Assembly (NCBI RefSeq): GCF_002970975.1
Contig: NZ_PNFA01000012.1
Coordinates: 1 to 64,000, forward strand
Direction of reading: 5' to 3'
From: Microbacterium halophytorum
GTDB taxonomy: Bacteria > Actinomycetota > Actinomycetes > Actinomycetales > Microbacteriaceae
Length of the DNA: 64,000 nucleotides
Below, piece by piece: positions 1 through 64,000 of the stretch. The stretch's first letter is position 1; each line of letters opens with the position of its first letter. The notes beneath the pieces are model-generated. The model did no database searches and had not been told where the DNA came from. It worked only from the letters and a program-made list of their open reading frames with translations. Both the position numbers and the translations under genes were made by a program.

Positions 1-120
1 ACCCTGATCGAAGGCGTCCCCGCGATCAACGCACGATACGCCGCCAACCGGACCGACCAATCAAACACGACACCCATCAACAACCCCATCCCCATCAGGA
101 GCGTTGCACTAAGAATCTGA
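1..120. other. Lower-GC left edge, possible insertion-sequence remnant
   Basis: The first 120 bases are visibly poorer in G+C than the rest of the window. They hold one plus-strand frame open from the edge to a TGA at 118-120, and an open minus-strand frame as well. The stretch GTTGCACTAAGAATCTGA at 103-120 resembles the terminal sequence of IS30-type elements as I remember them. No transposase motif can be read, so this is only a suggestion that a mobile element ends here. Confidence 0.25.
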
Positions 121-166
121 AACGGCCGCGCCGGAGAGCGCGGATCCTGTCACCGCGGCGGGGTTC

Positions 167-1201
167 TCACGCCGTCTGACGCACCACGACCTCCGTGGGG
201 AGGGTGGTCACCCGTGGCGGGTCCTCGCCTCGGAGGCGGGCCAGGAGCACATCCGTCATCGTCTCGCCCTGGAGGCGGGACGGCTGTCGCACCGTCGTCA
301 GGTGCGGCTCCGAGTTGGTCGCGATGGGCGAGTCGTCGAAACCGATCACCTTCAGGTCGCCCGGCACGGCGATGCCCGCGTCGCGCAGCGCCTCGAGCGC
401 GCCGCGCGCCATCAGGTCGCTCGCGACGAAAAGCGCGTCGAACTCGGCGCCGTCCGCGACGAGGCGCCGCGCAGCCGCGGCGCCGCCCGCCTGCGTGAAG
501 TCGCCCGCGACGACGGGCCCGTCCGGGAGGCCCGCCGAGGCGAGCGCGCGCCGATAACCGTCGACGCGGTCGATGCCGGCGGGCATGTCTGCGGGGCCTG
601 CGATCATGGCGATGCGGCGCGCACCGCGCGAGATCAGGTACTCGGTCGCGTCCGCGCCGCCGGCGACGTTGTCGACGTCGACGTAGTAATCGCCGGGCCG
701 CTCGCGCACGGGGCGGCCGCCGAACACGACGGGCACGGCGTCGGCAATGCGGTCGATGTAAGTGTTGCTCGTGTGGTGCGACACGATGATCGCGCCGTCG
801 ACGTTGCCGCTGCGCAGGTACCGCGTCGTCTTGTCGCCCGCGTCGTCGCTCGCGATGAAGAGGTTCAGGACGTGCTCGGTGCGCGACAGACGCGAGTGGA
901 TGCCCGAGACGATCGCCGCGAAGAACGGGTCGCCGAAGAAGCGCGTCGTGTCCTCGGGCACGACCAGGCCGATCGCCTGCGTCTGCCGGGTTGCGAGCGT
1001 GCGGGCCGCGCGGTTCGGCACGTAGTTGAGCTCGTCGATCGCGGCGTGCACGGCCTCGAGCGCCGCGGGGCTGACGCGCTCGCCGCCGCCGAGCACGCGC
1101 GAGACCGTCGAGCGCGACACCCCGGCGAGGGCGGCGACCTGCTCGATCGTCGCCTGCGCCGTCTTCGTGCCGTGATCGGCCATCTCGCCCGCCTCGCTCA
1201 T
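167..1201 (-). CDS. cebR: LacI-family repressor, CebR-like (cellobiose)
   Basis: A 344-aa transcriptional repressor. An N-terminal helix-turn-helix (TIEQVAALAGVSRSTVSRVL, about residues 18-37) is followed by the hinge region NYVPNRAARTLA and a periplasmic-binding-protein-like sensor domain that includes VIGFDDS near residue 285. The stretch LVVPEDTTRFFGDPFF resembles Streptomyces CebR. It is the last gene of the cebEFG-bglC run on the same strand, and two perfect copies of the known CebR operator sequence lie upstream of cebE. It therefore most likely binds there and is released by cello-oligosaccharides. A second in-frame ATG (MADHG) at 1183 is an equally good start. The family call is certain; the ligand is inferred from the operator and neighbours. 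Confidence 0.85.
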   Translation of the reverse strand: MSEAGEMADHGTKTAQATIEQVAALAGVSRSTVSRVLGGGERVSPAALEAVHAAIDELNYVPNRAARTLATRQTQAIGLVVPEDTTRFFGDPFFAAIVSGIHSRLSRTEHVLNLFIASDDAGDKTTRYLRSGNVDGAIIVSHHTSNTYIDRIADAVPVVFGGRPVRERPGDYYVDVDNVAGGADATEYLISRGARRIAMIAGPADMPAGIDRVDGYRRALASAGLPDGPVVAGDFTQAGGAAAARRLVADGAEFDALFVASDLMARGALEALRDAGIAVPGDLKVIGFDDSPIATNSEPHLTTVRQPSRLQGETMTDVLLARLRGEDPPRVTTLPTEVVVRQTA

Positions 1202-1285
1202 CCGTGCTTCAGTATGCCCTCATCGGCCCCCGGCACCCGCATCGTCCGGTGCGGGACGCGCCCGCGTCGCGGCGCCGACGGCCGC

Positions 1286-1317
1286 GCGGGGCGGAGCCGA
1301 GCTCCGCGGAGCCCCGC
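1286..1317 (-). terminator. GC-rich hairpin between bglC and cebR
   Basis: In the 136-nt gap, a perfect 7-bp stem (1291-1297 with 1301-1307, 3-nt loop) is nested inside a second pairing of 1286-1292 with 1311-1317. There is no U-tract. It may partly separate cebR expression from the transporter operon. Confidence 0.35.
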
Positions 1318-1337
1318 ACCGCACGGCCGACCCCACC

Positions 1338-2774
1338 TCAGACACGGCTCTCCGCCGCTTCGAGCGCACGCGCCGCGATCATCCGCTGGTACTCCCTGCC
1401 GGATGCCTTCACGGTGCGCACCTGGGTGTCGTAGTCGACGTGCACGATGCCGAAGCGCTTGGCGTAGCCCCACGCCCACTCGTAGTTGTCGAAGAGCGAC
1501 CAATAGAAGTAGCCGCGCACGTCGACACCCGCCTCGACGGCGTCGAGCACGGCGCCGAGGTGCGAACGCAGGTAGGCGACGCGCTCGGCGTCATCCACCT
1601 CGCCGCCGACCACGGCGTCGTCGTACGCCGCGCCGTTCTCGGTCACGTACAGCGGCACGCCGGGCGCCTCCTCCGCGACCCGCTCGAGCAGACGCGTGAG
1701 CCCGTCCGGCTGCACCTCCCAGCCCATATTGGTCCGCTGGAGCCCGCGGTCGTGCCAGTGGATGCCGTCGTGCGACGGGAACGGCGAACTCGTCGCGCGC
1801 GACGTCGGCGCCTGGCCCCCCGGCACCGGCCGCGCGGGCGGGCGCCCGCCGACGTACTCGCCGTGGTAGTAGTTCACGCCGAGGAAGTCCAGCGGCGCCG
1901 AGATCGCCTCGAGGTCGCCGGGGCGCACGGCCCGCTCGAACTCGGCCATCGCCTCCGCGTCGACGTTCCGGATGTCCGCGACGACGTCATCCGGGTACTG
2001 AGCGCGCAGGATCGGGTCGAGGAACCAGCGGTTGAACTGCCCGTCGATGCGGCGGGCCGCGTCGACGTCGGCCGGATCGGCGGGGTCGACCGCGTCTGCC
2101 ACCGTGAGGTTGAGCGTCAGCCCGACCTCGAGCGACGCGTCGCGGCGGCGCAGCTCGCGTGCCGCCTGCCCGTGCGCCAGCATCAGGTGGTGGGACGCGA
2201 GCAGGCCGTCCCGCACGTTCTGCCGCCCCGGCGCGTGCGCACCGGCCGTGTAGGACAGGAACGACGAGCACCACGGCTCGTTCAGGGTCGTCCAGACGTC
2301 GACCCTGTCGCCGAGCGCGTCGTGCATCGTCGCGGCGTACTCGACGAAGCGGCCGACCGTGTCGCGATGAGCCCAGCCGCCGCGCTCCTCGAGCGCCTGC
2401 GGCAGGTCCCAGTGGTACAGCGTCAGCCACGGCGTGATGCCGGCCTCGAGCAGCTCGTCGACCAGGCGCGAGTAGAAGTCGACGCCCTCGGGGTTCGCCG
2501 CCCCGCCGTCGGGCCGCACCCGCGACCACGACGTCGAGAACCGGTAGCTGCCGAGGCCGAGCTCGCGCATCAGCGCGACGTCGTCGCGGTATCGGTGGTA
2601 GTGATCGCACGCGACGTCGCCGTTGTCGGCGTCGATGACCGCGCCCGGATGTCGGCTGAAGGCGTCCCAGATGGAGGCCGTGCGACCGCCCTCGAACGCG
2701 GCGCCCTCGACCTGATAGGCCGCGGTCGCGGCCCCGAAGAGGAAGTCGGACGGGAACTGGCGGGTCATGGTCAT
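1338..2774 (-). CDS. bglC: Family 1 glycoside hydrolase, beta-glucosidase
   Basis: A 478-aa cytoplasmic GH1 enzyme that splits imported beta-glucosides such as cellobiose to glucose. It starts MTMTRQFPSDFLFGAATAAYQVEG, the usual GH1 N-terminus. The acid/base Glu lies in TLNEPW (about residue 174) and the nucleophile Glu in YVTENG (about residue 380); WSLFDNYEWAWGY is the conserved C-terminal substrate-binding stretch. The ATG at 2774 overlaps the cebG stop (ATGA), so translation is probably coupled. A longer upstream reading frame exists but runs through cebG. Length and motifs are complete. The bglC name rests on synteny with Streptomyces ceb loci. Confidence 0.92.
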   Translation of the reverse strand: MTMTRQFPSDFLFGAATAAYQVEGAAFEGGRTASIWDAFSRHPGAVIDADNGDVACDHYHRYRDDVALMRELGLGSYRFSTSWSRVRPDGGAANPEGVDFYSRLVDELLEAGITPWLTLYHWDLPQALEERGGWAHRDTVGRFVEYAATMHDALGDRVDVWTTLNEPWCSSFLSYTAGAHAPGRQNVRDGLLASHHLMLAHGQAARELRRRDASLEVGLTLNLTVADAVDPADPADVDAARRIDGQFNRWFLDPILRAQYPDDVVADIRNVDAEAMAEFERAVRPGDLEAISAPLDFLGVNYYHGEYVGGRPPARPVPGGQAPTSRATSSPFPSHDGIHWHDRGLQRTNMGWEVQPDGLTRLLERVAEEAPGVPLYVTENGAAYDDAVVGGEVDDAERVAYLRSHLGAVLDAVEAGVDVRGYFYWSLFDNYEWAWGYAKRFGIVHVDYDTQVRTVKASGREYQRMIAARALEAAESRV

Positions 2775-3667
2775 CCCTTCACCGCACCGGCCATGATGCC
2801 GCTGACCAGCTGCTTGCCCGCGACTGCGAACAGCAGCAGCAGGGGCACGGTCGCGAGCACGACGCCGGCGAGGACGATCGAGTAGTCGACGAAATGGTTG
2901 GACTGGAGCAGGCTCAGCGCGACGGGCAGCGTCGGGTTCTGCCGGTCGAGCACGATGAACGGCCAGAAGAAGTTGTTCCACGCCTGCACGAACGTGAACA
3001 GGAACAGCATCGCGGCGGCAGGGCGGGCGGCCGTGACGCCGACCGTCCAGAACGTGCGCAGCATGCTCGCGCCGTCGACGCGCGCGGCCTCGATCAGCTC
3101 ATCCGGAACCGCCTGGCGCAGGTACTGCGTCATCCAGAACACCCCGAACGCCGTGACGAGGCAAGGGATGATGATCGCGCCGACCTTACCCGTCCAGCCG
3201 ATCTCGCTGAACAGGATGTAGAGCGGAACGACGCCGAGCTGCTGCGGCACCGCCATCGTCGCGACCACGAACGCGAGGAGGATGCTCGAGCCCCGGAAGC
3301 GGAGCTTCGCGAAGGCCCAGCCCGCGAGCGTCGAGAACGTCACGACGCTGATCGCGATGAGGGTCGAGCTCCAGATGCTGTTCCACAGCGCCTTCCAGAA
3401 GTTCACTGACGGGTCGCTGACGACCGCCGCCGCGTTCTCGAAGAAGTTGCCGCCGGGGATCCACGACTTGTTCGGATCGCGCAGCGTCGTCGAGTCGCCC
3501 GAGCCGATCAGGAACGAGAAGTACAGCGGGAACACGCTCGCGATCAGCACGACGCCGAGGCCCGCGTAGGTCCAGAAGCCGGGCCGCATGCCCCGGATGC
3601 GGTTGTGCCTGCGGCCCCGTGCATCCGGTGCCGTGGTGATGGCGTGGGTGTCGAGCGTCTGCGTCAT
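2771..3667 (-). CDS. cebG: Carbohydrate ABC transporter permease (CebG-like)
   Basis: A 298-aa inner-membrane permease of the MalG class with about six transmembrane segments. The first starts near residue 30 (GFWTYAGLGVVLIASVFPLY). The cytoplasmic loop EAARVDGASMLRTFW (about residue 210) is the EAA motif that docks the ATPase. No ATPase gene is in the operon. Actinobacterial sugar importers commonly share an MsiK-type ATPase encoded elsewhere, which I infer here. It overlaps the preceding permease (ATGA at 3664-3667) and bglC (ATGA at 2771-2774). Confidence 0.9.
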   Translation of the reverse strand: MTQTLDTHAITTAPDARGRRHNRIRGMRPGFWTYAGLGVVLIASVFPLYFSFLIGSGDSTTLRDPNKSWIPGGNFFENAAAVVSDPSVNFWKALWNSIWSSTLIAISVVTFSTLAGWAFAKLRFRGSSILLAFVVATMAVPQQLGVVPLYILFSEIGWTGKVGAIIIPCLVTAFGVFWMTQYLRQAVPDELIEAARVDGASMLRTFWTVGVTAARPAAAMLFLFTFVQAWNNFFWPFIVLDRQNPTLPVALSLLQSNHFVDYSIVLAGVVLATVPLLLLFAVAGKQLVSGIMAGAVKG

Positions 3668-4725
3668 CGCCGAGCCTCCTTCCGTGCCGCCCGCGCGCGG
3701 GCGCGCCGTTCCGCTCGCGACAGCCCGCCGCGTGAGCCTTCGTCGCGCACGAGCGCGCGGGTGACGGCGAGATTGATCACGCCGATCAGGACGATGATGA
3801 TGAAGAGCAGCCAGGCCAGCGCCGATGCGCGGCCGAAGTCCCACTGCCCCCAGCCGATGTCGTACAGGTAGAGGGTGATCGTGAGCCACTGCGAGGCGGG
3901 CCCGCCCTGGCCGTACTGGTCGAACGTCTGCGGCTCCTCGAAGATCTGGAGGCCGCCGATCGTCGAGGTGATGATCACGAAGATCAGGGTCGGCTTCAGC
4001 GACGGCAGCGTGATGCTCCAGAACTGTCGGAACGAGCCCGCGCCGTCGACGTGCGCGGCCTCGTAGTAGTCGCGCGGGATCGCCTGCATCGCTGCGAGGA
4101 GGATCAGGGCGTTGTAGCCCGTCCACCGATAGTTGACCATCGTCGCGATCGCGACATGGCTCCAGAACGGCTCGACGTGCCACGGGATCGCGGGGATCCC
4201 GAAGAACTGCAGCCACTGGTTGACGGTGCCGGACTGGTCGGCGAACAGCGCGTTGAAGATCAGTCCGACCGCGATCGGTGCGACCACGTAGGGCAGCAGG
4301 GAGCTCATCCGCCAGAACGTCTTGGCGCGGATGTTGCGGTCGAGAGCCGAGGCGATGAATAGGGCCAGGATGATCTGCGGAATCGACGACAGCAGGAAGA
4401 TGCTGAACGTGTTGCGCAGGGCGATCCAGAACTTCTCCTGGCCGAGGATCCACAGGTACTGGTCGAAGCCGATGAACTCGCCCTCGCCGCGCACCTGGTC
4501 CCAGTCCATGAACGAGATCACGGCCGTGTAGGCGATCGGGAACAGGCCGACGACCGCGAAGACGATGAAGAACGGTGAGATGTAGAGGTACGGCGAGACC
4601 TTGAGGTCCCATCGACTGAGCTTCTGGGAGAACGACAGCACCCGGATGGGGCGTTCGGGCGCGTCGGTGCGGTCAGGCCGGGAGAGCGGGCTGCGCCCTC
4701 CCGGCCGCGTGTCCTGCAGCGTCAT
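3664..4725 (-). CDS. cebF: Carbohydrate ABC transporter permease (CebF-like)
   Basis: A 353-aa MalF-class permease, partner of the downstream MalG-type protein. A polar N-terminal tail of about 45 residues precedes YLYISPFFIVFAVVGLFPIA, the first membrane helix. The EAA loop reads EAAHVDGAGSFRQFW. A basic C-terminal tail (RAERRARARAARKEARR) ends the protein. Its start at 4725 lies 8 nt after the cebE stop, so the two are cotranscribed. The substrate (cellobiose/cello-oligosaccharides) is inferred from the CebR operator and the adjacent beta-glucosidase. Confidence 0.9.
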   Translation of the reverse strand: MTLQDTRPGGRSPLSRPDRTDAPERPIRVLSFSQKLSRWDLKVSPYLYISPFFIVFAVVGLFPIAYTAVISFMDWDQVRGEGEFIGFDQYLWILGQEKFWIALRNTFSIFLLSSIPQIILALFIASALDRNIRAKTFWRMSSLLPYVVAPIAVGLIFNALFADQSGTVNQWLQFFGIPAIPWHVEPFWSHVAIATMVNYRWTGYNALILLAAMQAIPRDYYEAAHVDGAGSFRQFWSITLPSLKPTLIFVIITSTIGGLQIFEEPQTFDQYGQGGPASQWLTITLYLYDIGWGQWDFGRASALAWLLFIIIVLIGVINLAVTRALVRDEGSRGGLSRAERRARARAARKEARR

Positions 4726-4733
4726 CCGGCGCC

Positions 4734-6008
4734 TCAGAAGCTCGAGACTTCGTCGACCCAGGAGTCCCAGGCCTCTTCTTCGGACTCCGTTCCGTTGAAG
4801 ACGCGCGTCACCGCGCTGTTGAGTGCGTCGCGGTGCTGGAAGTACATCGGGCCCTTGTACGGCTCGACCTCGACCGCTTCTGCACGTTCGATGCCGATCT
4901 GGCCGACGGGCGCACCGTTGAAGTAGTCGCTGGTGTAGTCGGTCAGTGCCGGGTCTTCGTAGGCGTCGACCTGGCTCGGGAAGGTGCCGGCGTTCTGGAA
5001 CGCCTTCACCTGCGTCTCGGGCGAGGACAGCCAGGCGGCGAGCTCCTGAGCGGCCTCGACGTTCGCGCCGTCGGCGGGAACCGTGAGGAACGAACCGCCC
5101 CAGTTGCCACCGCCGCCGGGGAACACGTTGGCGATGTTCCAGTCGGTGATGTCGGGGGCCTCGCCCTCGATGATGCCGAGGAACCACGGCGGGCACAGCG
5201 CGGCGGCGAACTCGCCGTTCGCCATCGCGGCGTACCAGTCCTCGCTCCACTGGTCGGGATAGGCCGCGATCGGGATGCCCTTCTCGACGGTCGTGGAGTA
5301 GACGTCCTCGACGGCCGGGTTCTCGGTGGCGATGACCTCGCCGTCCGCGGATTCGAAGGTCTCGTCCTGCTGGTTGATCAGCGCCTGCAGCACCGAGCTC
5401 GCCGAGTCGAGGAACGGCTTGCCCGTCTCGTCGACGTACTCCTGGCCCGTGGCGAACAGGTCGTCCCACGTGGTGAACAGACCGGCGACCTCCTCGGGGT
5501 CGGTCGGCAGGCCCGCCTCGGCGAACAGGTCGGCGCGGTAGCAGACCGATTCGGGGCCGATGTCAGTGCCGTAGCCGATGAGGTTGCCGTCGGGGTCGGT
5601 CGCCTGGGCCTCCTTCCAGTCGAGCCAGCGGCCCTTCAGGTCGTCGGGGACGGGGGCGAGCATGTCGGAGTACTCCATGAGCTCGGGCATCCAGTCGATC
5701 TCGACGGCTTCGATGTCGCTGAGGCCGCCGCTGCCGAGCTTCTGGAAGTAGTTCGCGCGCGCGTCGTCGCTCGTGGCCGCCTTGTTGTGCACGATCGTGA
5801 CGTTGGGGTGCTCGTCCATGTACTCCTGGAGAAGCTCGTCGGTGTAGCCGAAATCGTTGAACGTCGCGACGCTCAGCTCGACCGGGGCATCCGGGTCGGC
5901 GGCCGCCTCTTCTCCTCCGTCGCCTCCGCCGCAGCCCGTGAGCGCGAGGGCCCCGGCCGCGACGACTGCCGCGCCGGCTGCGGCACGTCGGTTGGTGCGT
6001 GTGATCAC
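4734..6008 (-). CDS. cebE: Sugar-binding lipoprotein of ABC importer (CebE-like)
   Basis: A 424-aa extracellular solute-binding protein. The signal peptide ends in a lipobox, LALTGC, with lipidated Cys at about residue 26, followed by a Gly/Glu/Ala-rich linker and the family 1 binding domain (PVELSVATFNDFGYTDELL onward). It is the first gene of the operon and sits directly downstream of the two CebR operators. It delivers sugar to the CebF/CebG permeases. The substrate assignment is by context; the binding-protein class is plain from the sequence. Confidence 0.9.
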   Translation of the reverse strand: MITRTNRRAAAGAAVVAAGALALTGCGGGDGGEEAAADPDAPVELSVATFNDFGYTDELLQEYMDEHPNVTIVHNKAATSDDARANYFQKLGSGGLSDIEAVEIDWMPELMEYSDMLAPVPDDLKGRWLDWKEAQATDPDGNLIGYGTDIGPESVCYRADLFAEAGLPTDPEEVAGLFTTWDDLFATGQEYVDETGKPFLDSASSVLQALINQQDETFESADGEVIATENPAVEDVYSTTVEKGIPIAAYPDQWSEDWYAAMANGEFAAALCPPWFLGIIEGEAPDITDWNIANVFPGGGGNWGGSFLTVPADGANVEAAQELAAWLSSPETQVKAFQNAGTFPSQVDAYEDPALTDYTSDYFNGAPVGQIGIERAEAVEVEPYKGPMYFQHRDALNSAVTRVFNGTESEEEAWDSWVDEVSSF

Positions 6009-6092
6009 TTGTCCACTCCCTTGTGGTGGTAGGGCCCCGGATCGGGGCCGTTGTCGGAATCGTCAGTGCGTGATCGGTGCGACGAGCGCTAC

Positions 6093-6142
6093 GTGGGAGC
6101 GCTCCCACACCTTCTGCGGGACAACTTATGGGAGCGCTCCCA
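6093..6142 (-). promoter_or_regulatory. Two CebR operators upstream of cebE
   Basis: TGGGAGCGCTCCCA occurs perfectly at 6094-6107 and 6129-6142, with centres 35 bp apart. This 14-bp palindrome is the operator known for Streptomyces CebR. A minus-strand TTGTCC at 6124-6119, between the boxes, could be a -35 element. No clear -10 was found. Confidence 0.85.
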
Positions 6143-6473
6143 CAGATGTCAAGGCCGTGATCGAAACGTATCCGGCGGCACCGCACGGCTTGTGCTCCCT
6201 GCGACGGGGATCTGCCTCGCCGGCGCTTCCGGGGCGATCTGCGCGAAGGGACGCGCGAATACCGGCGCCGAGAAACGCGCGGACGCGCGGAAGTTCGCCA
6301 ATGTCGTACATCCGGCATATCGTTCGACGCGATGGCATTCAGCTGCCGCCGATCGCCCATCCGAATCGGGTGACCTACGAACCGCGGCGGATCCGCTGCG
6401 TGTAGGAATCGACGTACGCAAACGGCCGAAGAGTGCGATCCGCACGTGCGCACCGGGTCTTCAGGAGGAGAAC
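6143..6473. other. Intergenic region between cebE operators and the next gene
   Basis: About 330 bases without a supported gene; short frames here lack a ribosome site and do not look like protein. A strong ribosome-binding site (AGGAGGAG, 6463-6470) at the right end belongs to the next plus-strand gene. No riboswitch or repeat was recognised. Confidence 0.5.
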
Positions 6474-7445
6474 ATGAGCTTCGACAACACGGGACAGACG
6501 CCGCCGCCCAATGGGCCTGTTCCGCCGGGCGGCGGCGCACCGATTCCCCCGGGCGGCGCGCCCCAGGGAGGCCCGACTCCCGGCGGCTACGCTCCGCCGC
6601 CGAACCACCCGGGTGCACCCGTTCCGCCGCACGGCGGGCTGCCTCCCCAGCAGCCGAAAGAGAAGAACACGGTCGGCCTGATCTCGCTGATCCTGGGCGT
6701 CGTCGGCTTCGTGTTCGCGTTCATCCCCGGCGCGCTCATCGTCGCCTGGATCCTGCTGCCCGCCGCGTTCATCCTGGGAATCATCGCGCTCTGCTTGAAG
6801 GGGAAGAGCAAGTGGATGGGCCTCACGGGTCTGATCCTCGGGATCGTCGGTCCGATCGTGGCCGGCATCGTGTTCACGACGCTCGTTGTCGGCGCTTTCG
6901 ACGAGGCCTTCGACGAAGCCTCGGGCGGCGAGACCACCGTGACCGAAGCGCCCGCAGAGGACGAGGGCGCTGCCGACGACGCAGAGGACGCCGCACCGGA
7001 TGACTCGGCGGACGACGCGTCGGGCGAACAGGGCACGCGCGAGAACCCCGTCTCGTTCGACGCCACGATCGAGAACGACGACTGGACCGTCACGCTCGCC
7101 GACTTCGTGCCGAATGCGAACGACGACGTCGCCGCGAACGGCATCAACGACGCACCCGGCGATGGCGAGGTCTGGATCGAGTTCACGCCGACCGTGACGT
7201 ACCACGGCGAAGAGTCCGGCTATGCGGCCGAGGTCCAGTTCGCGTACGTCGGCGCCGACGGCTCGGTGAGCGATTCGCTGACCAACATCGTCATCCTCGA
7301 CGACGGCTTCGACGCATCCGCCGAGCTGTACGACGGCGGATCCGCCACGGGCAAGGTCGCGCTGCTCGTTCCTGACGACCTCGACGGTCTGATCCGCGTC
7401 ACCCCCGGCTTCCTCGGCGACGACGTGTTCGTCTCGCTGCCGTAA
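6474..7445 (+). CDS. Proline-rich membrane protein with DUF4190-like core and extracellular domain
   Basis: A 323-aa protein of unknown function. Residues 1-62 are rich in Pro/Gly (repeated PPGG/PPP). Two hydrophobic segments follow (about 68-105 and 118-140, with NTVGLISLILGVVGFVF typical of DUF4190-like proteins). An acidic Asp/Glu/Ala linker leads to a C-terminal beta-rich domain from about residue 188 (NPVSFDATIENDDWTVTL), which resembles DUF4352-type exported domains. The layout suggests a cytoplasmic Pro-rich tail, two helices and an outward-facing domain. The start is supported by AGGAGGAG 3 nt before the ATG. It is a single gene closed by a strong terminator. Function is not known. 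Confidence 0.75.
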   Translation: MSFDNTGQTPPPNGPVPPGGGAPIPPGGAPQGGPTPGGYAPPPNHPGAPVPPHGGLPPQQPKEKNTVGLISLILGVVGFVFAFIPGALIVAWILLPAAFILGIIALCLKGKSKWMGLTGLILGIVGPIVAGIVFTTLVVGAFDEAFDEASGGETTVTEAPAEDEGAADDAEDAAPDDSADDASGEQGTRENPVSFDATIENDDWTVTLADFVPNANDDVAANGINDAPGDGEVWIEFTPTVTYHGEESGYAAEVQFAYVGADGSVSDSLTNIVILDDGFDASAELYDGGSATGKVALLVPDDLDGLIRVTPGFLGDDVFVSLP

Positions 7446-7456
7446 CGACGCCGACC

Positions 7457-7494
7457 CGAAGCGGCCCGGCCCCTCATGGGGCCGGGCCGCTTCG
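7457..7494 (+). terminator. Strong hairpin terminator
   Basis: A perfect 17-bp stem (7457-7473 with 7478-7494) and a 4-nt loop (TCAT), directly downstream of the preceding stop. Confidence 0.85.
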
Positions 7495-7533
7495 GCCTTG
7501 CCGAGCAGGTCGCCGGATGTCGGCACGCCCGGA

Positions 7534-7539
7534 TAAGAT
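7534..7539 (+). promoter_or_regulatory. Candidate -10 box for purSQ
   Basis: TAAGAT 38 nt before the purS ATG. No good -35 element is visible at 16-18 bp spacing, and no purine riboswitch fold was recognised in the short leader. Confidence 0.4.
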
Positions 7540-7577
7540 GTGAGCGCACACCTTCCCGCGACATCCGGAGCTCCTCA

Positions 7578-7826
7578 ATGCCCACCATCGTCGTCGACGT
7601 CATGCCCAAGGCCGAGCTCCTGGACCCCCAGGGCAAGGCGGTCACCGGTTCGCTCGCCCGCCTCGGGCACGGCTCCTTCCAGAACGTCCGCATCGGCAAG
7701 CGCGTCGAGCTGACGGTCGACGGCCCCGTGACCGACGATGTCCTCGCGGAGGCGAAGAAGATCGCCGAGGACGTGCTCTCGAACCAGGTCATCGAGGACG
7801 TCGTGGGCATCGAGGTCGCGGAATGA
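7578..7826 (+). CDS. purS: Phosphoribosylformylglycinamidine synthase subunit PurS
   Basis: An 82-aa small subunit of the FGAM synthase complex (PurL-PurQ-PurS), step four of de novo purine synthesis. The family pattern is clear: [22 protein letters not shown] at the start, then RIGKRVEL and a C-terminal [10 protein letters not shown]. PurS bridges the glutaminase PurQ and the synthetase PurL. Its last codons overlap the purQ start (ATGA at 7823-7826), so the two are translationally coupled. No purL gene follows in this window. Confidence 0.95.
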
Positions 7827-8527
7827 CCGCCCGCGTCGGCGTCATCACCTTCCCGGGTTCGCTCGACGACGGCGACGCCCGACGCGCGATCAAGATCGCG
7901 GGCGCCGAGCCCGTCGCCCTCTGGCACGGCTCGCACGACCTCGACGGCGTCGACGCGATCGTGCTGCCCGGCGGCTTCTCGTACGGCGACTACCTGCGCG
8001 CCGGCGCGATCGCGGCCCACGCACCGATCATGGCCGAGGTCAAGGCGGCGGCCGCCCAGGGCGTTCCCGTGCTCGGCATCTGCAACGGCTTCCAGATGCT
8101 CGTCGAAGCGCACCTGCTGCCGGGCGGCCTGATCCGCAACGCCCACCAGCAGTTCATCCGGCGCGACCAGCGGCTGCGTGTCGAGAACGCCGAGACGGCG
8201 TGGACGAACGAGTTCAGCGCCGGTGAAGAGATCATCATCCCCCTGAAGAACGCCGACGGCGGCTACACCGCCGATGCCGAGACGCTCGCGCGCCTCGAGG
8301 GCGAGGGCCAGGTGGCGTTCCGCTACCTCGGCGTGAACCCGAACGGTTCGCTGGGCGACATCGCCGGCGTCACGAACGCGCGCGGCAACGTCGTCGGCCT
8401 CATGCCCCACCCCGAGCACGCGGTCGAGCCGGGCTTCGGCCCCGCGACCCCCGCCGCAATGCGCTCGGGCGTCGACGGCCTGAAGTTCTTCACGAGCGCA
8501 CTGCGCGCAACGCTCGCCGCGGCCTGA
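7823..8527 (+). CDS. purQ: Phosphoribosylformylglycinamidine synthase subunit PurQ (glutaminase)
   Basis: A 234-aa class I glutamine amidotransferase that supplies ammonia to Pur[18 protein letters not shown] (about residues 49-65) is the PurQ signature. The nucleophile Cys lies in VLGICNGFQ (about residue 94), and the catalytic His-x-Glu is in [11 protein letters not shown] near residue 196. Start and length are normal. It overlaps purS by 4 nt. A 60-bp palindromic repeat element begins 11 nt after its stop. Confidence 0.96.
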
Positions 8528-8537
8528 CTTCGCGCAA

Positions 8538-8597
8538 CTCTTCATTTCTGGCACATCTCCGGTGGTGGTCACCCCAGGAGATGTGCCAGAAATGAAG
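8538..8597. repeat. Palindromic intergenic element, copy 1
   Basis: Perfect 21-bp inverted arms at 8540-8560 and 8577-8597 enclose a 16-nt spacer. The left 25 nt (8538-8562) are identical to 23810-23834, so this is one of two copies of the same element. It lies between purQ and the phosphoesterase gene, and could also act as a terminator. Confidence 0.85.
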
Positions 8598-8732
8598 AAA
8601 TAGGCTCACGATCAGCGCCGGCGACGCTGATTGTCCCCGACTCCCGTCACCTGGCGTTCATCCCGGCGCTACGCGGCCCTCCTAGCGTGCGAAGGTCCGG
8701 CCGCTTCGCGGCTCCCTCCGACGGAAGAGCCC

Positions 8733-11700
8733 ATGACCGCTTCCCCGACCCCGCGCAGATCCGTCCGCGCCGCCGCGCTCTCGACGGCCGGCGCATTGCT
8801 CGTCTCGACGCTCAGCCTCGCCGCCGTGCCCGCCCTCGCGGCGGAACCCGCGCCGCCCGTCTTCGTCTCGGAGATCGTGCCCGACAACGCCGGCGACGAC
8901 CACTTCGAATACTTCGAGGTGACGAACACGTCCGGCGCCGAGCTCTCGCTCGCCGACGCGGGCATCACGTTCTCGTATGCGTACGACGACTCCGGCGACT
9001 CAGGCACGAACATCCCGCTCGAGCTCGAGGCCGACGTCACCCTGGCCGCCGGCGAGTCGGTCGTGCTGTGGCTGAGCTACACGACGGGGAAGGTCGACTC
9101 CTACTCCGCTTCGTTCGACGACTTCCGCGCGCACACGGGCGCCGCCGCCGACACGCAGGTCGTGCGCGTCACGGGGCAGAACGGCTTCGCGAACGGCGGA
9201 GGACGCACCGTGCGGGTGAACAACGCGTCCGGCAACCTCACGTGGTCGCACTACCCCGCTGGCTCGGCCGCCCAGGCCGCCGGGGTCGATTTCCGCGCGC
9301 CCGCGGCGTCCGGGGTCGCTTCGCAGGTGTTCCGCCAGCAGGCCGAGTACACGCCCGGCGCCGTCGACGCGGAGCAGCTCACGCCGGGCGAACCGGCCGA
9401 GGACGACACCCCGGACGACGTCGCCGACCTCGAGCCCGACCCGGATGCCGCCGGCGCGGAGCTGCAGGTCACCGAGCTCGTGCCCGACTCGACGAACGTC
9501 GGCGGCAGCGACGGATTCGAGTTCATCGAGGTCTTCAACGCGTCGAGCGAGCCCGTCGACTTCGGCGAGTACGCGCTCAGCTACCTGTACCCGCAGGACA
9601 CCGAGGTCAACACGAACGAGGCGCTGTGGCCGGCCGAGCCCGCCGACGTCACGATCCCCGCGGGCGAGGCGCTCGTGCTCTGGGTCAAGAACGGCAACAA
9701 CGACCACCTCACCGACGGCGACTTCAACAGCCAGTACTCCTCCGATGCCGTGCTCGGCGAGGACCTGGTCGAGATCGACTCCGCCGGCATGGCGAACGGG
9801 TCGCCCCGCGGCATCGCGATCCGCACCAATACCGGCATCGAGGTCAACCGCGCCTACTACAACATGCCGGGCACGCCGCCCGGCGACGTCGCCGCGAACC
9901 GCGGCATCCGGTACGCCCCCACAGACGACGCGACCCTGCAGGAGATGATCGACCCGCTGCCCGCCTCCCCCGGGCGCGTGCAGGTCGACCAGGTGCCAGG
10001 GGGGCTCGTCGTGCGGGCGCCGGATGCGGCGGAACCGGTCATCGAGGACCGCACGGCCGCCGAGGTCGCCGAGGGCGAGCCGCTGAGGCTCGACCTGGGC
10101 GTGACCGACGACATCCGCGTCAGCACCGTGTCCGTCGAGCTGCGCAACGACATCGACGACGAACCCCGCACCGTGAACCTGTTGCGCGCCGAGGACGCGG
10201 ACGACTACGCGTACGCGGTCGCCGCGGCCGACGTCACCGGCAAGAGCTGGTACGAGTACACCGTGACCGCGAGCGACGGCACCCACACCGTCACCACCGA
10301 GCCGCGCCGCGTCAGCGTGGCGGGCTCCGACGATGCGGCCGTGCGCCTGAGCGTCGCGGACGGCGACATCGTCGGCGGCACCTCCACCGTCGCGGCGTCG
10401 GGCGACGCCTACCCTTCGCCGATCGAGCTGTCGATCGACGGCGAAGCCGTCGAGACCTACGCGTCGCTGGAGGATGCGCCGCAGTTCGTCTTCGAGACCT
10501 CGCAGACCGACTTCTACTTCCGCAACGGCGTGCGCATCGGCGAGGAGGTGCTGCACATCTTCGACGAGGGCACGTACGAGAAGACGGAGACGATCGCCGT
10601 TCCCGTGCCGCTGTCGCACATCGCCGAGGGCGAGCCGCTGGCAGTCGACGTCTGGGCCGGGACGAAGGCGGGCCCGTGGATCGACGAGGGCGAGAACAAC
10701 GACGACTTCGTGATCTCCGGGATGCGCCTGGTGCTGCCCGACGGCAGGACGCTGCGGCCCGACGGATACGCCGACCCGACCCAGATCATCCAGATGGGCG
10801 ACAGCACGGGCAAGAACGACTACTTCACCAGCGAGTTCGCGCTGCCCGAGGACGCGTTCACGGCCGTCGCGAACGACTGGGACACGACAGCGGTCGACGA
10901 CGGGGAGCACACCGTCACCGCGACCGACGGCACCGATGAGGCAGCGGCGACCGTCGTCGTCGACAACACGGCCCCCGAGATCGTCCCGTCCGTCGAGGAC
11001 GGCAGGGCGTATCAGGGCGAGTTCGCGCTCGACGCCGAGGTCGGCGACGCCTCGCCGGTCGAGACCGTCGCGTACCTCGACGGCGAGCGCATCGAGCTCG
11101 GCCACACGACCGACTCGACGACGCTCGATGCAGGCGAGCACGCCTTCCACGTCGTCGCGACCGACTCCGTCGGGAACTCGTCGGCCAAGACGGTGGTCTT
11201 CGTCATCCCGGAGGAGAACCCCGGCGCCGACGGCTTCGCGCCCGACGACGGCTCCGAGGTGCCGGCCGGAGACGTCATCCTGCAGGCGACGCTGAACGAC
11301 CCGACCGACGACGTGCTCGACGCGTCGTTCCGCACGGGCAGCGTCGAGCGGCTCGGCGACGAGGGCATCCGCGCCGCGGGCGGCGAGGGAACGGGGGCGG
11401 ACGGTCTGCTCGACGGCGGTGCGCTCGCCGCCGACGACCTCGCCGTCACGACGGGTCTCGACCCCGTGGCCACCTCGTCCGGGCTGCCGTACCAGGTCTT
11501 CGAGATCGAGGTTCCGGATGACGCCGAGCCGGATGCGTCCGCTCGTGTCAGCTGGGAGGGAACGGCGAACGCCGATGCCCAGATCATCCTGTACGGCCTG
11601 CGCGCGGATGGTTCGGGCTGGGCGGAGCTCGACCGGCACGCGACCGCCGAGGACGGCGAGGAATTCGCCCTGACGGGCTCGGCACCGCTGAGCGAGTTCG

Positions 11701-13784
11701 CGGTCGACGGCACCGTCACGGCGCTCGTGCAGCACTCGGAGGGATTCGCGGGCGAGGACCTGTCGACCCGCGAGAGCGATGTGACGGCGCACCACGAGGA
11801 GGACACCCCTCGCGGCGAGTACGACTTCACGCTCGCTTGGGAGTCGGACACGCAGTACTACAACGAGGAGTTCACGCAGCACCAGGAGGCGATCCACGAC
11901 TACGTGCTGGACCAGCGCGAGGCGCAGAACATCCAGTACATGTTCCACACGGGCGACGTCGTCGACGACTACGACCAGCCCTACCAGTGGGAGAACGCCG
12001 ACCCGCAGTACCAGCGCCTCGACGACGCGGGCCTGCCGTACGGCGTGCTCGCCGGCAACCACGACGTCGGCCACGGCGTCAGCGACTACACGAACTTCGG
12101 CACGCACTTCGGCGCGGACCGATACTCGTCCAACCCCTGGTACGGGGGCGATTTCGAGAACAACCGCGGGCACTACGACCTGTTCACAGCGGGCGGGATC
12201 GACTTCATCACGGTGTACATGGGCTGGGACCCGCAGCCGAACGCCCTCGAGTGGATGAACGACGTGCTGGCGCGCTACCCCGAGCGGGTGGCGATCATCG
12301 ACCTGCACGAGTTCCTGCTGACGACGGGCGGCCTCGGCCCCGTGCCGCAGCAGATCCTGGACGAGGTCGTCGCGACGAACCCGAACGTCAAGATGGTGAT
12401 GTCGGGCCACTACCACGACGCGTTCACTCGCGTCGATGAGTTCGACGACGACGGCGACGGCGCGAACGACCGCAAGGTGCACTCGATGCTGTTCGACTAC
12501 CAGGGCCTGCCGGAGGGTGGCCTCGGCTACCTGCGCCTGATGCAGTTCGACAACGTGGGTCAGGACATGCGCGTGCGCACGTTCTCGCCTTCGCTCGCCG
12601 ATTACAACTCGGATGAGGCGTCGCTTCTCGCAGACGGCGAGGACCCGAACGCCGACCAGGACTTCGTGATCTCGTATGCCGACCTCGGCATCCGGGTGAC
12701 CGAGAAGCGGCTCGCGACCACGGGGTTCACGGCCGAGATCCTCGGCACGACCGAGATCGGCCTGCACCAGGGCGTCGCCTCGGGCGGCGTCGCGACGGCG
12801 ACGTGGGCCCTGGAGGAGCCGGGCGCTTACGGCTGGTACGTCCACACCACCGATGTGCACGGCGGTGTCGATGACTCGCCCGTGCAGACGTTCGCGCTGG
12901 TCGAGAGCGACGAGGAGCCGACCCCCGACCCCGTCGACCCGAACCTGGCGCTCGGCGCCGAGTCGGTGTCGGCGGGCGAGACCGTGCGCGTGAGCGTGAC
13001 CGGGTTCCCGCCGGATGACCTGGTCGAGTTTTCGCTCGTGGGCCCGACCGGCGCCGCCGAACCGGCGCTCGTGGCCGCGGTCCTGGCCGCCGACGCCCCG
13101 ATCGGCACGCTCACGACCGACGCAGACGGTGCCGCGACGGGCGGCCTCACGATCCCGGCCGGCACGTCGCCGGGCGGGTACATGCTGCGCGCCGCGTCGG
13201 GAGACGTTCTGCAGGAGGCCGAGCTCGAGGTGACGGCTGCGGACGACGACTCCGACGGGACCGGTGACGACGGTTCCGACGACGGCGGTTCGGACGGCAC
13301 CGGGGACGACGGGTCCAGCGACGACGGTTCGGACGGCACCGACGACACCGGAACCGACGACACCGGATCGGACGGCACCGACGACACCGGAACTGACGGA
13401 ACCGACGACACCGGATCGGACGGAGCCGGCGACGACGGTGGCGACAGCACGGACGACACCGGCACCGACTCTGACGGGTCGGGCGGCACCGGAACCGACG
13501 GCGATTCGGAAGACGCCGGAACCGACGGCGGCTCGGACGGCAGCGGTTCGGACGACGCCGGAACCGACGGCGCCGATGACGGAGGCTCGGGTGGCGGTGA
13601 CGACGCCGACGCCGGGCCGTCCGGCACCGCCGCCTCGAGCCAGAGCGGCGACGCCGACGCTTCCGGTCACGGTGAGCTCGCCGTAACCGGAGGGACGGTC
13701 GCCGTCGGCGTGCTCGGCGTCAGCGGCATCGCGCTGCTCGGCCTCGGAGCCTGGCTGCTCATCCGGCGCCGAGCGCTTCGGTGA
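8733..13784 (+). CDS. Sortase-anchored extracellular metallophosphoesterase with lamin-tail domains
   Basis: A 1683-aa cell-surface protein. It has a signal peptide (cleavage near ALA-AEP, residue 37), a lamin-tail domain at about 43-185 (VFVSEIVPDN) and a second at about 244-380 (LQVTELVPDS). Ig-like stretches follow, with repeated VDNTAPEI-type segments to about 860. A calcineurin-type phosphoesterase domain spans about 1028-1290: ESDTQ, GDVVDD, GNHD (near 1108) and GHYH (near 1226) give the metal ligands. After another Ig-like part comes a Gly/Asp/Ser/Thr tail (about 1500-1645), then LAVTG (1649-1653), one membrane helix and RRRALR. LAxTG is the class E sortase signal. The start at 8733 is chosen for the signal peptide. 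The substrate is unknown; phosphate scavenging is a guess. Confidence 0.88.
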   Translation: MTASPTPRRSVRAAALSTAGALLVSTLSLAAVPALAAEPAPPVFVSEIVPDNAGDDHFEYFEVTNTSGAELSLADAGITFSYAYDDSGDSGTNIPLELEADVTLAAGESVVLWLSYTTGKVDSYSASFDDFRAHTGAAADTQVVRVTGQNGFANGGGRTVRVNNASGNLTWSHYPAGSAAQAAGVDFRAPAASGVASQVFRQQAEYTPGAVDAEQLTPGEPAEDDTPDDVADLEPDPDAAGAELQVTELVPDSTNVGGSDGFEFIEVFNASSEPVDFGEYALSYLYPQDTEVNTNEALWPAEPADVTIPAGEALVLWVKNGNNDHLTDGDFNSQYSSDAVLGEDLVEIDSAGMANGSPRGIAIRTNTGIEVNRAYYNMPGTPPGDVAANRGIRYAPTDDATLQEMIDPLPASPGRVQVDQVPGGLVVRAPDAAEPVIEDRTAAEVAEGEPLRLDLGVTDDIRVSTVSVELRNDIDDEPRTVNLLRAEDADDYAYAVAAADVTGKSWYEYTVTASDGTHTVTTEPRRVSVAGSDDAAVRLSVADGDIVGGTSTVAASGDAYPSPIELSIDGEAVETYASLEDAPQFVFETSQTDFYFRNGVRIGEEVLHIFDEGTYEKTETIAVPVPLSHIAEGEPLAVDVWAGTKAGPWIDEGENNDDFVISGMRLVLPDGRTLRPDGYADPTQIIQMGDSTGKNDYFTSEFALPEDAFTAVANDWDTTAVDDGEHTVTATDGTDEAAATVVVDNTAPEIVPSVEDGRAYQGEFALDAEVGDASPVETVAYLDGERIELGHTTDSTTLDAGEHAFHVVATDSVGNSSAKTVVFVIPEENPGADGFAPDDGSEVPAGDVILQATLNDPTDDVLDASFRTGSVERLGDEGIRAAGGEGTGADGLLDGGALAADDLAVTTGLDPVATSSGLPYQVFEIEVPDDAEPDASARVSWEGTANADAQIILYGLRADGSGWAELDRHATAEDGEEFALTGSAPLSEFAVDGTVTALVQHSEGFAGEDLSTRESDVTAHHEEDTPRGEYDFTLAWESDTQYYNEEFTQHQEAIHDYVLDQREAQNIQYMFHTGDVVDDYDQPYQWENADPQYQRLDDAGLPYGVLAGNHDVGHGVSDYTNFGTHFGADRYSSNPWYGGDFENNRGHYDLFTAGGIDFITVYMGWDPQPNALEWMNDVLARYPERVAIIDLHEFLLTTGGLGPVPQQILDEVVATNPNVKMVMSGHYHDAFTRVDEFDDDGDGANDRKVHSMLFDYQGLPEGGLGYLRLMQFDNVGQDMRVRTFSPSLADYNSDEASLLADGEDPNADQDFVISYADLGIRVTEKRLATTGFTAEILGTTEIGLHQGVASGGVATATWALEEPGAYGWYVHTTDVHGGVDDSPVQTFALVESDEEPTPDPVDPNLALGAESVSAGETVRVSVTGFPPDDLVEFSLVGPTGAAEPALVAAVLAADAPIGTLTTDADGAATGGLTIPAGTSPGGYMLRAASGDVLQEAELEVTAADDDSDGTGDDGSDDGGSDGTGDDGSSDDGSDGTDDTGTDDTGSDGTDDTGTDGTDDTGSDGAGDDGGDSTDDTGTDSDGSGGTGTDGDSEDAGTDGGSDGSGSDDAGTDGADDGGSGGGDDADAGPSGTAASSQSGDADASGHGELAVTGGTVAVGVLGVSGIALLGLGAWLLIRRRALR

Positions 13785-13785
13785 C

Positions 13786-13819
13786 CCGAGGGGGCGGGAT
13801 TCTGACCCCGCCCCCTCGG
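13786..13819 (+). terminator. Hairpin terminator after the phosphoesterase
   Basis: A perfect 13-bp stem (13786-13798 with 13807-13819), 8-nt loop, starting 2 nt after the stop codon. Confidence 0.75.
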
Positions 13820-13950
13820 ACACCCGCGCATACCCAACGCAGTCGATCCGCGCGGGTCACCGGAGCCCACTCCCCTGATTCCGCGGCCGACGTGCTCCGC
13901 CGGTGGAGGAGCTCCTGCGCTGTGCACGACGGGCCGCGCGCAGCGTCGGC

Positions 13951-13956
13951 TAGCGT
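13951..13956 (+). promoter_or_regulatory. -10 box of a leaderless gene
   Basis: TAGCGT, then 6 nt, then the ATG at 13963. Transcription should begin at or next to the start codon. Confidence 0.6.
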
Positions 13957-13962
13957 TGGACC

Positions 13963-14898
13963 ATGGCAGAGCACCTCATCGTCACCGTTCCGACCGAGCA
14001 CCTCGCGAACGACGTGAGGGCGAGGCTCGACCCGGCGCTCGGCATCGAGGTCGTGGTGTGGCCGAATGAGGACGCCCCGCCCGTCGAGCGCGCCGACATG
14101 GTGGTGATGCCGTACATGTCGGAGGTCGGTTCGATGCCCGGCCACTTCGCCGCGCTGGGCCCGCGGCTCGTTCAGGGCCAGTCGATCGGCTACGACGGCG
14201 TCGAGGAGTACCTGCCCGACGGCCTGCCGTTCGCCAACGCCGCGAGCGTGCACGAGACCGCGACGGCCGAGCTGACGATCGGGCTGCTGCTCATGGCGCA
14301 GCGCCAGCTGGCCGACTTCGTGCGCCAGCAGGATCGCGCCGAATGGGGCAAGACCTGGTCGCGCGGGCTCTCCGACCGCCGCGTGGTCCTCCTCGGCTAC
14401 GGCGGCGTCGGCAAGGCGATCGCCGCCCGCCTCGCTCCCTTCGAGGTCGAGGTCGTGCCCGTCGCCTCGCGCGCCCGCGCGGAAGGCGGCGTCGAAGTGC
14501 GCGCGATCTCCGAGCTCCACGAGCTCGCCGCGACGGCCGACATCCTGATCAACGCACTCCCCGGCGGCCCGGCGACGCGCCACATCGTCGACGACGCGCT
14601 GCTGAGCTCCCTGCCTGACGACGCCCTCGTCGTCAACGTCGGCCGCGGCACGAGCGTCGACACCGACGCGCTCGTCGACCACCTCCGGCGCGGACGGCTC
14701 CGGATGGCGAGCGATGTGTTCGATCCGGAGCCGCTTCCGGCCGATCACCCGCTGTGGTCGCTGCCGAACGCGATCGTCACGCCCCACGCCGGCGGCATCA
14801 GCCGGGCGATGTTCGGCCGCGTCGCGAAGCTCGTCGCCGAGCAGGCCGGCCGCCTCGCCCGCGGCGAGCGCCCCATCAACGTCGTGCTGAACGACTGA
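13963..14898 (+). CDS. D-isomer-specific 2-hydroxyacid dehydrogenase
   Basis: A 311-aa NAD(P)-dependent oxidoreductase. The Rossmann motif is VVLLGYGGVGKAIAARL (about residues 142-158). The catalytic triad is complete: Arg in VNVGRGTSVD, Glu in FDPEPLPADHPLW and His in IVTPHAGG. SVHETATAELTIGLLLM is the usual family helix. It stands alone, without an operon partner, so the substrate cannot be told. Phosphoglycerate dehydrogenase itself is unlikely because no regulatory domain is present. Its leader is absent: the -10 box sits 6 nt before the ATG. Confidence 0.85.
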   Translation: MAEHLIVTVPTEHLANDVRARLDPALGIEVVVWPNEDAPPVERADMVVMPYMSEVGSMPGHFAALGPRLVQGQSIGYDGVEEYLPDGLPFANAASVHETATAELTIGLLLMAQRQLADFVRQQDRAEWGKTWSRGLSDRRVVLLGYGGVGKAIAARLAPFEVEVVPVASRARAEGGVEVRAISELHELAATADILINALPGGPATRHIVDDALLSSLPDDALVVNVGRGTSVDTDALVDHLRRGRLRMASDVFDPEPLPADHPLWSLPNAIVTPHAGGISRAMFGRVAKLVAEQAGRLARGERPINVVLND

Positions 14899-15012
14899 CT
14901 CGCCCTCAAGTCGCCGCCCCCGTCGCGGTCGCAACGAACGCGTTCTGAACGCGATCTGAAGCGCAGAATCTGCGACGGCGACAGGAGTGGGTCGGCGGTG
15001 ACACCGGCGAGC

Positions 15013-15080
15013 GGCCGGGGCGGCGGCGAGCGGGCGGCCGGGCGGCGTGGGTCGGGCGGCCGGGCGGCGGCGGGCGGCGC
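15013..15080. repeat. G-rich tract with a 17-bp direct repeat
   Basis: Plus-strand GGG/GG runs fill about 65 bases between convergent genes. CGGGCGGCCGGGCGGCG occurs at 15031-15047 and 15053-15069. Several closely spaced GGG runs could form G-quadruplex structures. The rest of the 182-nt gap holds no gene. Confidence 0.6.
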
Positions 15081-15812
15081 TCAGGGCAGCGGCAGGAGCT
15101 CCGGATGCGCCGTGCGCTCGTCGAGCCACGTGCGCAGGATGCGGTTGAAGAGGTCGGGATCCTCCCCGTTCCACGCGTGGTGCATTCCGGGCGCGAGGCC
15201 CGTCTGCGCACGCGGCGAGGCCGCGCGGATCGCTCGTATCGAGTCGAAGAAGTAGGGGATCTCCTTCTCGCCGGCCACCGCCATGATCGGGGCGGTGATG
15301 CGCTCGGGCGCGATGAGCCGCCCCGGATAGACCTCGACGAGCTGTGCGCGGATGTTCTCGCGCGTGGCCGGCGGCGCGGTAGCGAGGAACTCGTCGGCCT
15401 CGGTTCCCCGCAGCCCGAACTGGCGCGCGGTGCCGGCCCAGTAGAACCGCCGGTTCCAGAGCGCCAGCGCTACGCGGTTCACGGCGCGCATCCGCCACGT
15501 GTACGGCAGAACGGATGCACCCGTGACGAACACGGAGGCCACGCGATCCGGGTGGCGGGCCGCGAGGTGCAGAGCCGTGATACCGCCGAGGGACAGCCCG
15601 ACGAGGTCGACGGGCTCGCCCGCCTCCTGGTCGATCGCCTCGGCGATCCGGTCGGCGACCGCGTCGAAGCCGATCCATTCGTCGCCCCGGCGCGACCGAT
15701 ACCCGGGAAGGTCGGGGGCGAGCGCGAGGCGGTCGTCGAGCGCGGCGGTCTGGGGCTCCCAGATCCAGCCGCCGACGTTGCCGCCGTGCAGGAACATCAC
15801 GGGTCGCTTCAT
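15081..15812 (-). CDS. Alpha/beta hydrolase
   Basis: A 243-aa alpha/beta-fold hydrolase. The oxyanion-hole stretch is FLHGGNVGGWIWEP near the start. The nucleophile elbow is GLSLGG (Ser near residue 92), and the likely catalytic His is in GMHHAWNGE near residue 215. No signal peptide is seen. It overlaps the padR gene by ATGA (15809-15812), so both are read from the padR promoter, and the regulator may respond to a substrate or product of this enzyme. The natural ester or thioester substrate is unknown. Confidence 0.85.
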   Translation of the reverse strand: MKRPVMFLHGGNVGGWIWEPQTAALDDRLALAPDLPGYRSRRGDEWIGFDAVADRIAEAIDQEAGEPVDLVGLSLGGITALHLAARHPDRVASVFVTGASVLPYTWRMRAVNRVALALWNRRFYWAGTARQFGLRGTEADEFLATAPPATRENIRAQLVEVYPGRLIAPERITAPIMAVAGEKEIPYFFDSIRAIRAASPRAQTGLAPGMHHAWNGEDPDLFNRILRTWLDERTAHPELLPLP

Positions 15813-16354
15813 CTCTTCTCCCCTTCGAGGATCCCGGCGAGCAGCTCGTCGAGCCAGTCGATGTGCGCTTCGTGGTCGCGGATCCCCTGCTCGAGCGTCA
15901 TCGACCGCAGCCAGCTCGCGCGGTCCGCGCGGGGATCCGGATGGGGCGTGCGCACCCTCACGCCCCGCAGCTCGTCGCGCACCGAGATCGCGTCGGCTCG
16001 ACGCGCACAGATGACGCGGATCAGGTCGGCGCCGTCGAGGTCGCCCGCGAAGAAGATCCGCGCGAGGAACGCGTCCCGCTCCGGTTGCCGGTCGGGGTCC
16101 GACGCGAGCCACGCGTCGAGCGCTTCGCGCCCGGCCGCCGTGAGGTGGTGCACGACGCGATCCGGGGCATCCGTGCCCGGCACCGTCTCGATGCGCGCGT
16201 ACCCGTCGGCGACAAGCTTCACGAGCGTGCGGTAGATCTGCGCCTTGTCGGCCGACCAGAAGTACGTCGCCGATGATGCGAACGCGCGCGTGAGGTCGTA
16301 CCCCGTCATGGGCTGCACAGCGAGGAACCCGAGGATGATGCGCGCGAGGATCAT
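15809..16354 (-). CDS. PadR-family transcriptional regulator
   Basis: A 181-aa PadR regulator. A winged-helix N-terminal domain (ILGFLAVQPMTGYDLTRAF, then QIYRTLVKLVADGYA and VHHLTAAGREALDAWL) is followed by a C-terminal Vir-type dimerisation helix region. Many PadR proteins repress their own gene and an adjacent enzyme or transporter. Here the downstream, overlapping gene is the alpha/beta hydrolase. A near-palindrome overlapping its -35 element is the obvious candidate operator. The ATG lies 6 nt after the -10 box, so the mRNA is predicted to be leaderless. Confidence 0.88.
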   Translation of the reverse strand: MILARIILGFLAVQPMTGYDLTRAFASSATYFWSADKAQIYRTLVKLVADGYARIETVPGTDAPDRVVHHLTAAGREALDAWLASDPDRQPERDAFLARIFFAGDLDGADLIRVICARRADAISVRDELRGVRVRTPHPDPRADRASWLRSMTLEQGIRDHEAHIDWLDELLAGILEGEKR

Positions 16355-16360
16355 GCGGCC

Positions 16361-16393
16361 AGTGTGCGCTTCGCTAGTCGATAAGTCAACTAG
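16361..16393 (-). promoter_or_regulatory. padR promoter with overlapping operator candidate
   Basis: The minus strand shows TTGACT (16389-16384), a 17-bp spacer and CACACT (16366-16361), ending 6 nt before the padR ATG. An imperfect 20-bp palindrome (16374-16393, arms CTAGT/ACTAG) covers the -35 element and is the likely PadR site. Confidence 0.65.
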
Positions 16394-16417
16394 TGGCGCA
16401 CATCCGGAGCCGGGAAC

Positions 16418-16458
16418 GACGAGAGCGCCGACCCCGAGTCGGGGCCGGCGCTCTCGTC
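16418..16458 (-). terminator. Hairpin terminator after the SDR gene
   Basis: A 13-bp perfect stem (16418-16430 with 16446-16458) continues as a 5-bp inner stem. It lies 7 nt beyond the stop of the minus-strand SDR gene. Confidence 0.75.
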
Positions 16459-16465
16459 TGGTGCG

Positions 16466-17218
16466 TCAGACGGCGGTGTAGCCGCCGTCGATGAGGTAGT
16501 AGGAACCCGTGACGAAGGAGGCGTCGTCGGAGAGCAGGAACCGGATGACCTTCGCGATCTCCTCCGGCCTTCCGAGGCGGCCCAGCGGGTGCTTGGCGAC
16601 AAGGCCGTCCTTCACCTCGGCGGGCGCACCCGCGAGCAGCGGGGTGTCGATGTAGCCGGGGCCGACAGAGTTGACGCGCAGGCCCTGGGGGCCGTACTCG
16701 GCCGCGGCGTTCTTGGTCACGCCCACGACCGCGTGCTTCGTGGCGGTGTAGGCCGCGTTGCCCGGGGCGGCGACGGTGCCGTGGATCGACGCCATGTTGA
16801 CGATCGCCGACTCCTCGGCGCCCGCGGCGAGCATCGCCGGGATCTGGTAGCGCATGCCGTACGCGACGCCGTTGAGGTTGATGCCCACCACCGCGTCCCA
16901 CGCGTCGGTGTCCATCTCGCCGACCGGAGCGGACGCGCCGCCGATGCCCGCGTTGTTCACGGCGTAGTTGAGCTTGCCGTACGTTTCGACGGCGAAGGCA
17001 ACGGCCTTCTCGCTGTCGGCGGCGACGGCCGTGTTGCCCTGGACGGCCGCGGCCTCGCCGCCCGCCTCGGCGATCTCATCGACGACGCGCTGCGCCGCCT
17101 CGAGGTTGATGTCGGTGACGACGACCTTCGCACCGAGCGACGCGAGATCCTTGGCGGTCGCCTCGCCGATGCCGGAGCCGCCGCCCGTGACCAGTGCGAC
17201 CTTGCCTTCGAATGCCAT
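16466..17218 (-). CDS. Short-chain dehydrogenase/reductase (SDR)
   Basis: A 250-aa classical SDR. The cofactor motif is TGGGSGIG near residue 12, and the NNAG motif is at about 90 (VNNAGIGG). The catalytic Ser is in NMASIHG and the Tyr/Lys pair is YTATK near residue 155; the C-terminal GSYYLIDGGYTAV closes the fold. The Asp after beta-2 (VVTDINLEAA) suggests NAD(H) preference. The start is set by GGAGG 8 nt before the ATG at 17218. It is a single gene with its own terminator. The substrate (an alcohol or ketone) cannot be named. Confidence 0.9.
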   Translation of the reverse strand: MAFEGKVALVTGGGSGIGEATAKDLASLGAKVVVTDINLEAAQRVVDEIAEAGGEAAAVQGNTAVAADSEKAVAFAVETYGKLNYAVNNAGIGGASAPVGEMDTDAWDAVVGINLNGVAYGMRYQIPAMLAAGAEESAIVNMASIHGTVAAPGNAAYTATKHAVVGVTKNAAAEYGPQGLRVNSVGPGYIDTPLLAGAPAEVKDGLVAKHPLGRLGRPEEIAKVIRFLLSDDASFVTGSYYLIDGGYTAV

Positions 17219-17474
17219 TGCTGAACCTCCGGTTCCACGCGATTCGAATCCATGCGTCTGCATGAATCCCTCATTCCATCGTACGCCTGCGCCGCCCGTC
17301 GGGTACGGTTCGCGACCGGATGAATCCCGGCATCCCCACCGGTACGGAGCCGGCTCCCGGCATCCGGCTGATTGAATACTTATCGGTTCGCTGAACGCCC
17401 GCGCTGCGCCCCGAGCCGCTCCCCGCCGCGGGGAACCTCTCGCGGAAAACCCCCTCCGATGGAACGATGCATCT

Positions 17475-18914
17475 ATGACGACCAGCACAGCCGCGCCCAA
17501 GAACGGCCTCGACCGCTTCTTCCGGATCACGGAGCGCGGCTCCACGATCGGCACCGAGATCCGGGGCGGTCTCGTCACCTTCTTCGCGATGAGCTACATC
17601 ATCGTCCTGAACCCGCTCATCATCGGCACGTCCCCCGATGGCACGGGTGAGTTCCTGGGCGGCGGCGAAGGCCCGAACCTCGGGATGATCGCCTCGGCCA
17701 CCGCCCTGATCGCCGGCGTGATGTCGATCCTGATGGGCGTCGTGGCCAACTTCCCGATGGCGATGGCCGCCGGCCTCGGCGTGAACGCGATCGTCGCGTT
17801 CTCGATCGCGGCGCTCCCGGATGTCACCTGGGCAGACGCGATGGCCGTCATCCTGATCGAGGGTGTGCTCATCCTCATCCTCGTGCTGACGGGCTTCCGC
17901 ACCGCGGTGTTCCGCGCGGTCCCCGGCCCGCTCAAGATCGCCATCGGCGCCGGTATCGGCCTGTTCATCACGCTGATCGGCCTCGTCAACGCCGGCTTCG
18001 TGGTGGGCGGCGGCGGCACCATCCTGGCCATGGGCAACCTGGGCACGTGGCCGATCCTCGTGTTCGTGGTGGGCCTCGTGCTCGCGATCGTTCTGCACGT
18101 GCGCAAGGTGCGCGGCGCCATCCTGATCTCGATCCTCGTCGCGACCGTGCTCGCCGTCATCCTCGAGAACACGCTGCACATCGGCCAGGCCGGCGAGGAC
18201 AACCCCGGTGGCTTCAACACCGCGCCGACCTTCCAGGGCGTCTTCGACGTTCCCGACTTCTCGCTGCTCGGGAACTTCGACATCGTCGGCGCCATCATGC
18301 ACATCGGGCCGCTCACGCTGGTGCTGCTCGTCTTCACCGTGATGCTCGCCGACTTCTTCGACACCATGGGCACCATGGTCGCTATCGGAGCCGAGGCGAA
18401 GCTGCTCGACAAGGAGGGGAACCCGCCGAAGGCGCAGCAGATCCTCATCGTCGACTCGGTCGGCGCGATCGCGGGCGGCCTCGGCTCGACCTCCTCGAAC
18501 ACGGCGTTCGTCGAGTCGACGGCCGGTGTCGCCGAGGGCGCGCGCACGGGTCTCGCGTCGGTCGTCACCGGCATTGCGTTCCTGCTCGCGACGTTCCTGT
18601 CGCCGCTGGTCGCGCTGGTTCCCTACGAGGCCGCGGCGCCCGCGCTCGTGCTCGTCGGGTTCCTGATGATGACGCAGGTCGCCGGCATCGACTGGAAGAA
18701 CATCGACATCGCCCTGCCGGCGTTCTTCACGATCGCGTTCATGCCGTTCACCTACTCGATCGCCGACGGCATCGGCGCGGGCTTCATCGCCTACATCATC
18801 GTCAAGCTCGCGCGCGGCCGGGCCCGCGACATCCACCCGCTGATGTGGGTCGTGGGCGCTCTGTTCGTGCTGTACTTCACGATCGACCCGATCCGCGCCG
18901 CGCTCGGCGTCTGA
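17475..18914 (+). CDS. NCS2-family purine permease (AzgA/GhxP type)
   Basis: A 479-aa membrane protein with about 12-14 helices. FFRITERGSTIGTEIRGGLVTF and FFAMSYIIVLNPLI are characteristic of the AzgA-like branch of the NCS2 nucleobase:cation symporters, which carry adenine, guanine or hypoxanthine. GLGVNAIVAF and LADFFDTMGT contain residues conserved in this branch, and SSNTAFVESTAGVAEGARTG is the later substrate-site stretch. Purine scavenging fits the nearby apt and purSQ genes, though none is cotranscribed. Substrate choice among purines is not resolvable here. Confidence 0.9.
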   Translation: MTTSTAAPKNGLDRFFRITERGSTIGTEIRGGLVTFFAMSYIIVLNPLIIGTSPDGTGEFLGGGEGPNLGMIASATALIAGVMSILMGVVANFPMAMAAGLGVNAIVAFSIAALPDVTWADAMAVILIEGVLILILVLTGFRTAVFRAVPGPLKIAIGAGIGLFITLIGLVNAGFVVGGGGTILAMGNLGTWPILVFVVGLVLAIVLHVRKVRGAILISILVATVLAVILENTLHIGQAGEDNPGGFNTAPTFQGVFDVPDFSLLGNFDIVGAIMHIGPLTLVLLVFTVMLADFFDTMGTMVAIGAEAKLLDKEGNPPKAQQILIVDSVGAIAGGLGSTSSNTAFVESTAGVAEGARTGLASVVTGIAFLLATFLSPLVALVPYEAAAPALVLVGFLMMTQVAGIDWKNIDIALPAFFTIAFMPFTYSIADGIGAGFIAYIIVKLARGRARDIHPLMWVVGALFVLYFTIDPIRAALGV

Positions 18915-18925
18915 TCATCCGGATG

Positions 18926-18957
18926 AGCCGCCCGCGTTCGACAGAGCGCGGGCGGCT
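18926..18957 (+). terminator. Hairpin terminator after the purine permease
   Basis: A perfect 11-bp stem (18926-18936 with 18947-18957), 10-nt loop, followed by TCTTCA. Confidence 0.75.
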
Positions 18958-19041
18958 TCTTCATGGGCGGCGCAGGGCGTCGTGCCGGGCTCGCTGTCGT
19001 GCGCGCCGAGCGGTGCGCACGCATGTGATTGGCTTAATGCC

Positions 19042-19533
19042 GTGAGCGAGATTCGGGTGCGCCGGGCAGCCCCCGCCGACGCGGCCGGGATGGCGAGCGT
19101 CCACGTCGCATCGTGGCGAGAGACGTACCGAGGGCTCATGCCCGATGCCGTGCTCGACGACCCTTCATTCTTGACGCGGCGGGAACGCTTCTGGGAGGCA
19201 GCGCTCACGGACCCCCGCTACCGGACGAATCGCGTCGCTGTTGCGGAACGAGACCACGAGGTCGTCGGTATCGCAATGTCAGGGGCGGCATCGGGGCCCG
19301 AGGCTCAGCTGCACCTCATCTATCTCCTGCGGCGTGCGCACGGATCAGGTGCGGGGCAGGCGCTGCTCGATGCCGTCATCGATCCCACCGAGGCGGCCTC
19401 GCTCTGGGTCGCCGATCCGAACCCCCGTGCACAGGCGTTCTACCGGCGCAATCGCTTCCGGCCCGATGGTGAGGCCAAGGAAGAAGACGGAGTTCACGAG
19501 ATCCGGATGTCGCGCCCGGCTCTGCGTCGCTGA
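19042..19533 (+). CDS. GNAT-family N-acetyltransferase
   Basis: A 163-aa GNAT acetyltransferase. It starts EIRVRRAAPADAAGMASVHVASWRETY, and the acetyl-CoA loop is RRAHGSGAGQALLDAV (about residues 104-119). NPRAQAFYRRNRFRPDGEAK is the conserved C-terminal beta-alpha segment. A GTG at 19042 is preferred because the family N-terminus begins right there. A longer frame from 18982 adds 20 residues that do not resemble the family. The acceptor molecule is unknown. Confidence 0.8.
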   Translation: MSEIRVRRAAPADAAGMASVHVASWRETYRGLMPDAVLDDPSFLTRRERFWEAALTDPRYRTNRVAVAERDHEVVGIAMSGAASGPEAQLHLIYLLRRAHGSGAGQALLDAVIDPTEAASLWVADPNPRAQAFYRRNRFRPDGEAKEEDGVHEIRMSRPALRR

Positions 19534-19643
19534 GCACCAGCGACCGGCACACGGATGATCGTGTCGGGAACCCACGCGGTCCGCGTCGGAGCGACTTCCC
19601 CATCTCCAGCGTGCGGTGCCGAAGCGATGTCACCGGTACCGGA

Positions 19644-19649
19644 TAGCGT
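19644..19649 (+). promoter_or_regulatory. -10 box of a leaderless gene
   Basis: TAGCGT followed after 7 nt by the GTG at 19657; this favours that GTG over upstream starts. Confidence 0.5.
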
Positions 19650-19656
19650 CGAGGGC

Positions 19657-20934
19657 GTGGCGAGGACGACTCTTTCGGCGGGCGAGGCCAGGCGCACGGC
19701 GCTGGCGGCACAGGGGTTCGGGCGAGCGCGCGACGGCGCGGCGAGCGGGCGCACGCTGGCCGCGGCGATCGGGCGAATGGGCGTGCTGCAGATCGACTCG
19801 GTCAACGTGTTCGCGCGCTCGCACTACATGCCCCTCTATTCGCGTGCGGGCTCGTACGACCCCTCCTTGCTCGACCGGCTCGTCTTCCGGCGCGGCACGT
19901 CCGCGCGCCCCGCTCCCTACGTGGAGTACCTGGCGCACGAAGCGGCGTTCATGCCGGTCGACCACTGGCCGGTGTGGGGGTTCAAGCGCGACCTGATGCG
20001 ACGCAGGTACGGCGGTGCCGATTCGTGGGTCGCGCAGCCGCACGGCGCGGAGGTCGTCGCGAACGTGCGCGCCGAGCTGCGCGACCGAGGCCCGCTGCGT
20101 CCGTCCGAGATCGAGTCGGTCGTGCGGCGCGGTTCGCGCGGCCCCTGGTGGGATTGGGACCACGCGAAGCGCGCCCTCGAGATGATGTGGCGGTTCGGAG
20201 ACGTCGCGATCGCCGGGCGCGACGGTTTCGAGCGCGTCTACGCGCTCACCGAGCACGTCGTGCCGACCTCGCTGCTCGGCACCGACCTGCCGGAGCCCGA
20301 CGCCGTACGCGAGCTCGTCCGCCGCGCCGCCTCCTCCTACGGCGTCGCGACCGTCTCCGACCTCAAGGACTACTACCGCTTGCCGAGCCAGAAGGGCGTG
20401 CGCGCGGCGGTCGACGAGCTCGTCGATGCGGGCGAGCTCCTTCCCGTCGAGGTCGAGGGCTGGCGCGACGCGCGCGGCCGCGCGACCCCGGCCTGGATGC
20501 ATCGCGATGCGCGAGTCCCGCGCCGGGTCGAGCACACGGCGCTGCTCACACCCTTCGACCCCGCGGTGTGGTTCCGGGAGCGGGCCGAGCGGCTGTTCGA
20601 CTTCCATTACCGCATCGAGATCTACGTGCCGCAGCCCAAGCGGCAGTTCGGCTACTACTCACTGCCGGTCCTCGCCGACGATCGCGTCGTCGGGCGAGTG
20701 GACCTGAAGTCCGACCGCCGGTCCTCGATGCTGCGGGTGCAGTCGGCCTGGTGGGAAGACCACGCGGCGTCCGGGCATGCGGCCGATCGCATCGCCGACG
20801 AACTGCTGCACGCCGCCGCCTGGCAGGGCCTCGGCGGCGTCTCGGTCTCGCACTGGGGCGATGCCACCGACCACCTCGCGGCCGCGCTCGACGCCGAGCG
20901 CCACGCGCATCCGAACGCCGAGGTCAGGGCATAG
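19657..20934 (+). CDS. Winged-helix DNA glycosylase, YcaQ/AlkX-like
   Basis: A 425-aa member of the HTH_42 superfamily, which includes interstrand-crosslink DNA glycosylases. The motif LQIDSVNVFARSHYMPLYSR at about residues 44-63 contains QID. The YcaQ-like (AlkX) branch is described as having a Q-hydrophobic-D catalytic motif, and the AlkZ branch a Q-hydrophobic-Q motif, so this protein belongs with AlkX. VEYLAHEAAFMP and RRVEHTALLTPFDPAVWFRERAERLFDF are further conserved blocks. It probably excises bulky or crosslinked bases in the cytoplasm. The start is ambiguous: ATG 19627 or GTG 19657, the latter preferred from the -10 spacing. Confidence 0.82.
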   Translation: MARTTLSAGEARRTALAAQGFGRARDGAASGRTLAAAIGRMGVLQIDSVNVFARSHYMPLYSRAGSYDPSLLDRLVFRRGTSARPAPYVEYLAHEAAFMPVDHWPVWGFKRDLMRRRYGGADSWVAQPHGAEVVANVRAELRDRGPLRPSEIESVVRRGSRGPWWDWDHAKRALEMMWRFGDVAIAGRDGFERVYALTEHVVPTSLLGTDLPEPDAVRELVRRAASSYGVATVSDLKDYYRLPSQKGVRAAVDELVDAGELLPVEVEGWRDARGRATPAWMHRDARVPRRVEHTALLTPFDPAVWFRERAERLFDFHYRIEIYVPQPKRQFGYYSLPVLADDRVVGRVDLKSDRRSSMLRVQSAWWEDHAASGHAADRIADELLHAAAWQGLGGVSVSHWGDATDHLAAALDAERHAHPNAEVRA

Positions 20935-20954
20935 CGGCACGGCTCAATGAGCCC

Positions 20955-20978
20955 CGCGCGGCCCGACCGGGCGGCGCG
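20955..20978. terminator. Hairpin between convergent genes
   Basis: Arms 20955-20965 and 20968-20978 pair with one mismatch and a tiny loop. It lies exactly between the glycosylase and VanZ-RDD stop codons, with no U-tract. Confidence 0.4.
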
Positions 20979-22031
20979 TCAGCGCACGGCGCGCACGTCC
21001 ACGGGAACGGCGTTGCCGGAGACGAGCCCGGGGAGGCCGCCGCGGCGGGGCGTCGCGATGAGGGCGATGATCGTCACGAGGAGGAAGAGGCTGTCGAGGC
21101 CGGGGGTGAAGGCAGCGAGCGCCTGCCATCCGCCGATGCCGCCGACGAAGCGGAGCAGCCCGCGCAGCTGCAGCGGGCGCACGCCTCCTCGCCACGTGAT
21201 CTGCACGGCCATGTCGCCGAGCGTGCGGCCGGTCACCACAGCGAGAACACCGAAGGCGACGAGCGGCACGATCTCGGCCACGACCTCGACCGTGCCCGAC
21301 TCGCTCGACAGCTCGCGGCCGAGCACGATGACCCGGAAACACTGGAGCACGATCCCGGCCACCGCCGCGAGCAGCCAGAATGCGAGCGCATCGCACAGCA
21401 TGCCGACCGAACGGCGCCAGAACGTGACCGGTGTCGGCCCCACTGCGTCGAGCTGCGCTTCGCCGAGCCTCGCGACGCGGCCCTTGAGTGCTATCGATAG
21501 GACGCCGCCCGCGAACGCACCGGCCGTGTTCGCCAGCAGGTCGTCGACGTCGAAGAGGCGGTACGCGCACGGGTACAGCCCCCAGACGCCCGTGCCCTGC
21601 GTGCATTCGATCGCCAACGAGATCGCGAAGCCGACGAGCGTCGACACGACGACGCCGCGGCGCCAGATCATCCGGATGAAGAAGCCGAGCGGCACGAACA
21701 GGAGCACGTTCAGGGCGACCTGCATCACGGCCGGGTTGTGCAAGAGCGCGCCGACCGACGAGTGCGGGTAGTCCCGGATGTCGAAGAGGAAGCTCAGCGG
21801 TGTCGTCTGCGCGGGGCGGCAGGCGAAGTCGCCGCTCGCCGGCAACGGCAGCAGGGTGTAAGTCCACAGCGCGACGCCGTAGACGAGGAACGCAGACCAC
21901 AGCACGAGTTGGCGCAGCGTCAGACGGCCGTGACGACGGTATTGGATCGCGACGAACGGAACGAACAGCAGCACGCCGATCATGGTGCCCAGCGCGACGG
22001 CCAGGACGCCGGCGGTGACCTGTGAGTTCAT
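20979..22031 (-). CDS. VanZ-RDD fusion membrane protein
   Basis: A 350-aa membrane protein. The N-terminal half is VanZ-like: four to five helices, with NVLLFVPLGFFIRMIWRR and ISLAIECTQ...LFDVDDLLANTAGA, the VanZ signature, at about residues 110-165. The C-terminal half (from about 205, WRRSVGMLCDALAFWLLAAVAG to the end) is an RDD-type domain with TGRTLGDMAVQI. VanZ of glycopeptide-resistance loci gives low-level teicoplanin resistance, but most VanZ-RDD proteins have no tested role. No vancomycin genes are near, so a general cell-envelope role is only a guess. Confidence 0.85.
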   Translation of the reverse strand: MNSQVTAGVLAVALGTMIGVLLFVPFVAIQYRRHGRLTLRQLVLWSAFLVYGVALWTYTLLPLPASGDFACRPAQTTPLSFLFDIRDYPHSSVGALLHNPAVMQVALNVLLFVPLGFFIRMIWRRGVVVSTLVGFAISLAIECTQGTGVWGLYPCAYRLFDVDDLLANTAGAFAGGVLSIALKGRVARLGEAQLDAVGPTPVTFWRRSVGMLCDALAFWLLAAVAGIVLQCFRVIVLGRELSSESGTVEVVAEIVPLVAFGVLAVVTGRTLGDMAVQITWRGGVRPLQLRGLLRFVGGIGGWQALAAFTPGLDSLFLLVTIIALIATPRRGGLPGLVSGNAVPVDVRAVR

Positions 22032-22046
22032 CCGAACACCCCTGCT

Positions 22047-22562
22047 TCAGGCCGTGAACACGGTGTGCACGTCGCCCGCGTGGGCGCGGCCGCCGAGGCC
22101 ATCGAGTTCCAGGATGACGGCGGAGCCCGCCACCTCGGCCCCCAGCTCCGCGACGAGGCGCTGCGCGGCGGCGAGCGTACCGCCGGTCGCGAGCACGTCG
22201 TCGAGCAGGAGCACGCGCTCCCCCGGCTTCAGGACATCCGGACCCTCGATCGTCGCCGTGCCGTATTCCAGGGCGTACGAGACGGCCGCCGCCGGCCGCG
22301 GAAGCTTGCCCGCCTTGCGGATCGGCAGCATGCCGACGCCCGTCTGCGCGGCGATGTACCCCGCGAGGAGGAAGCCGCGGGCCTCGATGCCGCCCACGAT
22401 ATCGAACTGCCCGCGGAACGGTGCCACGATCGCGTCGCAGACCGCGCGCATCGCCCCGCCGTCGGCGATCATCGGCGAGATGTCGCGGAAGAGCACACCC
22501 GGCTCGGGGTAGTCGGGGATCTGGGCGATCAGGGATTCGGCACGTTCCAGCGCGGCGTTCAC
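22047..22562 (-). CDS. apt: Adenine phosphoribosyltransferase
   Basis: A 171-aa cytoplasmic enzyme that joins adenine and PRPP to AMP (purine salvage). It starts ALERAESLIAQIPDYPEPGVLFRDISPM. The PRPP-binding motif is VLLLDDVLATGGTL (about residues 117-130), and GIEARGFLLAG is the conserved adenine-site stretch. The GTG start at 22562 lies 6 nt after a TACCCT -10 box, a leaderless arrangement. It is divergent from the unknown gene at 22713 and 15 nt upstream of the VanZ-RDD gene, which may be cotranscribed. Confidence 0.95.
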   Translation of the reverse strand: MNAALERAESLIAQIPDYPEPGVLFRDISPMIADGGAMRAVCDAIVAPFRGQFDIVGGIEARGFLLAGYIAAQTGVGMLPIRKAGKLPRPAAAVSYALEYGTATIEGPDVLKPGERVLLLDDVLATGGTLAAAQRLVAELGAEVAGSAVILELDGLGGRAHAGDVHTVFTA

Positions 22563-22568
22563 GCAACC

Positions 22569-22574
22569 AGGGTA
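22569..22574 (-). promoter_or_regulatory. -10 box of apt (leaderless)
   Basis: Minus-strand TACCCT, 6 nt, then the GTG start of apt. Confidence 0.55.
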
Positions 22575-22700
22575 GCGAGCGCCCCTGGCAGGCCGCCCGC
22601 AGAGCGGGCGTTCGACGCATCATCCGCTTCCCGGTCGCACGGCGACCCCACAGGGTGGGGCGGGTGCGACGGCGCTCACCCCGCGCCGATCGACGCGCCC

Positions 22701-22706
22701 TAGGCT
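22701..22706 (+). promoter_or_regulatory. -10 box of a leaderless gene
   Basis: TAGGCT, 6 nt, then the ATG at 22713. Confidence 0.6.
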
Positions 22707-22712
22707 GGTCGC

Positions 22713-23297
22713 ATGCGACTGACCGCCGATGCCGACGCCGAGCTCTGGGTCCCCATCACGGGGTCGATGGGCTTCAAGGGGCGCCGCCATCGCAAAACCG
22801 CCATCCGGATGCTGATGACGCAGACGCGCCGCCAGCTCGGCATGGACGGCGCAGCCGGGAAGTTCGGAGCCTGGGCGATCAGCCAGGCCGCGCCCGCGCT
22901 GATCAAGAGGGCCGACGGCCGGATGCTCGCGTGGGTGTGGCGGGACGACGCCGAACTGCTGTTCGCGATCGCGCAGACGCAGGAGATGACCGCGAACCTG
23001 CGCGCGGCGCGCGCGATGGCGCCGATGGAGTACGACGACACGGTCGACTTCCGCAACCCGCACCTCGGCACGGGCGAGAAGCTCGTGCTCGATCTGCCGC
23101 GCGACCCGAACCAGCCGCCGACCGCGACCTACACGTGGGACACGGGCACGCACCTGATCACGCTGAGCGCGATGTGCTCCGACCGCGCCCGCTTCGGCAC
23201 CGTGATCGGCCCCCTCGACGACCTGGCCAGGAGCCTCCGGATCGCGGACGACGTCGAAGCCGGGGAGACCGACGTGCTGCGGCTGCCGCCGCAGTAG
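22713..23297 (+). CDS. Conserved hypothetical protein
   Basis: A 194-aa protein that I do not recognise. It has no signal peptide or membrane helix. The N-terminal third is basic (FKGRRHRKTAIRMLMTQTRRQ), and the middle is hydrophobic-acidic (MLAWVWRDDAELLFAIAQTQEMTANLRAARAM). The C-terminus looks beta-rich (ATYTWDTGTHLITLSAMCSDRARFGTVIGPLDDLARSL), ending in a segment that may be a small independent fold. Codon use matches the neighbours, and the -10 box fits the ATG exactly, which supports that it is a real gene. Confidence 0.65.
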   Translation: MRLTADADAELWVPITGSMGFKGRRHRKTAIRMLMTQTRRQLGMDGAAGKFGAWAISQAAPALIKRADGRMLAWVWRDDAELLFAIAQTQEMTANLRAARAMAPMEYDDTVDFRNPHLGTGEKLVLDLPRDPNQPPTATYTWDTGTHLITLSAMCSDRARFGTVIGPLDDLARSLRIADDVEAGETDVLRLPPQ

Positions 23298-23327
23298 GCG
23301 GCGGGTACGGGCCGCCGAGTGCTGGGC

Positions 23328-23759
23328 TCAGGGGTGCGGCCGCCAGAGCACGACCTCGGTGCGACGGCGCACGCGCGTCGTTCCCGGCTGCAGCCGGACG
23401 ACCGCGCCTGAGGTCTCGGCGGCGAACACCCTCGACCCCGGGCGGTTCTCGCGCTCGGCCTGCAGCTCGGTCTGAAGCTGTACGACCTGGTGGCGCAGTT
23501 CCGCTACTTCGTCTTCGAGGTCGAGGATCCGTTCGATCGCCGGCAGGCTGATGCCGTCGTTCGACAGCTCCTGCACCTGGCGCAGCTGTCGGATGTTCCG
23601 CAGCGAGTATCGGCGCGAGCCGCCCGGCGTGCGCCCGGGGACGACGAGGCCGAGCCTGTCGTACTGCCGCAGCGTCTGAGGGTGCATGCCGGCGAGCTCG
23701 GCGGCAGGGCCGATGCGCAGCAGCGGCGCGTCCTCGTCCACGTCGTCGAACTCGTGCAT
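23328..23759 (-). CDS. hspR: MerR-family heat-shock repressor HspR
   Basis: A 143-aa MerR-type regulator. The winged-helix (LLRIGPAAELAGMHPQTLRQYDRLGLVVP, about residues 12-40) recognises inverted repeats called HAIR. A second wing (GGSRRYSLRNIRQLRQVQEL) and a coiled-coil dimer helix (about 85-110) follow. It is the fourth gene of dnaK-grpE-dnaJ-hspR, the usual actinobacterial order, and should repress this operon with DnaK as co-repressor. The ATG at 23759 has AGGAGGAG just upstream. A long palindromic repeat separates it from dnaJ. Confidence 0.92.
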   Translation of the reverse strand: MHEFDDVDEDAPLLRIGPAAELAGMHPQTLRQYDRLGLVVPGRTPGGSRRYSLRNIRQLRQVQELSNDGISLPAIERILDLEDEVAELRHQVVQLQTELQAERENRPGSRVFAAETSGAVVRLQPGTTRVRRRTEVVLWRPHP

Positions 23760-23809
23760 CCGCTGCTCCTCCTCGCCGCTCTCCAGGCTACGTGCCCATC
23801 TCACGCTAT

Positions 23810-23871
23810 CTCTTCATTTCTGGCACATCTCCGGCGGTGGCCGCCGCATGAGATGTGCCAGAAATGAAGAG
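23810..23871. repeat. Palindromic intergenic element, copy 2
   Basis: Perfect 22-bp arms (23810-23831 and 23850-23871). Inside them CGGCGG-TGG-CCGCCG forms a further 6-bp stem, leaving a 3-nt bulge. Its left 25 nt equal those of the copy at 8538. It sits in the dnaJ-hspR gap inside the heat-shock operon. Confidence 0.85.
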
Positions 23872-23884
23872 TTGGGCCGGCGGC

Positions 23885-24832
23885 TTACGCCGCGCCGGCG
23901 CGGTGGAGCCATTCGTCGCGGGGGCTCTCCGACGACTCCATCGCGCGGAACGCCTCGAGCGCCTCGCGCTGGTCGGCGGTGAGGTTGCCCGGCACCACGA
24001 TCTGGACCTCGGCGAGCAGGTCGCCGGTGCCCTTCTTCGACGCGATGCCGCGGCCCTTGACCCGCAGGACGCGACCGGACGGGGTCCCCGCCGCGACCTT
24101 CAGGCGCACGGTGTCGCCCTCGAGGGTCGGAACTTCGATCGTGGCGCCGAGGGCCGCCTCCGTGAACGTCACGGGCACCTGCACGCGCAGGTTCAGCCCG
24201 TCGCGCGTGAACACCGGGTGGGGCTTCACCGAGACCTCGACGACGATGTCGCCGTTCTCTCCGCCGTTCGGCGAGGGACGACCGCGGCCGCGGAGGCGGA
24301 TCTTCTGGCCGTCGGCGACGCCGGCCGGCACCTTGATCTTGAAGGACGTCCCGTCCGCGCTCTGCAGCGTGACGGTGTCGCCCTTGGCGGCCTTCATGAA
24401 GTCGAGCGTGGTGCGGGCCGTGAGGTCCTGCCCCTTCGTCGGCATGCCGAAGCCCGCTCTGCGGCCGCCGGACTGGCCGAACATCGAGAAGATGTCGTCG
24501 AAGTTCGTCGCGCCGCCGGCGCCGCCTCCGCCGAAGTGGCTGAAGACGTCCTCGAAGCCGCCAGCGCCCGGGCCGCCCGCCGTGAAGCGCGCTCCGCCGC
24601 CCATCGCGCGGATCTCGTCGTACTCGCGGCGCTGCTCGGGGTCGGAGAGCACCGAGTATGCCTCGCTGATCTCCTTGAACTTCGCCTCGGCCGCAGCATT
24701 GCCCGGGTTGGAATCCGGGTGGTGCGTGCGCGCGAGCTTTCGGTAGGCCTTCTTCAGCTCCGCGTCGGTGACGTCTTTCGACACTCCGAGCACGGCGTAG
24801 AAGTCCTTGTCGAACCAATCCTGGCTGGCCAA
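23885..24832 (-). CDS. dnaJ: Chaperone DnaJ without zinc finger
   Basis: A 315-aa J-domain co-chaperone of DnaK. The J-domain (residues 1-75) holds the HPD motif in THHPDSNPG. A Gly/Phe/Ala-rich linker (about 75-125) follows, then the two C-terminal beta domains from GQDLTARTTLDFMKA on. The four CxxCxGxG repeats of classical DnaJ are absent; the protein goes straight from linker to substrate domains, as in CbpA-type J proteins. The start codon is TTG at 24832, with GAGGG upstream, so translation may be weak. A 16-bp hairpin precedes it. It lies third in the dnaK operon. Confidence 0.9.
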   Translation of the reverse strand: MASQDWFDKDFYAVLGVSKDVTDAELKKAYRKLARTHHPDSNPGNAAAEAKFKEISEAYSVLSDPEQRREYDEIRAMGGGARFTAGGPGAGGFEDVFSHFGGGGAGGATNFDDIFSMFGQSGGRRAGFGMPTKGQDLTARTTLDFMKAAKGDTVTLQSADGTSFKIKVPAGVADGQKIRLRGRGRPSPNGGENGDIVVEVSVKPHPVFTRDGLNLRVQVPVTFTEAALGATIEVPTLEGDTVRLKVAAGTPSGRVLRVKGRGIASKKGTGDLLAEVQIVVPGNLTADQREALEAFRAMESSESPRDEWLHRAGAA

Positions 24833-24855
24833 CGTGCACCCTCTTCGTTCGGGAC

Positions 24856-24897
24856 CGGATGGCCCTGCCGCACACGTGCGCGCGGCAGGGCCATCCG
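24856..24897 (-). terminator. Intercistronic hairpin between grpE and dnaJ
   Basis: A perfect 16-bp stem (24856-24871 with 24882-24897), 10-nt loop, lying 8 nt after the grpE stop inside the operon. There is no U-tract. It may reduce dnaJ-hspR transcription or protect dnaK-grpE mRNA. Confidence 0.65.
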
Positions 24898-24904
24898 AAG
24901 GTGG

Positions 24905-25513
24905 TTATTCCGCGGGAACGGCGACCACGACCTTGGCGGGTCGCAGTTCCACATCTCCCAGGCGGTAGCCGACCTCGACGACCTCGAGGATCGTCGACTC
25001 GGTCGCGCCGGGGGTGGGCTGCTGGAACACAGCCTCGTGCTGCTGCGGGTCGAACGCCTCGCCCGCCTCGCCGTACTTCACGAGGCCGACCTTCTCGGCG
25101 ACGCCGCGCATCTTGTCGGCGACGAGGGCGAAGGGCGAGCCCTCCTCCAGGTCGCCGTGCTTCGCGGCGCGGTCGAGGTCGTCGAGCACCGACAGCATGT
25201 TCTTCGCGACCTCGCCCTTGGCGCGGTCGATCTCGACGTGGCGCTGCTCCTCGGTGCGGCGGCGGTAGTTCGCGTACTCCGCCTGCAGTCGCTTGAGGTC
25301 GTGGAGGAGCTGCGTCTCGTAGTCGCTGTGCTCTGCCTCGGCGGCCTCTTCGGTCTGCTCCGCGTCGAGGATGTCGTCGACCGTCAGGTCTTCGCCCTCG
25401 GCGGCCGCGCCCTCTTCTGGCGCTTCGCCGGCCTCGGGGCCGGAGGCTGCTGCCTCCGACCCTTCGGCGTCGGGGCGGACCTCGTCGTTCTCGTCGGGGC
25501 CCTGATCCGTCAT
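24905..25513 (-). CDS. grpE: Nucleotide exchange factor GrpE
   Basis: A 202-aa cytoplasmic dimer that drives ADP release from DnaK. The first 60 residues are acidic and low in complexity (EVRPDAEGSEAAASGPEAGE). The long coiled-coil (LLHDLKRLQAEYANYRRRTEEQ, about 70-95) and the GrpE head follow, with AVFQQPTPGATESTILEVVEVGYRLGD near the C-terminus, the PROSITE-type signature. Its ATG overlaps the dnaK stop by one base (TAATG at 25511-25515), indicating coupled translation. Confidence 0.95.
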   Translation of the reverse strand: MTDQGPDENDEVRPDAEGSEAAASGPEAGEAPEEGAAAEGEDLTVDDILDAEQTEEAAEAEHSDYETQLLHDLKRLQAEYANYRRRTEEQRHVEIDRAKGEVAKNMLSVLDDLDRAAKHGDLEEGSPFALVADKMRGVAEKVGLVKYGEAGEAFDPQQHEAVFQQPTPGATESTILEVVEVGYRLGDVELRPAKVVVAVPAE

Positions 25514-27369
25514 TACTTCTTCTCGTCCTCGTCGTCGACGACCTCGGCGTCGACGACGTCCTCGTCGGACTCGGCCGACGCGGCCTCGGGGCCCGCCTCA
25601 CCGGCGGCCGCCTCGGACTGCGCCTGAGCGTAGATCGCCTCGCCGAGCTTCGTCTGCGACGCGTTCAGCTTGTCGAGCGCGGTCTTCACCGCGTCGTCGT
25701 CTTCGCCGGCGAGCGCCGTCTTGAGCCCGTCGACGTCGCCCTGGACCTCGGTCTTGACGTCCTCGGGGAGCTTGTCATCGTTCTCCGAGATGAGCTTCTC
25801 GATCGAGTAGACGAGCGACTCGGCCTGGTTGCGCTGTTCGAGAGCCTCGGCGCGCTTCTTGTCCTCGGCCGCGTTCTCCTCGGCCTCGCGGACCATGCGG
25901 TCGATGTCCTCCTTGGGCAGCGACGAGCCGCCCGTGATGGTCATCGACTGCTCGGTGCCGGTGCCCTTGTCCTTCGCCGACACGTGCACGATGCCGTTCG
26001 CATCGATGTCGAACGTGACCTCGATCTGCGGAACGCCGCGCGGGGCCGGCGCGATGCCGGTCAGCTCGAAGGTCCCCAGCGGCTTGTTGTCGCGGGTGAA
26101 CTCGCGCTCGCCCTGGAAGACCTGGATCGCGACCGACGGCTGGTTGTCGTCGGCGGTCGTGAAGGTCTCGCTGCGCTTGGTCGGGATGGCCGTGTTGCGC
26201 TCGATGAGCTTGGTCATCCGGCCGCCCTTGGTCTCGATGCCGAGGGAGAGCGGGGTGACGTCGATGAGGAGGACGTCCTTGCGCTCGCCCTTCAGCACGC
26301 CGGCCTGCAGGGCGGCGCCGACGGCGACGACCTCATCCGGGTTGACGCCCTTGTTCGGCTCCTTGCCCGTCTCCTTCTTGACGAAATCGGCAACGGCCGG
26401 CATGCGGGTCGAACCACCGACGAGCACCACGTGCGCGATGTCGCTGAGCTTCACGCCCGCCTCGGCGATGACGTCGTGGAACGGCTTCTTGGTGCGCTCG
26501 AGCAGGTCGCTCGAGAGCTCCTCGAACTTGGCGCGCGACAGCGTCTCGTCGAGCGAGACGGGGCCGTCGGACGTGAGCGAGAGGTACGGCAGCGTGATCG
26601 AGGTCGAGGTCGAGCTCGACAGCTCCTTCTTCGCCTGCTCCGCGGCCTCCTTGAGGCGCTGCAGCGCGATCTTGTCGCCGGAGACGTCGACGCCGGTCGA
26701 CTTCTTGAACTGCTCGATCAGGTAGTCGACGATGCGCTGGTCCCAGTCGTCGCCGCCGAGGCGGTTGTCACCGCTCGTGGCGCGCACCTGGATCGTCGAG
26801 AAGTCGTCGTCCTTGCCCACCTCGAGGAGCGAGACGTCGAAGGTTCCGCCGCCGAGGTCGAAGACGAGGATGAGCTCGTCCTCCTGGCCCTTGTCGAGGC
26901 CGTAGGCGAGGGCGGCAGCGGTCGGCTCGTTGATGATGCGCAGCACGTTGAGGCCCGCGATCTCGCCTGCCTCCTTGGTGGCCTGGCGCTCGGCGTCGTT
27001 GAAGTACGCAGGAACCGTGATGACCGCGTCGGTGACGCTGTCGCCGAGGTAGTTCTCGGCGTCGCGCTTCAGCTTCTGCAGGATGCGAGCCGAGATCTCC
27101 TGAGGCGTGTACGCCTTCGAGTCGATCTGCTGCGTCTTCCAGTCGGTGCCCATGTGGCGCTTGACCGACGACAGGGTGCGGTCGACGTTGGTCACGGCCT
27201 GGCGCTTGGCGGTCTCGCCGACGAGCACCTCGCCGTCCTTCGTGAAGGCGACCACCGACGGAGTGGTGCGCGCGCCCTCGGCGTTGGCGATGACCTTCGG
27301 CTCGCCGCCCTCGAGGACCGAGACGACCGAGTTCGTCGTTCCGAGGTCGATACCCACAGCACGTGCCAT
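25513..27369 (-). CDS. dnaK: Molecular chaperone DnaK (Hsp70)
   Basis: A 618-aa Hsp70. The nucleotide-binding domain begins [20 protein letters not shown], with the phosphate-2 motif [17 protein letters not shown] and [13 protein letters not shown]. The substrate domain follows ([11 protein letters not shown]), then an alpha lid and an acidic tail ending DEDEKK. The start at 27369 has GAAGGAG about 8 nt upstream; a longer upstream frame lacks the family sequence. It is the first gene of the dnaK-grpE-dnaJ-hspR operon, preceded by a promoter with HAIR-like sites. Confidence 0.97.
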
Positions 27370-27419
27370 GTCTGACTCCTTCTCTCGTGAAGCTTGCTCG
27401 CGGAACTTCAGCCGCGATG

Positions 27420-27480
27420 ACTCAAGTGTAGAACCTGAGTCGTCTGGGATCAAATTGAACTTGCTATGAGTTAGCTCAAG
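27420..27480 (-). promoter_or_regulatory. dnaK promoter with HspR (HAIR)-like sites
   Basis: The minus strand reads TTGATC (27453-27448), a 17-bp spacer and TACACT (27430-27425). Upstream lies a 21-bp HAIR-like site (27460-27480: CTTGAG with a partial opposite arm, versus consensus CTTGAGT-N7-ACTCAAG). A perfect half site CTTGAGT (27426-27420) overlaps the -10, paired outward with ACTCAGG. Confidence 0.75.
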
Positions 27481-27523
27481 TTTTTGAATCCGGATGGGCG
27501 GACCAGGCGGATCCGCGCGACGA

Positions 27524-28387
27524 TCAGGCCAGGAGGTCCGCGAGCGCGGCGGGTTCCGCGATGACATCGAGCCCCGCGATCCGCCCGCCCGCGAAACGCA
27601 CGACGTACGCGGCGAGCACGGATCCATCGGGAGCGTAGACGGCCGCCGGAAGCTGGGCGACGTCGGCCCCCGCGGCGAGCTCCGCGCGCCCCGCGAACGC
27701 CCGCGCGACGGCATCCGCGCCGCGCACCCGACCGTCGAGCAGGGGCGCGCCGTGCTGCGCACCACCCGCGGCGAGCGCGACCGCCGCCTCGTCGGCCCGC
27801 AGTTCGACGTCGGGGTCCAGGAGCTGCAGGAGCCGGCCGAAGTCGCCCTCGCGTGCGGCGGCGAGGAAGGCGTCGACCGCCTGTCGCCGGCTCCTGCGCA
27901 CCCGTGTCACATCGACGGCGCGGATCCGTGCGCGGGCCCGGGAGGCCAACCGACGGGCGTTGACCGACGTGCGCTCGACGATCGGGGCGATCTCGTCGAA
28001 CGGCAGCCCGAACACGTCGTGCAGGACGAACGCCAGCCGCTCGACGGGCGAGAGCTCGTCGAGCACGACGTCCAGGGCGAGCGCGAGATCCTCCTCCCTG
28101 ACCGCACGGGCGTCGGGCGGGTCATCCGGGGCCGCGCCGTCGTCGAGCGCCGGCTCCTCGCGCCGTGCCGACTCCCGCCGGATGAGATCGATGCACACCC
28201 GCGAGACGACCGTCGTCAGCCACGCGCCGAGGTTGTCGATGTCGCCCGCGGCTGCCCGATCGAGGCGCAGCCAGGTCTCCTGCACGGCGTCGTCAGCGGC
28301 GAACGGCGAGCCGAGGATGCGTCGTGCGATCGCATGCAAGCGCGGGCGGAAGCGCTCGAACTCCTGCGCGAGCCCGTCTGCCGACAT
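27524..28387 (-). CDS. ECF sigma factor with SnoaL-like C-terminal domain (SigJ/ECF41 type)
   Basis: A 287-aa sigma factor. Region 2 is [35 protein letters not shown] with [18 protein letters not shown]. Region 4 is [45 protein letters not shown]. From about residue 180 a SnoaL-like domain ([27 protein letters not shown]) replaces an anti-sigma partner, as in SigJ/ECF41 groups, where this tail tunes activity. The ECF41 WLPEP linker motif is not visible, so the exact subgroup is open. The ATG at 28387 has GGAGG. The divergent FAD oxidoreductase is the probable target. Confidence 0.85.
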
Positions 28388-28417
28388 GCGCACCTCCGTG
28401 GCGATCCGTCCCGAGTG

Positions 28418-28446
28418 TGTCACATCCGCGGGGCCCCGTGCGACGA
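28418..28446 (+). promoter_or_regulatory. Candidate ECF promoter for the FAD oxidoreductase
   Basis: TGTCACA (28418-28424), a 16-bp spacer and CGACGA (28441-28446). TGTCACA is the -35 reported for ECF41/SigJ-type sigma factors, whose -10 is CGTC-like. The ATG follows 40 nt later. Confidence 0.55.
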
Positions 28447-28486
28447 CGGGGTGAGACGCTTTTCCACAACACATCCGGGAGTCCCC

Positions 28487-29782
28487 ATGTCTTCGCTCAC
28501 CACCCTCCGCTCGGCCGTTCGCGGCCGCGTCCTCCTCCCCGGCGACGACGGCTTCGATGCCGCGCACCGCCCCTGGAACCTCGCCGTCGCACAGCGCCCG
28601 CTCGCCGTGGTCGAGGCCGCCGACGCCGCCGACGTCGCCGCGCTCGTCGCCTTCGCGGCCGACCGCGGCGTCCCCGTCGCGGCCCAGCCGAGCGGGCACG
28701 GCGCGACCGGCCGCGCCAGCGGCGCGATCCTGCTGCGCACCGCACGCCTCGACGGGATCACGATCGATCCGGTCGCCAGGACCGCGCGCATCGGCGCGGG
28801 GGTGCCCTCCGGCGCCCTGCAGCGCGCCGCGGCCGCGCACGGACTGACGGGGCTGCCCGGCAGCTCCCCCGTCGTGAGCGTGACGGGCGCCGCGCTCGGC
28901 GGCGGCCTGAGCTGGTTCGGCCGAGCCGCCGGGTGGATCTCGGACAGCATCACGTCGTTCGACGTCGTCGCCCCGGATGGCCGCGCCCGCAGGGTGGGCC
29001 GCGACGAGGACCCGGAGCTGTTCTGGGCGCTGCGCGGCGGCGGCGGCGACATCGCGATCATCACGGCCGTCGAGCTCGCCCTGCGCAGCGCGCCCGCGCT
29101 GTTCGGCGGGCGCTTCCTCTGGCCGCGCACGCGCGCCCGCGACGTCGTCGACGCGTTCCGCGCGATCACCGCCGACGCGCCTCGCGAGCTGACGGCGTGG
29201 CTGCAGCTCCTGCAGTTCCCCGGCGCCGAACCGATGATCGCGATCGACGCCACGCACCTCGGCGACGCGGCCGCCGGGCGCGCGCTGCTGCGCGACGCCG
29301 AGCTCGTCGGCGGCCGGATCGCCGACACCTTCGCTCCCCTGAGCACGGCGGACGTCGGCTCGATCACCGGGGAGCCGGCCGATCCGGCACCCGGCCGATC
29401 GCGCGCGGCCCTCCTCACGGCGTTCGACGCCGACGTCTTCGCGACGCACCCGACGGATCCGCTCCTCACGGTGCAGGTGCGCCACCTCGGCGGCGCGTTC
29501 GCCGACCCGACCGACAACCCGCACGGTCCCCTCGTCGAGCCGTTCGCCGCTTACCTCTTCGGCGTTCCCGCGACGCCCGAGGTCGACGAGGCGATCCGTG
29601 CCAGGCAGACATCGCTCCTCGACGCCCTGTCGACGAGCGGGCGCGCGCCGATCAGCTTCCTCTCGCCGTCCGAGTCGCTCGCGGACGCGCTCCCGCCCGC
29701 TTCGCTCGAGAGGCTGCGTCGCCTGAAGGCGGAGCGCGACCCCGACGACCTCATCCGGGGCAACTTCGCGACCGCGGGGTGA
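28487..29782 (+). CDS. FAD-linked oxidoreductase (BBE-like)
   Basis: A 431-aa flavoprotein of the FAD_binding_4 / berberine-bridge-like group. The flavin segment is VPVAAQPSGHGATGRASGAILL (about residues 65-86). PGSSPVVSVTGAALGGGLSWFGR and GDIAIITAVELAL follow, and the C-terminal stretch LERLRRLKAERDPDDLIRGNF is the usual BBE tail. It may oxidise a sugar, alcohol or phenolic compound. No signal peptide is present. It is divergent from the SnoaL-tailed sigma gene, and its upstream region carries a matching ECF promoter, so it is the likely regulon member. Confidence 0.85.
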   Translation: MSSLTTLRSAVRGRVLLPGDDGFDAAHRPWNLAVAQRPLAVVEAADAADVAALVAFAADRGVPVAAQPSGHGATGRASGAILLRTARLDGITIDPVARTARIGAGVPSGALQRAAAAHGLTGLPGSSPVVSVTGAALGGGLSWFGRAAGWISDSITSFDVVAPDGRARRVGRDEDPELFWALRGGGGDIAIITAVELALRSAPALFGGRFLWPRTRARDVVDAFRAITADAPRELTAWLQLLQFPGAEPMIAIDATHLGDAAAGRALLRDAELVGGRIADTFAPLSTADVGSITGEPADPAPGRSRAALLTAFDADVFATHPTDPLLTVQVRHLGGAFADPTDNPHGPLVEPFAAYLFGVPATPEVDEAIRARQTSLLDALSTSGRAPISFLSPSESLADALPPASLERLRRLKAERDPDDLIRGNFATAG

Positions 29783-29785
29783 TCG

Positions 29786-29833
29786 CGCGCGGGGGCCCGC
29801 CGCGACCGGATGGTCTCGGCGGGCCCCCGCGCG
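29786..29833. terminator. Bidirectional terminator
   Basis: A perfect 17-bp stem (29786-29802 with 29817-29833) and 14-nt loop, between the convergent oxidoreductase and tctA genes. Confidence 0.85.
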
Positions 29834-29839
29834 GCGCCG

Positions 29840-31378
29840 CTACTTCTTCGTCGGGCGGATGGCGGAAGGGTAGGGCGGGGCGTCCTTGCGGTGCCGGCGC
29901 CCGCTGATGATTCCGAAGACGAGCGAGCCGACGATCAGGGCCCACAGCACCCAGTCGATGGGGCTGCGCGTGAAGAACACCGTCAGGTCGCCGCCGGACG
30001 CCTGCATGCTGTCGATGAAGTTCTTCTCGAGGTCGCGGCCCAGGATGAACCCGATCAGGAAGATCGTGATGTTCACGCCGATCTTCATGAAGATGAAGCC
30101 GATCACGCCGAAGATCAGCGCCGTCCAGACGTCGAACATCACGCCGTTGTTGATGGCGTAGGCGCCGAGCACGCACATCACGAGGATGATCGGGAACAGG
30201 ATGTACTTCGGGATCTCGATGATCTTCGCGAAGTACCGGATGGCGATGAACATCATCACGAACATCACGACGTTCGCGATCAGGAGCGAGAGGATCATCC
30301 CGTCCCACAGCTCCGGGTTGTCGGTGATGAACAGCGGGCCGACCGCGATGCCCTGCAGGACGAACGCTCCGAGCAGCACGGCCGTCGTGCTGTCGCCGGG
30401 GATTCCGAGAGAGAGCAGCGGCACCATGGCACCGCCGGTGAGGCCGTTGTTGGAGCCCTCGCTCGCGATGATTCCCTCTCGGGACCCGTGGCCGAGCTTC
30501 TGCGGGTTCTTCGAGAAGTTCTTGGCCTGCGAGTACGACACGAGCGACGCGGCGCTGCCGCCGACGCCCGGGAGCACGCCGATGCCCGTGCCGATGAGCG
30601 CCGAGCGGAACAGGTTGACGACCTGCCCCTTGAAGTCGCGGAGGCTGAACCGGTCGCCGCTGCTTTTGCCGCCCCTGCCCTTCGTGAGCGAGATCTTGTT
30701 CGACGTGTCGGCCTTCAGACCCTGCTCCGCGTTGCGGAGGATCTCGGCGATGCCGAACAGCCCGATCAGGACCGGCAGGAGCGAGAAGCCCTCCCAGAGA
30801 TAGTCCTCGAGGAACGGAGGCACGAGTCGGAGCTCGTTGTTCGTCGGGAAGACGCCGATGAGGCTGACCATGACGCCGAGCGCACCGCTGAACAGCGCGG
30901 GGAGCATCTTGCCCTCGGCGATCGATGCGATCACCGTCAGCGCGAAGATGATGATGAGGAACTTCTCGACGGGGGTGAAGTTGATCGCGAGCGTGCCGAG
31001 CACGGGAGCGAAGAAGTACAGCACGATGAGGCTGACGAGCCCGCCGACGAGCGAGGCGGTGATGCCGATCTTCAGCGCGCGCTTGGGCTGCCCCTTCTGC
31101 GCCATGGGGTACGCATCGAAGGTCGTCGCGACGGAGGACGGCGTTCCGGGGATCTTGAGCAGAGCGGCGGGGATCATGCCGCCGCTGATGCCGCCGACGT
31201 ACAGACCGAGCAGGAGCGCGAGCCCCTCGGTGAGGTCCATCCCGAAGGTGAGCGGGAGGAAGACCGCGAGCGCCATCGTCGCGGTGAGGCCCGGGATGGA
31301 GCCGAAGATGATGCCGACGAAGACGCCGAAGATCACCAGCAGCACGGACATGGGCGTGATGATGTCTGCGATATCCAT
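29840..31378 (-). CDS. tctA: Tripartite tricarboxylate transporter large permease TctA
   Basis: A 512-aa membrane protein with about 11-12 helices. FGVFVGIIFGSIPGLTATMALAVFLPLTFGM and LLGLYVGGISGGMIPAALLKIPGTPSSVATTFDAYP are TctA signatures. A matching second repeat is at GVLPGVGGSAASLVSYSQAK and SLGIPGDSTTAVLLGAFVLQG. It moves a carboxylate delivered by TctC, with TctB as the small subunit. It is the last gene of tctC-tctB-tctA. The adjacent talarate/galactarate dehydratase and LysR gene suggest that the cargo is a hexarate, but this is inference. Confidence 0.93.
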   Translation of the reverse strand: MDIADIITPMSVLLVIFGVFVGIIFGSIPGLTATMALAVFLPLTFGMDLTEGLALLLGLYVGGISGGMIPAALLKIPGTPSSVATTFDAYPMAQKGQPKRALKIGITASLVGGLVSLIVLYFFAPVLGTLAINFTPVEKFLIIIFALTVIASIAEGKMLPALFSGALGVMVSLIGVFPTNNELRLVPPFLEDYLWEGFSLLPVLIGLFGIAEILRNAEQGLKADTSNKISLTKGRGGKSSGDRFSLRDFKGQVVNLFRSALIGTGIGVLPGVGGSAASLVSYSQAKNFSKNPQKLGHGSREGIIASEGSNNGLTGGAMVPLLSLGIPGDSTTAVLLGAFVLQGIAVGPLFITDNPELWDGMILSLLIANVVMFVMMFIAIRYFAKIIEIPKYILFPIILVMCVLGAYAINNGVMFDVWTALIFGVIGFIFMKIGVNITIFLIGFILGRDLEKNFIDSMQASGGDLTVFFTRSPIDWVLWALIVGSLVFGIISGRRHRKDAPPYPSAIRPTKK

Positions 31379-31387
31379 GCGCGCTCC

Positions 31388-31804
31388 TTACGGGAGGGTG
31401 ATGTCGAACAGCTGGCCGAAGACGAACCAGATGATGGTCGGGGTGAGGATCGCGTTCAGGGCGACGCCGATGATCGCGCGCGGTGTGAACACCGGGCGCA
31501 GCACGAACGACACGGCCGCGATGAAGAGGATGCTCGAGATCAGGAACCCGAGCGGATCCAGCAGGAAGACGTAGGCGATGGCCAGCACGAGCGTGCCGAA
31601 CAGCTTCTTCCAATCGAATCCGGCGTCGAAGAAGCGGCGCCGCTCTCGCGGTTCACCTCTCTTGCCCGCGCGGTTCACGACGAGCGAGATCAGCTTCTGG
31701 ATGCCCATCGCGACGAGCAGCAGCACGAGGATCCCGCCGATGGCATAGGGGAAGACCAGGTGGTAGCTGTCGAACGGGATGTCGAGGGTGAGGAGGTGTC
31801 TCAT
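31388..31804 (-). CDS. tctB: Tripartite tricarboxylate transporter small permease TctB
   Basis: A 138-aa membrane protein with four predicted helices (YAIGGILVLLLVAMGIQKLISLV, LFGTLVLAIAYVFLLDPLGFLISSILFIAAVSFVL, GVALNAILTPTIIWFVFGQLFDITLP). This is typical of TctB, the poorly conserved small subunit. It lies 9 nt upstream of tctA and 72 nt downstream of tctC, with a stable hairpin in the latter gap. Confidence 0.88.
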   Translation of the reverse strand: MRHLLTLDIPFDSYHLVFPYAIGGILVLLLVAMGIQKLISLVVNRAGKRGEPRERRRFFDAGFDWKKLFGTLVLAIAYVFLLDPLGFLISSILFIAAVSFVLRPVFTPRAIIGVALNAILTPTIIWFVFGQLFDITLP

Positions 31805-31836
31805 GTGCGTGGATCCCTAGGAGTGCGGCAGGGTCG

Positions 31837-31871
31837 CTTCGGCGCGGCCGCCGAGCGGGGCCGCGCCGAAG
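31837..31871 (-). terminator. Intercistronic hairpin between tctC and tctB
   Basis: A perfect 13-bp stem (31837-31849 with 31859-31871), 9-nt loop, 5 nt after the tctC stop. It probably lets the binding protein be made in excess over the permeases. Confidence 0.65.
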
Positions 31872-31876
31872 TCGGG

Positions 31877-32926
31877 TCAGGACGCGAGGTCGTTGAAGTC
31901 GGGGGCCTGGTCGATCAGGCTCTCGAGCCGGTCGCGCTTCGCCTCGATGTACTCCGTGCTCTCGTCCATCGGCACGTAGTTGGTGAGGAAGTTGTTCGCG
32001 GTGAGCTCCTCGACGTACGCGTCGGACTCGACGGCCTCGGCCGTCGCCTCGTCGAGCGCGGAGGCGAAGCCCTCATCGATCTCCTTCGGCAGCAGCGTGA
32101 AGAACTCCTTGTCGAAGGTGAAGGGCTCACCGTCGACGGCGATGCCCATCTCGGCGAAGGTCGGGATGTCGTAGCCCTCGACCCGCTCGCTGGCGGTGAT
32201 GCCGAGGAACTTCTCGCGCACCTTGGCCTCGACGTCGTCGCCCGTGTACTGCTCGTTGCCGCCGATCGATCCGTAGACGATGTCGACGTTGCCCGCCCAG
32301 AGCGCCTGGTTCTTCTCCTCGTCGGAGCCGGTCGCGAACACCTTGATCCGCTCGGCCACGTCCTGGCCGTACTCGTCGGCGACCCAGATGTAGAACGCGT
32401 CGAGCGAGAGCTCGGACGTGCCGCCGGCCTCGACCGCGAACGTGAGCTCCTCGGATCCGTTGTCGGCCAGCCATTCCGCCGCCTCGACCATGTCGTCGTA
32501 CGGCGCATCGTGCGCAGCGAGGAAAGCGGCACCCGGGTTCGTCGAGACGACGGGGCCCACCGTCCAGTTGTCGAGCGCGAACTTCTCGGGCTGGCTGCCG
32601 TACTTGACCGACAGGTATGCCATGTCGTGGAAGAACATGATCGTGCTGCCGTCGTCCTTGGCCTTGTCGAGCGCCTGGAACGCCTGATTCGCGCCGATGG
32701 CGTCGGCCTTCATGTCGACGTCGAGGGCTTCGCCGACGTTCTCGGTGAACGCGTGCGCGTTCTGGTAGGTGTCGGCCGTCGTCGAGCTCGAGCCCAGCAC
32801 GACGCGGACGCGGTTCACGTCGATGCCGCCGTCCTCGCCGCCACCGCCGCCGGAGCAGGACGCCAGGCCGAGAGCCATCACGGGCGCGGCGATTGCCGCA
32901 GCGATCTTCAGGGACTTCTTGTTCAT
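31877..32926 (-). CDS. tctC: Tripartite tricarboxylate transporter binding lipoprotein TctC
   Basis: A 349-aa exported binding protein. The lipobox is LGLASC (Cys near residue 24). It then shows TctC/Bug features: VRVVLGSSSTTADTYQNAHAFTENVG at the start of the mature domain, and GSEELTFAVEAGGTSELSLDAFYIW mid-protein. Compared with typical Bug proteins the N-terminal substrate loop is diverged, so the ligand is unclear. The start at 32926 has GAGGA upstream. A good promoter lies about 115 nt upstream, divergent from a LysR gene that probably controls it. Confidence 0.9.
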   Translation of the reverse strand: MNKKSLKIAAAIAAPVMALGLASCSGGGGGEDGGIDVNRVRVVLGSSSTTADTYQNAHAFTENVGEALDVDMKADAIGANQAFQALDKAKDDGSTIMFFHDMAYLSVKYGSQPEKFALDNWTVGPVVSTNPGAAFLAAHDAPYDDMVEAAEWLADNGSEELTFAVEAGGTSELSLDAFYIWVADEYGQDVAERIKVFATGSDEEKNQALWAGNVDIVYGSIGGNEQYTGDDVEAKVREKFLGITASERVEGYDIPTFAEMGIAVDGEPFTFDKEFFTLLPKEIDEGFASALDEATAEAVESDAYVEELTANNFLTNYVPMDESTEYIEAKRDRLESLIDQAPDFNDLAS

Positions 32927-33041
32927 GTCACATCCTCGTCGGGACGGGCACGAGTTCCCGGTCGGGGGTGCCGCGGATGCTCTGTCGAATCGGCGGCGGG
33001 GACCTCGTTGTCCGTGGTGCAGGTACGGGTGGTTCGGTCCG

Positions 33042-33071
33042 ACACTAGGCACGCGCGCCAATGCCCGTCAA
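33042..33071 (-). promoter_or_regulatory. tctCBA promoter
   Basis: The minus strand shows TTGACG (33071-33066), an 18-bp spacer and TAGTGT (33047-33042), giving a leader of about 110 nt before tctC. It lies next to the divergent lysR start. Confidence 0.7.
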
Positions 33072-33108
33072 AGGCCCAATTCGCATGGCGTGATACCTTC
33101 GCGACATC

Positions 33109-33999
33109 ATGTTCACGCTCGATCAGCTCCGGTGCTTCGTCGCCGTCGCGGAGGAGCTCCACTTCGGCCGCGCGGCCGAAGTGCTCCGGATGACCCAGCC
33201 GCCGCTGAGCCGACAGATCCAACGACTCGAGGAGCAGCTCGGCGTCGTCCTGCTCGAGCGCGACAACCGGCGGGTCTCGGTCACCGAGGCGGGGCACGCG
33301 TTCCTGCGCGAAGCACGCGGGATCCTGGCGGCCGCAGAGCGCGCCCCGGAGACGGCGCGGGAGATCGCATCGGGGCGCGCCGGCGTCCTGCGCATCGGCT
33401 TCACGGCCGCGAGCGCCTACAGCGTGCTCGGCCCCCTGCTGTCCCTGTTCGATGAGGAGCTGCCGGGGGTACGCGTGGAACTCGAGGAGCTCGTCACGGT
33501 GCCGCAGCGCCAGGGCGTCCTCGCGGGGGAGCTCGATCTCGGGATCGCCCGACCTCCGTTCGATCCGAAGGTCTTCGGCATCCGGCGCCTCCTCACGGAG
33601 GACCTCGTGCTCGCCGTGCCGAGCGGCCACCCGCTCGCCGAATCGACCGAGCCGCCGTCGAGCGAGCAGCTCGGTCGCGAGAGCCTGATCATGCCCGATT
33701 CGGGCAAGGCCTGGTACTTCTACGATCTCGCGGTGCGCGTGCTCCCGTTCGACCGCACGCAGGAGGTCCACACCGTGAGCCAGGTCACGACGATCCTCAC
33801 GCTCGTCGCGGCCGGCCGCGGCATCTCGTTCGTTCCGGCCTCGGCACGCACCCTCGGCATCCGGGGCGTCTCGTTCGTTCCTCTCGGGCCCGCGGCCGAG
33901 CGCATCGTCGAGCTGGATGCGATCTGGAACCCCGACAGCACGAATCCGGCCCTGCACAGGGCGCTGCGCGTGCTCGAGGCGCATCCGGACTTCCTGTAG
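33109..33999 (+). CDS. LysR-family transcriptional regulator
   Basis: A 296-aa LysR protein. The helix-turn-helix is LRCFVAVAEELHFGRAAEVLRMTQPPLSRQIQRLEEQLGV (residues 6-45), with the linker helix and an effector domain from about 90 (GVLRIGFTAASAYSVLGPLLSLF). It is divergent from tctC and directly precedes the talarate/galactarate dehydratase gene, 53 nt apart on the same strand. It is therefore placed to sense a hexarate and activate both sides. Confidence 0.9.
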   Translation: MFTLDQLRCFVAVAEELHFGRAAEVLRMTQPPLSRQIQRLEEQLGVVLLERDNRRVSVTEAGHAFLREARGILAAAERAPETAREIASGRAGVLRIGFTAASAYSVLGPLLSLFDEELPGVRVELEELVTVPQRQGVLAGELDLGIARPPFDPKVFGIRRLLTEDLVLAVPSGHPLAESTEPPSSEQLGRESLIMPDSGKAWYFYDLAVRVLPFDRTQEVHTVSQVTTILTLVAAGRGISFVPASARTLGIRGVSFVPLGPAAERIVELDAIWNPDSTNPALHRALRVLEAHPDFL

Positions 34000-34052
34000 G
34001 ACAGATTCGCAATCTGTCTGATAGGCTCGGGTCGCACTCGAGGAGGAGACCC

Positions 34053-35183
34053 ATGACCTACGCACCCGACGCCATCCGGTCGATCGAACTGTCAACGCTG
34101 CGCCTGCCACTGTCCGTGCCGATCTCCGACGCCAAGGTCTTCACCGGACGGCAGAAGCCGATGACCGAGGTGATCTTCCTGATCGCCGAGATCTCGACGG
34201 AGCAGGGCTTCACCGGCCACGGCTTCAGCTATTCGAAGCGCGCGGGCGGACCTGCGCAGTACGCGCACGCCAAGGAGGTCGCGGGCGCTGCGATCGGAGA
34301 AGACCCCAACGACATCCAGAAGCTGTACACGAAACTGCTCTGGGCCGGCGCGTCCGTCGGCCGCTCGGGCGTCGCGACACAGGCGCTCGCCGCGATCGAC
34401 ATCGCCCTCTACGACCTGAAGGCCAAGCGCGCCGGGCTGCCGCTGTCGAAGCTGCTCGGCGCGCATCGTGACTCCGTGCGCACCTACAACACATCGGGCG
34501 GATTCCTGAACGCCTCGATCGACGAAGTGCGCATCCGCGCGACGCAATCGCTCGAGGAGGGCATCGGCGGCATCAAGATCAAGGTCGGGCTGCCCGACAG
34601 CGCCGAGGACCTGCGCCGCGTGCGCGCCGTCCGCGATCACATCGGCGACGACGTGCCCCTCATGGTCGACGCGAACCAGCAGTGGGACCGCACGACGGCG
34701 CTGCGCATGGGCCGCCGGCTCGAGGAGCTCGACCTCGTCTGGATCGAGGAGCCGCTCGACGCCTACGACGCCGAGGGCCATGCGGCGCTCGCGCTCGCGC
34801 TCGACACCCCGATCGCGACCGGCGAGATGCTCGCATCCGTCGCCGAGCACGAGCGCCTCATCGAGGCCCGCGCGTGCGACATCATCCAGCCCGACGCGCC
34901 GCGCGTCGGCGGCATCACGCAGTTCCTGAGACTCATGACGCTCGCCGACCGGGCCGGCCTCGACCTCGCCCCGCACTTCGCGATGGAGATCCACCTGCAC
35001 CTCGCGGCGTGCTATCCGCGCGAGCCGTGGGTCGAGCACTTCGACTGGCTCGACCCCCTGTTCGAGGAGCGCCTCGAGACGCGCGACGGCCGGATGATCG
35101 TGCCCGATCGCCCCGGTCTCGGCATCACGTTCAGCGACCAGGCGCGCGCCTGGACCACCGAGCGGGTCGCGATCGGGGCCTGA
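34053..35183 (+). CDS. Enolase-superfamily acid sugar dehydratase, L-talarate/galactarate type
   Basis: A 376-aa mandelate-racemase-subgroup enzyme. IKIKVG (about residues 174-179) gives the catalytic KxK base. The Mg ligands are Asp in VDANQQW, Glu in WIEEPL and Glu in GEMLAS, and the His base is in APHFAMEIHLHL near residue 310. The C-terminal YPREPWVEHFDWLDPLFEERLE closely recalls the Salmonella talarate/galactarate dehydratase. It would dehydrate the hexarate to 5-dehydro-4-deoxyglucarate, the KdgD substrate. AGGAGG lies 9 nt before the ATG. Its stop overlaps the gntR start (TGATG). Confidence 0.85.
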   Translation: MTYAPDAIRSIELSTLRLPLSVPISDAKVFTGRQKPMTEVIFLIAEISTEQGFTGHGFSYSKRAGGPAQYAHAKEVAGAAIGEDPNDIQKLYTKLLWAGASVGRSGVATQALAAIDIALYDLKAKRAGLPLSKLLGAHRDSVRTYNTSGGFLNASIDEVRIRATQSLEEGIGGIKIKVGLPDSAEDLRRVRAVRDHIGDDVPLMVDANQQWDRTTALRMGRRLEELDLVWIEEPLDAYDAEGHAALALALDTPIATGEMLASVAEHERLIEARACDIIQPDAPRVGGITQFLRLMTLADRAGLDLAPHFAMEIHLHLAACYPREPWVEHFDWLDPLFEERLETRDGRMIVPDRPGLGITFSDQARAWTTERVAIGA

Positions 35184-35857
35184 TGGCGCAGTCACGAGGC
35201 GAGCAGATCGCAACCGAGCTGGCCGGGCGCATCGTCAAGGGCGATATCGCCCCCGGCGAGCGCCTGCCCAGCGAGGCCAAGCTGACGGCCGAGTTCGACG
35301 CCAGCCGCTCGGTCGTGCGGGAGGCCCTGCAGCGCCTCCAGACGCAGGGCTACGTGCGCACACGCACGGGGTCGGGCAGCTACGCTCTGACGCCCCCGAG
35401 GTCGGTCGGCGACGACGATTGGCTGTCGGCGAAGGGCCCCGCGGAACGGGCCGAGCTGCACGCCTTCCGCACCGCGATCGAGCAGGAGGCGGCGTCGCTC
35501 GCGGCGCGTCGGCGCGCAGACGCGGACCTCGCTGCCATGGACGATGCCCTCGCACGACTCGCGTCGGCGTCGCTGCCGGCCGAGACCGTTGACGCCGACT
35601 TCGCGTTCCACCGGGCTGTGGCCGCCGCGTCCGGCAATCGATTCCTGCTCGAGGCGATCGACCGGATCGGCGCACGCGCGATCGTGCTGCCCGAGGCGCG
35701 CATCGCCGCCGCCGAGCGCGACCCGGCGGCCGCCGCCGTCGTCACGGCCGAGCACGCGGCGGTCGCGGACGCGATCCGCGCGGGCGACCCGACGGCCGCG
35801 GCCGCGGCGATGCGCGCGCACCTGTTCGCGTCGGCGAAGCGCCGGGACGCGGCGTAG
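35183..35857 (+). CDS. GntR-family regulator with FCD domain
   Basis: A 224-aa FadR-subfamily GntR protein. The winged helix is IVKGDIAPGERLPSEAKLTAEFDASRSVVREALQRLQTQGYV (about residues 18-59). The alpha-helical FCD sensor follows, with HAFRTAIEQEAASLAARR, the metal/ligand histidines DFAFHRAVAAASGN and AEHAAVADAIRAGD. FCD proteins commonly sense organic or sugar acids. The start overlaps the dehydratase stop (TGATG), so it is likely an autoregulated sensor of the hexarate pathway. Confidence 0.9.
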   Translation: MAQSRGEQIATELAGRIVKGDIAPGERLPSEAKLTAEFDASRSVVREALQRLQTQGYVRTRTGSGSYALTPPRSVGDDDWLSAKGPAERAELHAFRTAIEQEAASLAARRRADADLAAMDDALARLASASLPAETVDADFAFHRAVAAASGNRFLLEAIDRIGARAIVLPEARIAAAERDPAAAAVVTAEHAAVADAIRAGDPTAAAAAMRAHLFASAKRRDAA

Positions 35858-35872
35858 GGCGAGCGCCCGCCG

Positions 35873-37519
35873 TCAGGCGGTGAAGGCGGGCACCGCGTCG
35901 AGCAGCATCCGGGTGTACTCCTCCTGCGGGTTCGTGAACAGCGCACCGGTGTCGCCCGATTCGACGAGCACCCCGTGTTTCAGAACCGCGACACGATCCG
36001 CGTTCTCCGCGACGACCCCGAGATCGTGCGTGATGAACATGTAGGTGAGCTCGCGTTCGCGCTGAAGGTCGTCCAGGAGCCTGAGCACTTGCGCCTGCAC
36101 TGAGACGTCGAGGGCCGAAACGGCTTCGTCGAGCACGATGAACTCAGGGTCCAGCGCCAGGGCCCGAGCGATCGCGACGCGCTGCCTCTGCCCACCGGAG
36201 AGCTCATCCGGGTAGCGATCGAGCATTCCGCCGGGCAGAGCAGTCTGATCGGCGAGCTCCCGCGCACGCAGAGCGCGCGACGCCTTGTCGCCTTCGCCGA
36301 ACGACAGCAGGGGCTCCGTGATCAGCTGCTCGATCGTCATCCGGGGGTTCAGCGAGTCGAAGGGGCTCTGGTACACCATCTGGAAGCGACGGCGCAGTTG
36401 TCGCAGCTCCTCACCTTTGGTCGTGGTGATGTCCGCGCCGCCGTACGAGATCGACCCCGCGGTCGGGTCGTCCAGGCGCAGCACGAGCCGTGCGAGCGTG
36501 CTCTTTCCCGAGCCGGACTCGCCGACGACCGCGAGCGTCTCCCCGCGACGAACATCGATCGACACGTCGTCGACGGCCGTGAGCGATTTCCGGCCGCCCT
36601 CACCCTTCGGCAGCGGGAAGATCTTGGTCAGGTTCCGGATCGACACGATCGGCTCATCCGCGAAGGCGATGCGCTCACGCGTCGCCTCGGCACGGCGCTC
36701 GTGGCCGTGCATCCGCGGCGCCGCGTCGATCAGGGCCCGCGTGTACTCGTGCGACGGCTCGGTCATCACCTGCGCCGCAGGGCCGGAGTCGACGACTTCA
36801 CCCTTGCGCATCACAACGACCGTGTCGGCGCGTTCAGCGGCCATGCCGAGATCGTGCGTGATGAGCAGCACGGCGGTTCCGAGCTCTTCGGCGAGGTGCG
36901 CGAGGTGGTCGAGGATCTGCTTCTGGACCGTCACATCAAGGGCGCTCGTCGGCTCATCGGCGATCAGGAGCGCCGGCTCAGCCGCGAGCGCGCCGGCGAT
37001 CAGGGCGCGCTGCTTCATCCCGCCCGAGAACTGGTGCGGATACTGCTTGGCGCGCTCGGCCGGGTACGTCAGCCCGGCCATCTCGAGGAGCTCGACGGCC
37101 TTCTCCTCCGCAGCGCGCTTCGAGCCGAGCCCGTGCACGACGAGCGGCTCGGCGACCTGCACCCCGACCTTCCGAACCGGATTCAGGCTCAGCGCAGGAT
37201 CCTGCGGCACGAGCCCCATCACGCGCCCTCGCAGATCCCGCCACCGCGCCTCGCTGAGGCCGCGCAGGCTCTCACCGTCGAACGCGATTGTGCCTTCCCG
37301 CACTTCCGCGTTCGGAGCCAGCAGATTCATGATCGTCTGAGCCACGGTGCTCTTGCCCGAGCCCGACTCGCCGACGATCGCGACGACCTCGCCACGGCGG
37401 ACGGTCAGGTCGACGCCGCGCACCGCATCGACTTCGCGGTCGCCGATGTAGTAGCTGACCCGCAGCCCTTCGACGCGCAACAGCGCCTCGGCGGCAGGTG
37501 CCGTGTTCGCTTCGACCAT
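35873..37519 (-). CDS. Fused dipeptide/oligopeptide-type ABC transporter ATP-binding protein
   Basis: A 548-aa protein with two complete ABC domains, as in DppD-DppF fusions. Walker A motifs are GESGSGKST (residue ~50 and ~330). ABC signatures are FSGGMKQRALIAGALA and LSGGQRQRVAIARALA, and Walker B motifs are LLIADEPTSALD and FIVLDEAVSALD. It should power the OppB/OppC permeases encoded at 41.8-43.7 kb, which have no other ATPase gene nearby, though it is separated from them by about 4 kb of oppositely directed genes. It has its own promoter with a palindrome upstream. Confidence 0.9.
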   Translation of the reverse strand: MVEANTAPAAEALLRVEGLRVSYYIGDREVDAVRGVDLTVRRGEVVAIVGESGSGKSTVAQTIMNLLAPNAEVREGTIAFDGESLRGLSEARWRDLRGRVMGLVPQDPALSLNPVRKVGVQVAEPLVVHGLGSKRAAEEKAVELLEMAGLTYPAERAKQYPHQFSGGMKQRALIAGALAAEPALLIADEPTSALDVTVQKQILDHLAHLAEELGTAVLLITHDLGMAAERADTVVVMRKGEVVDSGPAAQVMTEPSHEYTRALIDAAPRMHGHERRAEATRERIAFADEPIVSIRNLTKIFPLPKGEGGRKSLTAVDDVSIDVRRGETLAVVGESGSGKSTLARLVLRLDDPTAGSISYGGADITTTKGEELRQLRRRFQMVYQSPFDSLNPRMTIEQLITEPLLSFGEGDKASRALRARELADQTALPGGMLDRYPDELSGGQRQRVAIARALALDPEFIVLDEAVSALDVSVQAQVLRLLDDLQRERELTYMFITHDLGVVAENADRVAVLKHGVLVESGDTGALFTNPQEEYTRMLLDAVPAFTA

Positions 37520-37559
37520 CTAGCCGTCCTCCTCGTTGAGCGCTGGCGATGACCATCTC

Positions 37560-37613
37560 ACACTAAGGACGCGGATTCATCCGATCAACAGCAAGATCCG
37601 CATAGCTATATGC
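37560..37613 (-). promoter_or_regulatory. Promoter of the ABC ATPase with an upstream palindrome
   Basis: The minus strand shows TTGATC (37588-37583), a 17-bp spacer and TAGTGT (37565-37560). Just upstream lies GCATA-GCTA-TATGC (37600-37613), a perfect inverted repeat of the T-N11-A LysR kind. Confidence 0.65.
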
Positions 37614-37627
37614 AGGACCCGCATCGA

Positions 37628-38539
37628 TCAGGCCAGGCCGTCCCGCGCCTCGTCGATGAGGGCGAGGACCGCTGGCACGAGAGGGTTCTGGTTCTCGACG
37701 CTCCACGCGACGTCGAGCTCCACCTGATTCACGCGGTCCGAAGGGTCGTTCTCTGCCACGGGCAGGAGGACGACGGCGCTGGGACAGATCCGCGACGCCG
37801 AGGCGGGGACGAACGTGACGCCGAGCCCGGCGCTGACGAGCGCGAGGAGAGTCGGCACCTGCCCGGCGTACTGCGCGATGCGCGGATGCACGCCGCTCGC
37901 GACGAACATCGACAGCATCAGGTCATGGAAGTAGCGCGCGACACCCGGTGAGTACATGAGCATCGGTTCGTCGATCAGGTCGATCAGCTTCACCGGTTCG
38001 CCGCGGTGCGCGATGTCGGACTCGCCGGGCACCGCCGCGACGAGCTTCTCCCGGTACACGGGGCGTGTCCGGATCTGTGGTCGGCTCAGCAGAGGCCGCA
38101 TGATGCCGATGTCGACGGTACCCTTCTCGATCGCCTCGACCTGCTCGACCGTGACCAGCTCTCTGAGCAGCATCGTCGCATCCGGGAAGGCCGCCGAGGC
38201 CTTGCGCAGGAGCTCAGGCATCACGGCCTGCCCTCCCATCGCGGTGTACGCGATCGTGATCGTCCCCGACGCCCCTTGGCCCACCGACCTGACATCGGCG
38301 ACGGCTTTCGCCGCGAGATCGATCAGACGCCGCGCGTTCGGGAGCAGCGCCTTGCCCGCCTGGGTCAGCTCGACGCGGCGGCTCGTCCGGGCGAACAGCG
38401 GTGTGTCGAGCTCCCGCTCGAGCTGCTGGATCTGCCTGCTCAGCGGCGGCTGCGTCATCTTCAGCCGGTTCGCCGCCGCGCCGAAGTGCAGCTCCTCGGC
38501 CACGGCGATGAAGCACTCCAGCTGCACGAGAGAAAACAT
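37628..38539 (-). CDS. LysR-family transcriptional regulator
   Basis: A 303-aa LysR protein (LECFIAVAEELHFGAAANRLKMTQPPLSRQIQQLERELDT, residues 7-46). The effector domain begins near 90 (GTITIAYTAMGGQAVMPELLRKA). It is divergent from a glucarate dehydratase-like gene and lies just upstream of the ABC ATPase gene on the same strand. It probably controls both, and possibly the distant opp operon, whose control region shares a short motif with the promoter region of this gene. Confidence 0.9.
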   Translation of the reverse strand: MFSLVQLECFIAVAEELHFGAAANRLKMTQPPLSRQIQQLERELDTPLFARTSRRVELTQAGKALLPNARRLIDLAAKAVADVRSVGQGASGTITIAYTAMGGQAVMPELLRKASAAFPDATMLLRELVTVEQVEAIEKGTVDIGIMRPLLSRPQIRTRPVYREKLVAAVPGESDIAHRGEPVKLIDLIDEPMLMYSPGVARYFHDLMLSMFVASGVHPRIAQYAGQVPTLLALVSAGLGVTFVPASASRICPSAVVLLPVAENDPSDRVNQVELDVAWSVENQNPLVPAVLALIDEARDGLA

Positions 38540-38576
38540 CCATCCACTCCCCGTATTGATCTGTGCACACTTTGGC

Positions 38577-38606
38577 TTGCGCCGTCATCAATATCGACCA
38601 TAGCGT
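38577..38606 (+). promoter_or_regulatory. Promoter of the glucarate dehydratase-like gene
   Basis: TTGCGC (38577-38582), an 18-bp spacer and TAGCGT (38601-38606). CGTATTGATC at 38552-38561, upstream of it, recurs at 45500-45509. Confidence 0.55.
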
Positions 38607-38637
38607 CGGGCTGAGCGCACAACGATGTGGAGATGAG

Positions 38638-39951
38638 ATGTCAGAGGAGATCTTCGTGGCCGCACCTGCGGGAACGGCCGTGGGAGACAACGCCATCCGG
38701 GACATCCGGATCACCCCCGTCGCATTCGCGGACCCGCCGCTGCTGAACACCGTCGGCGTCCACGAGCCGTTCGCGCTGCGCGCCATCGTGCAGATGCGCA
38801 CGGGCGGCGGCGCTGTCGGCCTCGGCGAGACGTACGGCGACGCGGCGCACCTCGCGCGCCTCGCCCTCGCTGCCGAAGCAGTGCTCGGCGGCGACGTGTT
38901 CGCGGCGAACGACATGCGCACCCGCGTCGCGAGGGCCCTCGCGCAACGGTCCGTGACCGGCGGGCACGGCATGTCCGGGATGGTCACGGGAACCAGCACG
39001 GCCGACCGCGTGCTGAGTCCGTTCGACGTCGCCGCCCTCGACATCAGAGGCAAGATCCTCGGAGTGCCCGTGAGCGAGCTGCTCGGCGGCCGCGTGCGGG
39101 GGCGCGTTCCGTTCAGCGGCTACCTCTTCTACAAGTGGGAAGGACACCCCAGCGCCGGTGCGGACCGCTGGGGCCCGGCACTCAATCCGGAGGGGATCGT
39201 TGAGCAGGCGCGGAGCTTCATCAACGGCTACGGCTTCGGTGCGCTCAAGCTCAAGGGCGGTGTCTTCGCACCCGACGAAGAAGCTGCGGCGATGCTGGCC
39301 CTGCGCGAGGCATTCCCCGAGGTGCCGCTGCGAATCGATCCGAACGGCGCTTGGAGCGTGGACACATCCGTTCGCATCGCCGACCGTTTGAAGGACGTGC
39401 TCGAGTATCTCGAGGACCCGACGGTCGGGCTCGAGGCGATGGCCGAAGTGCGCCGCCGGACGTCGCTCCCCCTCGCCACGAACATGTGGGTCGTCGCCTT
39501 CGAGCACATCGCAGAAGCGGTGAGGCTCGGCTCGATCGACATCGTGCTCAGCGATCACCATTTCTGGGGCGGGCTCGAGCGCTCCAAGCTGCTCGCCGGC
39601 ATCTCCGAGGCCATGGGCTGGGGGCTGTCGATGCATTCCAACTCGCATCTCGGCATCAGTCTCGCGGCGATGACCCACCTCGCGGCCGCAACGCCGGTCC
39701 TCGACTATGCGTGCGACACGCACTGGCCGTGGAAGCGCGAGGACGAGGACGTCGTGGCACCCGGAACGTTCGCGTTCGACGGCGGCGCCCTCGCCGTGCC
39801 GAACGACCCGGGCCTCGGCGTCGAGCTCGACACCGAGGGCCTCGAACGCCTCCACCGCCAATACATCGACTGCGGCATCCGCGAACGCGACGATACGGGG
39901 TATATGAAGCGGTTCGACCCGTCGTTCGAGAACACGGCCCCGCGATGGTGA
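38638..39951 (+). CDS. Enolase-superfamily glucarate dehydratase-like protein
   Basis: A 437-aa GudD-related enzyme. LKLKGG (about residues 204-209) carries the KxK base. RIDPNGAW supplies the first metal Asp, and ATNMWV and SDHHFWGG are typical of glucarate dehydratases. MHSNSHLGISLAAMTHL contains the His, followed by DTHWPW. It lies just upstream of, and overlaps, a 2-hydroxyacid dehydrogenase gene. It is less close to standard GudD than the protein at 48313, so it may be a GudD-related isozyme with a different acid sugar. The start at 38638 follows a GGAG site. Confidence 0.8.
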   Translation: MSEEIFVAAPAGTAVGDNAIRDIRITPVAFADPPLLNTVGVHEPFALRAIVQMRTGGGAVGLGETYGDAAHLARLALAAEAVLGGDVFAANDMRTRVARALAQRSVTGGHGMSGMVTGTSTADRVLSPFDVAALDIRGKILGVPVSELLGGRVRGRVPFSGYLFYKWEGHPSAGADRWGPALNPEGIVEQARSFINGYGFGALKLKGGVFAPDEEAAAMLALREAFPEVPLRIDPNGAWSVDTSVRIADRLKDVLEYLEDPTVGLEAMAEVRRRTSLPLATNMWVVAFEHIAEAVRLGSIDIVLSDHHFWGGLERSKLLAGISEAMGWGLSMHSNSHLGISLAAMTHLAAATPVLDYACDTHWPWKREDEDVVAPGTFAFDGGALAVPNDPGLGVELDTEGLERLHRQYIDCGIRERDDTGYMKRFDPSFENTAPRW

Positions 39952-40922
39952 GGCCCTTGCGCATCGCCGTCACCGACCCGATCATCGCCGGGTTCGCCGA
40001 GCATCTCGAGCGCACTGAGCGCAGGCACTCATGGCACTACGCCGCGGATTTCCCCTCGAAGCGCGCGGCGACCGATGGCGCCGACGTGGTCGTCTGCTCA
40101 GTCCTGACGCCGCAGGACATGCCGATCACCCCGTCGGCCCGGCTCCTCCACGCCTCGGGCGCAGGCATCGACCGGATCGACCGTGAGGCGATCCCCTCCG
40201 ATGCTGCGATCTGCACGACGGGGCACCACGGCCCCGCCATCGCGGAGCACGTGATCATGACCGCCCTGATGCTGCGGCGGCGCGCCCTGGAGGCGGACGC
40301 GCAGATGCGCAGGGGCGAGTGGCGTACGGTCGCGACGGCTCCCGGCACGCCGTTCCACCGCACGCTGGCCGGTTCGACGTTCGGCATCGTCGGCTTCGGT
40401 GAGATCGGCCAGGCCGTCGCACGGCTCGCGGCCGGTTTCGGCGCACGCATCACGGCGACCCGGCGCCGACCGGAGGCGCCGCTGCCGGAGGGCGCCGCTG
40501 CCGACCGCGTATACGCAGACGACGGGCTCGAGGAGATGCTCGCGGAGAGCGACGTCGTGGTCGTCACGGTACCGCTCACCGACGAGACCCGCGGGCTGAT
40601 CGACTCCGCAGCGCTCGCGGTGATGAGACCGGATGCCGTGCTCGTGAACGTCGCCAGAGGACCCGTGGTGGATGAGGATGCACTCTTCGACGCCCTCGTA
40701 TCCGGTCGCCTCGCCGGTGCCGGGATCGACGTGTGGTGGGGCGCCCCGGACGGCACGACGCCGCCGGCATCCGTCGCCCGATTCGCGGCGCTGGGCAACA
40801 CCGTGCTGACGCCGCACTTCTCGGGCCACGCGCGCGAGGTGTTCGAACAGCGCGCCGCCGATATCGCCCGGAATATCGATCTCCTCGACCGCGGCCAGCC
40901 CCTCGAACGCCGGGTCCACTGA
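39945..40922 (+). CDS. 2-hydroxyacid dehydrogenase lacking the usual catalytic Glu
   Basis: A 325-aa D-2-hydroxyacid dehydrogenase family protein. The Rossmann motif is FGIVGFGEIGQAVARLAAGF (about residues 147-166). Catalytic Arg is in VNVARGPVVDEDAL and His in LTPHFSG. Where the family normally has a Glu (as in DxxExEP), this protein reads IDVWWGAPDGTTPP. The ATG at 39945 overlaps the preceding gene by 7 nt (a GTG at 39948 is also possible). Coupling with a glucarate-type dehydratase suggests it reduces or oxidises a 2-keto or 2-hydroxy acid made in that pathway. No such step is established. Confidence 0.8.
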   Translation: MVRPLRIAVTDPIIAGFAEHLERTERRHSWHYAADFPSKRAATDGADVVVCSVLTPQDMPITPSARLLHASGAGIDRIDREAIPSDAAICTTGHHGPAIAEHVIMTALMLRRRALEADAQMRRGEWRTVATAPGTPFHRTLAGSTFGIVGFGEIGQAVARLAAGFGARITATRRRPEAPLPEGAAADRVYADDGLEEMLAESDVVVVTVPLTDETRGLIDSAALAVMRPDAVLVNVARGPVVDEDALFDALVSGRLAGAGIDVWWGAPDGTTPPASVARFAALGNTVLTPHFSGHAREVFEQRAADIARNIDLLDRGQPLERRVH

Positions 40923-40945
40923 AGGCACTGATCCGACGGCTCGGG

Positions 40946-40972
40946 CGCTGCCGATGACCGCCCGCGGCAGCG
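40946..40972. terminator. Weak hairpin between convergent genes
   Basis: An 8-bp perfect stem (40946-40953 with 40965-40972), 11-nt loop; no U-tract. Confidence 0.4.
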
Positions 40973-41021
40973 ATGGATCGGTGCCCGAACTCGGATCCCG
41001 GTGCTCTCGCGCTGGCCATCC

Positions 41022-41749
41022 TCAGGCGAACAGTTCGACGGTCTGCGTCACGATGAGCGCGCTCGCGCCGATCGACGATGCGGCGAGCGCGATCGCCCTC
41101 GTCCTCTTCCGGTTCAGGTAGTGGTTCAGGAAGCGTGATGCGACGAGGCCCAGCACCACCGGGATCAGCATCCACGCGGCGAAGACGATGGTCCTGTGCG
41201 AAATCGCACCGAAGAGCAGGAGCGCGCCCAGAGAGAACGCGGACCCCGCCAGGAAGAACGCGGCCATCGTTCCCCGGAGCTTCGGCCCCTCTGACGCTTG
41301 CCAGAGAATCGACATTGGCGCTCCCCCGATGGAGGTGGTGGTGCCCATCAGTCCGGAGAGCGCCCCGCAATCACCTGCGACGTGCGCGTCACCCGAGGCG
41401 CCCAACCGCGCAGCGAGACGAGCACGCCGACGAGCACCGTCGCCGCGACGAACCACGACAGCAGCGCCGAGGACATGACGGCGACGAGGCCAGCGCCCGC
41501 CAGGCTTCCCGGGACGCGACCGGCCAGGGCCCAACCGGCGCCGCGGAAGTCGAGCCCGCTGCGGTCGAGGAGCATCACGACACCGCTCACGACGATCGCC
41601 AGCAGGATGATCGACACCGGCAGCAGCTCGGGATCGACGATCGCGATGAACGGCGCCGCGGCCATCCCCATGCCGAACCCGATCGACCCCTGCAGGCAGG
41701 CGGCGAAGAAGATCGGGATCGACAGAAGGATGAGCTCCGTCGTCGCCAT
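41022..41749 (-). pseudogene. TauE/SafE-family (TSUP) permease, frameshifted
   Basis: The N-terminal part (ATG 41749; FFAACLQGSIGFGMGMAAAPFIAIVDPELLPV) and the C-terminal part (ALSGLMGTTTSIGGAPMSIL to SALIVTQTVELFA, stop 41022) are in different frames. They join at a run of four C on the plus strand (41363-41366). One extra base there gives an uninterrupted 242-aa TSUP protein with both family repeats. The first frame now stops at 41348. The gene is 5 nt after oppC. TSUP proteins export or import sulfonates and other organic anions. It is either a real inactivating or phase-variable mutation or a sequencing error in a homopolymer. Confidence 0.85.
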
Positions 41750-41754
41750 TCGGG

Positions 41755-42717
41755 TCAGCCGCGCGCGCCGACCGAGGCGATCATCCGGCGACGCTTCTTC
41801 TTCTGCTGCAAGCGCCAGCGCTGACCGGGGTCGGTCGCGAGCCGGAGCCATGCAGCGAGCACGTTCGCCGACACCGTGGTGATGACGATCGCCACACCGG
41901 GGAGAACCGATTGCCACCATGCCTCGGCGAGGTACTGGCGCCCCTGGGCGACCATCAGACCCCAGCTGACCTCGGGCGGCTGGATGCCGATGCCGAGGAA
42001 GCTCAGCGACGATTCGGCGAGCATCACGTAGCAGAGCTCGAGCGTCGCGAGCGTGACGAGCGTGGGCAGAACGTTGGGCACGATATGGCGGAAGACGATC
42101 GTGCGCTGCTTCGTGCCGAAGTTCCGCGCCGCGTCGACGAACATCCGAGACCGCAATTCGGCCGCGTCCGCGCGAGCCGTGCGGAGGTAAATCGGGATGC
42201 GGGTGATCGCCAGCACGAGCACGATGTTCGCGGCGCTCGGATTGAAGACGTACAGGATCACAACGGCGAGAAGCAGCGACGGGAAGCTCATGATCACGTC
42301 GGCCACGCGCATCGAGACGGTCTCGCGCCAGCCGCGATGGAAGCCCGCCCACATCCCCCATACCGACCCGACGATGCCCGACACGAGCACCGCCGAGATC
42401 GAGACGCCGAGCGTCGTGCCCGTCGCGGCGACGATGCGCGCGAACATGCTGCGGCCGAGGGAGTCGCTTCCGAGAATGTACTCCCAACCCGCATCGATGC
42501 TGAACGGTGGCAGGTTGCGCGCCACGAGATCCTGCCGCTGGGCGAGGTCGCCCAGCAGGATCGGCCCGAAGACTGCGGCGAGGGCGATCAGGAGGAGGAT
42601 CACGGACGCCGTAGATGCGAACGGGTCCTTCAGCAGCAGTCGGAACAGGCTCGGCCTGTCGCTCCTCTGCTTCGCCCTGTTCGTCAGGACGGTGACGGTG
42701 GGTGTGACGTCAGACAT
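41755..42717 (-). CDS. Oligopeptide-type ABC transporter permease (OppC/DppC)
   Basis: A 320-aa permease with about six helices. The soluble N-terminal tail and first helix (LLLKDPFASTASVILLLIALAAVFGP) are typical of DppC/OppC. The periplasmic stretch and HILGSDSLGRSMFARIV-type motif (here YILGSDSLGRSMFARIV) follow, then EAA-loop DAARNFGTKQRTIVFRHIVPNVLPTLV. It overlaps oppB by 8 nt. The genomic setting suggests an organic acid or glycoside as cargo rather than peptides, but the family alone does not say. Confidence 0.9.
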   Translation of the reverse strand: MSDVTPTVTVLTNRAKQRSDRPSLFRLLLKDPFASTASVILLLIALAAVFGPILLGDLAQRQDLVARNLPPFSIDAGWEYILGSDSLGRSMFARIVAATGTTLGVSISAVLVSGIVGSVWGMWAGFHRGWRETVSMRVADVIMSFPSLLLAVVILYVFNPSAANIVLVLAITRIPIYLRTARADAAELRSRMFVDAARNFGTKQRTIVFRHIVPNVLPTLVTLATLELCYVMLAESSLSFLGIGIQPPEVSWGLMVAQGRQYLAEAWWQSVLPGVAIVITTVSANVLAAWLRLATDPGQRWRLQQKKKRRRMIASVGARG

Positions 42718-43699
42718 CGGCCGCCTCCTCCTTCTTCTTGTTCTCGGGGGCGCCGCCCGCCATAGACTTCCGTTGCTTCGTGACTGGTCGCACCCGGGGA
42801 TCCAGCAGCGCGTACCCCATATCGATGACGATGTTCAGCAGGAAGATCGCGATCGCCGTGATCAGCACCGCCGCTTGCAGCACCGCGAAGTCGCGCTGCA
42901 GGATCGAATCGATCATCAGCTTCCCGATGCCGGGCCATCCGAAGATGGTTTCGACGATCACGGCTCCGTTGATCATGCCGACCGTCAGGTCGCCGGCAAC
43001 CGTGAGGGCGGGCGCCGCCGCGTTCCGCAGGGCATGGTGCGTCACGATGCGGAGCTGACCCGCGCCCCGGCTCTTGGCGACCTTCACATACGGCTGGCCG
43101 AGAACGGTGACCATGGATCCGCGCACGATCTGAGCGAGCACGCCGACCGGCCGCAGCATCAGCGTCGCAATCGGCAGGACCCACGAGGCCCCGCCGGCGT
43201 CGACACCGGATGTCGGCAGCCATTGGAGCGTGATCGCGAAGATCCAGATGCCCAGGATGGCGACCCAGAAGTCCGGAACGGCGGCAGCCACCATCGCGAA
43301 GAAGCTGACGATTCGGTCGGCGATGCCGTTGGGCTTCAGCGCGGCCCAGCTGCCGAAGACCACGGCGATCACGATCGCCAGCAGCATCGTCGTCCCCGCC
43401 AGTTGGAGCGTCGCGGGGAACGCCCGCATCACCATGGTCGACGCCGGCTCACCCGTGCGCAGCGACGTCCCGAAATCCAGGTGCAGCACGCCCCAGAAGT
43501 AGTCGGCCATCTGTTTCCAGATCGGCTGGTCGAGGCCGTTCGCCGCCGCGAAGTCCTCCCGCATCTGGTCGGTCGCGCTCAGCGGCAGGTACAGGTTCGA
43601 CGGGTCGCCGGTGAGGCGGGCGAGCACGAAGACGCCCAGGATCACGGCCACGAGAGGCAGAGCACTCTGGAGGATCCGTCTCCTCAGGTAGGTCCACAT
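42710..43699 (-). CDS. Oligopeptide-type ABC transporter permease (OppB/DppB)
   Basis: A 329-aa permease. MWTYLRRRILQSALPLVAVILGVFVLARLTGDP is the typical DppB N-terminus. The periplasmic domain contains LGLDQPIWKQ-type residues (GLDQPIWKQMADYFWGVLHLDFGTSL). The EAA-loop is VKVAKSRGAGQLRIVTHHALRNAA. It sits between oppA (31-nt gap) and oppC (8-nt overlap). Confidence 0.92.
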   Translation of the reverse strand: MWTYLRRRILQSALPLVAVILGVFVLARLTGDPSNLYLPLSATDQMREDFAAANGLDQPIWKQMADYFWGVLHLDFGTSLRTGEPASTMVMRAFPATLQLAGTTMLLAIVIAVVFGSWAALKPNGIADRIVSFFAMVAAAVPDFWVAILGIWIFAITLQWLPTSGVDAGGASWVLPIATLMLRPVGVLAQIVRGSMVTVLGQPYVKVAKSRGAGQLRIVTHHALRNAAAPALTVAGDLTVGMINGAVIVETIFGWPGIGKLMIDSILQRDFAVLQAAVLITAIAIFLLNIVIDMGYALLDPRVRPVTKQRKSMAGGAPENKKKEEAADV

Positions 43700-43730
43700 G
43701 CTCGCCCTCCTTCACTCGTTCTCGCCGCGG

Positions 43731-45302
43731 TCAACCCGCGAGCGAGATCTCCTTGATCCGCAGTTCGTCGCCCGTCGACGAGTTGGGTTCGTAGCTCACA
43801 CGGTCCGCGATCGCCATGATCACGGTCTGATGCGCGAGCGGGGCGATGGCGACGACGTTGTCGCGCTCGTACTGGAACACCTCCTCGTACGCGGCCTGGC
43901 GCGCTTCGTCCGACTGCGTCGCCGCGTCCTCGATCAGTGCGTCGAGGCCGGGGTCGCCGAACTCCGCCTGGTGCGCGCCCGTGAGGAAGTACTGCTCGAC
44001 GGAGAACTGGGCATCTCCCGCCTGGTTGCCGTGCTGGATCAGCATGGCGACAGGGCCCTGGTCCGTCACGAACGGCTTGTTCTGGTATTCGAGGTGCTGC
44101 GCCGTGTCCATCATCCGCATGTCGACGTCCAGGCCGATCTCAGTCAGTTGGGCCGCGAGTACCTCACCGAGCTCCGACACCTTCGGGAACTGTGCATTGC
44201 GCACGGGCATCACGATCGTCGTGTCCACCGGAACGCCGTCCGCTTCCGCCTCAGCGATGAGCTCCTTCGCCTTCTCCGGGTCGTACGGCCACGGCTCGAT
44301 ATCCGCGTTGTAACCGACGATGCCCTCGGGGATCAGCTCGGCCGCGACCTTGTCGCCGTCCGGGTAGAGCGAGGAGACGATCCCCTCCTTGTCGATCGCG
44401 TAGTTGATCGCCTGGCGCACCCGGATGTCGTCCAACGGCGCCGTTTCGCCCGAGAAGCGGAGGGCGATCGTCTCGTTGTTCGGGTAGCTCACACCGAGCT
44501 CGCCCGCGCCGTCCTCCGGCCCGAGGCCGAGCGCGATGTCCGCTTCGCCGTTCGTCACCATGGCGGCCCGGACCGTGCCCTCGTCTCGCCACTGATACTC
44601 GACCTGAGCTGCCTGGGGCGCATCGGCCCAGTAGTCCTCGTTCCGGTCGAGAGTGATGCTCGTTCCCGCCTGCCAGTCGGAGATCGCGTACGGTCCGGTG
44701 CCGACGGGCTCGCGCTGCATCTCGTCGCTCGGGGTGGCCGGCGACACGATCTCGATGAACGAGAGCTTGAGCGGGAGGATCGGGTCGGGCTGTTCGGTGG
44801 TGACCTTCAGCGTCAGGTCGTCGACCACCTCGAGCTCGAGATCCGGGTCGCCGAAGACATACCCCTCGACGTCGCAGCCCAGGCTGCCGTTGACCGCACG
44901 ATCGATCGAGTGCGCAGCCGCCTCCGCGTCGAACGGCTCGCCGTCCTGGAACGTGACGCCTTCTCGCAGGCGGAATGTCCACTCCGTGTCGCCGGACTGC
45001 TCCCACTCGGTCGCGAGGAGCGGCTCGAGGTCGCCGGTGGACGGGTTCCTCTCCACCAGGGGCTCGGTGACAGTGCTCCTGACGACCACACCGGTCGACG
45101 TCAGGTTCGAGTCGCACGCCTCGAGCGTGGGCGGCTCCTGCGGCAGCACGACGGTGAGCTTGTCGTCGGCTCCACCGCCGGCGCCCCCGTCGGTCGACTC
45201 GGAGTTCGCGACCGAGCACGAGGCCAGAACTGAGAACGATGCGATCGCGACGACGGCCGTGCCGATGCGCGCGAGGCTGCGGTGATGGGGAGAAGTCTTC
45301 AT
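43731..45302 (-). CDS. ABC transporter substrate-binding lipoprotein, family 5 (Opp/Dpp)
   Basis: A 523-aa exported binding protein. The lipobox is FSVLASC (Cys near residue 28). The mature domain starts DKLTVVLPQEPPTLEACDS and contains VTEPLVERNPSTGDLEPLLATEWEQ, the family 5 signature region. RQAINYAIDKEGIVSSLYP marks the second lobe. The start at 45302 follows GGAGGAA. It heads the oppA-oppB-oppC-TSUP operon and is divergent from kdgD. The substrate is unknown; location between hexarate genes suggests a sugar acid or its glycoside. Confidence 0.9.
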   Translation of the reverse strand: MKTSPHHRSLARIGTAVVAIASFSVLASCSVANSESTDGGAGGGADDKLTVVLPQEPPTLEACDSNLTSTGVVVRSTVTEPLVERNPSTGDLEPLLATEWEQSGDTEWTFRLREGVTFQDGEPFDAEAAAHSIDRAVNGSLGCDVEGYVFGDPDLELEVVDDLTLKVTTEQPDPILPLKLSFIEIVSPATPSDEMQREPVGTGPYAISDWQAGTSITLDRNEDYWADAPQAAQVEYQWRDEGTVRAAMVTNGEADIALGLGPEDGAGELGVSYPNNETIALRFSGETAPLDDIRVRQAINYAIDKEGIVSSLYPDGDKVAAELIPEGIVGYNADIEPWPYDPEKAKELIAEAEADGVPVDTTIVMPVRNAQFPKVSELGEVLAAQLTEIGLDVDMRMMDTAQHLEYQNKPFVTDQGPVAMLIQHGNQAGDAQFSVEQYFLTGAHQAEFGDPGLDALIEDAATQSDEARQAAYEEVFQYERDNVVAIAPLAHQTVIMAIADRVSYEPNSSTGDELRIKEISLAG

Positions 45303-45355
45303 CGGTTCCTCCAGGTAGGGATCGCCGAGGCCGCCATTGGTCCTCGGCTGTTCAG

Positions 45356-45385
45356 AATGTCGCACCGCGCGCAGGGAGGGGTCAA
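45356..45385 (-). promoter_or_regulatory. oppA promoter
   Basis: The minus strand shows TTGACC (45385-45380), an 18-bp spacer and GACATT (45361-45356), about 55 nt before the oppA ATG. Confidence 0.65.
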
Positions 45386-45715
45386 GGGGCCGGCGGGCGC
45401 CTGCCTGCCCGCCGACGTCCGCCGCGCACCGGATGCGCCGGCAACCTGCCGCCGCAGAGGCGCGGAATCCCGCACCAGAATGCGAATGGATACACGGGGC
45501 GTATTGATCCATGCGAACTTGCTCATAGACGCGCATCGGTCGCCACTCGTAGTCTCACGCATGTCCGAGGCTGCAGTGGATACGAGCCTCGGGCGGGCGC
45601 CGGAACGATGCCGTTGCGGTCGACCGGAGGAGCGCCATCGCCTCGAGACACCCCGGTACGCGCGATAGCCTCATGGAGTAATACCCACAGGGTATCGCTC
45701 TATATCGAATCAGGT

Positions 45716-45744
45716 TTGTTTGAGTATCGATTCACCCATAGCGT
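45716..45744 (+). promoter_or_regulatory. kdgD promoter
   Basis: TTGTTT (45716-45721), a 17-bp spacer and TAGCGT (45739-45744), about 36 nt before the GTG start. Confidence 0.65.
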
Positions 45745-45779
45745 GAACAGTAGGAACAAGCCCGGAAAAGGAGCACACT

Positions 45780-46706
45780 GTGACCAACTTCACCCCGGCG
45801 GAGCTCGCCGAGCACCTCAAGGACGGCCTGCTGTCGTTCCCCGCGACGGCGTTCACGCCCGACTTCGAGGTGGACGAGGCGACGTATCGCGACCACGTCG
45901 CGTGGCAGGCGAGCTACGACGTGCACGGCCTGTTCGCGGCCGGCGGCACGGGCGAGGGCTTCAGCCTGAGCCCCGAGGAGAACGCGCGCGTCGTGCGCGC
46001 CGCCGTCGAGTCGGCCCGTGCCGAGGTTCCCGTTCTGGGCTCGGCGGGCGGGTGGACCAAGAACGCCGTCGCGAACGCGCAGGCCGCCGAGGAGGCGGGC
46101 GCCGCGGGTCTGCTGGTGCTGCCCCCGTACCTCACTGAGTGCTCGCAGGAGGGCCTCGTCGCCCACGTCGGCGCGATCGCGGAGGCCACCGAGCTCCCGC
46201 TCATCGTCTACAACCGTGCGAATGCGATCTACTCGGCCGACACCGTCGCGACCCTCGCCGACCGCTACGAGAGCTTCATCGGCTTCAAAGACGCGATCGG
46301 CAACATCGAGCACCTGGCCAAGGTGACAGCGAAGGCGGGCGACCGCCTCTTCTACCTCGGCGGCCTGCCGACCGCGGAGACGTACGCCCTGCCGCTGCTC
46401 CAGATGGGCATGAGCACCTATTCATCGGCGATGTTCAACTTCGCCCCCGAGTTCGCGCTCGAGTTCTACGCGGACGTCCGAGCCCAGGACCGCGCCGCCG
46501 TCACCGCGAAGCTGAAGAGCTTCGTCCTGCCGTACCTCGACATCCGGGACCGGGGCCAGGGCTTCGGCGTCTCGATCGTGAAGGCCGGCCTCGAGGTCAT
46601 CGGCCGCCCCGTCGGCCCCGTCCGCGCGCCGCTGAAGAACCTCAGCCCGCAGGACATCGCCGACCTGCGGGGCCTGATGAGCGCCGCCGGTATCGCCCGC
46701 GCCTGA
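45780..46706 (+). CDS. kdgD: 5-dehydro-4-deoxyglucarate dehydratase
   Basis: A 308-aa DHDPS/NAL-family aldolase-fold enzyme that dehydrates and decarboxylates 5-dehydro-4-deoxyglucarate to 2,5-dioxopentanoate (2-oxoglutarate semialdehyde). It starts LKDGLLSFPATAFTPDFEVDE; GLFAAGGTGEGFSLSPEE is the substrate loop. The catalytic Tyr is in LIVYNRAN and the Schiff-base Lys in FIGFKDAIGN near residue 170. The GTG start at 45780 has AAAGGAG. It heads kdgD, semialdehyde dehydrogenase and gudD, the full glucarate route. Confidence 0.92.
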   Translation: MTNFTPAELAEHLKDGLLSFPATAFTPDFEVDEATYRDHVAWQASYDVHGLFAAGGTGEGFSLSPEENARVVRAAVESARAEVPVLGSAGGWTKNAVANAQAAEEAGAAGLLVLPPYLTECSQEGLVAHVGAIAEATELPLIVYNRANAIYSADTVATLADRYESFIGFKDAIGNIEHLAKVTAKAGDRLFYLGGLPTAETYALPLLQMGMSTYSSAMFNFAPEFALEFYADVRAQDRAAVTAKLKSFVLPYLDIRDRGQGFGVSIVKAGLEVIGRPVGPVRAPLKNLSPQDIADLRGLMSAAGIARA

Positions 46707-46729
46707 CCCGATCGCGAGAGGATCTACAC

Positions 46730-48313
46730 ATGACTTCCACTGAGCTCACCGGACATTCCGTCATCGCCGGCCGCACCGTCGCGGGCACCGGCAAGCCGTT
46801 CCAGGCGATCGACCCTGCGTCGGGCGAGAGCCTCGAGCCCGCGTACTCGCAGATCGACGTCGACCAGCTCCACGAGGCGACGGCGGCCGCGGCCGCCGCA
46901 TTCCCGTCGTTCTCGACGCTTCCGCCCGAGAAGCACGCGGCGTTCCTCGAATCGGTCGCCGACGAGATCGACGCCGTGCGCGACGAGATCATCGAGCGCG
47001 CCGCCGCCGAGACCGGCCTGCCCGCGCCCCGCCTCACGGGCGAGGTCGCCCGCACCTCCGGCCAGCTCCGGATGTTCGCGGGCGTCGTGCGCAGCGGCCT
47101 GTTCCGCGGCGTGCGCGTCGACCTCGCCCAGCCCGAGCGGTCCCCGATGCCGCGCCTGGACATCCGGCAGCGGAAGGTCGCGCTCGGCCCCGTCGCCGTC
47201 TTCGGCGCCTCGAACTTCCCGCTGGCGTTCTCGACGGCGGGCGGTGACACCGCCAGCGCGTTCGCGGCCGGCTGCCCCGTCGTGTTCAAGGCGCACAGCT
47301 CGCACCCCGGCACGAGCGAGATCGTCGCCGCGGCGATCACCCGCGCCGTGAAGGCGCACGACCTGCACCCCGGCGTCTTCTCCGCGATCTTCGGCCCCGG
47401 CCGCACCGTCGGCCAGTCGCTCGTCACGGACCCCGCCATCCAGGCCGTGGGCTTCACCGGATCGCGCTCGGGCGGCATGGCGCTCGTGGCCGCATCGGCA
47501 TCGCGCGAGGTGCCCATCCCCGTCTACGCCGAGATGAGCTCGGTCAACCCGGTCTTCATCCTGCCCGGCGCGATCGCCGACGGCGTCGACGAACTCGCCG
47601 CCGGCTACGTCACCAGCGCGCTCGGCTCGAGCGGCCAGCTGTGCACCCAGCCCGGGAACGTCTTCGTTCCGCGGGGCGAGCAGGGCGACGCGTTCGTCGC
47701 CGCCGTGCAGAGAGCGATCACGGCGGCGAGCGGCCTCACGATGCTGTCGCCGTCGATCGCCGGCGCGTGGCGAGAGGGCGTCGCGACCCGCGACGAGCAT
47801 GCTGACGTCGCCGCGCGCGGCTCGGAGGGCGAGGGCCCGTACGCCCCCGCCCCTGTCGTGCACTCGGCCTCGCTCGATCGGTTCCTGGCCGACGACGTGC
47901 TGCACGAGGAGATCTTCGGCGCGGCGTCGCTGATCATCCGGTACGACACCGTCTCCGAACTGCCGGCAGCGGCCGAGCGCCTCGAGGGTCAGCTCACCGC
48001 CACGCTGCACCTGACCGATGCCGATGCCGCCGAGGCCAGGGCGCTCATCCCCGTGCTCGAGCGCAAGGCGGGCCGCATCCTCGCGAACGGCTGGCCGACG
48101 GGCGTCGAGGTGGGCCACGCGATGGTCCACGGCGGCCCGTTCCCGTCGACCAGCGATTCGCGCACGACGAGCGTCGGCTCGCTCGCGATCGAGCGCTTCC
48201 TGCGCCCCGTCGCCTACCAGAACCTGCCGGAGGCGCTGCTGCCCGAGCCCGTGCAGGAGGCGAACCCCTGGGGCGTTCCGCGCCTCGTCGACGGCCGGAT
48301 CGAGACCGCCTGA
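46730..48313 (+). CDS. 2-oxoglutarate semialdehyde dehydrogenase (aldehyde dehydrogenase family)
   Basis: A 527-aa NAD(P)-dependent dehydrogenase that oxidises 2,5-dioxopentanoate to 2-oxoglutarate. [32 protein letters not shown] (about residues 160-191) matches the KGSADH subgroup, which differs from ordinary aldehyde dehydrogenases. The general-base Glu is in [10 protein letters not shown] and the nucleophile Cys in [12 protein letters not shown] near residue 305. [24 protein letters not shown] closes the fold. It lies 23 nt after kdgD and overlaps gudD (TGATG at 48311-48315). Confidence 0.92.
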
Positions 48314-49638
48314 TGCCCGCACCCACGATCACCAAGGTCGAGGCGGTGCCCGTCGCCGGGCACGACTCGATGCTGCTGAACCTCTCGGGCGCACACGGAC
48401 CGTTCTTCACGCGGAACATCGCGATCATCACCGATTCCGATGGCCGCGAGGGCGTCGGAGAGGTGCCGGGCGGTGAGCCCATCCGGTCGACGATCGCGGA
48501 GGCCGGCGAGATCCTCATCGGCCAGCCCGTCGCCCGATTCCGCTCCCTGCTGCGCGCGGTCGCCTCGCGCTTCGCCGACCGCGACGCCGGCGGCCGCGGC
48601 CTGCAGACGTTCGACCTGCGCACGACGATCCACGCCGTCACCGGCCTCGAGTCCGCCCTGCTCGACCTGCACGGACAGGAGCTCGGCGTGCCCGTCGCGG
48701 AGCTGCTCGGCGAGGGCCAGCAGCGCGACAGCGTGCCGATGTTGGGCTATCTGTTCTACGTCGGCGACCCCGACGCGACCGACCTGCCGTACCTGCGCGA
48801 GCCGGCCGGCGACGACGCGTGGGAGCGAGTGCGCCGCGAGAAGGCGATGGACCCGGCTGGCGTCGTGCGCCTCGCGGAGGCCGCGGCAGAGCGCTACGGC
48901 TTCAGCGACTTCAAGCTCAAGGGCGGCGTGCTCGCGGGCGACGAGGAGGCCGACGCGATCGAGGCGCTGGCCGCGCGGTTCCCGGAGGCCCGCATCACCC
49001 TCGACCCGAACGGCGGATGGCTGCTCGAGGACGCCGTGCGCATCGGCGAGCGGCTGAAGGGCGTTCTGGCGTACGCCGAGGACCCCTGCGGAGCGGAGGG
49101 CAAGTTCTCCGGGCGCGAGGTCGTCAGCGAGTTCCGCCGCCGCACGGGCCTGCCGACCGCGACGAACATGATCGCGACCGACTGGCGCGAGATGGCCCAT
49201 GCCGTCCGGTCGAACGCGGTCGACATCCCGCTGGCCGACCCGCACTTCTGGACGATGGCGGGCAGTGTGCGCGTCGCGCAGCTCTGCAATGACTTCGGCC
49301 TGACCTGGGGCTCGCACTCGAACAACCACTTCGACGTCTCGCTGGCGATGTTCACGCACGTCGGCGCGGCGGCCCCCGGCGAGATCACGGCGCTCGACAC
49401 GCACTGGATCTGGCAGGACGGCCAGGACCTCACGACGAACGCGCCGAAGATCATCGACGGCGCGATCGAGGTGCCGACCGCTCCGGGCCTCGGCGTCACG
49501 ATCGACCGCGATCGCCTGGCGGAGGCCCACGAGCTCTACCTCGAGCACGGCCTCGGCCAGCGCGATGACGCCGCCGCGATGCAGTACCTCGTCGAGGGGT
49601 GGGAGTTCGACCCGAAGCGCCCCTGCCTGGTGCGCTGA
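48313..49638 (+). CDS. gudD: Glucarate dehydratase
   Basis: A 441-aa enolase-superfamily enzyme that turns D-glucarate (and L-idarate) into 5-dehydro-4-deoxyglucarate. FKLKGG (about residue 200) holds the KxK base. LDPNGGW supplies the first metal ligand, [15 protein letters not shown] and DPHFWTM are GudD marks, and [22 protein letters not shown] carries the His and Asn near residue 340. It is the last gene of the kdgD operon and ends at a strong terminator. The final product of the operon enters the TCA cycle. Confidence 0.93.
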
Positions 49639-49648
49639 ACCGGATGTG

Positions 49649-49687
49649 AAGGGGCCGCGGCGAGGATGATCCTCGCCGCGGCCCCTT
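49649..49687. terminator. Strong bidirectional terminator
   Basis: A perfect 18-bp stem (49649-49666 with 49670-49687) and 3-nt loop, between the convergent gudD and hydroxyacid dehydrogenase genes. Confidence 0.88.
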
Positions 49688-49704
49688 GCGCTCTGTCGTG
49701 TGCG

Positions 49705-50643
49705 TCAGCGCTTGACGACGTTCTTCAGCGGCTCCCCCGCCAGGTAGCGCGCCAGGTTCTCGCGGATCAGCTCGGGCCCCAGGTCGGGGCGTCCGCCCGC
49801 GGCGTGCGGTGTGATGATGAGGTTCGGGGCGTCCCACAGCGGTGATTCGGCGGGGAGGGGCTCGACCGCCGTGACGTCGATCGCGGCTCCCGCGATCGAT
49901 CCGGATTCGAGGGCATCGACCAGGGCGACCTCGTCGACGGTGGTGCCGCGGCCGACGTTGACGACGCAAGCGTGCTTCGGGAGCGCGGCGAGGCGCGCGG
50001 CGTTCAGCGAGTCCTTCGTAGCCGCGACGCCGGGGAGGATCATGATCAGTACATCGGTCTCGGGCAGCGCAGCCTCGATGTCCGTCTCCGCGATCACCTC
50101 GAAGCCGCCGCGCTCGCCCGCGCTGCGCGCGACCCCCCGAACGTCCGCACCGATCGTGTCGAGGATGCGGGCGAGGTGCTGGCCGATCTGTCCGAAGCCC
50201 CAGACCAGCACGCGGGCCCGGATGAGGGAGGTGACGGCGCCGGACGGATGCATCGGCTGGATGCCGCCGAGCTCGCTCGACCACACGTGCTCGCGCTGGG
50301 CCGCCGCGGAGGCGGGAAGGCGGCGCAGCAGGGCAAGAGCGAGCGCCGTCGCGTGCTCGGCCACCGTGCGATTGTGCACGCCGGAGCCGTTGGCGATCAC
50401 GACGTCGTCCGCGAACCCCGCGCCGGTGATCTTCTCCGCCCCGGCGCTGAGCGCCTGCACCCACTTCAAGCGAGGCAGCCGCGTCGCGCTCTCGAGATTC
50501 GCCGCATTGTTCCCCCACGCCACGAAGATCTCGGTGTCCTCGTGCTCATCCGGGATCGGCAGCGAGGCGTCGTACACGCACACCTCGACTCGGGGGTCGA
50601 CATCGCGCTCGAGGCTGACACTGTCGGGAATGAGAAGCTTCAT
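49705..50643 (-). CDS. D-isomer-specific 2-hydroxyacid dehydrogenase
   Basis: A 312-aa dehydrogenase. The Rossmann motif is VLVWGFGQIGQHLARIL (about residues 140-156). Catalytic Arg is in VNVGRGTTVDE, Glu in DVTAVEPLPAESPLW and His in IITPHAAGG; LPRLKWVQALSAGAEKI is the substrate-domain stretch. It points towards gudD, so it is not in that operon, but it is the second such gene beside a glucarate dehydratase in this window. The ATG has AAAGGACT upstream. A pair of direct repeats sits before its promoter. Confidence 0.87.
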   Translation of the reverse strand: MKLLIPDSVSLERDVDPRVEVCVYDASLPIPDEHEDTEIFVAWGNNAANLESATRLPRLKWVQALSAGAEKITGAGFADDVVIANGSGVHNRTVAEHATALALALLRRLPASAAAQREHVWSSELGGIQPMHPSGAVTSLIRARVLVWGFGQIGQHLARILDTIGADVRGVARSAGERGGFEVIAETDIEAALPETDVLIMILPGVAATKDSLNAARLAALPKHACVVNVGRGTTVDEVALVDALESGSIAGAAIDVTAVEPLPAESPLWDAPNLIITPHAAGGRPDLGPELIRENLARYLAGEPLKNVVKR

Positions 50644-50664
50644 TGCAGTCCTTTCGACGGCTTC

Positions 50665-50735
50665 AGACTATGCGCCGCTCCATGCCCCGTACGCCGGCGA
50701 TCGATGCGTTCTCGCTCGCCATCGATGCGTTCTCG
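50665..50735 (-). promoter_or_regulatory. Promoter region with a 15-bp direct repeat
   Basis: The minus-strand -10 candidate TAGTCT (50670-50665) is followed upstream by ATCGATGCGTTCTCG (plus strand) twice, at 50700-50714 and 50721-50735, exactly 21 bp apart. The repeats lie where an activator would bind for the dehydrogenase gene. Confidence 0.6.
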
Positions 50736-50757
50736 ATCCGCATCGGATGGCGACGGC

Positions 50758-52035
50758 TCACACGGTCGGGATCGTGTCCGTCCCGACGCTCCGGTCGTCG
50801 AACTCGCGCTCGAGCTCTCCGATCACCTGCGTCGTGCGGCGGCGCTCCGCCCCGAACGCGATGAGCGCGATCACGACGCCGATCGCGGCGAGCGCGGCCG
50901 CGACCCATGCGGGCGCGACGTAGCCCCATCCGGCCGCGATCACGGCGCCGCCGAGGGCCGCGCCGAGGCTGTTGCCGATGTTGAGCGCCGAGTGGTTCAG
51001 CGACGACGCGATGGCGAGGTAGTTCTGCGCCACGTCGAACAGGCGCAGCTGCACGGCGGGAACGGCCGTCGCCGAGGTGAGGGCGAAGACGAACAGCGCA
51101 CCGATCAGGAGGCCGATGTTCTCGGCGACGAGGCCGACCGCGAGACCGGCCGCGAACAGCACGACGAGGCCGTAGAGCAGGGTGCCGCGCACGCTCTTGT
51201 CGCCGAGCGCGCCGCCGGCGAAGTTTCCGATCACCATGCCGGCGCCGACCGCGACGAGCGTCGCGGGCACGACCCACTCCTGTGCGCCCGCGACCTCGGT
51301 CACCATGGTCGCGATGTAGCTGTACACGGCGAAGAACGCGCCGAACCCGATGCCCGCGATCGCGAGCGTGAACCAGACCTGGCCGATCCGGAAGATGCCG
51401 AGCTCGCGGCGGAAGGTGCTGTCGGCGTCGCCCTGCTGCTGCGGAACGCTGATCCGGATGAGGACGAGCGCGAGGGCGAACACGATGGCGACGATCCCGT
51501 AGGCGGCGCGCCAGCCCATGTGCTGGCCGAGCAGCGTGCCGGCCGGAACACCGATGAGGTTGGCGACCGACAGGCCGCTCATCACGATCGCGATGGCGCG
51601 GCCGCGCCGTTCCGGCCCGTACAGCGACGCGGCCACCACGGCGGCCATGCCGAAGTAGGCGCCGTGGGGCAGACCCGCGAGGAATCGCGAGACGGCGACC
51701 GTGCCGAAGGTCGGCAGGATGAACGTGAGGGCGTTGAACACGAGCAGCGCGACGACGAGCCAGACGATCACGGTGCGCCGGGGGAACCGCGCGACGAACG
51801 CGGCGATCGTGGGGGCACCGATGACGACGCCGAGAGCGTAGAGGCTGATCAGGATGCCGGCCTGGCCGATCGCGTCCTCCGGCGAGGCCTGGTACTGCAT
51901 CGGGAGCAGGTCCTCCGCGATACCGGGGAGGAGGCCCATCGAGACGAACTCGGTCATGCCGATGCCGAAGGCGCCGATGGCGAGGGAGAGGAGCGCCCGC
52001 ATCGCCGCACCCCTCGAGAGTGTCGAGGAGGTCAT
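50758..52035 (-). CDS. MFS transporter (DHA1-like)
   Basis: A 425-aa protein with 12 predicted helices. It starts ALLSLAIGAFGIGMTEFVSMGLLP, typical of the AraJ/DHA1 drug and sugar exporter group. The A-loop (RFPRRTVIVW) and RFLAGLPHGAYFGMAAVVAASL, the motif-C-like helix, follow. GPERRGRAIAIVMSGLSVANLIGVPAGTLLG is the conserved helix 5 region. The substrate is not knowable. The ATG at 52035 lies 6 nt after TAGGGT, a leaderless layout; an internal ATG at 52002 is a poorer start. Confidence 0.88.
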   Translation of the reverse strand: MTSSTLSRGAAMRALLSLAIGAFGIGMTEFVSMGLLPGIAEDLLPMQYQASPEDAIGQAGILISLYALGVVIGAPTIAAFVARFPRRTVIVWLVVALLVFNALTFILPTFGTVAVSRFLAGLPHGAYFGMAAVVAASLYGPERRGRAIAIVMSGLSVANLIGVPAGTLLGQHMGWRAAYGIVAIVFALALVLIRISVPQQQGDADSTFRRELGIFRIGQVWFTLAIAGIGFGAFFAVYSYIATMVTEVAGAQEWVVPATLVAVGAGMVIGNFAGGALGDKSVRGTLLYGLVVLFAAGLAVGLVAENIGLLIGALFVFALTSATAVPAVQLRLFDVAQNYLAIASSLNHSALNIGNSLGAALGGAVIAAGWGYVAPAWVAAALAAIGVVIALIAFGAERRRTTQVIGELEREFDDRSVGTDTIPTV

Positions 52036-52041
52036 CCCCCC

Positions 52042-52047
52042 ACCCTA
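52042..52047 (-). promoter_or_regulatory. -10 box of the MFS gene (leaderless)
   Basis: Minus-strand TAGGGT, then GGGGGG, then the ATG. The remainder of the gap to 52224 holds no gene. Confidence 0.55.
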
Positions 52048-52224
52048 TGAGCCCGCTGGGCGCTCGGGACGCCGGATCGCCTTGGAATCTGCCGAACGGC
52101 AACCTCGCGTTCATCCGGGCCGTGTCTGATGTCGCGGATATGGTGGGGCTGAGCGGCACCGGCCAGGGGCCGGCCCGCGCAGCTCCGCGACGATGCGAAG
52201 CGACACGACCCGGGAGCCGCAACC

Positions 52225-53625
52225 GTGACCGACCCACACAGGCCCAAAGCCACCGCCGACAGCTCGGCGCTGCCGATCCTCGGGCTCGCCGACCAGCTCG
52301 ACAAGCAACCGACCAAGCGGTCGAAGGTCTTCGCGTGGGCGTTCTGGGACTGGGGGCTGCAGCCGTTCCACACGGTGCTCGTCACCTTCATCTTCACGCC
52401 GCTGTACCTGACGACCGACGCGTTCCTCCCGCCGGAGCAGCAGGCGCTGCCCGATGGCGCGGCGCACGACGCCGCGATCGCCGAACTGACGAGCGGGCTC
52501 GGCATCGGCACGACGATCGCGGGCCTGCTCATCCTGCTGCTCGCCCCCGTGCTCGGGCAGCAGGCCGATGCGGCCGGCAAGCAGAAGCTGTGGCTCGGCA
52601 TCGGCACGGCAGGCGTGATCGGATGCTCGTTCGGCCTGTGGTTCGTCGAACCGGGGCAGGGGCTGTTCTGGCTCGGCGTGGCCCTGCTCGGCCTCGGCGC
52701 CGTGGCGAGCGAGATCGGCACCGTGAACTCGAACGCCATGCTCGTCTCGATCGCGACGCCGAAGAACGTGGGCCGCATCTCGGGGCTCGGCTGGGGCTTC
52801 GGCTACCTCGGCGGCGTCATCGCCCTCACGCTCGTGATCGTCTTCTACGCCATGGACTGGTTCGGCCTGCCGACCGACGACGGCCTTCCGTTCCGGCTCG
52901 TGGCCGTCGGCTGCGCCGTCTGGGGCATCGTGTTCACAATCCCCGTGTTCCTCGCGGTGCCCGAGCCGAAGCCGCTCGGCACCCCGGAGCGCCGCGTGAA
53001 CTTCTTCGCCGCATACGCCGTTCTCGTGCGCGACGTGATCGCTCTGTACCGCTCGCCCGAGACCCGACCGACGTTCTGGTTCCTGCTGGCCAGTGCCGTG
53101 TTCCGCGACGGACTGAGCGGGGTGTTCACGTTCGGCGCGGTGATCGCCGGCGTGGTGTTCGGCTTCGAGTTCCTCGAACTCGCGGTGTTCGGGCTCGCGG
53201 CGAACCTCGTCGCCGGCCTGTCGACGCTGCTCGCGGGCCGCTGGGACGACCGCTTCGGGCCGAAGGCGATCATCGTCGCCGCGCTCGGCACGATGATCGT
53301 CGCGGGCACCCTCATCTTCGTGCTCCTCGACTCCGGCAAGATCGTCTTCTGGGTCTTCGGGCTGCTGCTGTGCTGCTGCGTCGGCCCCGCGCAGTCGGCT
53401 TCCCGCTCGTTCCTCGCGCGCGTCACTCCCGCCGGCCACGAGGGCGAGATCTTCGGGCTGTACGCCACGACCGGTCGCGTCACGAGCTGGATGTCGTCGG
53501 CCGCGTGGACGCTCCTGGTCGTCCTGTTCGCCAACACCGCCTACGGCGTGCTGGGCATCGTCGCGATCCTGGCGATCGGGCTCGTGCTGGTGCTGCCGAT
53601 CAAGGCGCCCGCGCGCGCCGCCTGA
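52225..53625 (+). CDS. MFS transporter, UMF1 (Atg22-like) family
   Basis: A 466-aa protein with about 12 helices. The N-terminal AWAFWDWGLQPFHTVLVTFIFTPLYL is the UMF1/Atg22 signature (AFWDWG). LLAPVLGQQADAAGKQK is the first cytoplasmic loop, and GLGWGFGYLGGVIAL and ISGL motifs are as in the family. Fungal Atg22 exports amino acids from the vacuole; bacterial members have no settled substrate. The start is a GTG at 52225. It converges with aztA, the stops being 7 nt apart. Confidence 0.88.
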   Translation: MTDPHRPKATADSSALPILGLADQLDKQPTKRSKVFAWAFWDWGLQPFHTVLVTFIFTPLYLTTDAFLPPEQQALPDGAAHDAAIAELTSGLGIGTTIAGLLILLLAPVLGQQADAAGKQKLWLGIGTAGVIGCSFGLWFVEPGQGLFWLGVALLGLGAVASEIGTVNSNAMLVSIATPKNVGRISGLGWGFGYLGGVIALTLVIVFYAMDWFGLPTDDGLPFRLVAVGCAVWGIVFTIPVFLAVPEPKPLGTPERRVNFFAAYAVLVRDVIALYRSPETRPTFWFLLASAVFRDGLSGVFTFGAVIAGVVFGFEFLELAVFGLAANLVAGLSTLLAGRWDDRFGPKAIIVAALGTMIVAGTLIFVLLDSGKIVFWVFGLLLCCCVGPAQSASRSFLARVTPAGHEGEIFGLYATTGRVTSWMSSAAWTLLVVLFANTAYGVLGIVAILAIGLVLVLPIKAPARAA

Positions 53626-53632
53626 GCCGCGG

Positions 53633-54271
53633 TCACTCGGCGACGGCGGCGGACGCCCGCAGCCGGATGACGGCGTCCGCGCCCGCAACGTCCTCGTCGT
53701 CGTGCGTGACCCACCCGATCGCCCTTCCGCGGGACGCCTCCTCCGCGAGGATTCCCCTGATCGTGCCCCTGCTCTCGGAGTCGAGGCCAGCGCTCGGTTC
53801 GTCGAGGAGCAGGACTCCCCCCGTGCGCGCCGTGCGCGCGAGCGCCTGGGCGATCAGGGCGCGCTGCCGCTGGCCTCCGGAGACCTCGTGGATGGATCTC
53901 CTGGCGAGGTCGGCCACGCCCACGCGCTCCATCGCCTCTGCGACCGCCCGGCGACGCTCCGATCGCGAACTGCCGGCGGCGTCGCGGCCCCACGTGCCCA
54001 GGTCGACGACATCGCGGACCGAGAGCGGCAGCGTGTCCAGGATGGCGGTGCGCTGCACGACGAACGCGACGGTCGCGAACCGCTCGACGACGCCGAGGCG
54101 GGGAACGGCCGTGCCCGCCATCAGCTCGATCAGCGTCGACTTCCCGCTGCCGTTCGGCCCCACGATCGCCGTGATCGCGCCCGCCTCGAGCTCGACGTCG
54201 ATGTCGTGGAGCACGTCGACGTCGTCGTAGGCGAAGCAGAGTCTCCTCGTTCGGAGCAGGATGTCGGGCAT
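53633..54271 (-). CDS. aztA: Zinc/manganese-type ABC transporter ATP-binding protein (AztA-like)
   Basis: A 212-aa ABC ATPase. Walker A is GPNGSGKST (residues ~40-48), Q-loop FVVQRTAILDTLP, ABC signature VSGGQRQRALIAQALA, Walker B VLLLDEPSAGLD and H-loop WVTHDD. It is divergent from the permease gene by 51 nt, so both share one control region that carries a Zur-like site. It energises AztB. The family (cation ABC importers) is clear; zinc is inferred from the adjacent AztC/AztD proteins. Confidence 0.88.
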   Translation of the reverse strand: MPDILLRTRRLCFAYDDVDVLHDIDVELEAGAITAIVGPNGSGKSTLIELMAGTAVPRLGVVERFATVAFVVQRTAILDTLPLSVRDVVDLGTWGRDAAGSSRSERRRAVAEAMERVGVADLARRSIHEVSGGQRQRALIAQALARTARTGGVLLLDEPSAGLDSESRGTIRGILAEEASRGRAIGWVTHDDEDVAGADAVIRLRASAAVAE

Positions 54272-54285
54272 TCCTCGATCCTAAT

Positions 54286-54313
54286 CGATAATGATTCTGA
54301 ATTGCGTTACGCT
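54286..54313. promoter_or_regulatory. Zur/Fur-like box and -10 in the aztA-aztB intergene
   Basis: CGATAATGATTCTGA (54286-54300) resembles the ATAATGATT-type core bound by Zur/Fur proteins, though its symmetry is imperfect. TACGCT (54308-54313) could be the aztB -10, 9 nt before the ATG. The AT-rich patch stands out from its surroundings. Confidence 0.5.
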
Positions 54314-54322
54314 TGCCGGCAT

Positions 54323-55207
54323 ATGCTCGACCTTCCCTTCTCCTCCGAGTTCATGCTGCGCGCCCTCGTCGGCGGTTCCCTCGTGGCGATCATCTGCGCG
54401 ATCGTCGGCACCTGGGTCGTCGTGCGCGGCATGGCGTTCCTCGGCGAGGCCATCGGCCACGGCATGCTGCCCGGCGTCGCGATCGCGACGCTCGTCGGCG
54501 CTCCCCCGCTCTGGGGCGCGGCGATCAGCGGGGCGGCGATGAGCGGCGCGATCGGCCTCCTGCAGCGCCGAGGCAGGCTCTCGTGGGACACGAGCATCGG
54601 GCTGCTGTTCGTCGGCATGCTCTCTCTGGGCGTCATCATCGTCTCTCACTCGCGCAGCTTCGCGACCGATGCGACGAACATGCTCTTCGGCGACATCCTC
54701 GCGATCGGGTGGGGAGATATCGCGACGCTGTCCGTCGCCCTCGTCGTCGTCGCCTCGATCGCCGTCGCCTTCCACCGCTCGTTCATCGCGGCCGCCTTCG
54801 ACCGGCGCGTCGCCCACACCCTCGGGATGCGGCCACGGCTCGCGCACACGCTGCTCACCGCCCTCGTCACGATCGCCGTGATCGCGTCGTACCAGAGCGT
54901 GGGTTCGCTCCTCGTCGTCGGCATGCTGCTCGCCCCGGCGGTCGCGGCCGGCCGCTGGGCGCGCTCCCTCCCCTCGACGATGGCGCTGGCCGCGGTGTTC
55001 GGCATCGCCGCCGTCGCGACGGGCCTGACCGTCTCGTGGTACGCCGCAACGGCGGCGGGCCCCACGATCGCATGCACGGCGATCGTGTTCGCCGGCCTGT
55101 CCGCGCTGACGGCGGGGGCATGGCACCGATCCCGCACCGCCCGCGCGGGGCACCTCGGCGCGGAATCCGCGCCCGCGCACCGAACCGCAGAACCCGCGGC
55201 CGCCTGA
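54323..55207 (+). CDS. aztB: Zinc ABC transporter permease (AztB-like)
   Basis: A 294-aa ABC-3-type permease with 8-9 helices. It starts LDLPFSSEFMLRALVGGSLVAIICAIVGTWVVVRGMAFLGEAIGHGMLPGVAIA, the usual TroC/ZnuB opening. NMLFGDILAIGWGDI and GSLLVVGMLLAPAVAAGRWA are family blocks. Its C-terminal tail is hydrophilic (ESAPAHRTAEP). It is the first gene of a four-gene plus-strand operon (permease, AztD, AztC, second AztD-like). Confidence 0.9.
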   Translation: MLDLPFSSEFMLRALVGGSLVAIICAIVGTWVVVRGMAFLGEAIGHGMLPGVAIATLVGAPPLWGAAISGAAMSGAIGLLQRRGRLSWDTSIGLLFVGMLSLGVIIVSHSRSFATDATNMLFGDILAIGWGDIATLSVALVVVASIAVAFHRSFIAAAFDRRVAHTLGMRPRLAHTLLTALVTIAVIASYQSVGSLLVVGMLLAPAVAAGRWARSLPSTMALAAVFGIAAVATGLTVSWYAATAAGPTIACTAIVFAGLSALTAGAWHRSRTARAGHLGAESAPAHRTAEPAAA

Positions 55208-55233
55208 GCCGCACACCCACACAGAAAGCAGCA

Positions 55234-56451
55234 ATGCCACGCAGCATCATGTCCGCGGCGCCCCTCGCCGCGCTCACCCTCACCGCCCTGCTCGCCGGTT
55301 GCTCGGCCGAACCGGCCGCGCCTGCCGACGGCGCCCCGCCCGAAGACTCCGCTCCGGCCGGCCACGGCGACGTGTCGGGGGCCGCACAGGTCGCCGAGCC
55401 GCAGTCACAGCTCGTCTCGGTCGACGCGGGCGGGAACGTCGGACTGCTCGACCTGCTCACGGACGAGACCCAGGAGCTCGGCACGGTCGGCCCGCCCGAG
55501 GCGATCGCATCAGACGGCCGCTACGCGTTCGTCACGACAGCGGACGGCGTCGACATCATCGACGGCGGGCGCTGGAGCTGGGACCACGGCGACCACTTCC
55601 ACTACTACAGGGCGGAGGCGGCACTGCCCGGGTCGGTCCAGGGTGCCGGACCGGTCACGGTCACGGGTGCGCCGCTGGCGACCGCGGGCGGCACCGGCCT
55701 GTTCTTCTCCGGATCCGGCGAAGCGGTCCTGCTCGACAACGAGGCGCTCGCGGACGGCGAGGTCTCGGAGCGCTTCCGCATCGACACCGGCGCAGGCGAG
55801 GGCGTCGCCGCGCCGTTCGACACGGGCGCCATCGTCGCCACGCCCGACGGCGCCGCGGTGCGCGACGCGTCGGGCGCCGAGATCGAACCGATCAACTGCG
55901 CCGAGCCGTCCGGTGCCGTCACGACGCGCGTCGGAACCGTGGTCGGATGCGCCGACGGGGCGATCCTCGTGACGGGTCGCATCGACGACCCCCGCGTGGA
56001 GGCGATCCCGTACCCGGAGGACGCGGAGGCACGCGCAGCGGGCTTCGCCGGCCGCAAGAACCGGCCGACGGTCGCGGGCCTCGCGGGCGCATCGGGCTTC
56101 TGGCTGCTCGACACCCGAGATCGCTCATGGTCGCACGCGGACACCGAGGCCGAGCTGGTCGACGTGGTCGCGGCGGACGACGACGCGGGCCGCGTCGTCG
56201 CCCTCGGCGCCGATGGGCGGGTCCTCGTCTTCGACGAGCAGGGCGCCCTGCTCGGGTCGAGCGACCCCCTCGTCGCGGAGAGCCTCGCCGCCGGCGACGA
56301 GGTCGACCTCGTCGTCGATACGCAGCGGGCCTACCTCTCCGACCCGGCCAACGGAACGGTCTACGAGATCGACTACGCCGACGGCGCGCGCGTCGCGCGC
56401 GAGCTGACGACCCCGACCTCCCCGTTCGTCGCGACGGAGCTCGGCCGATGA
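55234..56451 (+). CDS. AztD-like metallochaperone lipoprotein, divergent copy
   Basis: A 405-aa exported protein. A lipobox LLAGC (Cys near residue 23) precedes a beta-propeller-like body with repeated VxVxDxG/VLLDN units. It resembles AztD, the periplasmic zinc chaperone that loads AztC. Around residues 116-125 it has WDHGDHFHYY, a His/Asp cluster not found in the downstream paralogue. The His residues that the paralogue has at 166-169 and 199-202 read GAGEGVA and RDASGAE here. A GCADGAI loop is shared. The stop overlaps aztC (ATGA). It probably binds zinc at a different site or handles another step. Confidence 0.78.
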   Translation: MPRSIMSAAPLAALTLTALLAGCSAEPAAPADGAPPEDSAPAGHGDVSGAAQVAEPQSQLVSVDAGGNVGLLDLLTDETQELGTVGPPEAIASDGRYAFVTTADGVDIIDGGRWSWDHGDHFHYYRAEAALPGSVQGAGPVTVTGAPLATAGGTGLFFSGSGEAVLLDNEALADGEVSERFRIDTGAGEGVAAPFDTGAIVATPDGAAVRDASGAEIEPINCAEPSGAVTTRVGTVVGCADGAILVTGRIDDPRVEAIPYPEDAEARAAGFAGRKNRPTVAGLAGASGFWLLDTRDRSWSHADTEAELVDVVAADDDAGRVVALGADGRVLVFDEQGALLGSSDPLVAESLAAGDEVDLVVDTQRAYLSDPANGTVYEIDYADGARVARELTTPTSPFVATELGR

Positions 56452-57362
56452 GCCGCGCGATCCGGAGTCTCTCCCTCGCCGCCGCGCTGGTCGCCGCGGG
56501 CGCCGCCTCGGGCTGTGCCCCGGCCGGAGACCGCGGCCCGACCATCACGGTCACGACGAACATCCTGGGCGACGTCGCCGCGCAGCTCGCCGGAGACGAG
56601 GCCGAGGTGACGGTGCTGATGAAGCCGAACGCCGACCCGCACTCGTTCGAGATCTCGGCCCAGGAGGCCGCCCGCCTGGCCGACTCCGACCTGCTCGTCT
56701 CGAACGGCCTGGGGCTGGAGGAGAACGTCGAGCAGCATCTCGAGACCGCCGCGGGCTCCGGCGCCCCCCGCTTCGTGGCGGGCGAGCACATCACGCCGCT
56801 GGCCTTCTCCGCCGACGGCGCCACCGGCGATGATCCGCACTTCTGGACCGATCCCGAGCGGATGGCGAGCGTCGTCAGCGCCCTCGGCGACACGCTCGCC
56901 GAGCTTCCCGGCGTCGACGCCGCCGCGATCGACGGCAACGTCGATGCCTACCTCGACGACCTGGAGGCGCTGGACGACGAGATGACGGCCGCGTTCGAGG
57001 GGATCCCCGAGTCGAACAGGGCGCTCGTCACGAACCACCACGTCTTCGGATACCTCGCGGACCGGTACGGGTTCGAGACGGTCGGTGCTGTGATCCCGAG
57101 CGGCACCACCCTCGCCTCTCCGTCCGCCGCCGACCTCGATTCGCTCGCATCGGCGATCGAGTCCACCGGCGTGCCCGCAATCTTCGCGGAGTCGTCGCAG
57201 CCCGATCGCCTCGTGCAGGTGCTGGCGGACGAGGCCGGCGTCGACGTCGACGTCGTCGAGCTGTTCTCCGAGTCGCTCACGGGGCCCGAGGGCCCCGCAC
57301 CGACCTACCTCGACATGATGCGGGTCAACTCCGACCGCATCGCCCAGGGCCTCAACAGGTGA
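56448..57362 (+). CDS. aztC: Zinc-binding lipoprotein of ABC importer (AztC-like)
   Basis: A 304-aa cluster A-I metal-binding protein. The lipobox ASGC gives Cys near residue 21. Mature sequence begins TITVTTNILGDVAAQLAGDEAEVTVLMKPNADPHSFEISAQEA. The three His ligands appear in NADPHSFE, DDPHFW and TNHHVFGYLADRYG; a C-terminal Asp/Glu completes the site. The His-rich loop of ZnuA is absent, as in AztC. It overlaps the first aztD-like gene and is followed 23 nt later by the second. Confidence 0.9.
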   Translation: MSRAIRSLSLAAALVAAGAASGCAPAGDRGPTITVTTNILGDVAAQLAGDEAEVTVLMKPNADPHSFEISAQEAARLADSDLLVSNGLGLEENVEQHLETAAGSGAPRFVAGEHITPLAFSADGATGDDPHFWTDPERMASVVSALGDTLAELPGVDAAAIDGNVDAYLDDLEALDDEMTAAFEGIPESNRALVTNHHVFGYLADRYGFETVGAVIPSGTTLASPSAADLDSLASAIESTGVPAIFAESSQPDRLVQVLADEAGVDVDVVELFSESLTGPEGPAPTYLDMMRVNSDRIAQGLNR

Positions 57363-57385
57363 GGCCGAACATGAAAGGAAACCCC

Positions 57386-58603
57386 ATGACGACGACCCCA
57401 CGCTGGCGCGGAGGTGCGGCGCTCGGATCGCTCGCCGCCGTCGCAGTGCTCGCCGCCGGATGCGCATCCGGCTCCTCGGCCGACGAGGCCGACACGACCG
57501 AGGGCGCCAGCACGAGCGCCGAGGCGCCCGCGGTCGGCGAGCGCCTCGCGGTCTCGCTCGACGGCAAGGTGCTCGTACTCGACGCCGAAACGCTCGAGCC
57601 GATCGACGAGTTCGCGAGCGACGAGTTCACGCGCCTGAACCCCGCGGGAGACGGGCGCAACGTCTTCGTGACGACGGCCGAGGGCTTCCAGGTGCTCGAC
57701 ACGGCCGCGCCCGAGCTCACGGAGACGGTGTTCGAGGCCCCGGCGGCCGGCCACGTCGTCCGCCACGCCGGCACCACCGTCCTGTTCGCCGACGGCACGG
57801 GCGAGACGACGTTCTTCGACACCGACGCGCTGATCGACTCCGACGGCGCGCTCCCCGAGACGACCACCTACACGGCCGAGCACGCACACCACGGCGTATC
57901 GATCGTGCTGAAGGACGGCACGCTCCTGACGACGGTCGGCGACGACACCGCCCGATCAGGGGCCGTGGCGCTCGAGCCCCACGACGGCCACTTCGACGAG
58001 CTGACGTCGAGCGACGAGTGCCCCGAGATCCACGGCGAGGGCACGGCGGCGGGCGAGGCCGTGATCTTCGGCTGCCAGGACGGCGCCCTCCTCTACGCGG
58101 ACGGCGAGTTCACGAAGTTCGACGCACCGGACGAGCACGGCCGCATGGGCAACGCGTACGTGTCGGAGACGAGCCCGATCGTGGTCGGCGACTACAACAA
58201 CGACCCGGATGCCGAGGGCTACCTGCTGAACGACGTCGCGCTGATCGACACGGCGGCCGGCGAGTACCGCACGCAGAACCTCGGCGATGTGGAGTACACG
58301 TGGCGCGGCGCCGTGCGCGGCCCGGATGACGCCGCGTACATCCTCGGCACCGACGGCGCGATCCACGTGCTCGACCCCGAGACGGGCGAGTTCACGGCCG
58401 AGCACCCCGTGATCGACGCCTGGGAGGGCCCGGCCGACTGGCAGGACGAGCATCCGGCGCTGACGACGGACGGCGAGACGGCCTACGTCGCCGACGTCGC
58501 GAACAACCGCGTCGTCTCCGTCGACCTGGCCACGGGCGAGGTCCTCACGGAGGGCCCTGAGCTCCCCGGCGCACCCGGCGAGATGGCGCTGAACCTGGGC
58601 TGA
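57386..58603 (+). CDS. aztD: AztD-like zinc metallochaperone
   Basis: A 405-aa lipoprotein (lipobox LAAGC, Cys near 26), the same length as the divergent copy at 55234. Beta-propeller-like repeats (VLVLDAETLEPIDEF, VLDPETGEFTAEHP) fill the body. Candidate metal ligands cluster at HAHHG (166-170), PHDGH (198-202), Cys212 and His216, and GCQDGALL is shared with the copy. These His sites fit AztD better than the copy. AAGGAA 7 nt before the ATG at 57386 sets the start; ATG 57371 and GTG 57359 are worse. It is the last gene of the operon and is followed by a terminator. Confidence 0.82.
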   Translation: MTTTPRWRGGAALGSLAAVAVLAAGCASGSSADEADTTEGASTSAEAPAVGERLAVSLDGKVLVLDAETLEPIDEFASDEFTRLNPAGDGRNVFVTTAEGFQVLDTAAPELTETVFEAPAAGHVVRHAGTTVLFADGTGETTFFDTDALIDSDGALPETTTYTAEHAHHGVSIVLKDGTLLTTVGDDTARSGAVALEPHDGHFDELTSSDECPEIHGEGTAAGEAVIFGCQDGALLYADGEFTKFDAPDEHGRMGNAYVSETSPIVVGDYNNDPDAEGYLLNDVALIDTAAGEYRTQNLGDVEYTWRGAVRGPDDAAYILGTDGAIHVLDPETGEFTAEHPVIDAWEGPADWQDEHPALTTDGETAYVADVANNRVVSVDLATGEVLTEGPELPGAPGEMALNLG

Positions 58604-58616
58604 GCCCCGCGCGAAT

Positions 58617-58668
58617 CGGCGCCCGGCGCGGGCGGAGTGCCCCCACTCCGTGCTCGCGCCGGGCGCCG
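58617..58668 (+). terminator. Strong terminator after the azt operon
   Basis: A 14-bp outer stem (58617-58630 with 58655-58668) and a 7-bp inner stem (58633-58639 with 58644-58650). Confidence 0.8.
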
Positions 58669-58718
58669 GAGCCGTGTGACGTCCCTCCCGAGGTGCCCAC
58701 CGGCCGCATCAAGCATAC

Positions 58719-58737
58719 CAAGGTAAGCCTTACCTAA
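58719..58737. promoter_or_regulatory. Orphan IdeR/DtxR iron box
   Basis: The 19-bp sequence CAAGGTAAGCCTTACCTAA contains the perfect palindrome AGGTAAG-C-CTTACCT (58721-58735) and matches the IdeR/DtxR consensus TTAGGTTAGSCTAACCTAA closely. It lies between the terminator of the azt operon and the 3' end of dcd. No gene starts next to it. Confidence 0.75.
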
Positions 58738-58759
58738 TGCAAGCCCCTCGGGGCGATGA

Positions 58760-59365
58760 TCAGGCGCCGGCGGCACCCGCGTCGGTGATCGACACGTCGG
58801 TGCGCTGGAAATTCTGCGCCGACCGGCTCGCCGTCGGGCCGCGCTGGCCCTGGTACCGGTTGCCGTACGGGCCCGAGCCGTACGTGTTCTCCGCGGGTGA
58901 GCTGAGGCGGAAGAAGCACAGCTGCCCGATCTTCATCCCCGGCCACAGCTTGATCGGCAGCGTCGCGACGTTCGACAGCTCGAGCGTCACGTGGCCCGAG
59001 AACCCGGGATCGATGAAGCCCGCCGTCGAGTGCGTCAGCAGCCCCAGCCGTCCCAGCGAGGACTTGCCCTCGAGGCGAGCGGCGGCGTCATCCGGGAGCG
59101 AGACCCGCTCGAACGTCGACCCCAGCACGAACTCACCGGGGTGCAGGATGAACGGCTCGGTCGGCTCGACTTCGACGAGGTGCGTCAGGTCGGGCTGGTC
59201 CTCGGCCGGGTCGATGAAGGGATACTTGTGGTTGTCGAACAGCCGGAAGTACCGGTCGAGGCGCACGTCGACGCTCGACGGCTGGATCATCGCCTCGTCG
59301 AGCGGGTCGAGGCCGATGCGGCCGTCGTCGAGCCCGGCCCGGATGTCACGATCGGAGAGCAGCAC
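58760..59365 (-). CDS. dcd: dCTP deaminase
   Basis: A 201-aa enzyme that deaminates dCTP to dUTP (pyrimidine deoxynucleotide supply), possibly bifunctional with dUTPase activity as in other actinobacteria. [21 protein letters not shown] starts the protein, with [52 protein letters not shown] holding the catalytic Glu near residue 123. GQLCFFRL and [11 protein letters not shown] are standard C-terminal blocks. The GTG start at 59365 lies 6 nt after a TAAGGT -10. Confidence 0.96.
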
Positions 59366-59371
59366 GTGCCC

Positions 59372-59377
59372 ACCTTA
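59372..59377 (-). promoter_or_regulatory. -10 box of dcd (leaderless)
   Basis: Minus-strand TAAGGT, 6 nt, then the GTG start. Confidence 0.55.
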
Positions 59378-59390
59378 TCCGGGCCCGAGA

Positions 59391-60506
59391 TCAGTATCGG
59401 TACGGGTTGCCCATCAGGTACTCGATGTGCGCGTCGCCGATGTCGAACATGTAGCTCGTCGCATGGACGACGACCGCCTCGCCCGCCGGGATCGGCTCCG
59501 TAGAGACGTAGTCCCAGCCCTCCATGACGGCGCTGCCCTCGGGCGGGATCATCTCGATGTCGACGGAGTACGCGCGCTCGACGTCGGCCGTGTTCGTGAA
59601 CTCGACGTCGTACGAGATCTCACCGTCATCGCGGCCGGTCTCCGTGATCGCGATGTCGTGCGTGATGTCGTGGAACTCGGCGGGTTCCCACGACCCCACC
59701 GAGAGCTCGGGGATGTAGGCGTCCGGGTCGCCGTCGAAGACGAACTCGCCCCTGATCAGGTCACCGGCCGCCACGCCCGCGTCGCCGCCGAGCATGAGTT
59801 CGGCCTCGGCCTCCCATTCGATCTCCTCGGGCGACGAGGGGACGTAGCCGGAGAGCGTCGCGCGGTACGCGCCGTCCGCACCGCCGTCGCTGACGACGGC
59901 GTACGCCTCGAACGACCGGTTCTCGTGCTCGTCCGCCGCGCCCAGCATCTCGATGATCTCGTCGGTCGAGGGTTCGGCGCCGAATTCGCTGACCGTTACC
60001 GGCCCGCTGTTGTCGTCCGGCGTCAGCCGCTCGATGATCCCCTCGATGATCGGACTCGCGAAGGATCCGATGATGACCAGGATGACGACGAGCGGGATGA
60101 GGCACCCGAGCACGCTGCCCCGACGGCGGGGCGGGTTCGTGCCGCCCGGCGCGGCGCCCGTGGGGCTCGCCGGCCTCATCGGGCGGTGTCTCCGCCCCGC
60201 GGAGGCCTGCTGCGCCTGGGCCGCCTGGAACTGAGCCTGCGCCAACTGGCGCCGCTGGGAGGCCGAGAGCGGTCTGCCCTGCGCGTCCGTCCGCGGGATC
60301 GATGCGGTCCCCGCCTCGTACGACTGCCCCGCCGTCGAGTGCGGCTCGACGCCGCGGACCGTCATGGACGACTGCTCGCGGCGCGAACGGCGCGTCTGGC
60401 GCGCCTGGAAGAAGGGGTCGTCCTCGATCGGCGGGATGAGGTACGGCCGCGTCAGCCCCTCAGGAGTCGAGCGGTACTCCCACGTGTACTGCGACCCCCG
60501 TGCCAT
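59391..60506 (-). CDS. Membrane-anchored protein with extracellular domain, unknown function
   Basis: A 371-aa protein. A basic, Gln/Ala/Pro-rich cytoplasmic part (residues 1-126, with LSASQRRQLAQAQFQAAQAQQ) leads to one helix (GCLIPLVVILVIIGSFASPIIEGI, about 131-155). An extracellular beta-rich domain from about 165 (VTVSEFGAEPSTDEIIEMLGA) follows, ending EYLMGNPYRY. The extracellular half resembles Ig-like or DUF4352-type domains loosely. It is the same design as the gene at 6474. The ATG at 60506 lies 6 nt after TATGCT. Function is unknown. Confidence 0.7.
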   Translation of the reverse strand: MARGSQYTWEYRSTPEGLTRPYLIPPIEDDPFFQARQTRRSRREQSSMTVRGVEPHSTAGQSYEAGTASIPRTDAQGRPLSASQRRQLAQAQFQAAQAQQASAGRRHRPMRPASPTGAAPGGTNPPRRRGSVLGCLIPLVVILVIIGSFASPIIEGIIERLTPDDNSGPVTVSEFGAEPSTDEIIEMLGAADEHENRSFEAYAVVSDGGADGAYRATLSGYVPSSPEEIEWEAEAELMLGGDAGVAAGDLIRGEFVFDGDPDAYIPELSVGSWEPAEFHDITHDIAITETGRDDGEISYDVEFTNTADVERAYSVDIEMIPPEGSAVMEGWDYVSTEPIPAGEAVVVHATSYMFDIGDAHIEYLMGNPYRY

Positions 60507-60512
60507 GCCCCG

Positions 60513-60518
60513 AGCATA
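60513..60518 (-). promoter_or_regulatory. -10 box of the membrane protein gene (leaderless)
   Basis: Minus-strand TATGCT, then CGGGGC, then the ATG. Confidence 0.55.
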
Positions 60519-60610
60519 GCCGCGCAGGGCCTCCACCGCAGACACGGAGGGCTGCGCGCGACACGGACGACCGCGCAGTGCTGTTAGGATCGACGGGCAC
60601 GCATGCGCGC

Positions 60611-60684
60611 GGGGATGTAGTTCAATGGTAGAACTTCTGCTTCCCAAGCAGACAGCGCGGGTTCGATTCCCGTCATCCCCTCCA
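60611..60684 (+). tRNA. tRNA-Gly (anticodon CCC)
   Basis: The acceptor stem GGGGATG (60611-60617) pairs perfectly with CATCCCC (60674-60680). The D-arm is GTTC-AATGGTA-GAAC. The anticodon stem CTGC/GCAG encloses TTCCCAA with anticodon CCC at 60643-60645. The T-arm is CGGGTTCGATTCCCG. The discriminator is T and CCA is encoded (60682-60684). A -10-like TAGGAT lies at 60585-60590. Confidence 0.97.
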
Positions 60685-60719
60685 TTTACGGAACACCCCG
60701 CCCGACGGGAGGGCCCGCC

Positions 60720-61979
60720 TCACTCGTCGCCGAGGTCGCAGATCGCGTTGTCGGTGACGAGCGAATCGTAGTGATCGGCCGACCAGGGCAGGCCGATCTC
60801 CGGCTGCTGCTGGCCGTCCGCCGCAGGGGTGCGCGACGCGATCGCCGCGAGCTGGCGACCGAGCCAGGTCGCGAAGCGGTCGTCGTGGGAGTTGTTCAGC
60901 ACCACCGCGACCGTCATCCCCGTCGTCGGGTCCGACCACACGCTCGTCGAGTACCCCAGCGTCGAGCCCGCCTGCCCCACGAGCGGGCCCGCCTGGAACG
61001 CCCCGCCGCCGTAGGTCAGCCACGTCGCCGCGTCCGGGTCCACGGGGAGCGAGTGGTCGAATCGGCCCTGCCCGTCGTCCGCCGACTCGAGCGCCAGGAT
61101 CTGCCCGTACCGGCCGAGGTCGGAGATCGTAGAGACGACGCCGGAGTCGGTGTACCCGATGCTCGATGATGCGGCAGAGAAATCGGCGGGTGCCGTGCAG
61201 CCGTCCTCGACGTTCTTCGTGGACGAACGGTAGCCGGGCAGGTAGTCGTCACCCGGTGTCGACGCGCCGGAGGCCGGGAGGTACGTGCTGCCCAGGCCGT
61301 ACGGCTCTGCAACGTACTCCCGGATGAGGTCGCGCGGCTCTTCGCCCGTCGCGTGCCGCAGCGCTTCGCCGAGCAGCATGTAGCCCGCGTCGGAGTCGCG
61401 GTACGCTTCGCCGGGCTCACCGGAGCGCTTGTTCAGGCCGACGGCCGCGATCTCACGCGCGTCCCACGCCCGCTCGGGCGTGCGGACCCAATTGACCAGG
61501 AGGTCGCTCCCGCTCTCGCCGAGGCCGCTCGTGCTGTCGCACAGGTCCTGCAGCGTGACGTCCTCGAGGCCGGAGACGGTCGTGACGTACTTCGTGACCG
61601 GGTCGTCGGCGCTGAGCCGGCCGTCGTCGTCGAGGCCGTAGAGAACGTCGCACGTCATGGCGCGCGTGACGTCGCCGATGCGGAACGACATGTCGGGCGT
61701 GACGTCGCTGCCGCCCTCGTGCGCGGTCGATCCGAGGCCCGCGACGTACTCGCCGCCCCACGGCGCCCACACGCCGACGATCGCGCCGCTGGCACCGGAT
61801 GCCCGCATCGCGAGGTCGACCGCCGCGTCGACCTGGTCGGTCGTCTCGGCCGGGAGGTCCGCCGTCGAGTGCTCCGGCACCTCGACGCGATCGTCCGAAC
61901 CGCAGCCGGCGAGCGCAATGCCCAGCGCCGCCACCACCGCGATCGCCGCCGCTCCGCGCCGTGTCGCCCTGCCTCGCAT
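60720..61979 (-). CDS. Beta-lactamase-fold lipoprotein with lost catalytic residues
   Basis: A 419-aa lipoprotein (lipobox IALAGC, Cys26) of the class C beta-lactamase / serine hydrolase fold. Family blocks are present: MSFRIGDVTRAMT (97-109), GLGSTYLP, YTDSGVVSTISDLGRYGQIL, GQAGSTLGYST and the C-terminal sandwich. However, the SxxK motif reads DVTR (103-106), so nucleophile Ser and base Lys are both replaced, and the YxN motif reads YRD. It is probably not a hydrolase of the usual kind and may bind peptidoglycan or a ligand. The start at 61979 follows GGGGAG. Confidence 0.85.
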   Translation of the reverse strand: MRGRATRRGAAAIAVVAALGIALAGCGSDDRVEVPEHSTADLPAETTDQVDAAVDLAMRASGASGAIVGVWAPWGGEYVAGLGSTAHEGGSDVTPDMSFRIGDVTRAMTCDVLYGLDDDGRLSADDPVTKYVTTVSGLEDVTLQDLCDSTSGLGESGSDLLVNWVRTPERAWDAREIAAVGLNKRSGEPGEAYRDSDAGYMLLGEALRHATGEEPRDLIREYVAEPYGLGSTYLPASGASTPGDDYLPGYRSSTKNVEDGCTAPADFSAASSSIGYTDSGVVSTISDLGRYGQILALESADDGQGRFDHSLPVDPDAATWLTYGGGAFQAGPLVGQAGSTLGYSTSVWSDPTTGMTVAVVLNNSHDDRFATWLGRQLAAIASRTPAADGQQQPEIGLPWSADHYDSLVTDNAICDLGDE

Positions 61980-62062
61980 ATCACTCCCCTGGCCGCTTGG
62001 AACCCCGTCGATTGTATGCCGCGCGGCCTCCCGACCCTGGGAGTGCGCCCGGCCGGTGCCGG

Positions 62063-63436
62063 TCATCCGGTCGCGACCCGCATGTTCTCGCCCTGCGTCT
62101 CCCACACCGCGCGCATGAAGCGGCGCACATCCTCGTCCACCCGGATGTCGCTCGGCCGCAGGGGCCGGGACAGGTAGAGCCCGTCGAGCGACGTCAGCCG
62201 GGACAGCGCGACGTACGTCTGGCCGGGCGCGAAGGCTCCGGAGCCCAGGTCGACGATCGCCCTGTCGTACGTCTTGCCCTGCGATTTGTGGATCGTGACC
62301 GCCCACGCGAGGCGCAGCGGGAACTGCGTGAACTCGGCCACGACCTCGCGACTGAGCTTGCGGCTGTGCGGGTCGTACGCGTAGCGGTACTTCTCCCACA
62401 CGACGGGTTCGACGTCGAACTCCTCCCCCTCGGCTTCGACGCGCACCGCGTCGCCGACGATCTTCTTCACCGTGCCGATGGTTCCGTTCACGTAGCGCGG
62501 CGGCTCGCCCCCCGAGCCCGTGTCGTTGCGCAGGAACATGACCTGCGCGCCGACCTTGAGCTTCAACTCCTCGTCGGCCGGGTACTGGTCGCCGCGGCCG
62601 AAGTCGCCCACGACGTCCGCACGCGCGATCTGCTCCCGCCCCGAGAGCTGCTCGAGGTGCCTGGCGTTGATCGCGTTCACCCGGTCGTTCCGGGTCGCGA
62701 GCGTGATGATCGGGTCCTTCGGGTCGTCGGGCGGCGTGCGCGCGCCCGCGCCGTTCAGCGCGTCGGCGATCTCCTTCGTCACGCGCCCGTATCGCACGGC
62801 GTTCAGCATCGTCTTGAAGCCGTCATCCGACTGCCGATGGATGTGGGTGAGCTCCCGGATGTGCAGGTCGGCGCCGTGCCGCCCCACGTCGAGCACGCCT
62901 TCCTCTGCCTCATGGCCCGCCCACACGTGCGCGTCGAAGAACCAGAACGAGCGGTAGTGGTCGTCGATGTACCGGCGCTCGTCGCCGCGCGGCGGCACCG
63001 GTGCCAGCTGGTACGGGTCTCCGAACATCACGATCTGGACGCCGCCGAACGGCTCGGCGCGGCGCCCGCGCGCCTGCCGGAGTGCACGGTCGATGCCGTC
63101 CATCAGGTCGGCGTTGACCATCGAGATCTCGTCGATCACGACGGTGTCGATCGCGTTCAGGAGCTTGCGCGTCGCGTCGTTCTGCTCGAGGTCGCTGTCG
63201 GCGATCAGGCCGACGGGGAGCCGGAAGAGCGAGTGGATCGTCTGGCCCTCGACATTGAGTGCGGCGACGCCCGTCGGCGCGCAGATGGCGATCTGCTTGC
63301 TCGTGTGCCAGGTGAGGTGGCGCAGCAGCGTCGATTTGCCCGTCCCGGCGCGGCCCGTGATGAAGACGTGCTCCCTGGTGTCTTCGATCAGGCGGAACAG
63401 GCTCTCCTGCTCCGCCGACAGGGCGGGAGCGGTCAT
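62063..63436 (-). CDS. PIF1-like superfamily 1 helicase (AAA ATPase)
   Basis: A 457-aa DNA helicase. Walker A is ITGRAGTGKSTLLRHL (about residues 26-41), Walker B VVIDEISMVNADL, motif III FGDPYQLAPV, and motifs V/VI TIHKSQGKTYDRAIVDLG and YVALSRLTSLDGLYL. This is the PIF1/RecD-like pattern. It lacks N-terminal primase or nuclease domains. A role at replication barriers, G4 DNA or repair is family knowledge, not shown here. The ATG at 63436 lies 6 nt after TAGGCT. Confidence 0.9.
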   Translation of the reverse strand: MTAPALSAEQESLFRLIEDTREHVFITGRAGTGKSTLLRHLTWHTSKQIAICAPTGVAALNVEGQTIHSLFRLPVGLIADSDLEQNDATRKLLNAIDTVVIDEISMVNADLMDGIDRALRQARGRRAEPFGGVQIVMFGDPYQLAPVPPRGDERRYIDDHYRSFWFFDAHVWAGHEAEEGVLDVGRHGADLHIRELTHIHRQSDDGFKTMLNAVRYGRVTKEIADALNGAGARTPPDDPKDPIITLATRNDRVNAINARHLEQLSGREQIARADVVGDFGRGDQYPADEELKLKVGAQVMFLRNDTGSGGEPPRYVNGTIGTVKKIVGDAVRVEAEGEEFDVEPVVWEKYRYAYDPHSRKLSREVVAEFTQFPLRLAWAVTIHKSQGKTYDRAIVDLGSGAFAPGQTYVALSRLTSLDGLYLSRPLRPSDIRVDEDVRRFMRAVWETQGENMRVATG

Positions 63437-63442
63437 CCGGAA

Positions 63443-63448
63443 AGCCTA
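63443..63448 (-). promoter_or_regulatory. -10 box of the helicase gene (leaderless)
   Basis: Minus-strand TAGGCT, 6 nt, then the ATG. Confidence 0.6.
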
Positions 63449-63521
63449 TCGGTCGCGCGCGCGGGCGTCACGATTCGGCTTCCTCCGATGGCCTGCCCAG
63501 GGGTTACGCACGCCCGCTCCC

Positions 63522-63527
63522 TAAACT
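63522..63527 (+). promoter_or_regulatory. -10 box of a leaderless gene
   Basis: TAAACT, 6 nt, then the ATG at 63534. Confidence 0.55.
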
Positions 63528-63533
63528 GGCGGC

Positions 63534-64000
63534 ATGCAGCCGGCGACCGCACCCTCCCGTGTCGGGGCGCGCCGCCCCCGCGCGGTCGAGATCGTGGGCT
63601 TCGTCGTCATCGGCGCCCTCCTCGTGGCTGCGATCGGCGCCGGGCTCGCGTCGCTGTACCGCCAGTTCTGGGGGCCGACGGCCTTCGCCGAGCGGTACGT
63701 GCAGCTGCTGACCGACGGCAGAGCCGCGGACGCGCTGATGACCGACGGCGTCGGCATCAACGCCGACGTGCTCGAGCAGGCCGACCTGCCCGCGTTCGCG
63801 CACGACGCCCTGCTGCGATCGGCCGCCCTCGCGGAAGGCCCGACCGATGTGCGGTCCGTCTCCGAGGAGCCCGCGGGCGACGGCGCCGTCGCCGTGACGC
63901 TCGCCTATCGGCTGGATGACGCGGAGCACGAGACCACCTTCCTCGTCGAGCGCACCGGATGGCACGGCCTCGTGCCGACCTGGCGCTTCGCCGAGAGCCC
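63534..64000 (+). CDS. Single-pass membrane protein, truncated at window edge
   Basis: An open frame of 155 codons that runs off the right edge. A basic N-terminus (RVGARRPRAVEIV) and one membrane helix (VGFVVIGALLVAAIGAGLASL, about residues 23-43) are followed by an extracellular alpha/beta segment (FWGPTAFAERYVQLLTDGRAADAL). This looks like the NTF2-like or DUF4878-type domains of exported actinobacterial proteins. The -10 box fits the ATG exactly. The C-terminus is not seen, and function is unknown. Confidence 0.7.
   Translation, partial: MQPATAPSRVGARRPRAVEIVGFVVIGALLVAAIGAGLASLYRQFWGPTAFAERYVQLLTDGRAADALMTDGVGINADVLEQADLPAFAHDALLRSAALAEGPTDVRSVSEEPAGDGAVAVTLAYRLDDAEHETTFLVERTGWHGLVPTWRFAES

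Follow-up and report, generated by a model that had tools for sequence, protein, structure and literature searches.

As judged from their aligned sequences, the two zinc sites of the zinc chaperone AztD are shared out between two co-encoded proteins, AztD1 and AztD2, in an azt locus of Microbacterium halophytorum. The locus lies in the 64,000-nucleotide stretch of DNA that was analyzed, hereafter termed the window. Crystallized AztD has two zinc sites, namely hairpin site 2, which is exposed, and pore site 1, and mutants of the Paracoccus protein indicated that site 2 alone hands zinc to AztC, whereas site 1 does not (PMC6689063, available text). AztD1 retains only site 2 and AztD2 only site 1, and the residues of each have direct counterparts among the ligands of solved AztD structures. 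This split-site locus appears to be a previously undescribed form of AztABCD, which is found in many actinobacteria and not in the window genome alone. The accessible portions of the literature searched contained no description of paired or split AztDs, and the available text of PMC6689063 mentions neither AztD paralogs nor two copies.

The locus consists of aztA diverging from aztB–aztD1–aztC–aztD2, the last four genes all being located on the plus strand (Table 1), and the start of aztC overlaps the stop of aztD1. A first-pass annotation of the same DNA had described a plus-strand operon of permease, AztD-like protein, AztC and second AztD-like protein; this layout was correct, but aztA had been missed. 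AztA scored 211 bits against NF040873, slightly below the cut-off of 220, although this was still its best family, and the AztD gene that an AztABCD locus contains is supplied by AztD2 (417 bits versus 400). Five genes rather than four are the usual complement of azt operons in this actinobacterial group. The sequence points to an AztABCD-type zinc importer that is probably under the control of Zur. The Zur-like box between aztA and aztB was scored against the consensus TGAAAATGATTTTCA taken from PMC2823685 (available text) and is the sole match of at least 11/15 when both strands of the 64 kb window are considered, where 20 shuffles gave 0.5 such matches on average. In related aztA–aztB regions the best match was 10–14 in 77 of 78, and control stretches inside aztD2, which differ in length from these regions, reached at least 10 in 1/80.

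Table 1. Features of the azt locus, numbered from the first nucleotide of the window. Pd, Paracoccus denitrificans.
Feature	Position	Strand	Remark
aztA, ATPase subunit	53633..54271	-	NCBIfam NF040873 AztA is the best family; divergent from aztB
Zur-like operator between aztA and aztB	54286..54300		CGATAATGATTCTGA, 11/15 to TGAAAATGATTTTCA
aztB, permease	54323..55207	+	NF040871 AztB, 336 bits (cut-off 280)
aztD1, AztD-like lipoprotein retaining site 2 only	55234..56451	+	NF038015 AztD, 65 bits
AztD1 His44, conserved N-terminal His	55363..55365	+	Possible additional site-2 ligand (guess)
AztD1 site-2 hairpin His118, His121, His123 (HGDHFH)	55585..55602	+	Equivalent to Pd His99/His102/Asp104
AztD1 Cys222–Cys239 pair plus intervening segment	55897..55950	+	Counterpart of the Pd Cys214–Cys231 disulfide
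aztC, zinc solute-binding lipoprotein	56448..57362	+	NF040870 AztC, 367 bits (cut-off 350)
aztD2, AztD lipoprotein retaining site 1 only	57386..58603	+	NF038015 AztD, 417 bits (cut-off 400)
Missing site-2 hairpin in aztD2 (LDTAA-PEL)	57701..57709	+	Alignment gap
AztD2 His123 (Pd His124), site 1	57752..57754	+	98/98 rows
AztD2 His169 (Pd His167, in HHG), site 1	57890..57892	+	98/98 rows
AztD2 His216 (Pd His218, in CxxxHGE), site 1	58031..58033	+	98/98 rows

Both AztD-like proteins comprise 405 amino acids and carry lipoprotein-type signals, read from the sequence as LLAGC with Cys23 in AztD1 and LAAGC with Cys26 in AztD2, which confirms their earlier description as lipoproteins of equal length. 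Their predicted models (pLDDT 92.5 and 89.9, respectively) match the AztD-type 8-bladed propeller with best Z values of 32.6 and 39.2. The solved folds nearest to the AztD1 model are three AztD entries (Z 32.4–32.6; next fold 22.2), and the AztD2 model scored 38.1–39.2 against AztD entries (next fold 25.6). Alignment with Paracoccus AztD, which the first-pass annotation had proposed as a check, gave different likely zinc ligands for AztD1 and AztD2; 98 rows of each protein were first aligned, duplicates included. The suggestion that each protein holds a different half of the metal sites was thus borne out, the halves corresponding to crystallographic site 2 and site 1.

AztD1 carries the motif WDHGDHFHYY at residues 116–125, and the strands of the corresponding hairpin are predicted at residues 113–117 and 122–127. 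The His triad of this hairpin is present in 98/98 rows. All three site-1 His residues are gone from the window AztD1, in agreement with the earlier remark that it lacks the His clusters of the second protein, and the rows as a whole retain none of the three in 96 cases and one in two cases. None of the 98 rows has a His within the last six residues, which leaves AztD1 without the C-terminal His ligand. Our guess is that His44 stands in for it; this residue is at least 90% conserved across 62 rows, and HGxxxG near the N-terminus was matched in 92/98. The Cys222/Cys239 pair occurs in all 98 rows.

AztD2 carries HAHHG (residues 166–170), PHDGH (198–202), Cys212 and His216, all of which had been put forward as candidate metal residues. 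His169 of HAHHG and His216 belong to site 1, and the zinc ligands of AztD2 are likely to be His123, His169 and His216. Cys212 and PHDGH were rejected, neither being a likely ligand. The former is the counterpart of Pd Cys214 in the conserved disulfide, both cysteines of which are present in 98/98 AztD2 rows by aligned residues and the pair of which also occurs in AztD1, and the latter is not conserved. As noted at first pass, AztD2 lacks the motif of AztD1. The hairpin position is gapped in 98/98 rows, neither the site-2 triad nor the C-terminal His was found in the window AztD2, and remnants of the hairpin of several lengths occur in AztD2 of other lineages.

The proposed search for the gene order in relatives was carried out on loci reduced by a 97% cut from 222 to 198 entries, a site being counted as lost when at most one of its three residues remained. 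It yielded 113 distinct operons in which AztC is accompanied by an AztD1 with site 2 only and an AztD2 with site 1 only. This count takes in L249, which has one additional AztD2, and L171, in which AztC was found separately. Set aside from it were L285 (AztD1 and a partly matched AztC; no AztD2 found), L284 (which stops at a contig edge), L228 and L229 (AztD1 shares an open frame with AztB, as read by eye), and L280 and L281 (AztD1 matched as two pieces); L236, L237, L206 and L076 (G039, split AztD) were left out of the locus table. In four loci with small flanks, only AztD2 and AztC are visible. The invariance of the site residues in 98 + 98 rows and the recurrence of the pattern in 113 operons argue that the split is not a matter of chance. 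The notion that two AztDs are exceptional did not hold up for this group. Among 297 sampled genomes of the order, AztC (at least 320 bits) was found in 27 and AztD1 (at least 240 bits) in 28, the next genomes scoring 268 and 142, and AztD1 accompanies AztC in 27/27 AztC-bearing genomes.

Intermediate states fit a path from one two-site AztD to the split pair. Along this path, a second AztD would have joined an operon already holding one two-site AztD, and subsequently AztD2 would have lost site 2 and AztD1 site 1. Two complete AztDs occur in one operon in five cases (L209–L213), and one operon (L248) combines a complete AztD1 with an AztD2 without site 2; none of the counted AztC operons pairs a complete AztD2 with an AztD1 that lacks site 1. 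Of 62 loci in which one AztD but no AztC is visible, 60 keep both sites, 15 of these 60 being viewed with 1.5 kb flanks only, and single AztD relatives with site 2 but without site 1 occur in L275 and L276, with no AztC nearby. In the tree, AztD1 lost site 1 once (clade support 99/97), with the complete AztD1s basal. The loss of the hairpin in AztD2 takes three changes on a careful tree (58 rows) and four on a quick tree (187 rows), and a single origin appeared in 0/200 bootstrap trees (58 rows). A one-clade loss is not rejected (p-AU 0.163), and the starred branches force one change only, so the independent coupled losses may be few.

The site losses are coupled within one operon, which fits the division of labour that had been suggested from the sequence, and subfunctionalization appears to be the best reading, with AztD1 as donor and AztD2 as a capture protein or reservoir that perhaps feeds AztD1. 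This proposed split between acquisition and delivery follows from the Paracoccus mutants. By analogy with them, we infer that AztD1 loads the window AztC and that AztD2 supports AztD1. More specifically, AztD2 would catch and hold zinc in the wall space via pore site 1, this zinc would increase the amount available for charging AztD1, and AztD1 at the membrane would load AztC through hairpin site 2; we consider this arrangement, with AztD1 as a dedicated donor, to be reasonably probable. A direct relay is more doubtful. In such a relay, the HGDHFHYY hairpin of AztD1 would enter the pore of AztD2, take up zinc and load AztC, with the direction enforced by the complementary loss of sites, and some genomes would employ the pair again next to an M4 metalloprotease. 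In Paracoccus, site-1 zinc of a site-2 mutant did not reach AztC via a site-1 mutant (PMC6689063, available text), which speaks against direct transfer from AztD2 to AztD1.

The same negative relay is consistent with parallel roles without exchange, in which AztD1 charges AztC, AztD2 either stores zinc independently or supplies other zinc proteins outside the cytoplasm, and both are needed under zinc starvation. Storage or dissociative transfer has indeed been proposed for site 1 (PMC6689063, available text). In addition, six loci, all of the same genus, contain AztD1–AztD2 pairs without aztABC in the fetched stretch, and thus the pair can serve something besides AztC; the divergent neighbours of the five orphan pairs examined form one blast cluster, of which the L065 member is an M4 metallopeptidase. 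However, AztD1 and AztD2 stay paired in the orphan loci, an argument for mutual need, and the missing combination of a site-1-less AztD1 with a complete AztD2 also counts against separate roles, leaving this explanation rather unlikely. The alternative that each AztD binds a different metal and independently supplies AztC or other clients, which the first-pass annotation had also raised, found no support in the sequence and locus data and is very improbable. Site 2 of AztD1 is His-His-His as opposed to His-His-Asp in Paracoccus, but the complete single actinobacterial AztDs examined are already His-His-His, so this is not special to AztD1; moreover, the operon relies on one solute-binding protein (SBP), which belongs to the AztC zinc family, and its operator is similar to Zur sites. 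Least probable of all is that AztD2 is the sole working chaperone and AztD1 a scaffold, an antagonist or a decaying copy: AztD1 falls far from its family model (65 bits against an NF038015 cut-off of 400) and is annotated as a hypothetical protein on two Streptomyces plasmids, but its invariant site-2 His residues and its presence in all 27 AztC-bearing genomes are not a mark of decay, and AztD2 lacks site 2, the sole site known to transfer (PMC6689063, available text).

Nature supplies side by side in 113 distinct operons the single-site AztDs that the Paracoccus authors made by mutation. These natural variants, together with the intermediates, make the role of site 1 testable using wild-type proteins, and the gene called hypothetical on the two Streptomyces plasmids gains a lead to its function.

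The motifs around the three His ligands of AztC are retained in 119/129 distinct AztCs. The D-loop of PdAztC bears three His residues and is essential for transfer in Paracoccus, whereas the window AztC has no His-rich D-loop: the 17-residue segment preceding its ligand motif includes one His, versus four in PdAztC. Among the 126 of 129 distinct AztCs that were scored, this segment contains no His in 91, one in 34 and two in one. Loss of the D-loop owing to the site split was considered and rejected; its His residues are also missing in L209–L213 and L248, so the split does not explain their absence. The His-rich D-loop characterizes the Paracoccus system and is not part of the NCBIfam definition. 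A search for AztC on five plasmids that carry single AztDs gave one match of 208 bits, below the cut-off of 350, and the contrast with proteobacterial single AztDs is therefore taken from published operons.

In ZinT–ZnuA, AdcA and PhtD–AdcAII, an accessory zinc protein likewise feeds a cluster A-I SBP (PMC6689063, available text). These accessory proteins are unrelated to AztD. In these systems, two sister chaperones are not known to divide zinc sites between them. The Corynebacterium glutamicum genes cg0043 and cg0042–cg0041–cg0040 resemble the window locus in that an ATPase gene diverges from genes for permease, SBP and secreted protein, and the 29 bp in between contain a single Zur site common to both sides; compared by description, one secreted protein is reported there versus two AztDs in the window (PMC2823685, available text). 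CkAztD from Citrobacter koseri (6cmk, 6n01) shares the fold of the window pair (VIA-align Z values of 32 with AztD1 and 38 with AztD2). The crystal shows a hybrid zinc site, formed by one chain inserting its site-2 hairpin into the pore of another and most likely a crystal artefact according to the authors (PMC6689063, available text); CkAztD has both sites in one chain, whereas the window pair could mimic the hybrid site as a heterodimer. The mutant relay in Paracoccus is the closest published analogue of the AztD1–AztD2 pair. AztABCD of Paracoccus denitrificans (AztD 6ck1, AztC 5w57) also comprises a permease, an ATPase, a cluster A-I SBP and a β-propeller AztD and is controlled by Zur, matching the Zur-like box of the window locus, and the ligand positions of both its AztD sites are recognizable in the window pair. 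Site 2 is formed by His-His-Asp and a C-terminal His in Paracoccus, in contrast to His-His-His without a C-terminal His in AztD1, and one Paracoccus AztD carries both sites, whereas the window encodes two AztDs with one site each.

The zinc-import locus of the window, in which aztA is divergent from aztB-aztD1-aztC-aztD2, represents a novel form of AztABCD; its AztD1 protein is related to AztD but scores below the cut-off of the AztD family.

Features of the azt locus and of the downstream metal-related cluster, with NCBIfam scores for the azt genes
Feature	Position	Strand	Remarks
aztA	53633-54271	minus	AztA, 211 bits, just below the cut-off of 220
aztB	54323-55207	plus	AztB, 336 bits (cut-off 280)
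aztD1	55234-56451	plus	AztD, only 65 bits (cut-off 400)
aztC	56448-57362	plus	AztC, 367 bits (cut-off 350); start overlaps the aztD1 stop
aztD2	57386-58603	plus	AztD, 417 bits (cut-off 400)
L290 (G000 contig C9)	71581-76369		Fur-family regulator, znuB-type permease, ATPase, znuA-type SBP, CobW-type protein

In solved AztD structures, site 1 lies in the pore (His124, His167 and His218 in Paracoccus denitrificans), site 2 combines His99, His102 and Asp104 of a surface hairpin with the C-terminal His408, and Cys214-Cys231 forms a conserved disulfide; zinc is passed to AztC from site 2 only, and the authors ask what purpose site 1 serves (PMC6689063). By alignment, AztD2 has the full site-1 triad (His123, His169 and His216) and lacks the hairpin, and AztD1 has the hairpin (His118, His121 and His123) and none of the three site-1 histidines. 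The predicted structures agree with this assignment at the hairpin: strands 113-117 and 122-127 are found in the AztD1 model (pLDDT 92.5) and are absent from the AztD2 model (pLDDT 89.9). The best structural matches of both models are AztD crystal structures (Z = 32.6 for AztD1 and 39.2 for AztD2), the next-best fold being cd1 nitrite reductase (Z = 22.2 and 25.6). Cys212 of AztD2, named as a candidate metal residue in the first-pass annotation, is unlikely to be a ligand because the disulfide cysteines are retained in both proteins.

A scan of named genomes by AztD1 alignment, from which the best 80 of 300 loci were retained, covered Microbacterium (41), Nocardioides (6), Rhodococcus (5), Rathayibacter (4), Leucobacter (4) and eleven other genera; three loci carried no genus name. 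The order aztB-aztD1-aztC-aztD2 with divergent aztA occurs in 77 of these best 80; of the remaining three, one shows the same order when tblastn is used to locate its AztC, and the other two are truncated at contig edges. The AztD1 and AztD2 alignments each comprised 98 rows (the window, 17 relatives and the 80 scanned loci, with some genomes appearing twice). The site-2 triad is present in 98/98 AztD1 rows, with at most one site-1 histidine, and one in just two rows; both the site-1 triad and a gap at the hairpin are found in 98/98 AztD2 rows. The complementary split, anticipated in the first-pass annotation as different halves of the potential metal sites, is judged close to certain. In a set of 297 genomes from the order that was scored for both proteins, AztC (at least 320 bits) was found in 27 and AztD1 (at least 240 bits) in 28, including all 27 with AztC; the single exception, G293, holds an orphan AztD1-AztD2 pair. 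All 18 plasmid records matched by AztD1 are from Streptomyces, with 'hypothetical protein' under the match in 14 and no listed gene in four; two Streptomyces plasmids are annotated aztA, aztB, hypothetical protein (AztD1), aztC, aztD.

A locus census after near-copy removal (198 of 222 entries; a site retaining no more than one of three residues was scored as lost) gave 113 split operons (111 tabulated plus L249 and L171) and five with both AztDs complete, all of one family (f7). In one operon (L248, genome G842) AztD1 is complete and the AztD2 hairpin is reduced to a ligand-free stump; a split AztD1 beside a complete AztD2 was not found among the counted operons. In an AztD1 tree built with the site columns left out, complete AztD1s are basal and one site-1 loss suffices (support 99/97). 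AztD2 groups among complete single AztDs; its hairpin remnants vary (GTWTEDGSS, GTWTDSAGSQ, GAWTYGGKH, GTWTEGSEYY or entire excision), and the best trees require three or four changes for hairpin loss, with one origin not rejected (p-AU 0.163). Single-AztD loci without AztC in view are complete in 60 of 62 cases (three of AztD1 type and 57 of AztD2 type, 15 of the latter viewed with only 1.5 kb flanks), the other two (L275 and L276) having site 2 only. In G455, G476 and G571, which fall outside the class, a lone AztD that has both sets of site residues adjoins an AztC-like gene; in G455 this AztD sits between aztB and aztC, the place of AztD1. On the simplest path, an operon already holding one AztD would have gained another, after which the two lost opposite sites.

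The AztD relatives at L275 and L276 (G766, G789 contig 16) are distant ones that lack site 1 and have HGGHAD or HGDHAD in the hairpin; they are perhaps another, independent site-2-only branch, and no azt genes were detected nearby within the fetched stretch. At L249 (G870) an extra AztD2-type gene, also without the site-2 hairpin, lies ∼7 kb from the azt operon. In the haloarchaeon Haloterrigena salifodinae, a plasmid (L202) encodes an AztD that is complete at both sites and is annotated as a hypothetical protein, with no azt genes around it in the fetched stretch.

As to function, we infer from the Paracoccus mutant results that AztD1 should load AztC and that AztD2 should bind zinc without being able to load AztC; AztD2 may then be a capture or reservoir protein supporting AztD1. 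A direct transfer of zinc from AztD2 to AztD1 may occur. In its favour, six AztD1-AztD2 pairs stay together without aztABC in view, and in the Citrobacter koseri AztD crystal the hairpin of one chain occupies the pore of the next with zinc bridged; against it, the equivalent two-mutant relay failed in Paracoccus (PMC6689063). The six orphan pairs, all in the genus of the window, are at L065-L068, L070 and L216. The divergent neighbour belongs to a single blast cluster in the five examined (L065-L068 and L070); the L065 member is an M4 metallopeptidase, and an emfourin-type inhibitor comes after it.

The 51 bp aztA-aztB gap contains a Zur-like palindrome, the sole match of at least 11/15 to the consensus TGAAAATGATTTTCA on either strand of the window, shuffles (n = 20) averaging 0.5. 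The best Zur-box match reached at least 10 in the aztA-aztB region of 77/78 related loci versus 1/80 control stretches inside aztD2, the lengths being unequal (137-267 bases in the rows printed, against 190). Beyond the window, the same contig carries, 13-18 kb downstream of the azt locus, a znuA/ATPase/znuB-type cluster and then a Fur-family gene, a CobW-type gene adjoining, and further Zur-like sites (11/15) lie in this L290 region at 73876, 73900 and 75300. Another palindrome, aaggtaagccttacctaa, resembles an IdeR/DtxR iron box. It lies at 58716-58740, in the gap where aztD2 and the following minus-strand gene converge, and precedes none of the genes called in the window.

Paracoccus AztD carries both sites on one protein, with the C-terminal His408, whereas AztD1 lacks a C-terminal histidine (0/98 rows have His among the last six residues). 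The N-terminal His44 of AztD1 is conserved (92/98 by pattern, with three of the six misses retaining His-Gly) and could, as a guess, complete site 2. The His-rich D-loop of AztC, described as essential in Paracoccus, is missing from AztC of the window branch. It is missing from the unsplit operons too; therefore, the AztC-AztD contact must differ in this branch, split or not.
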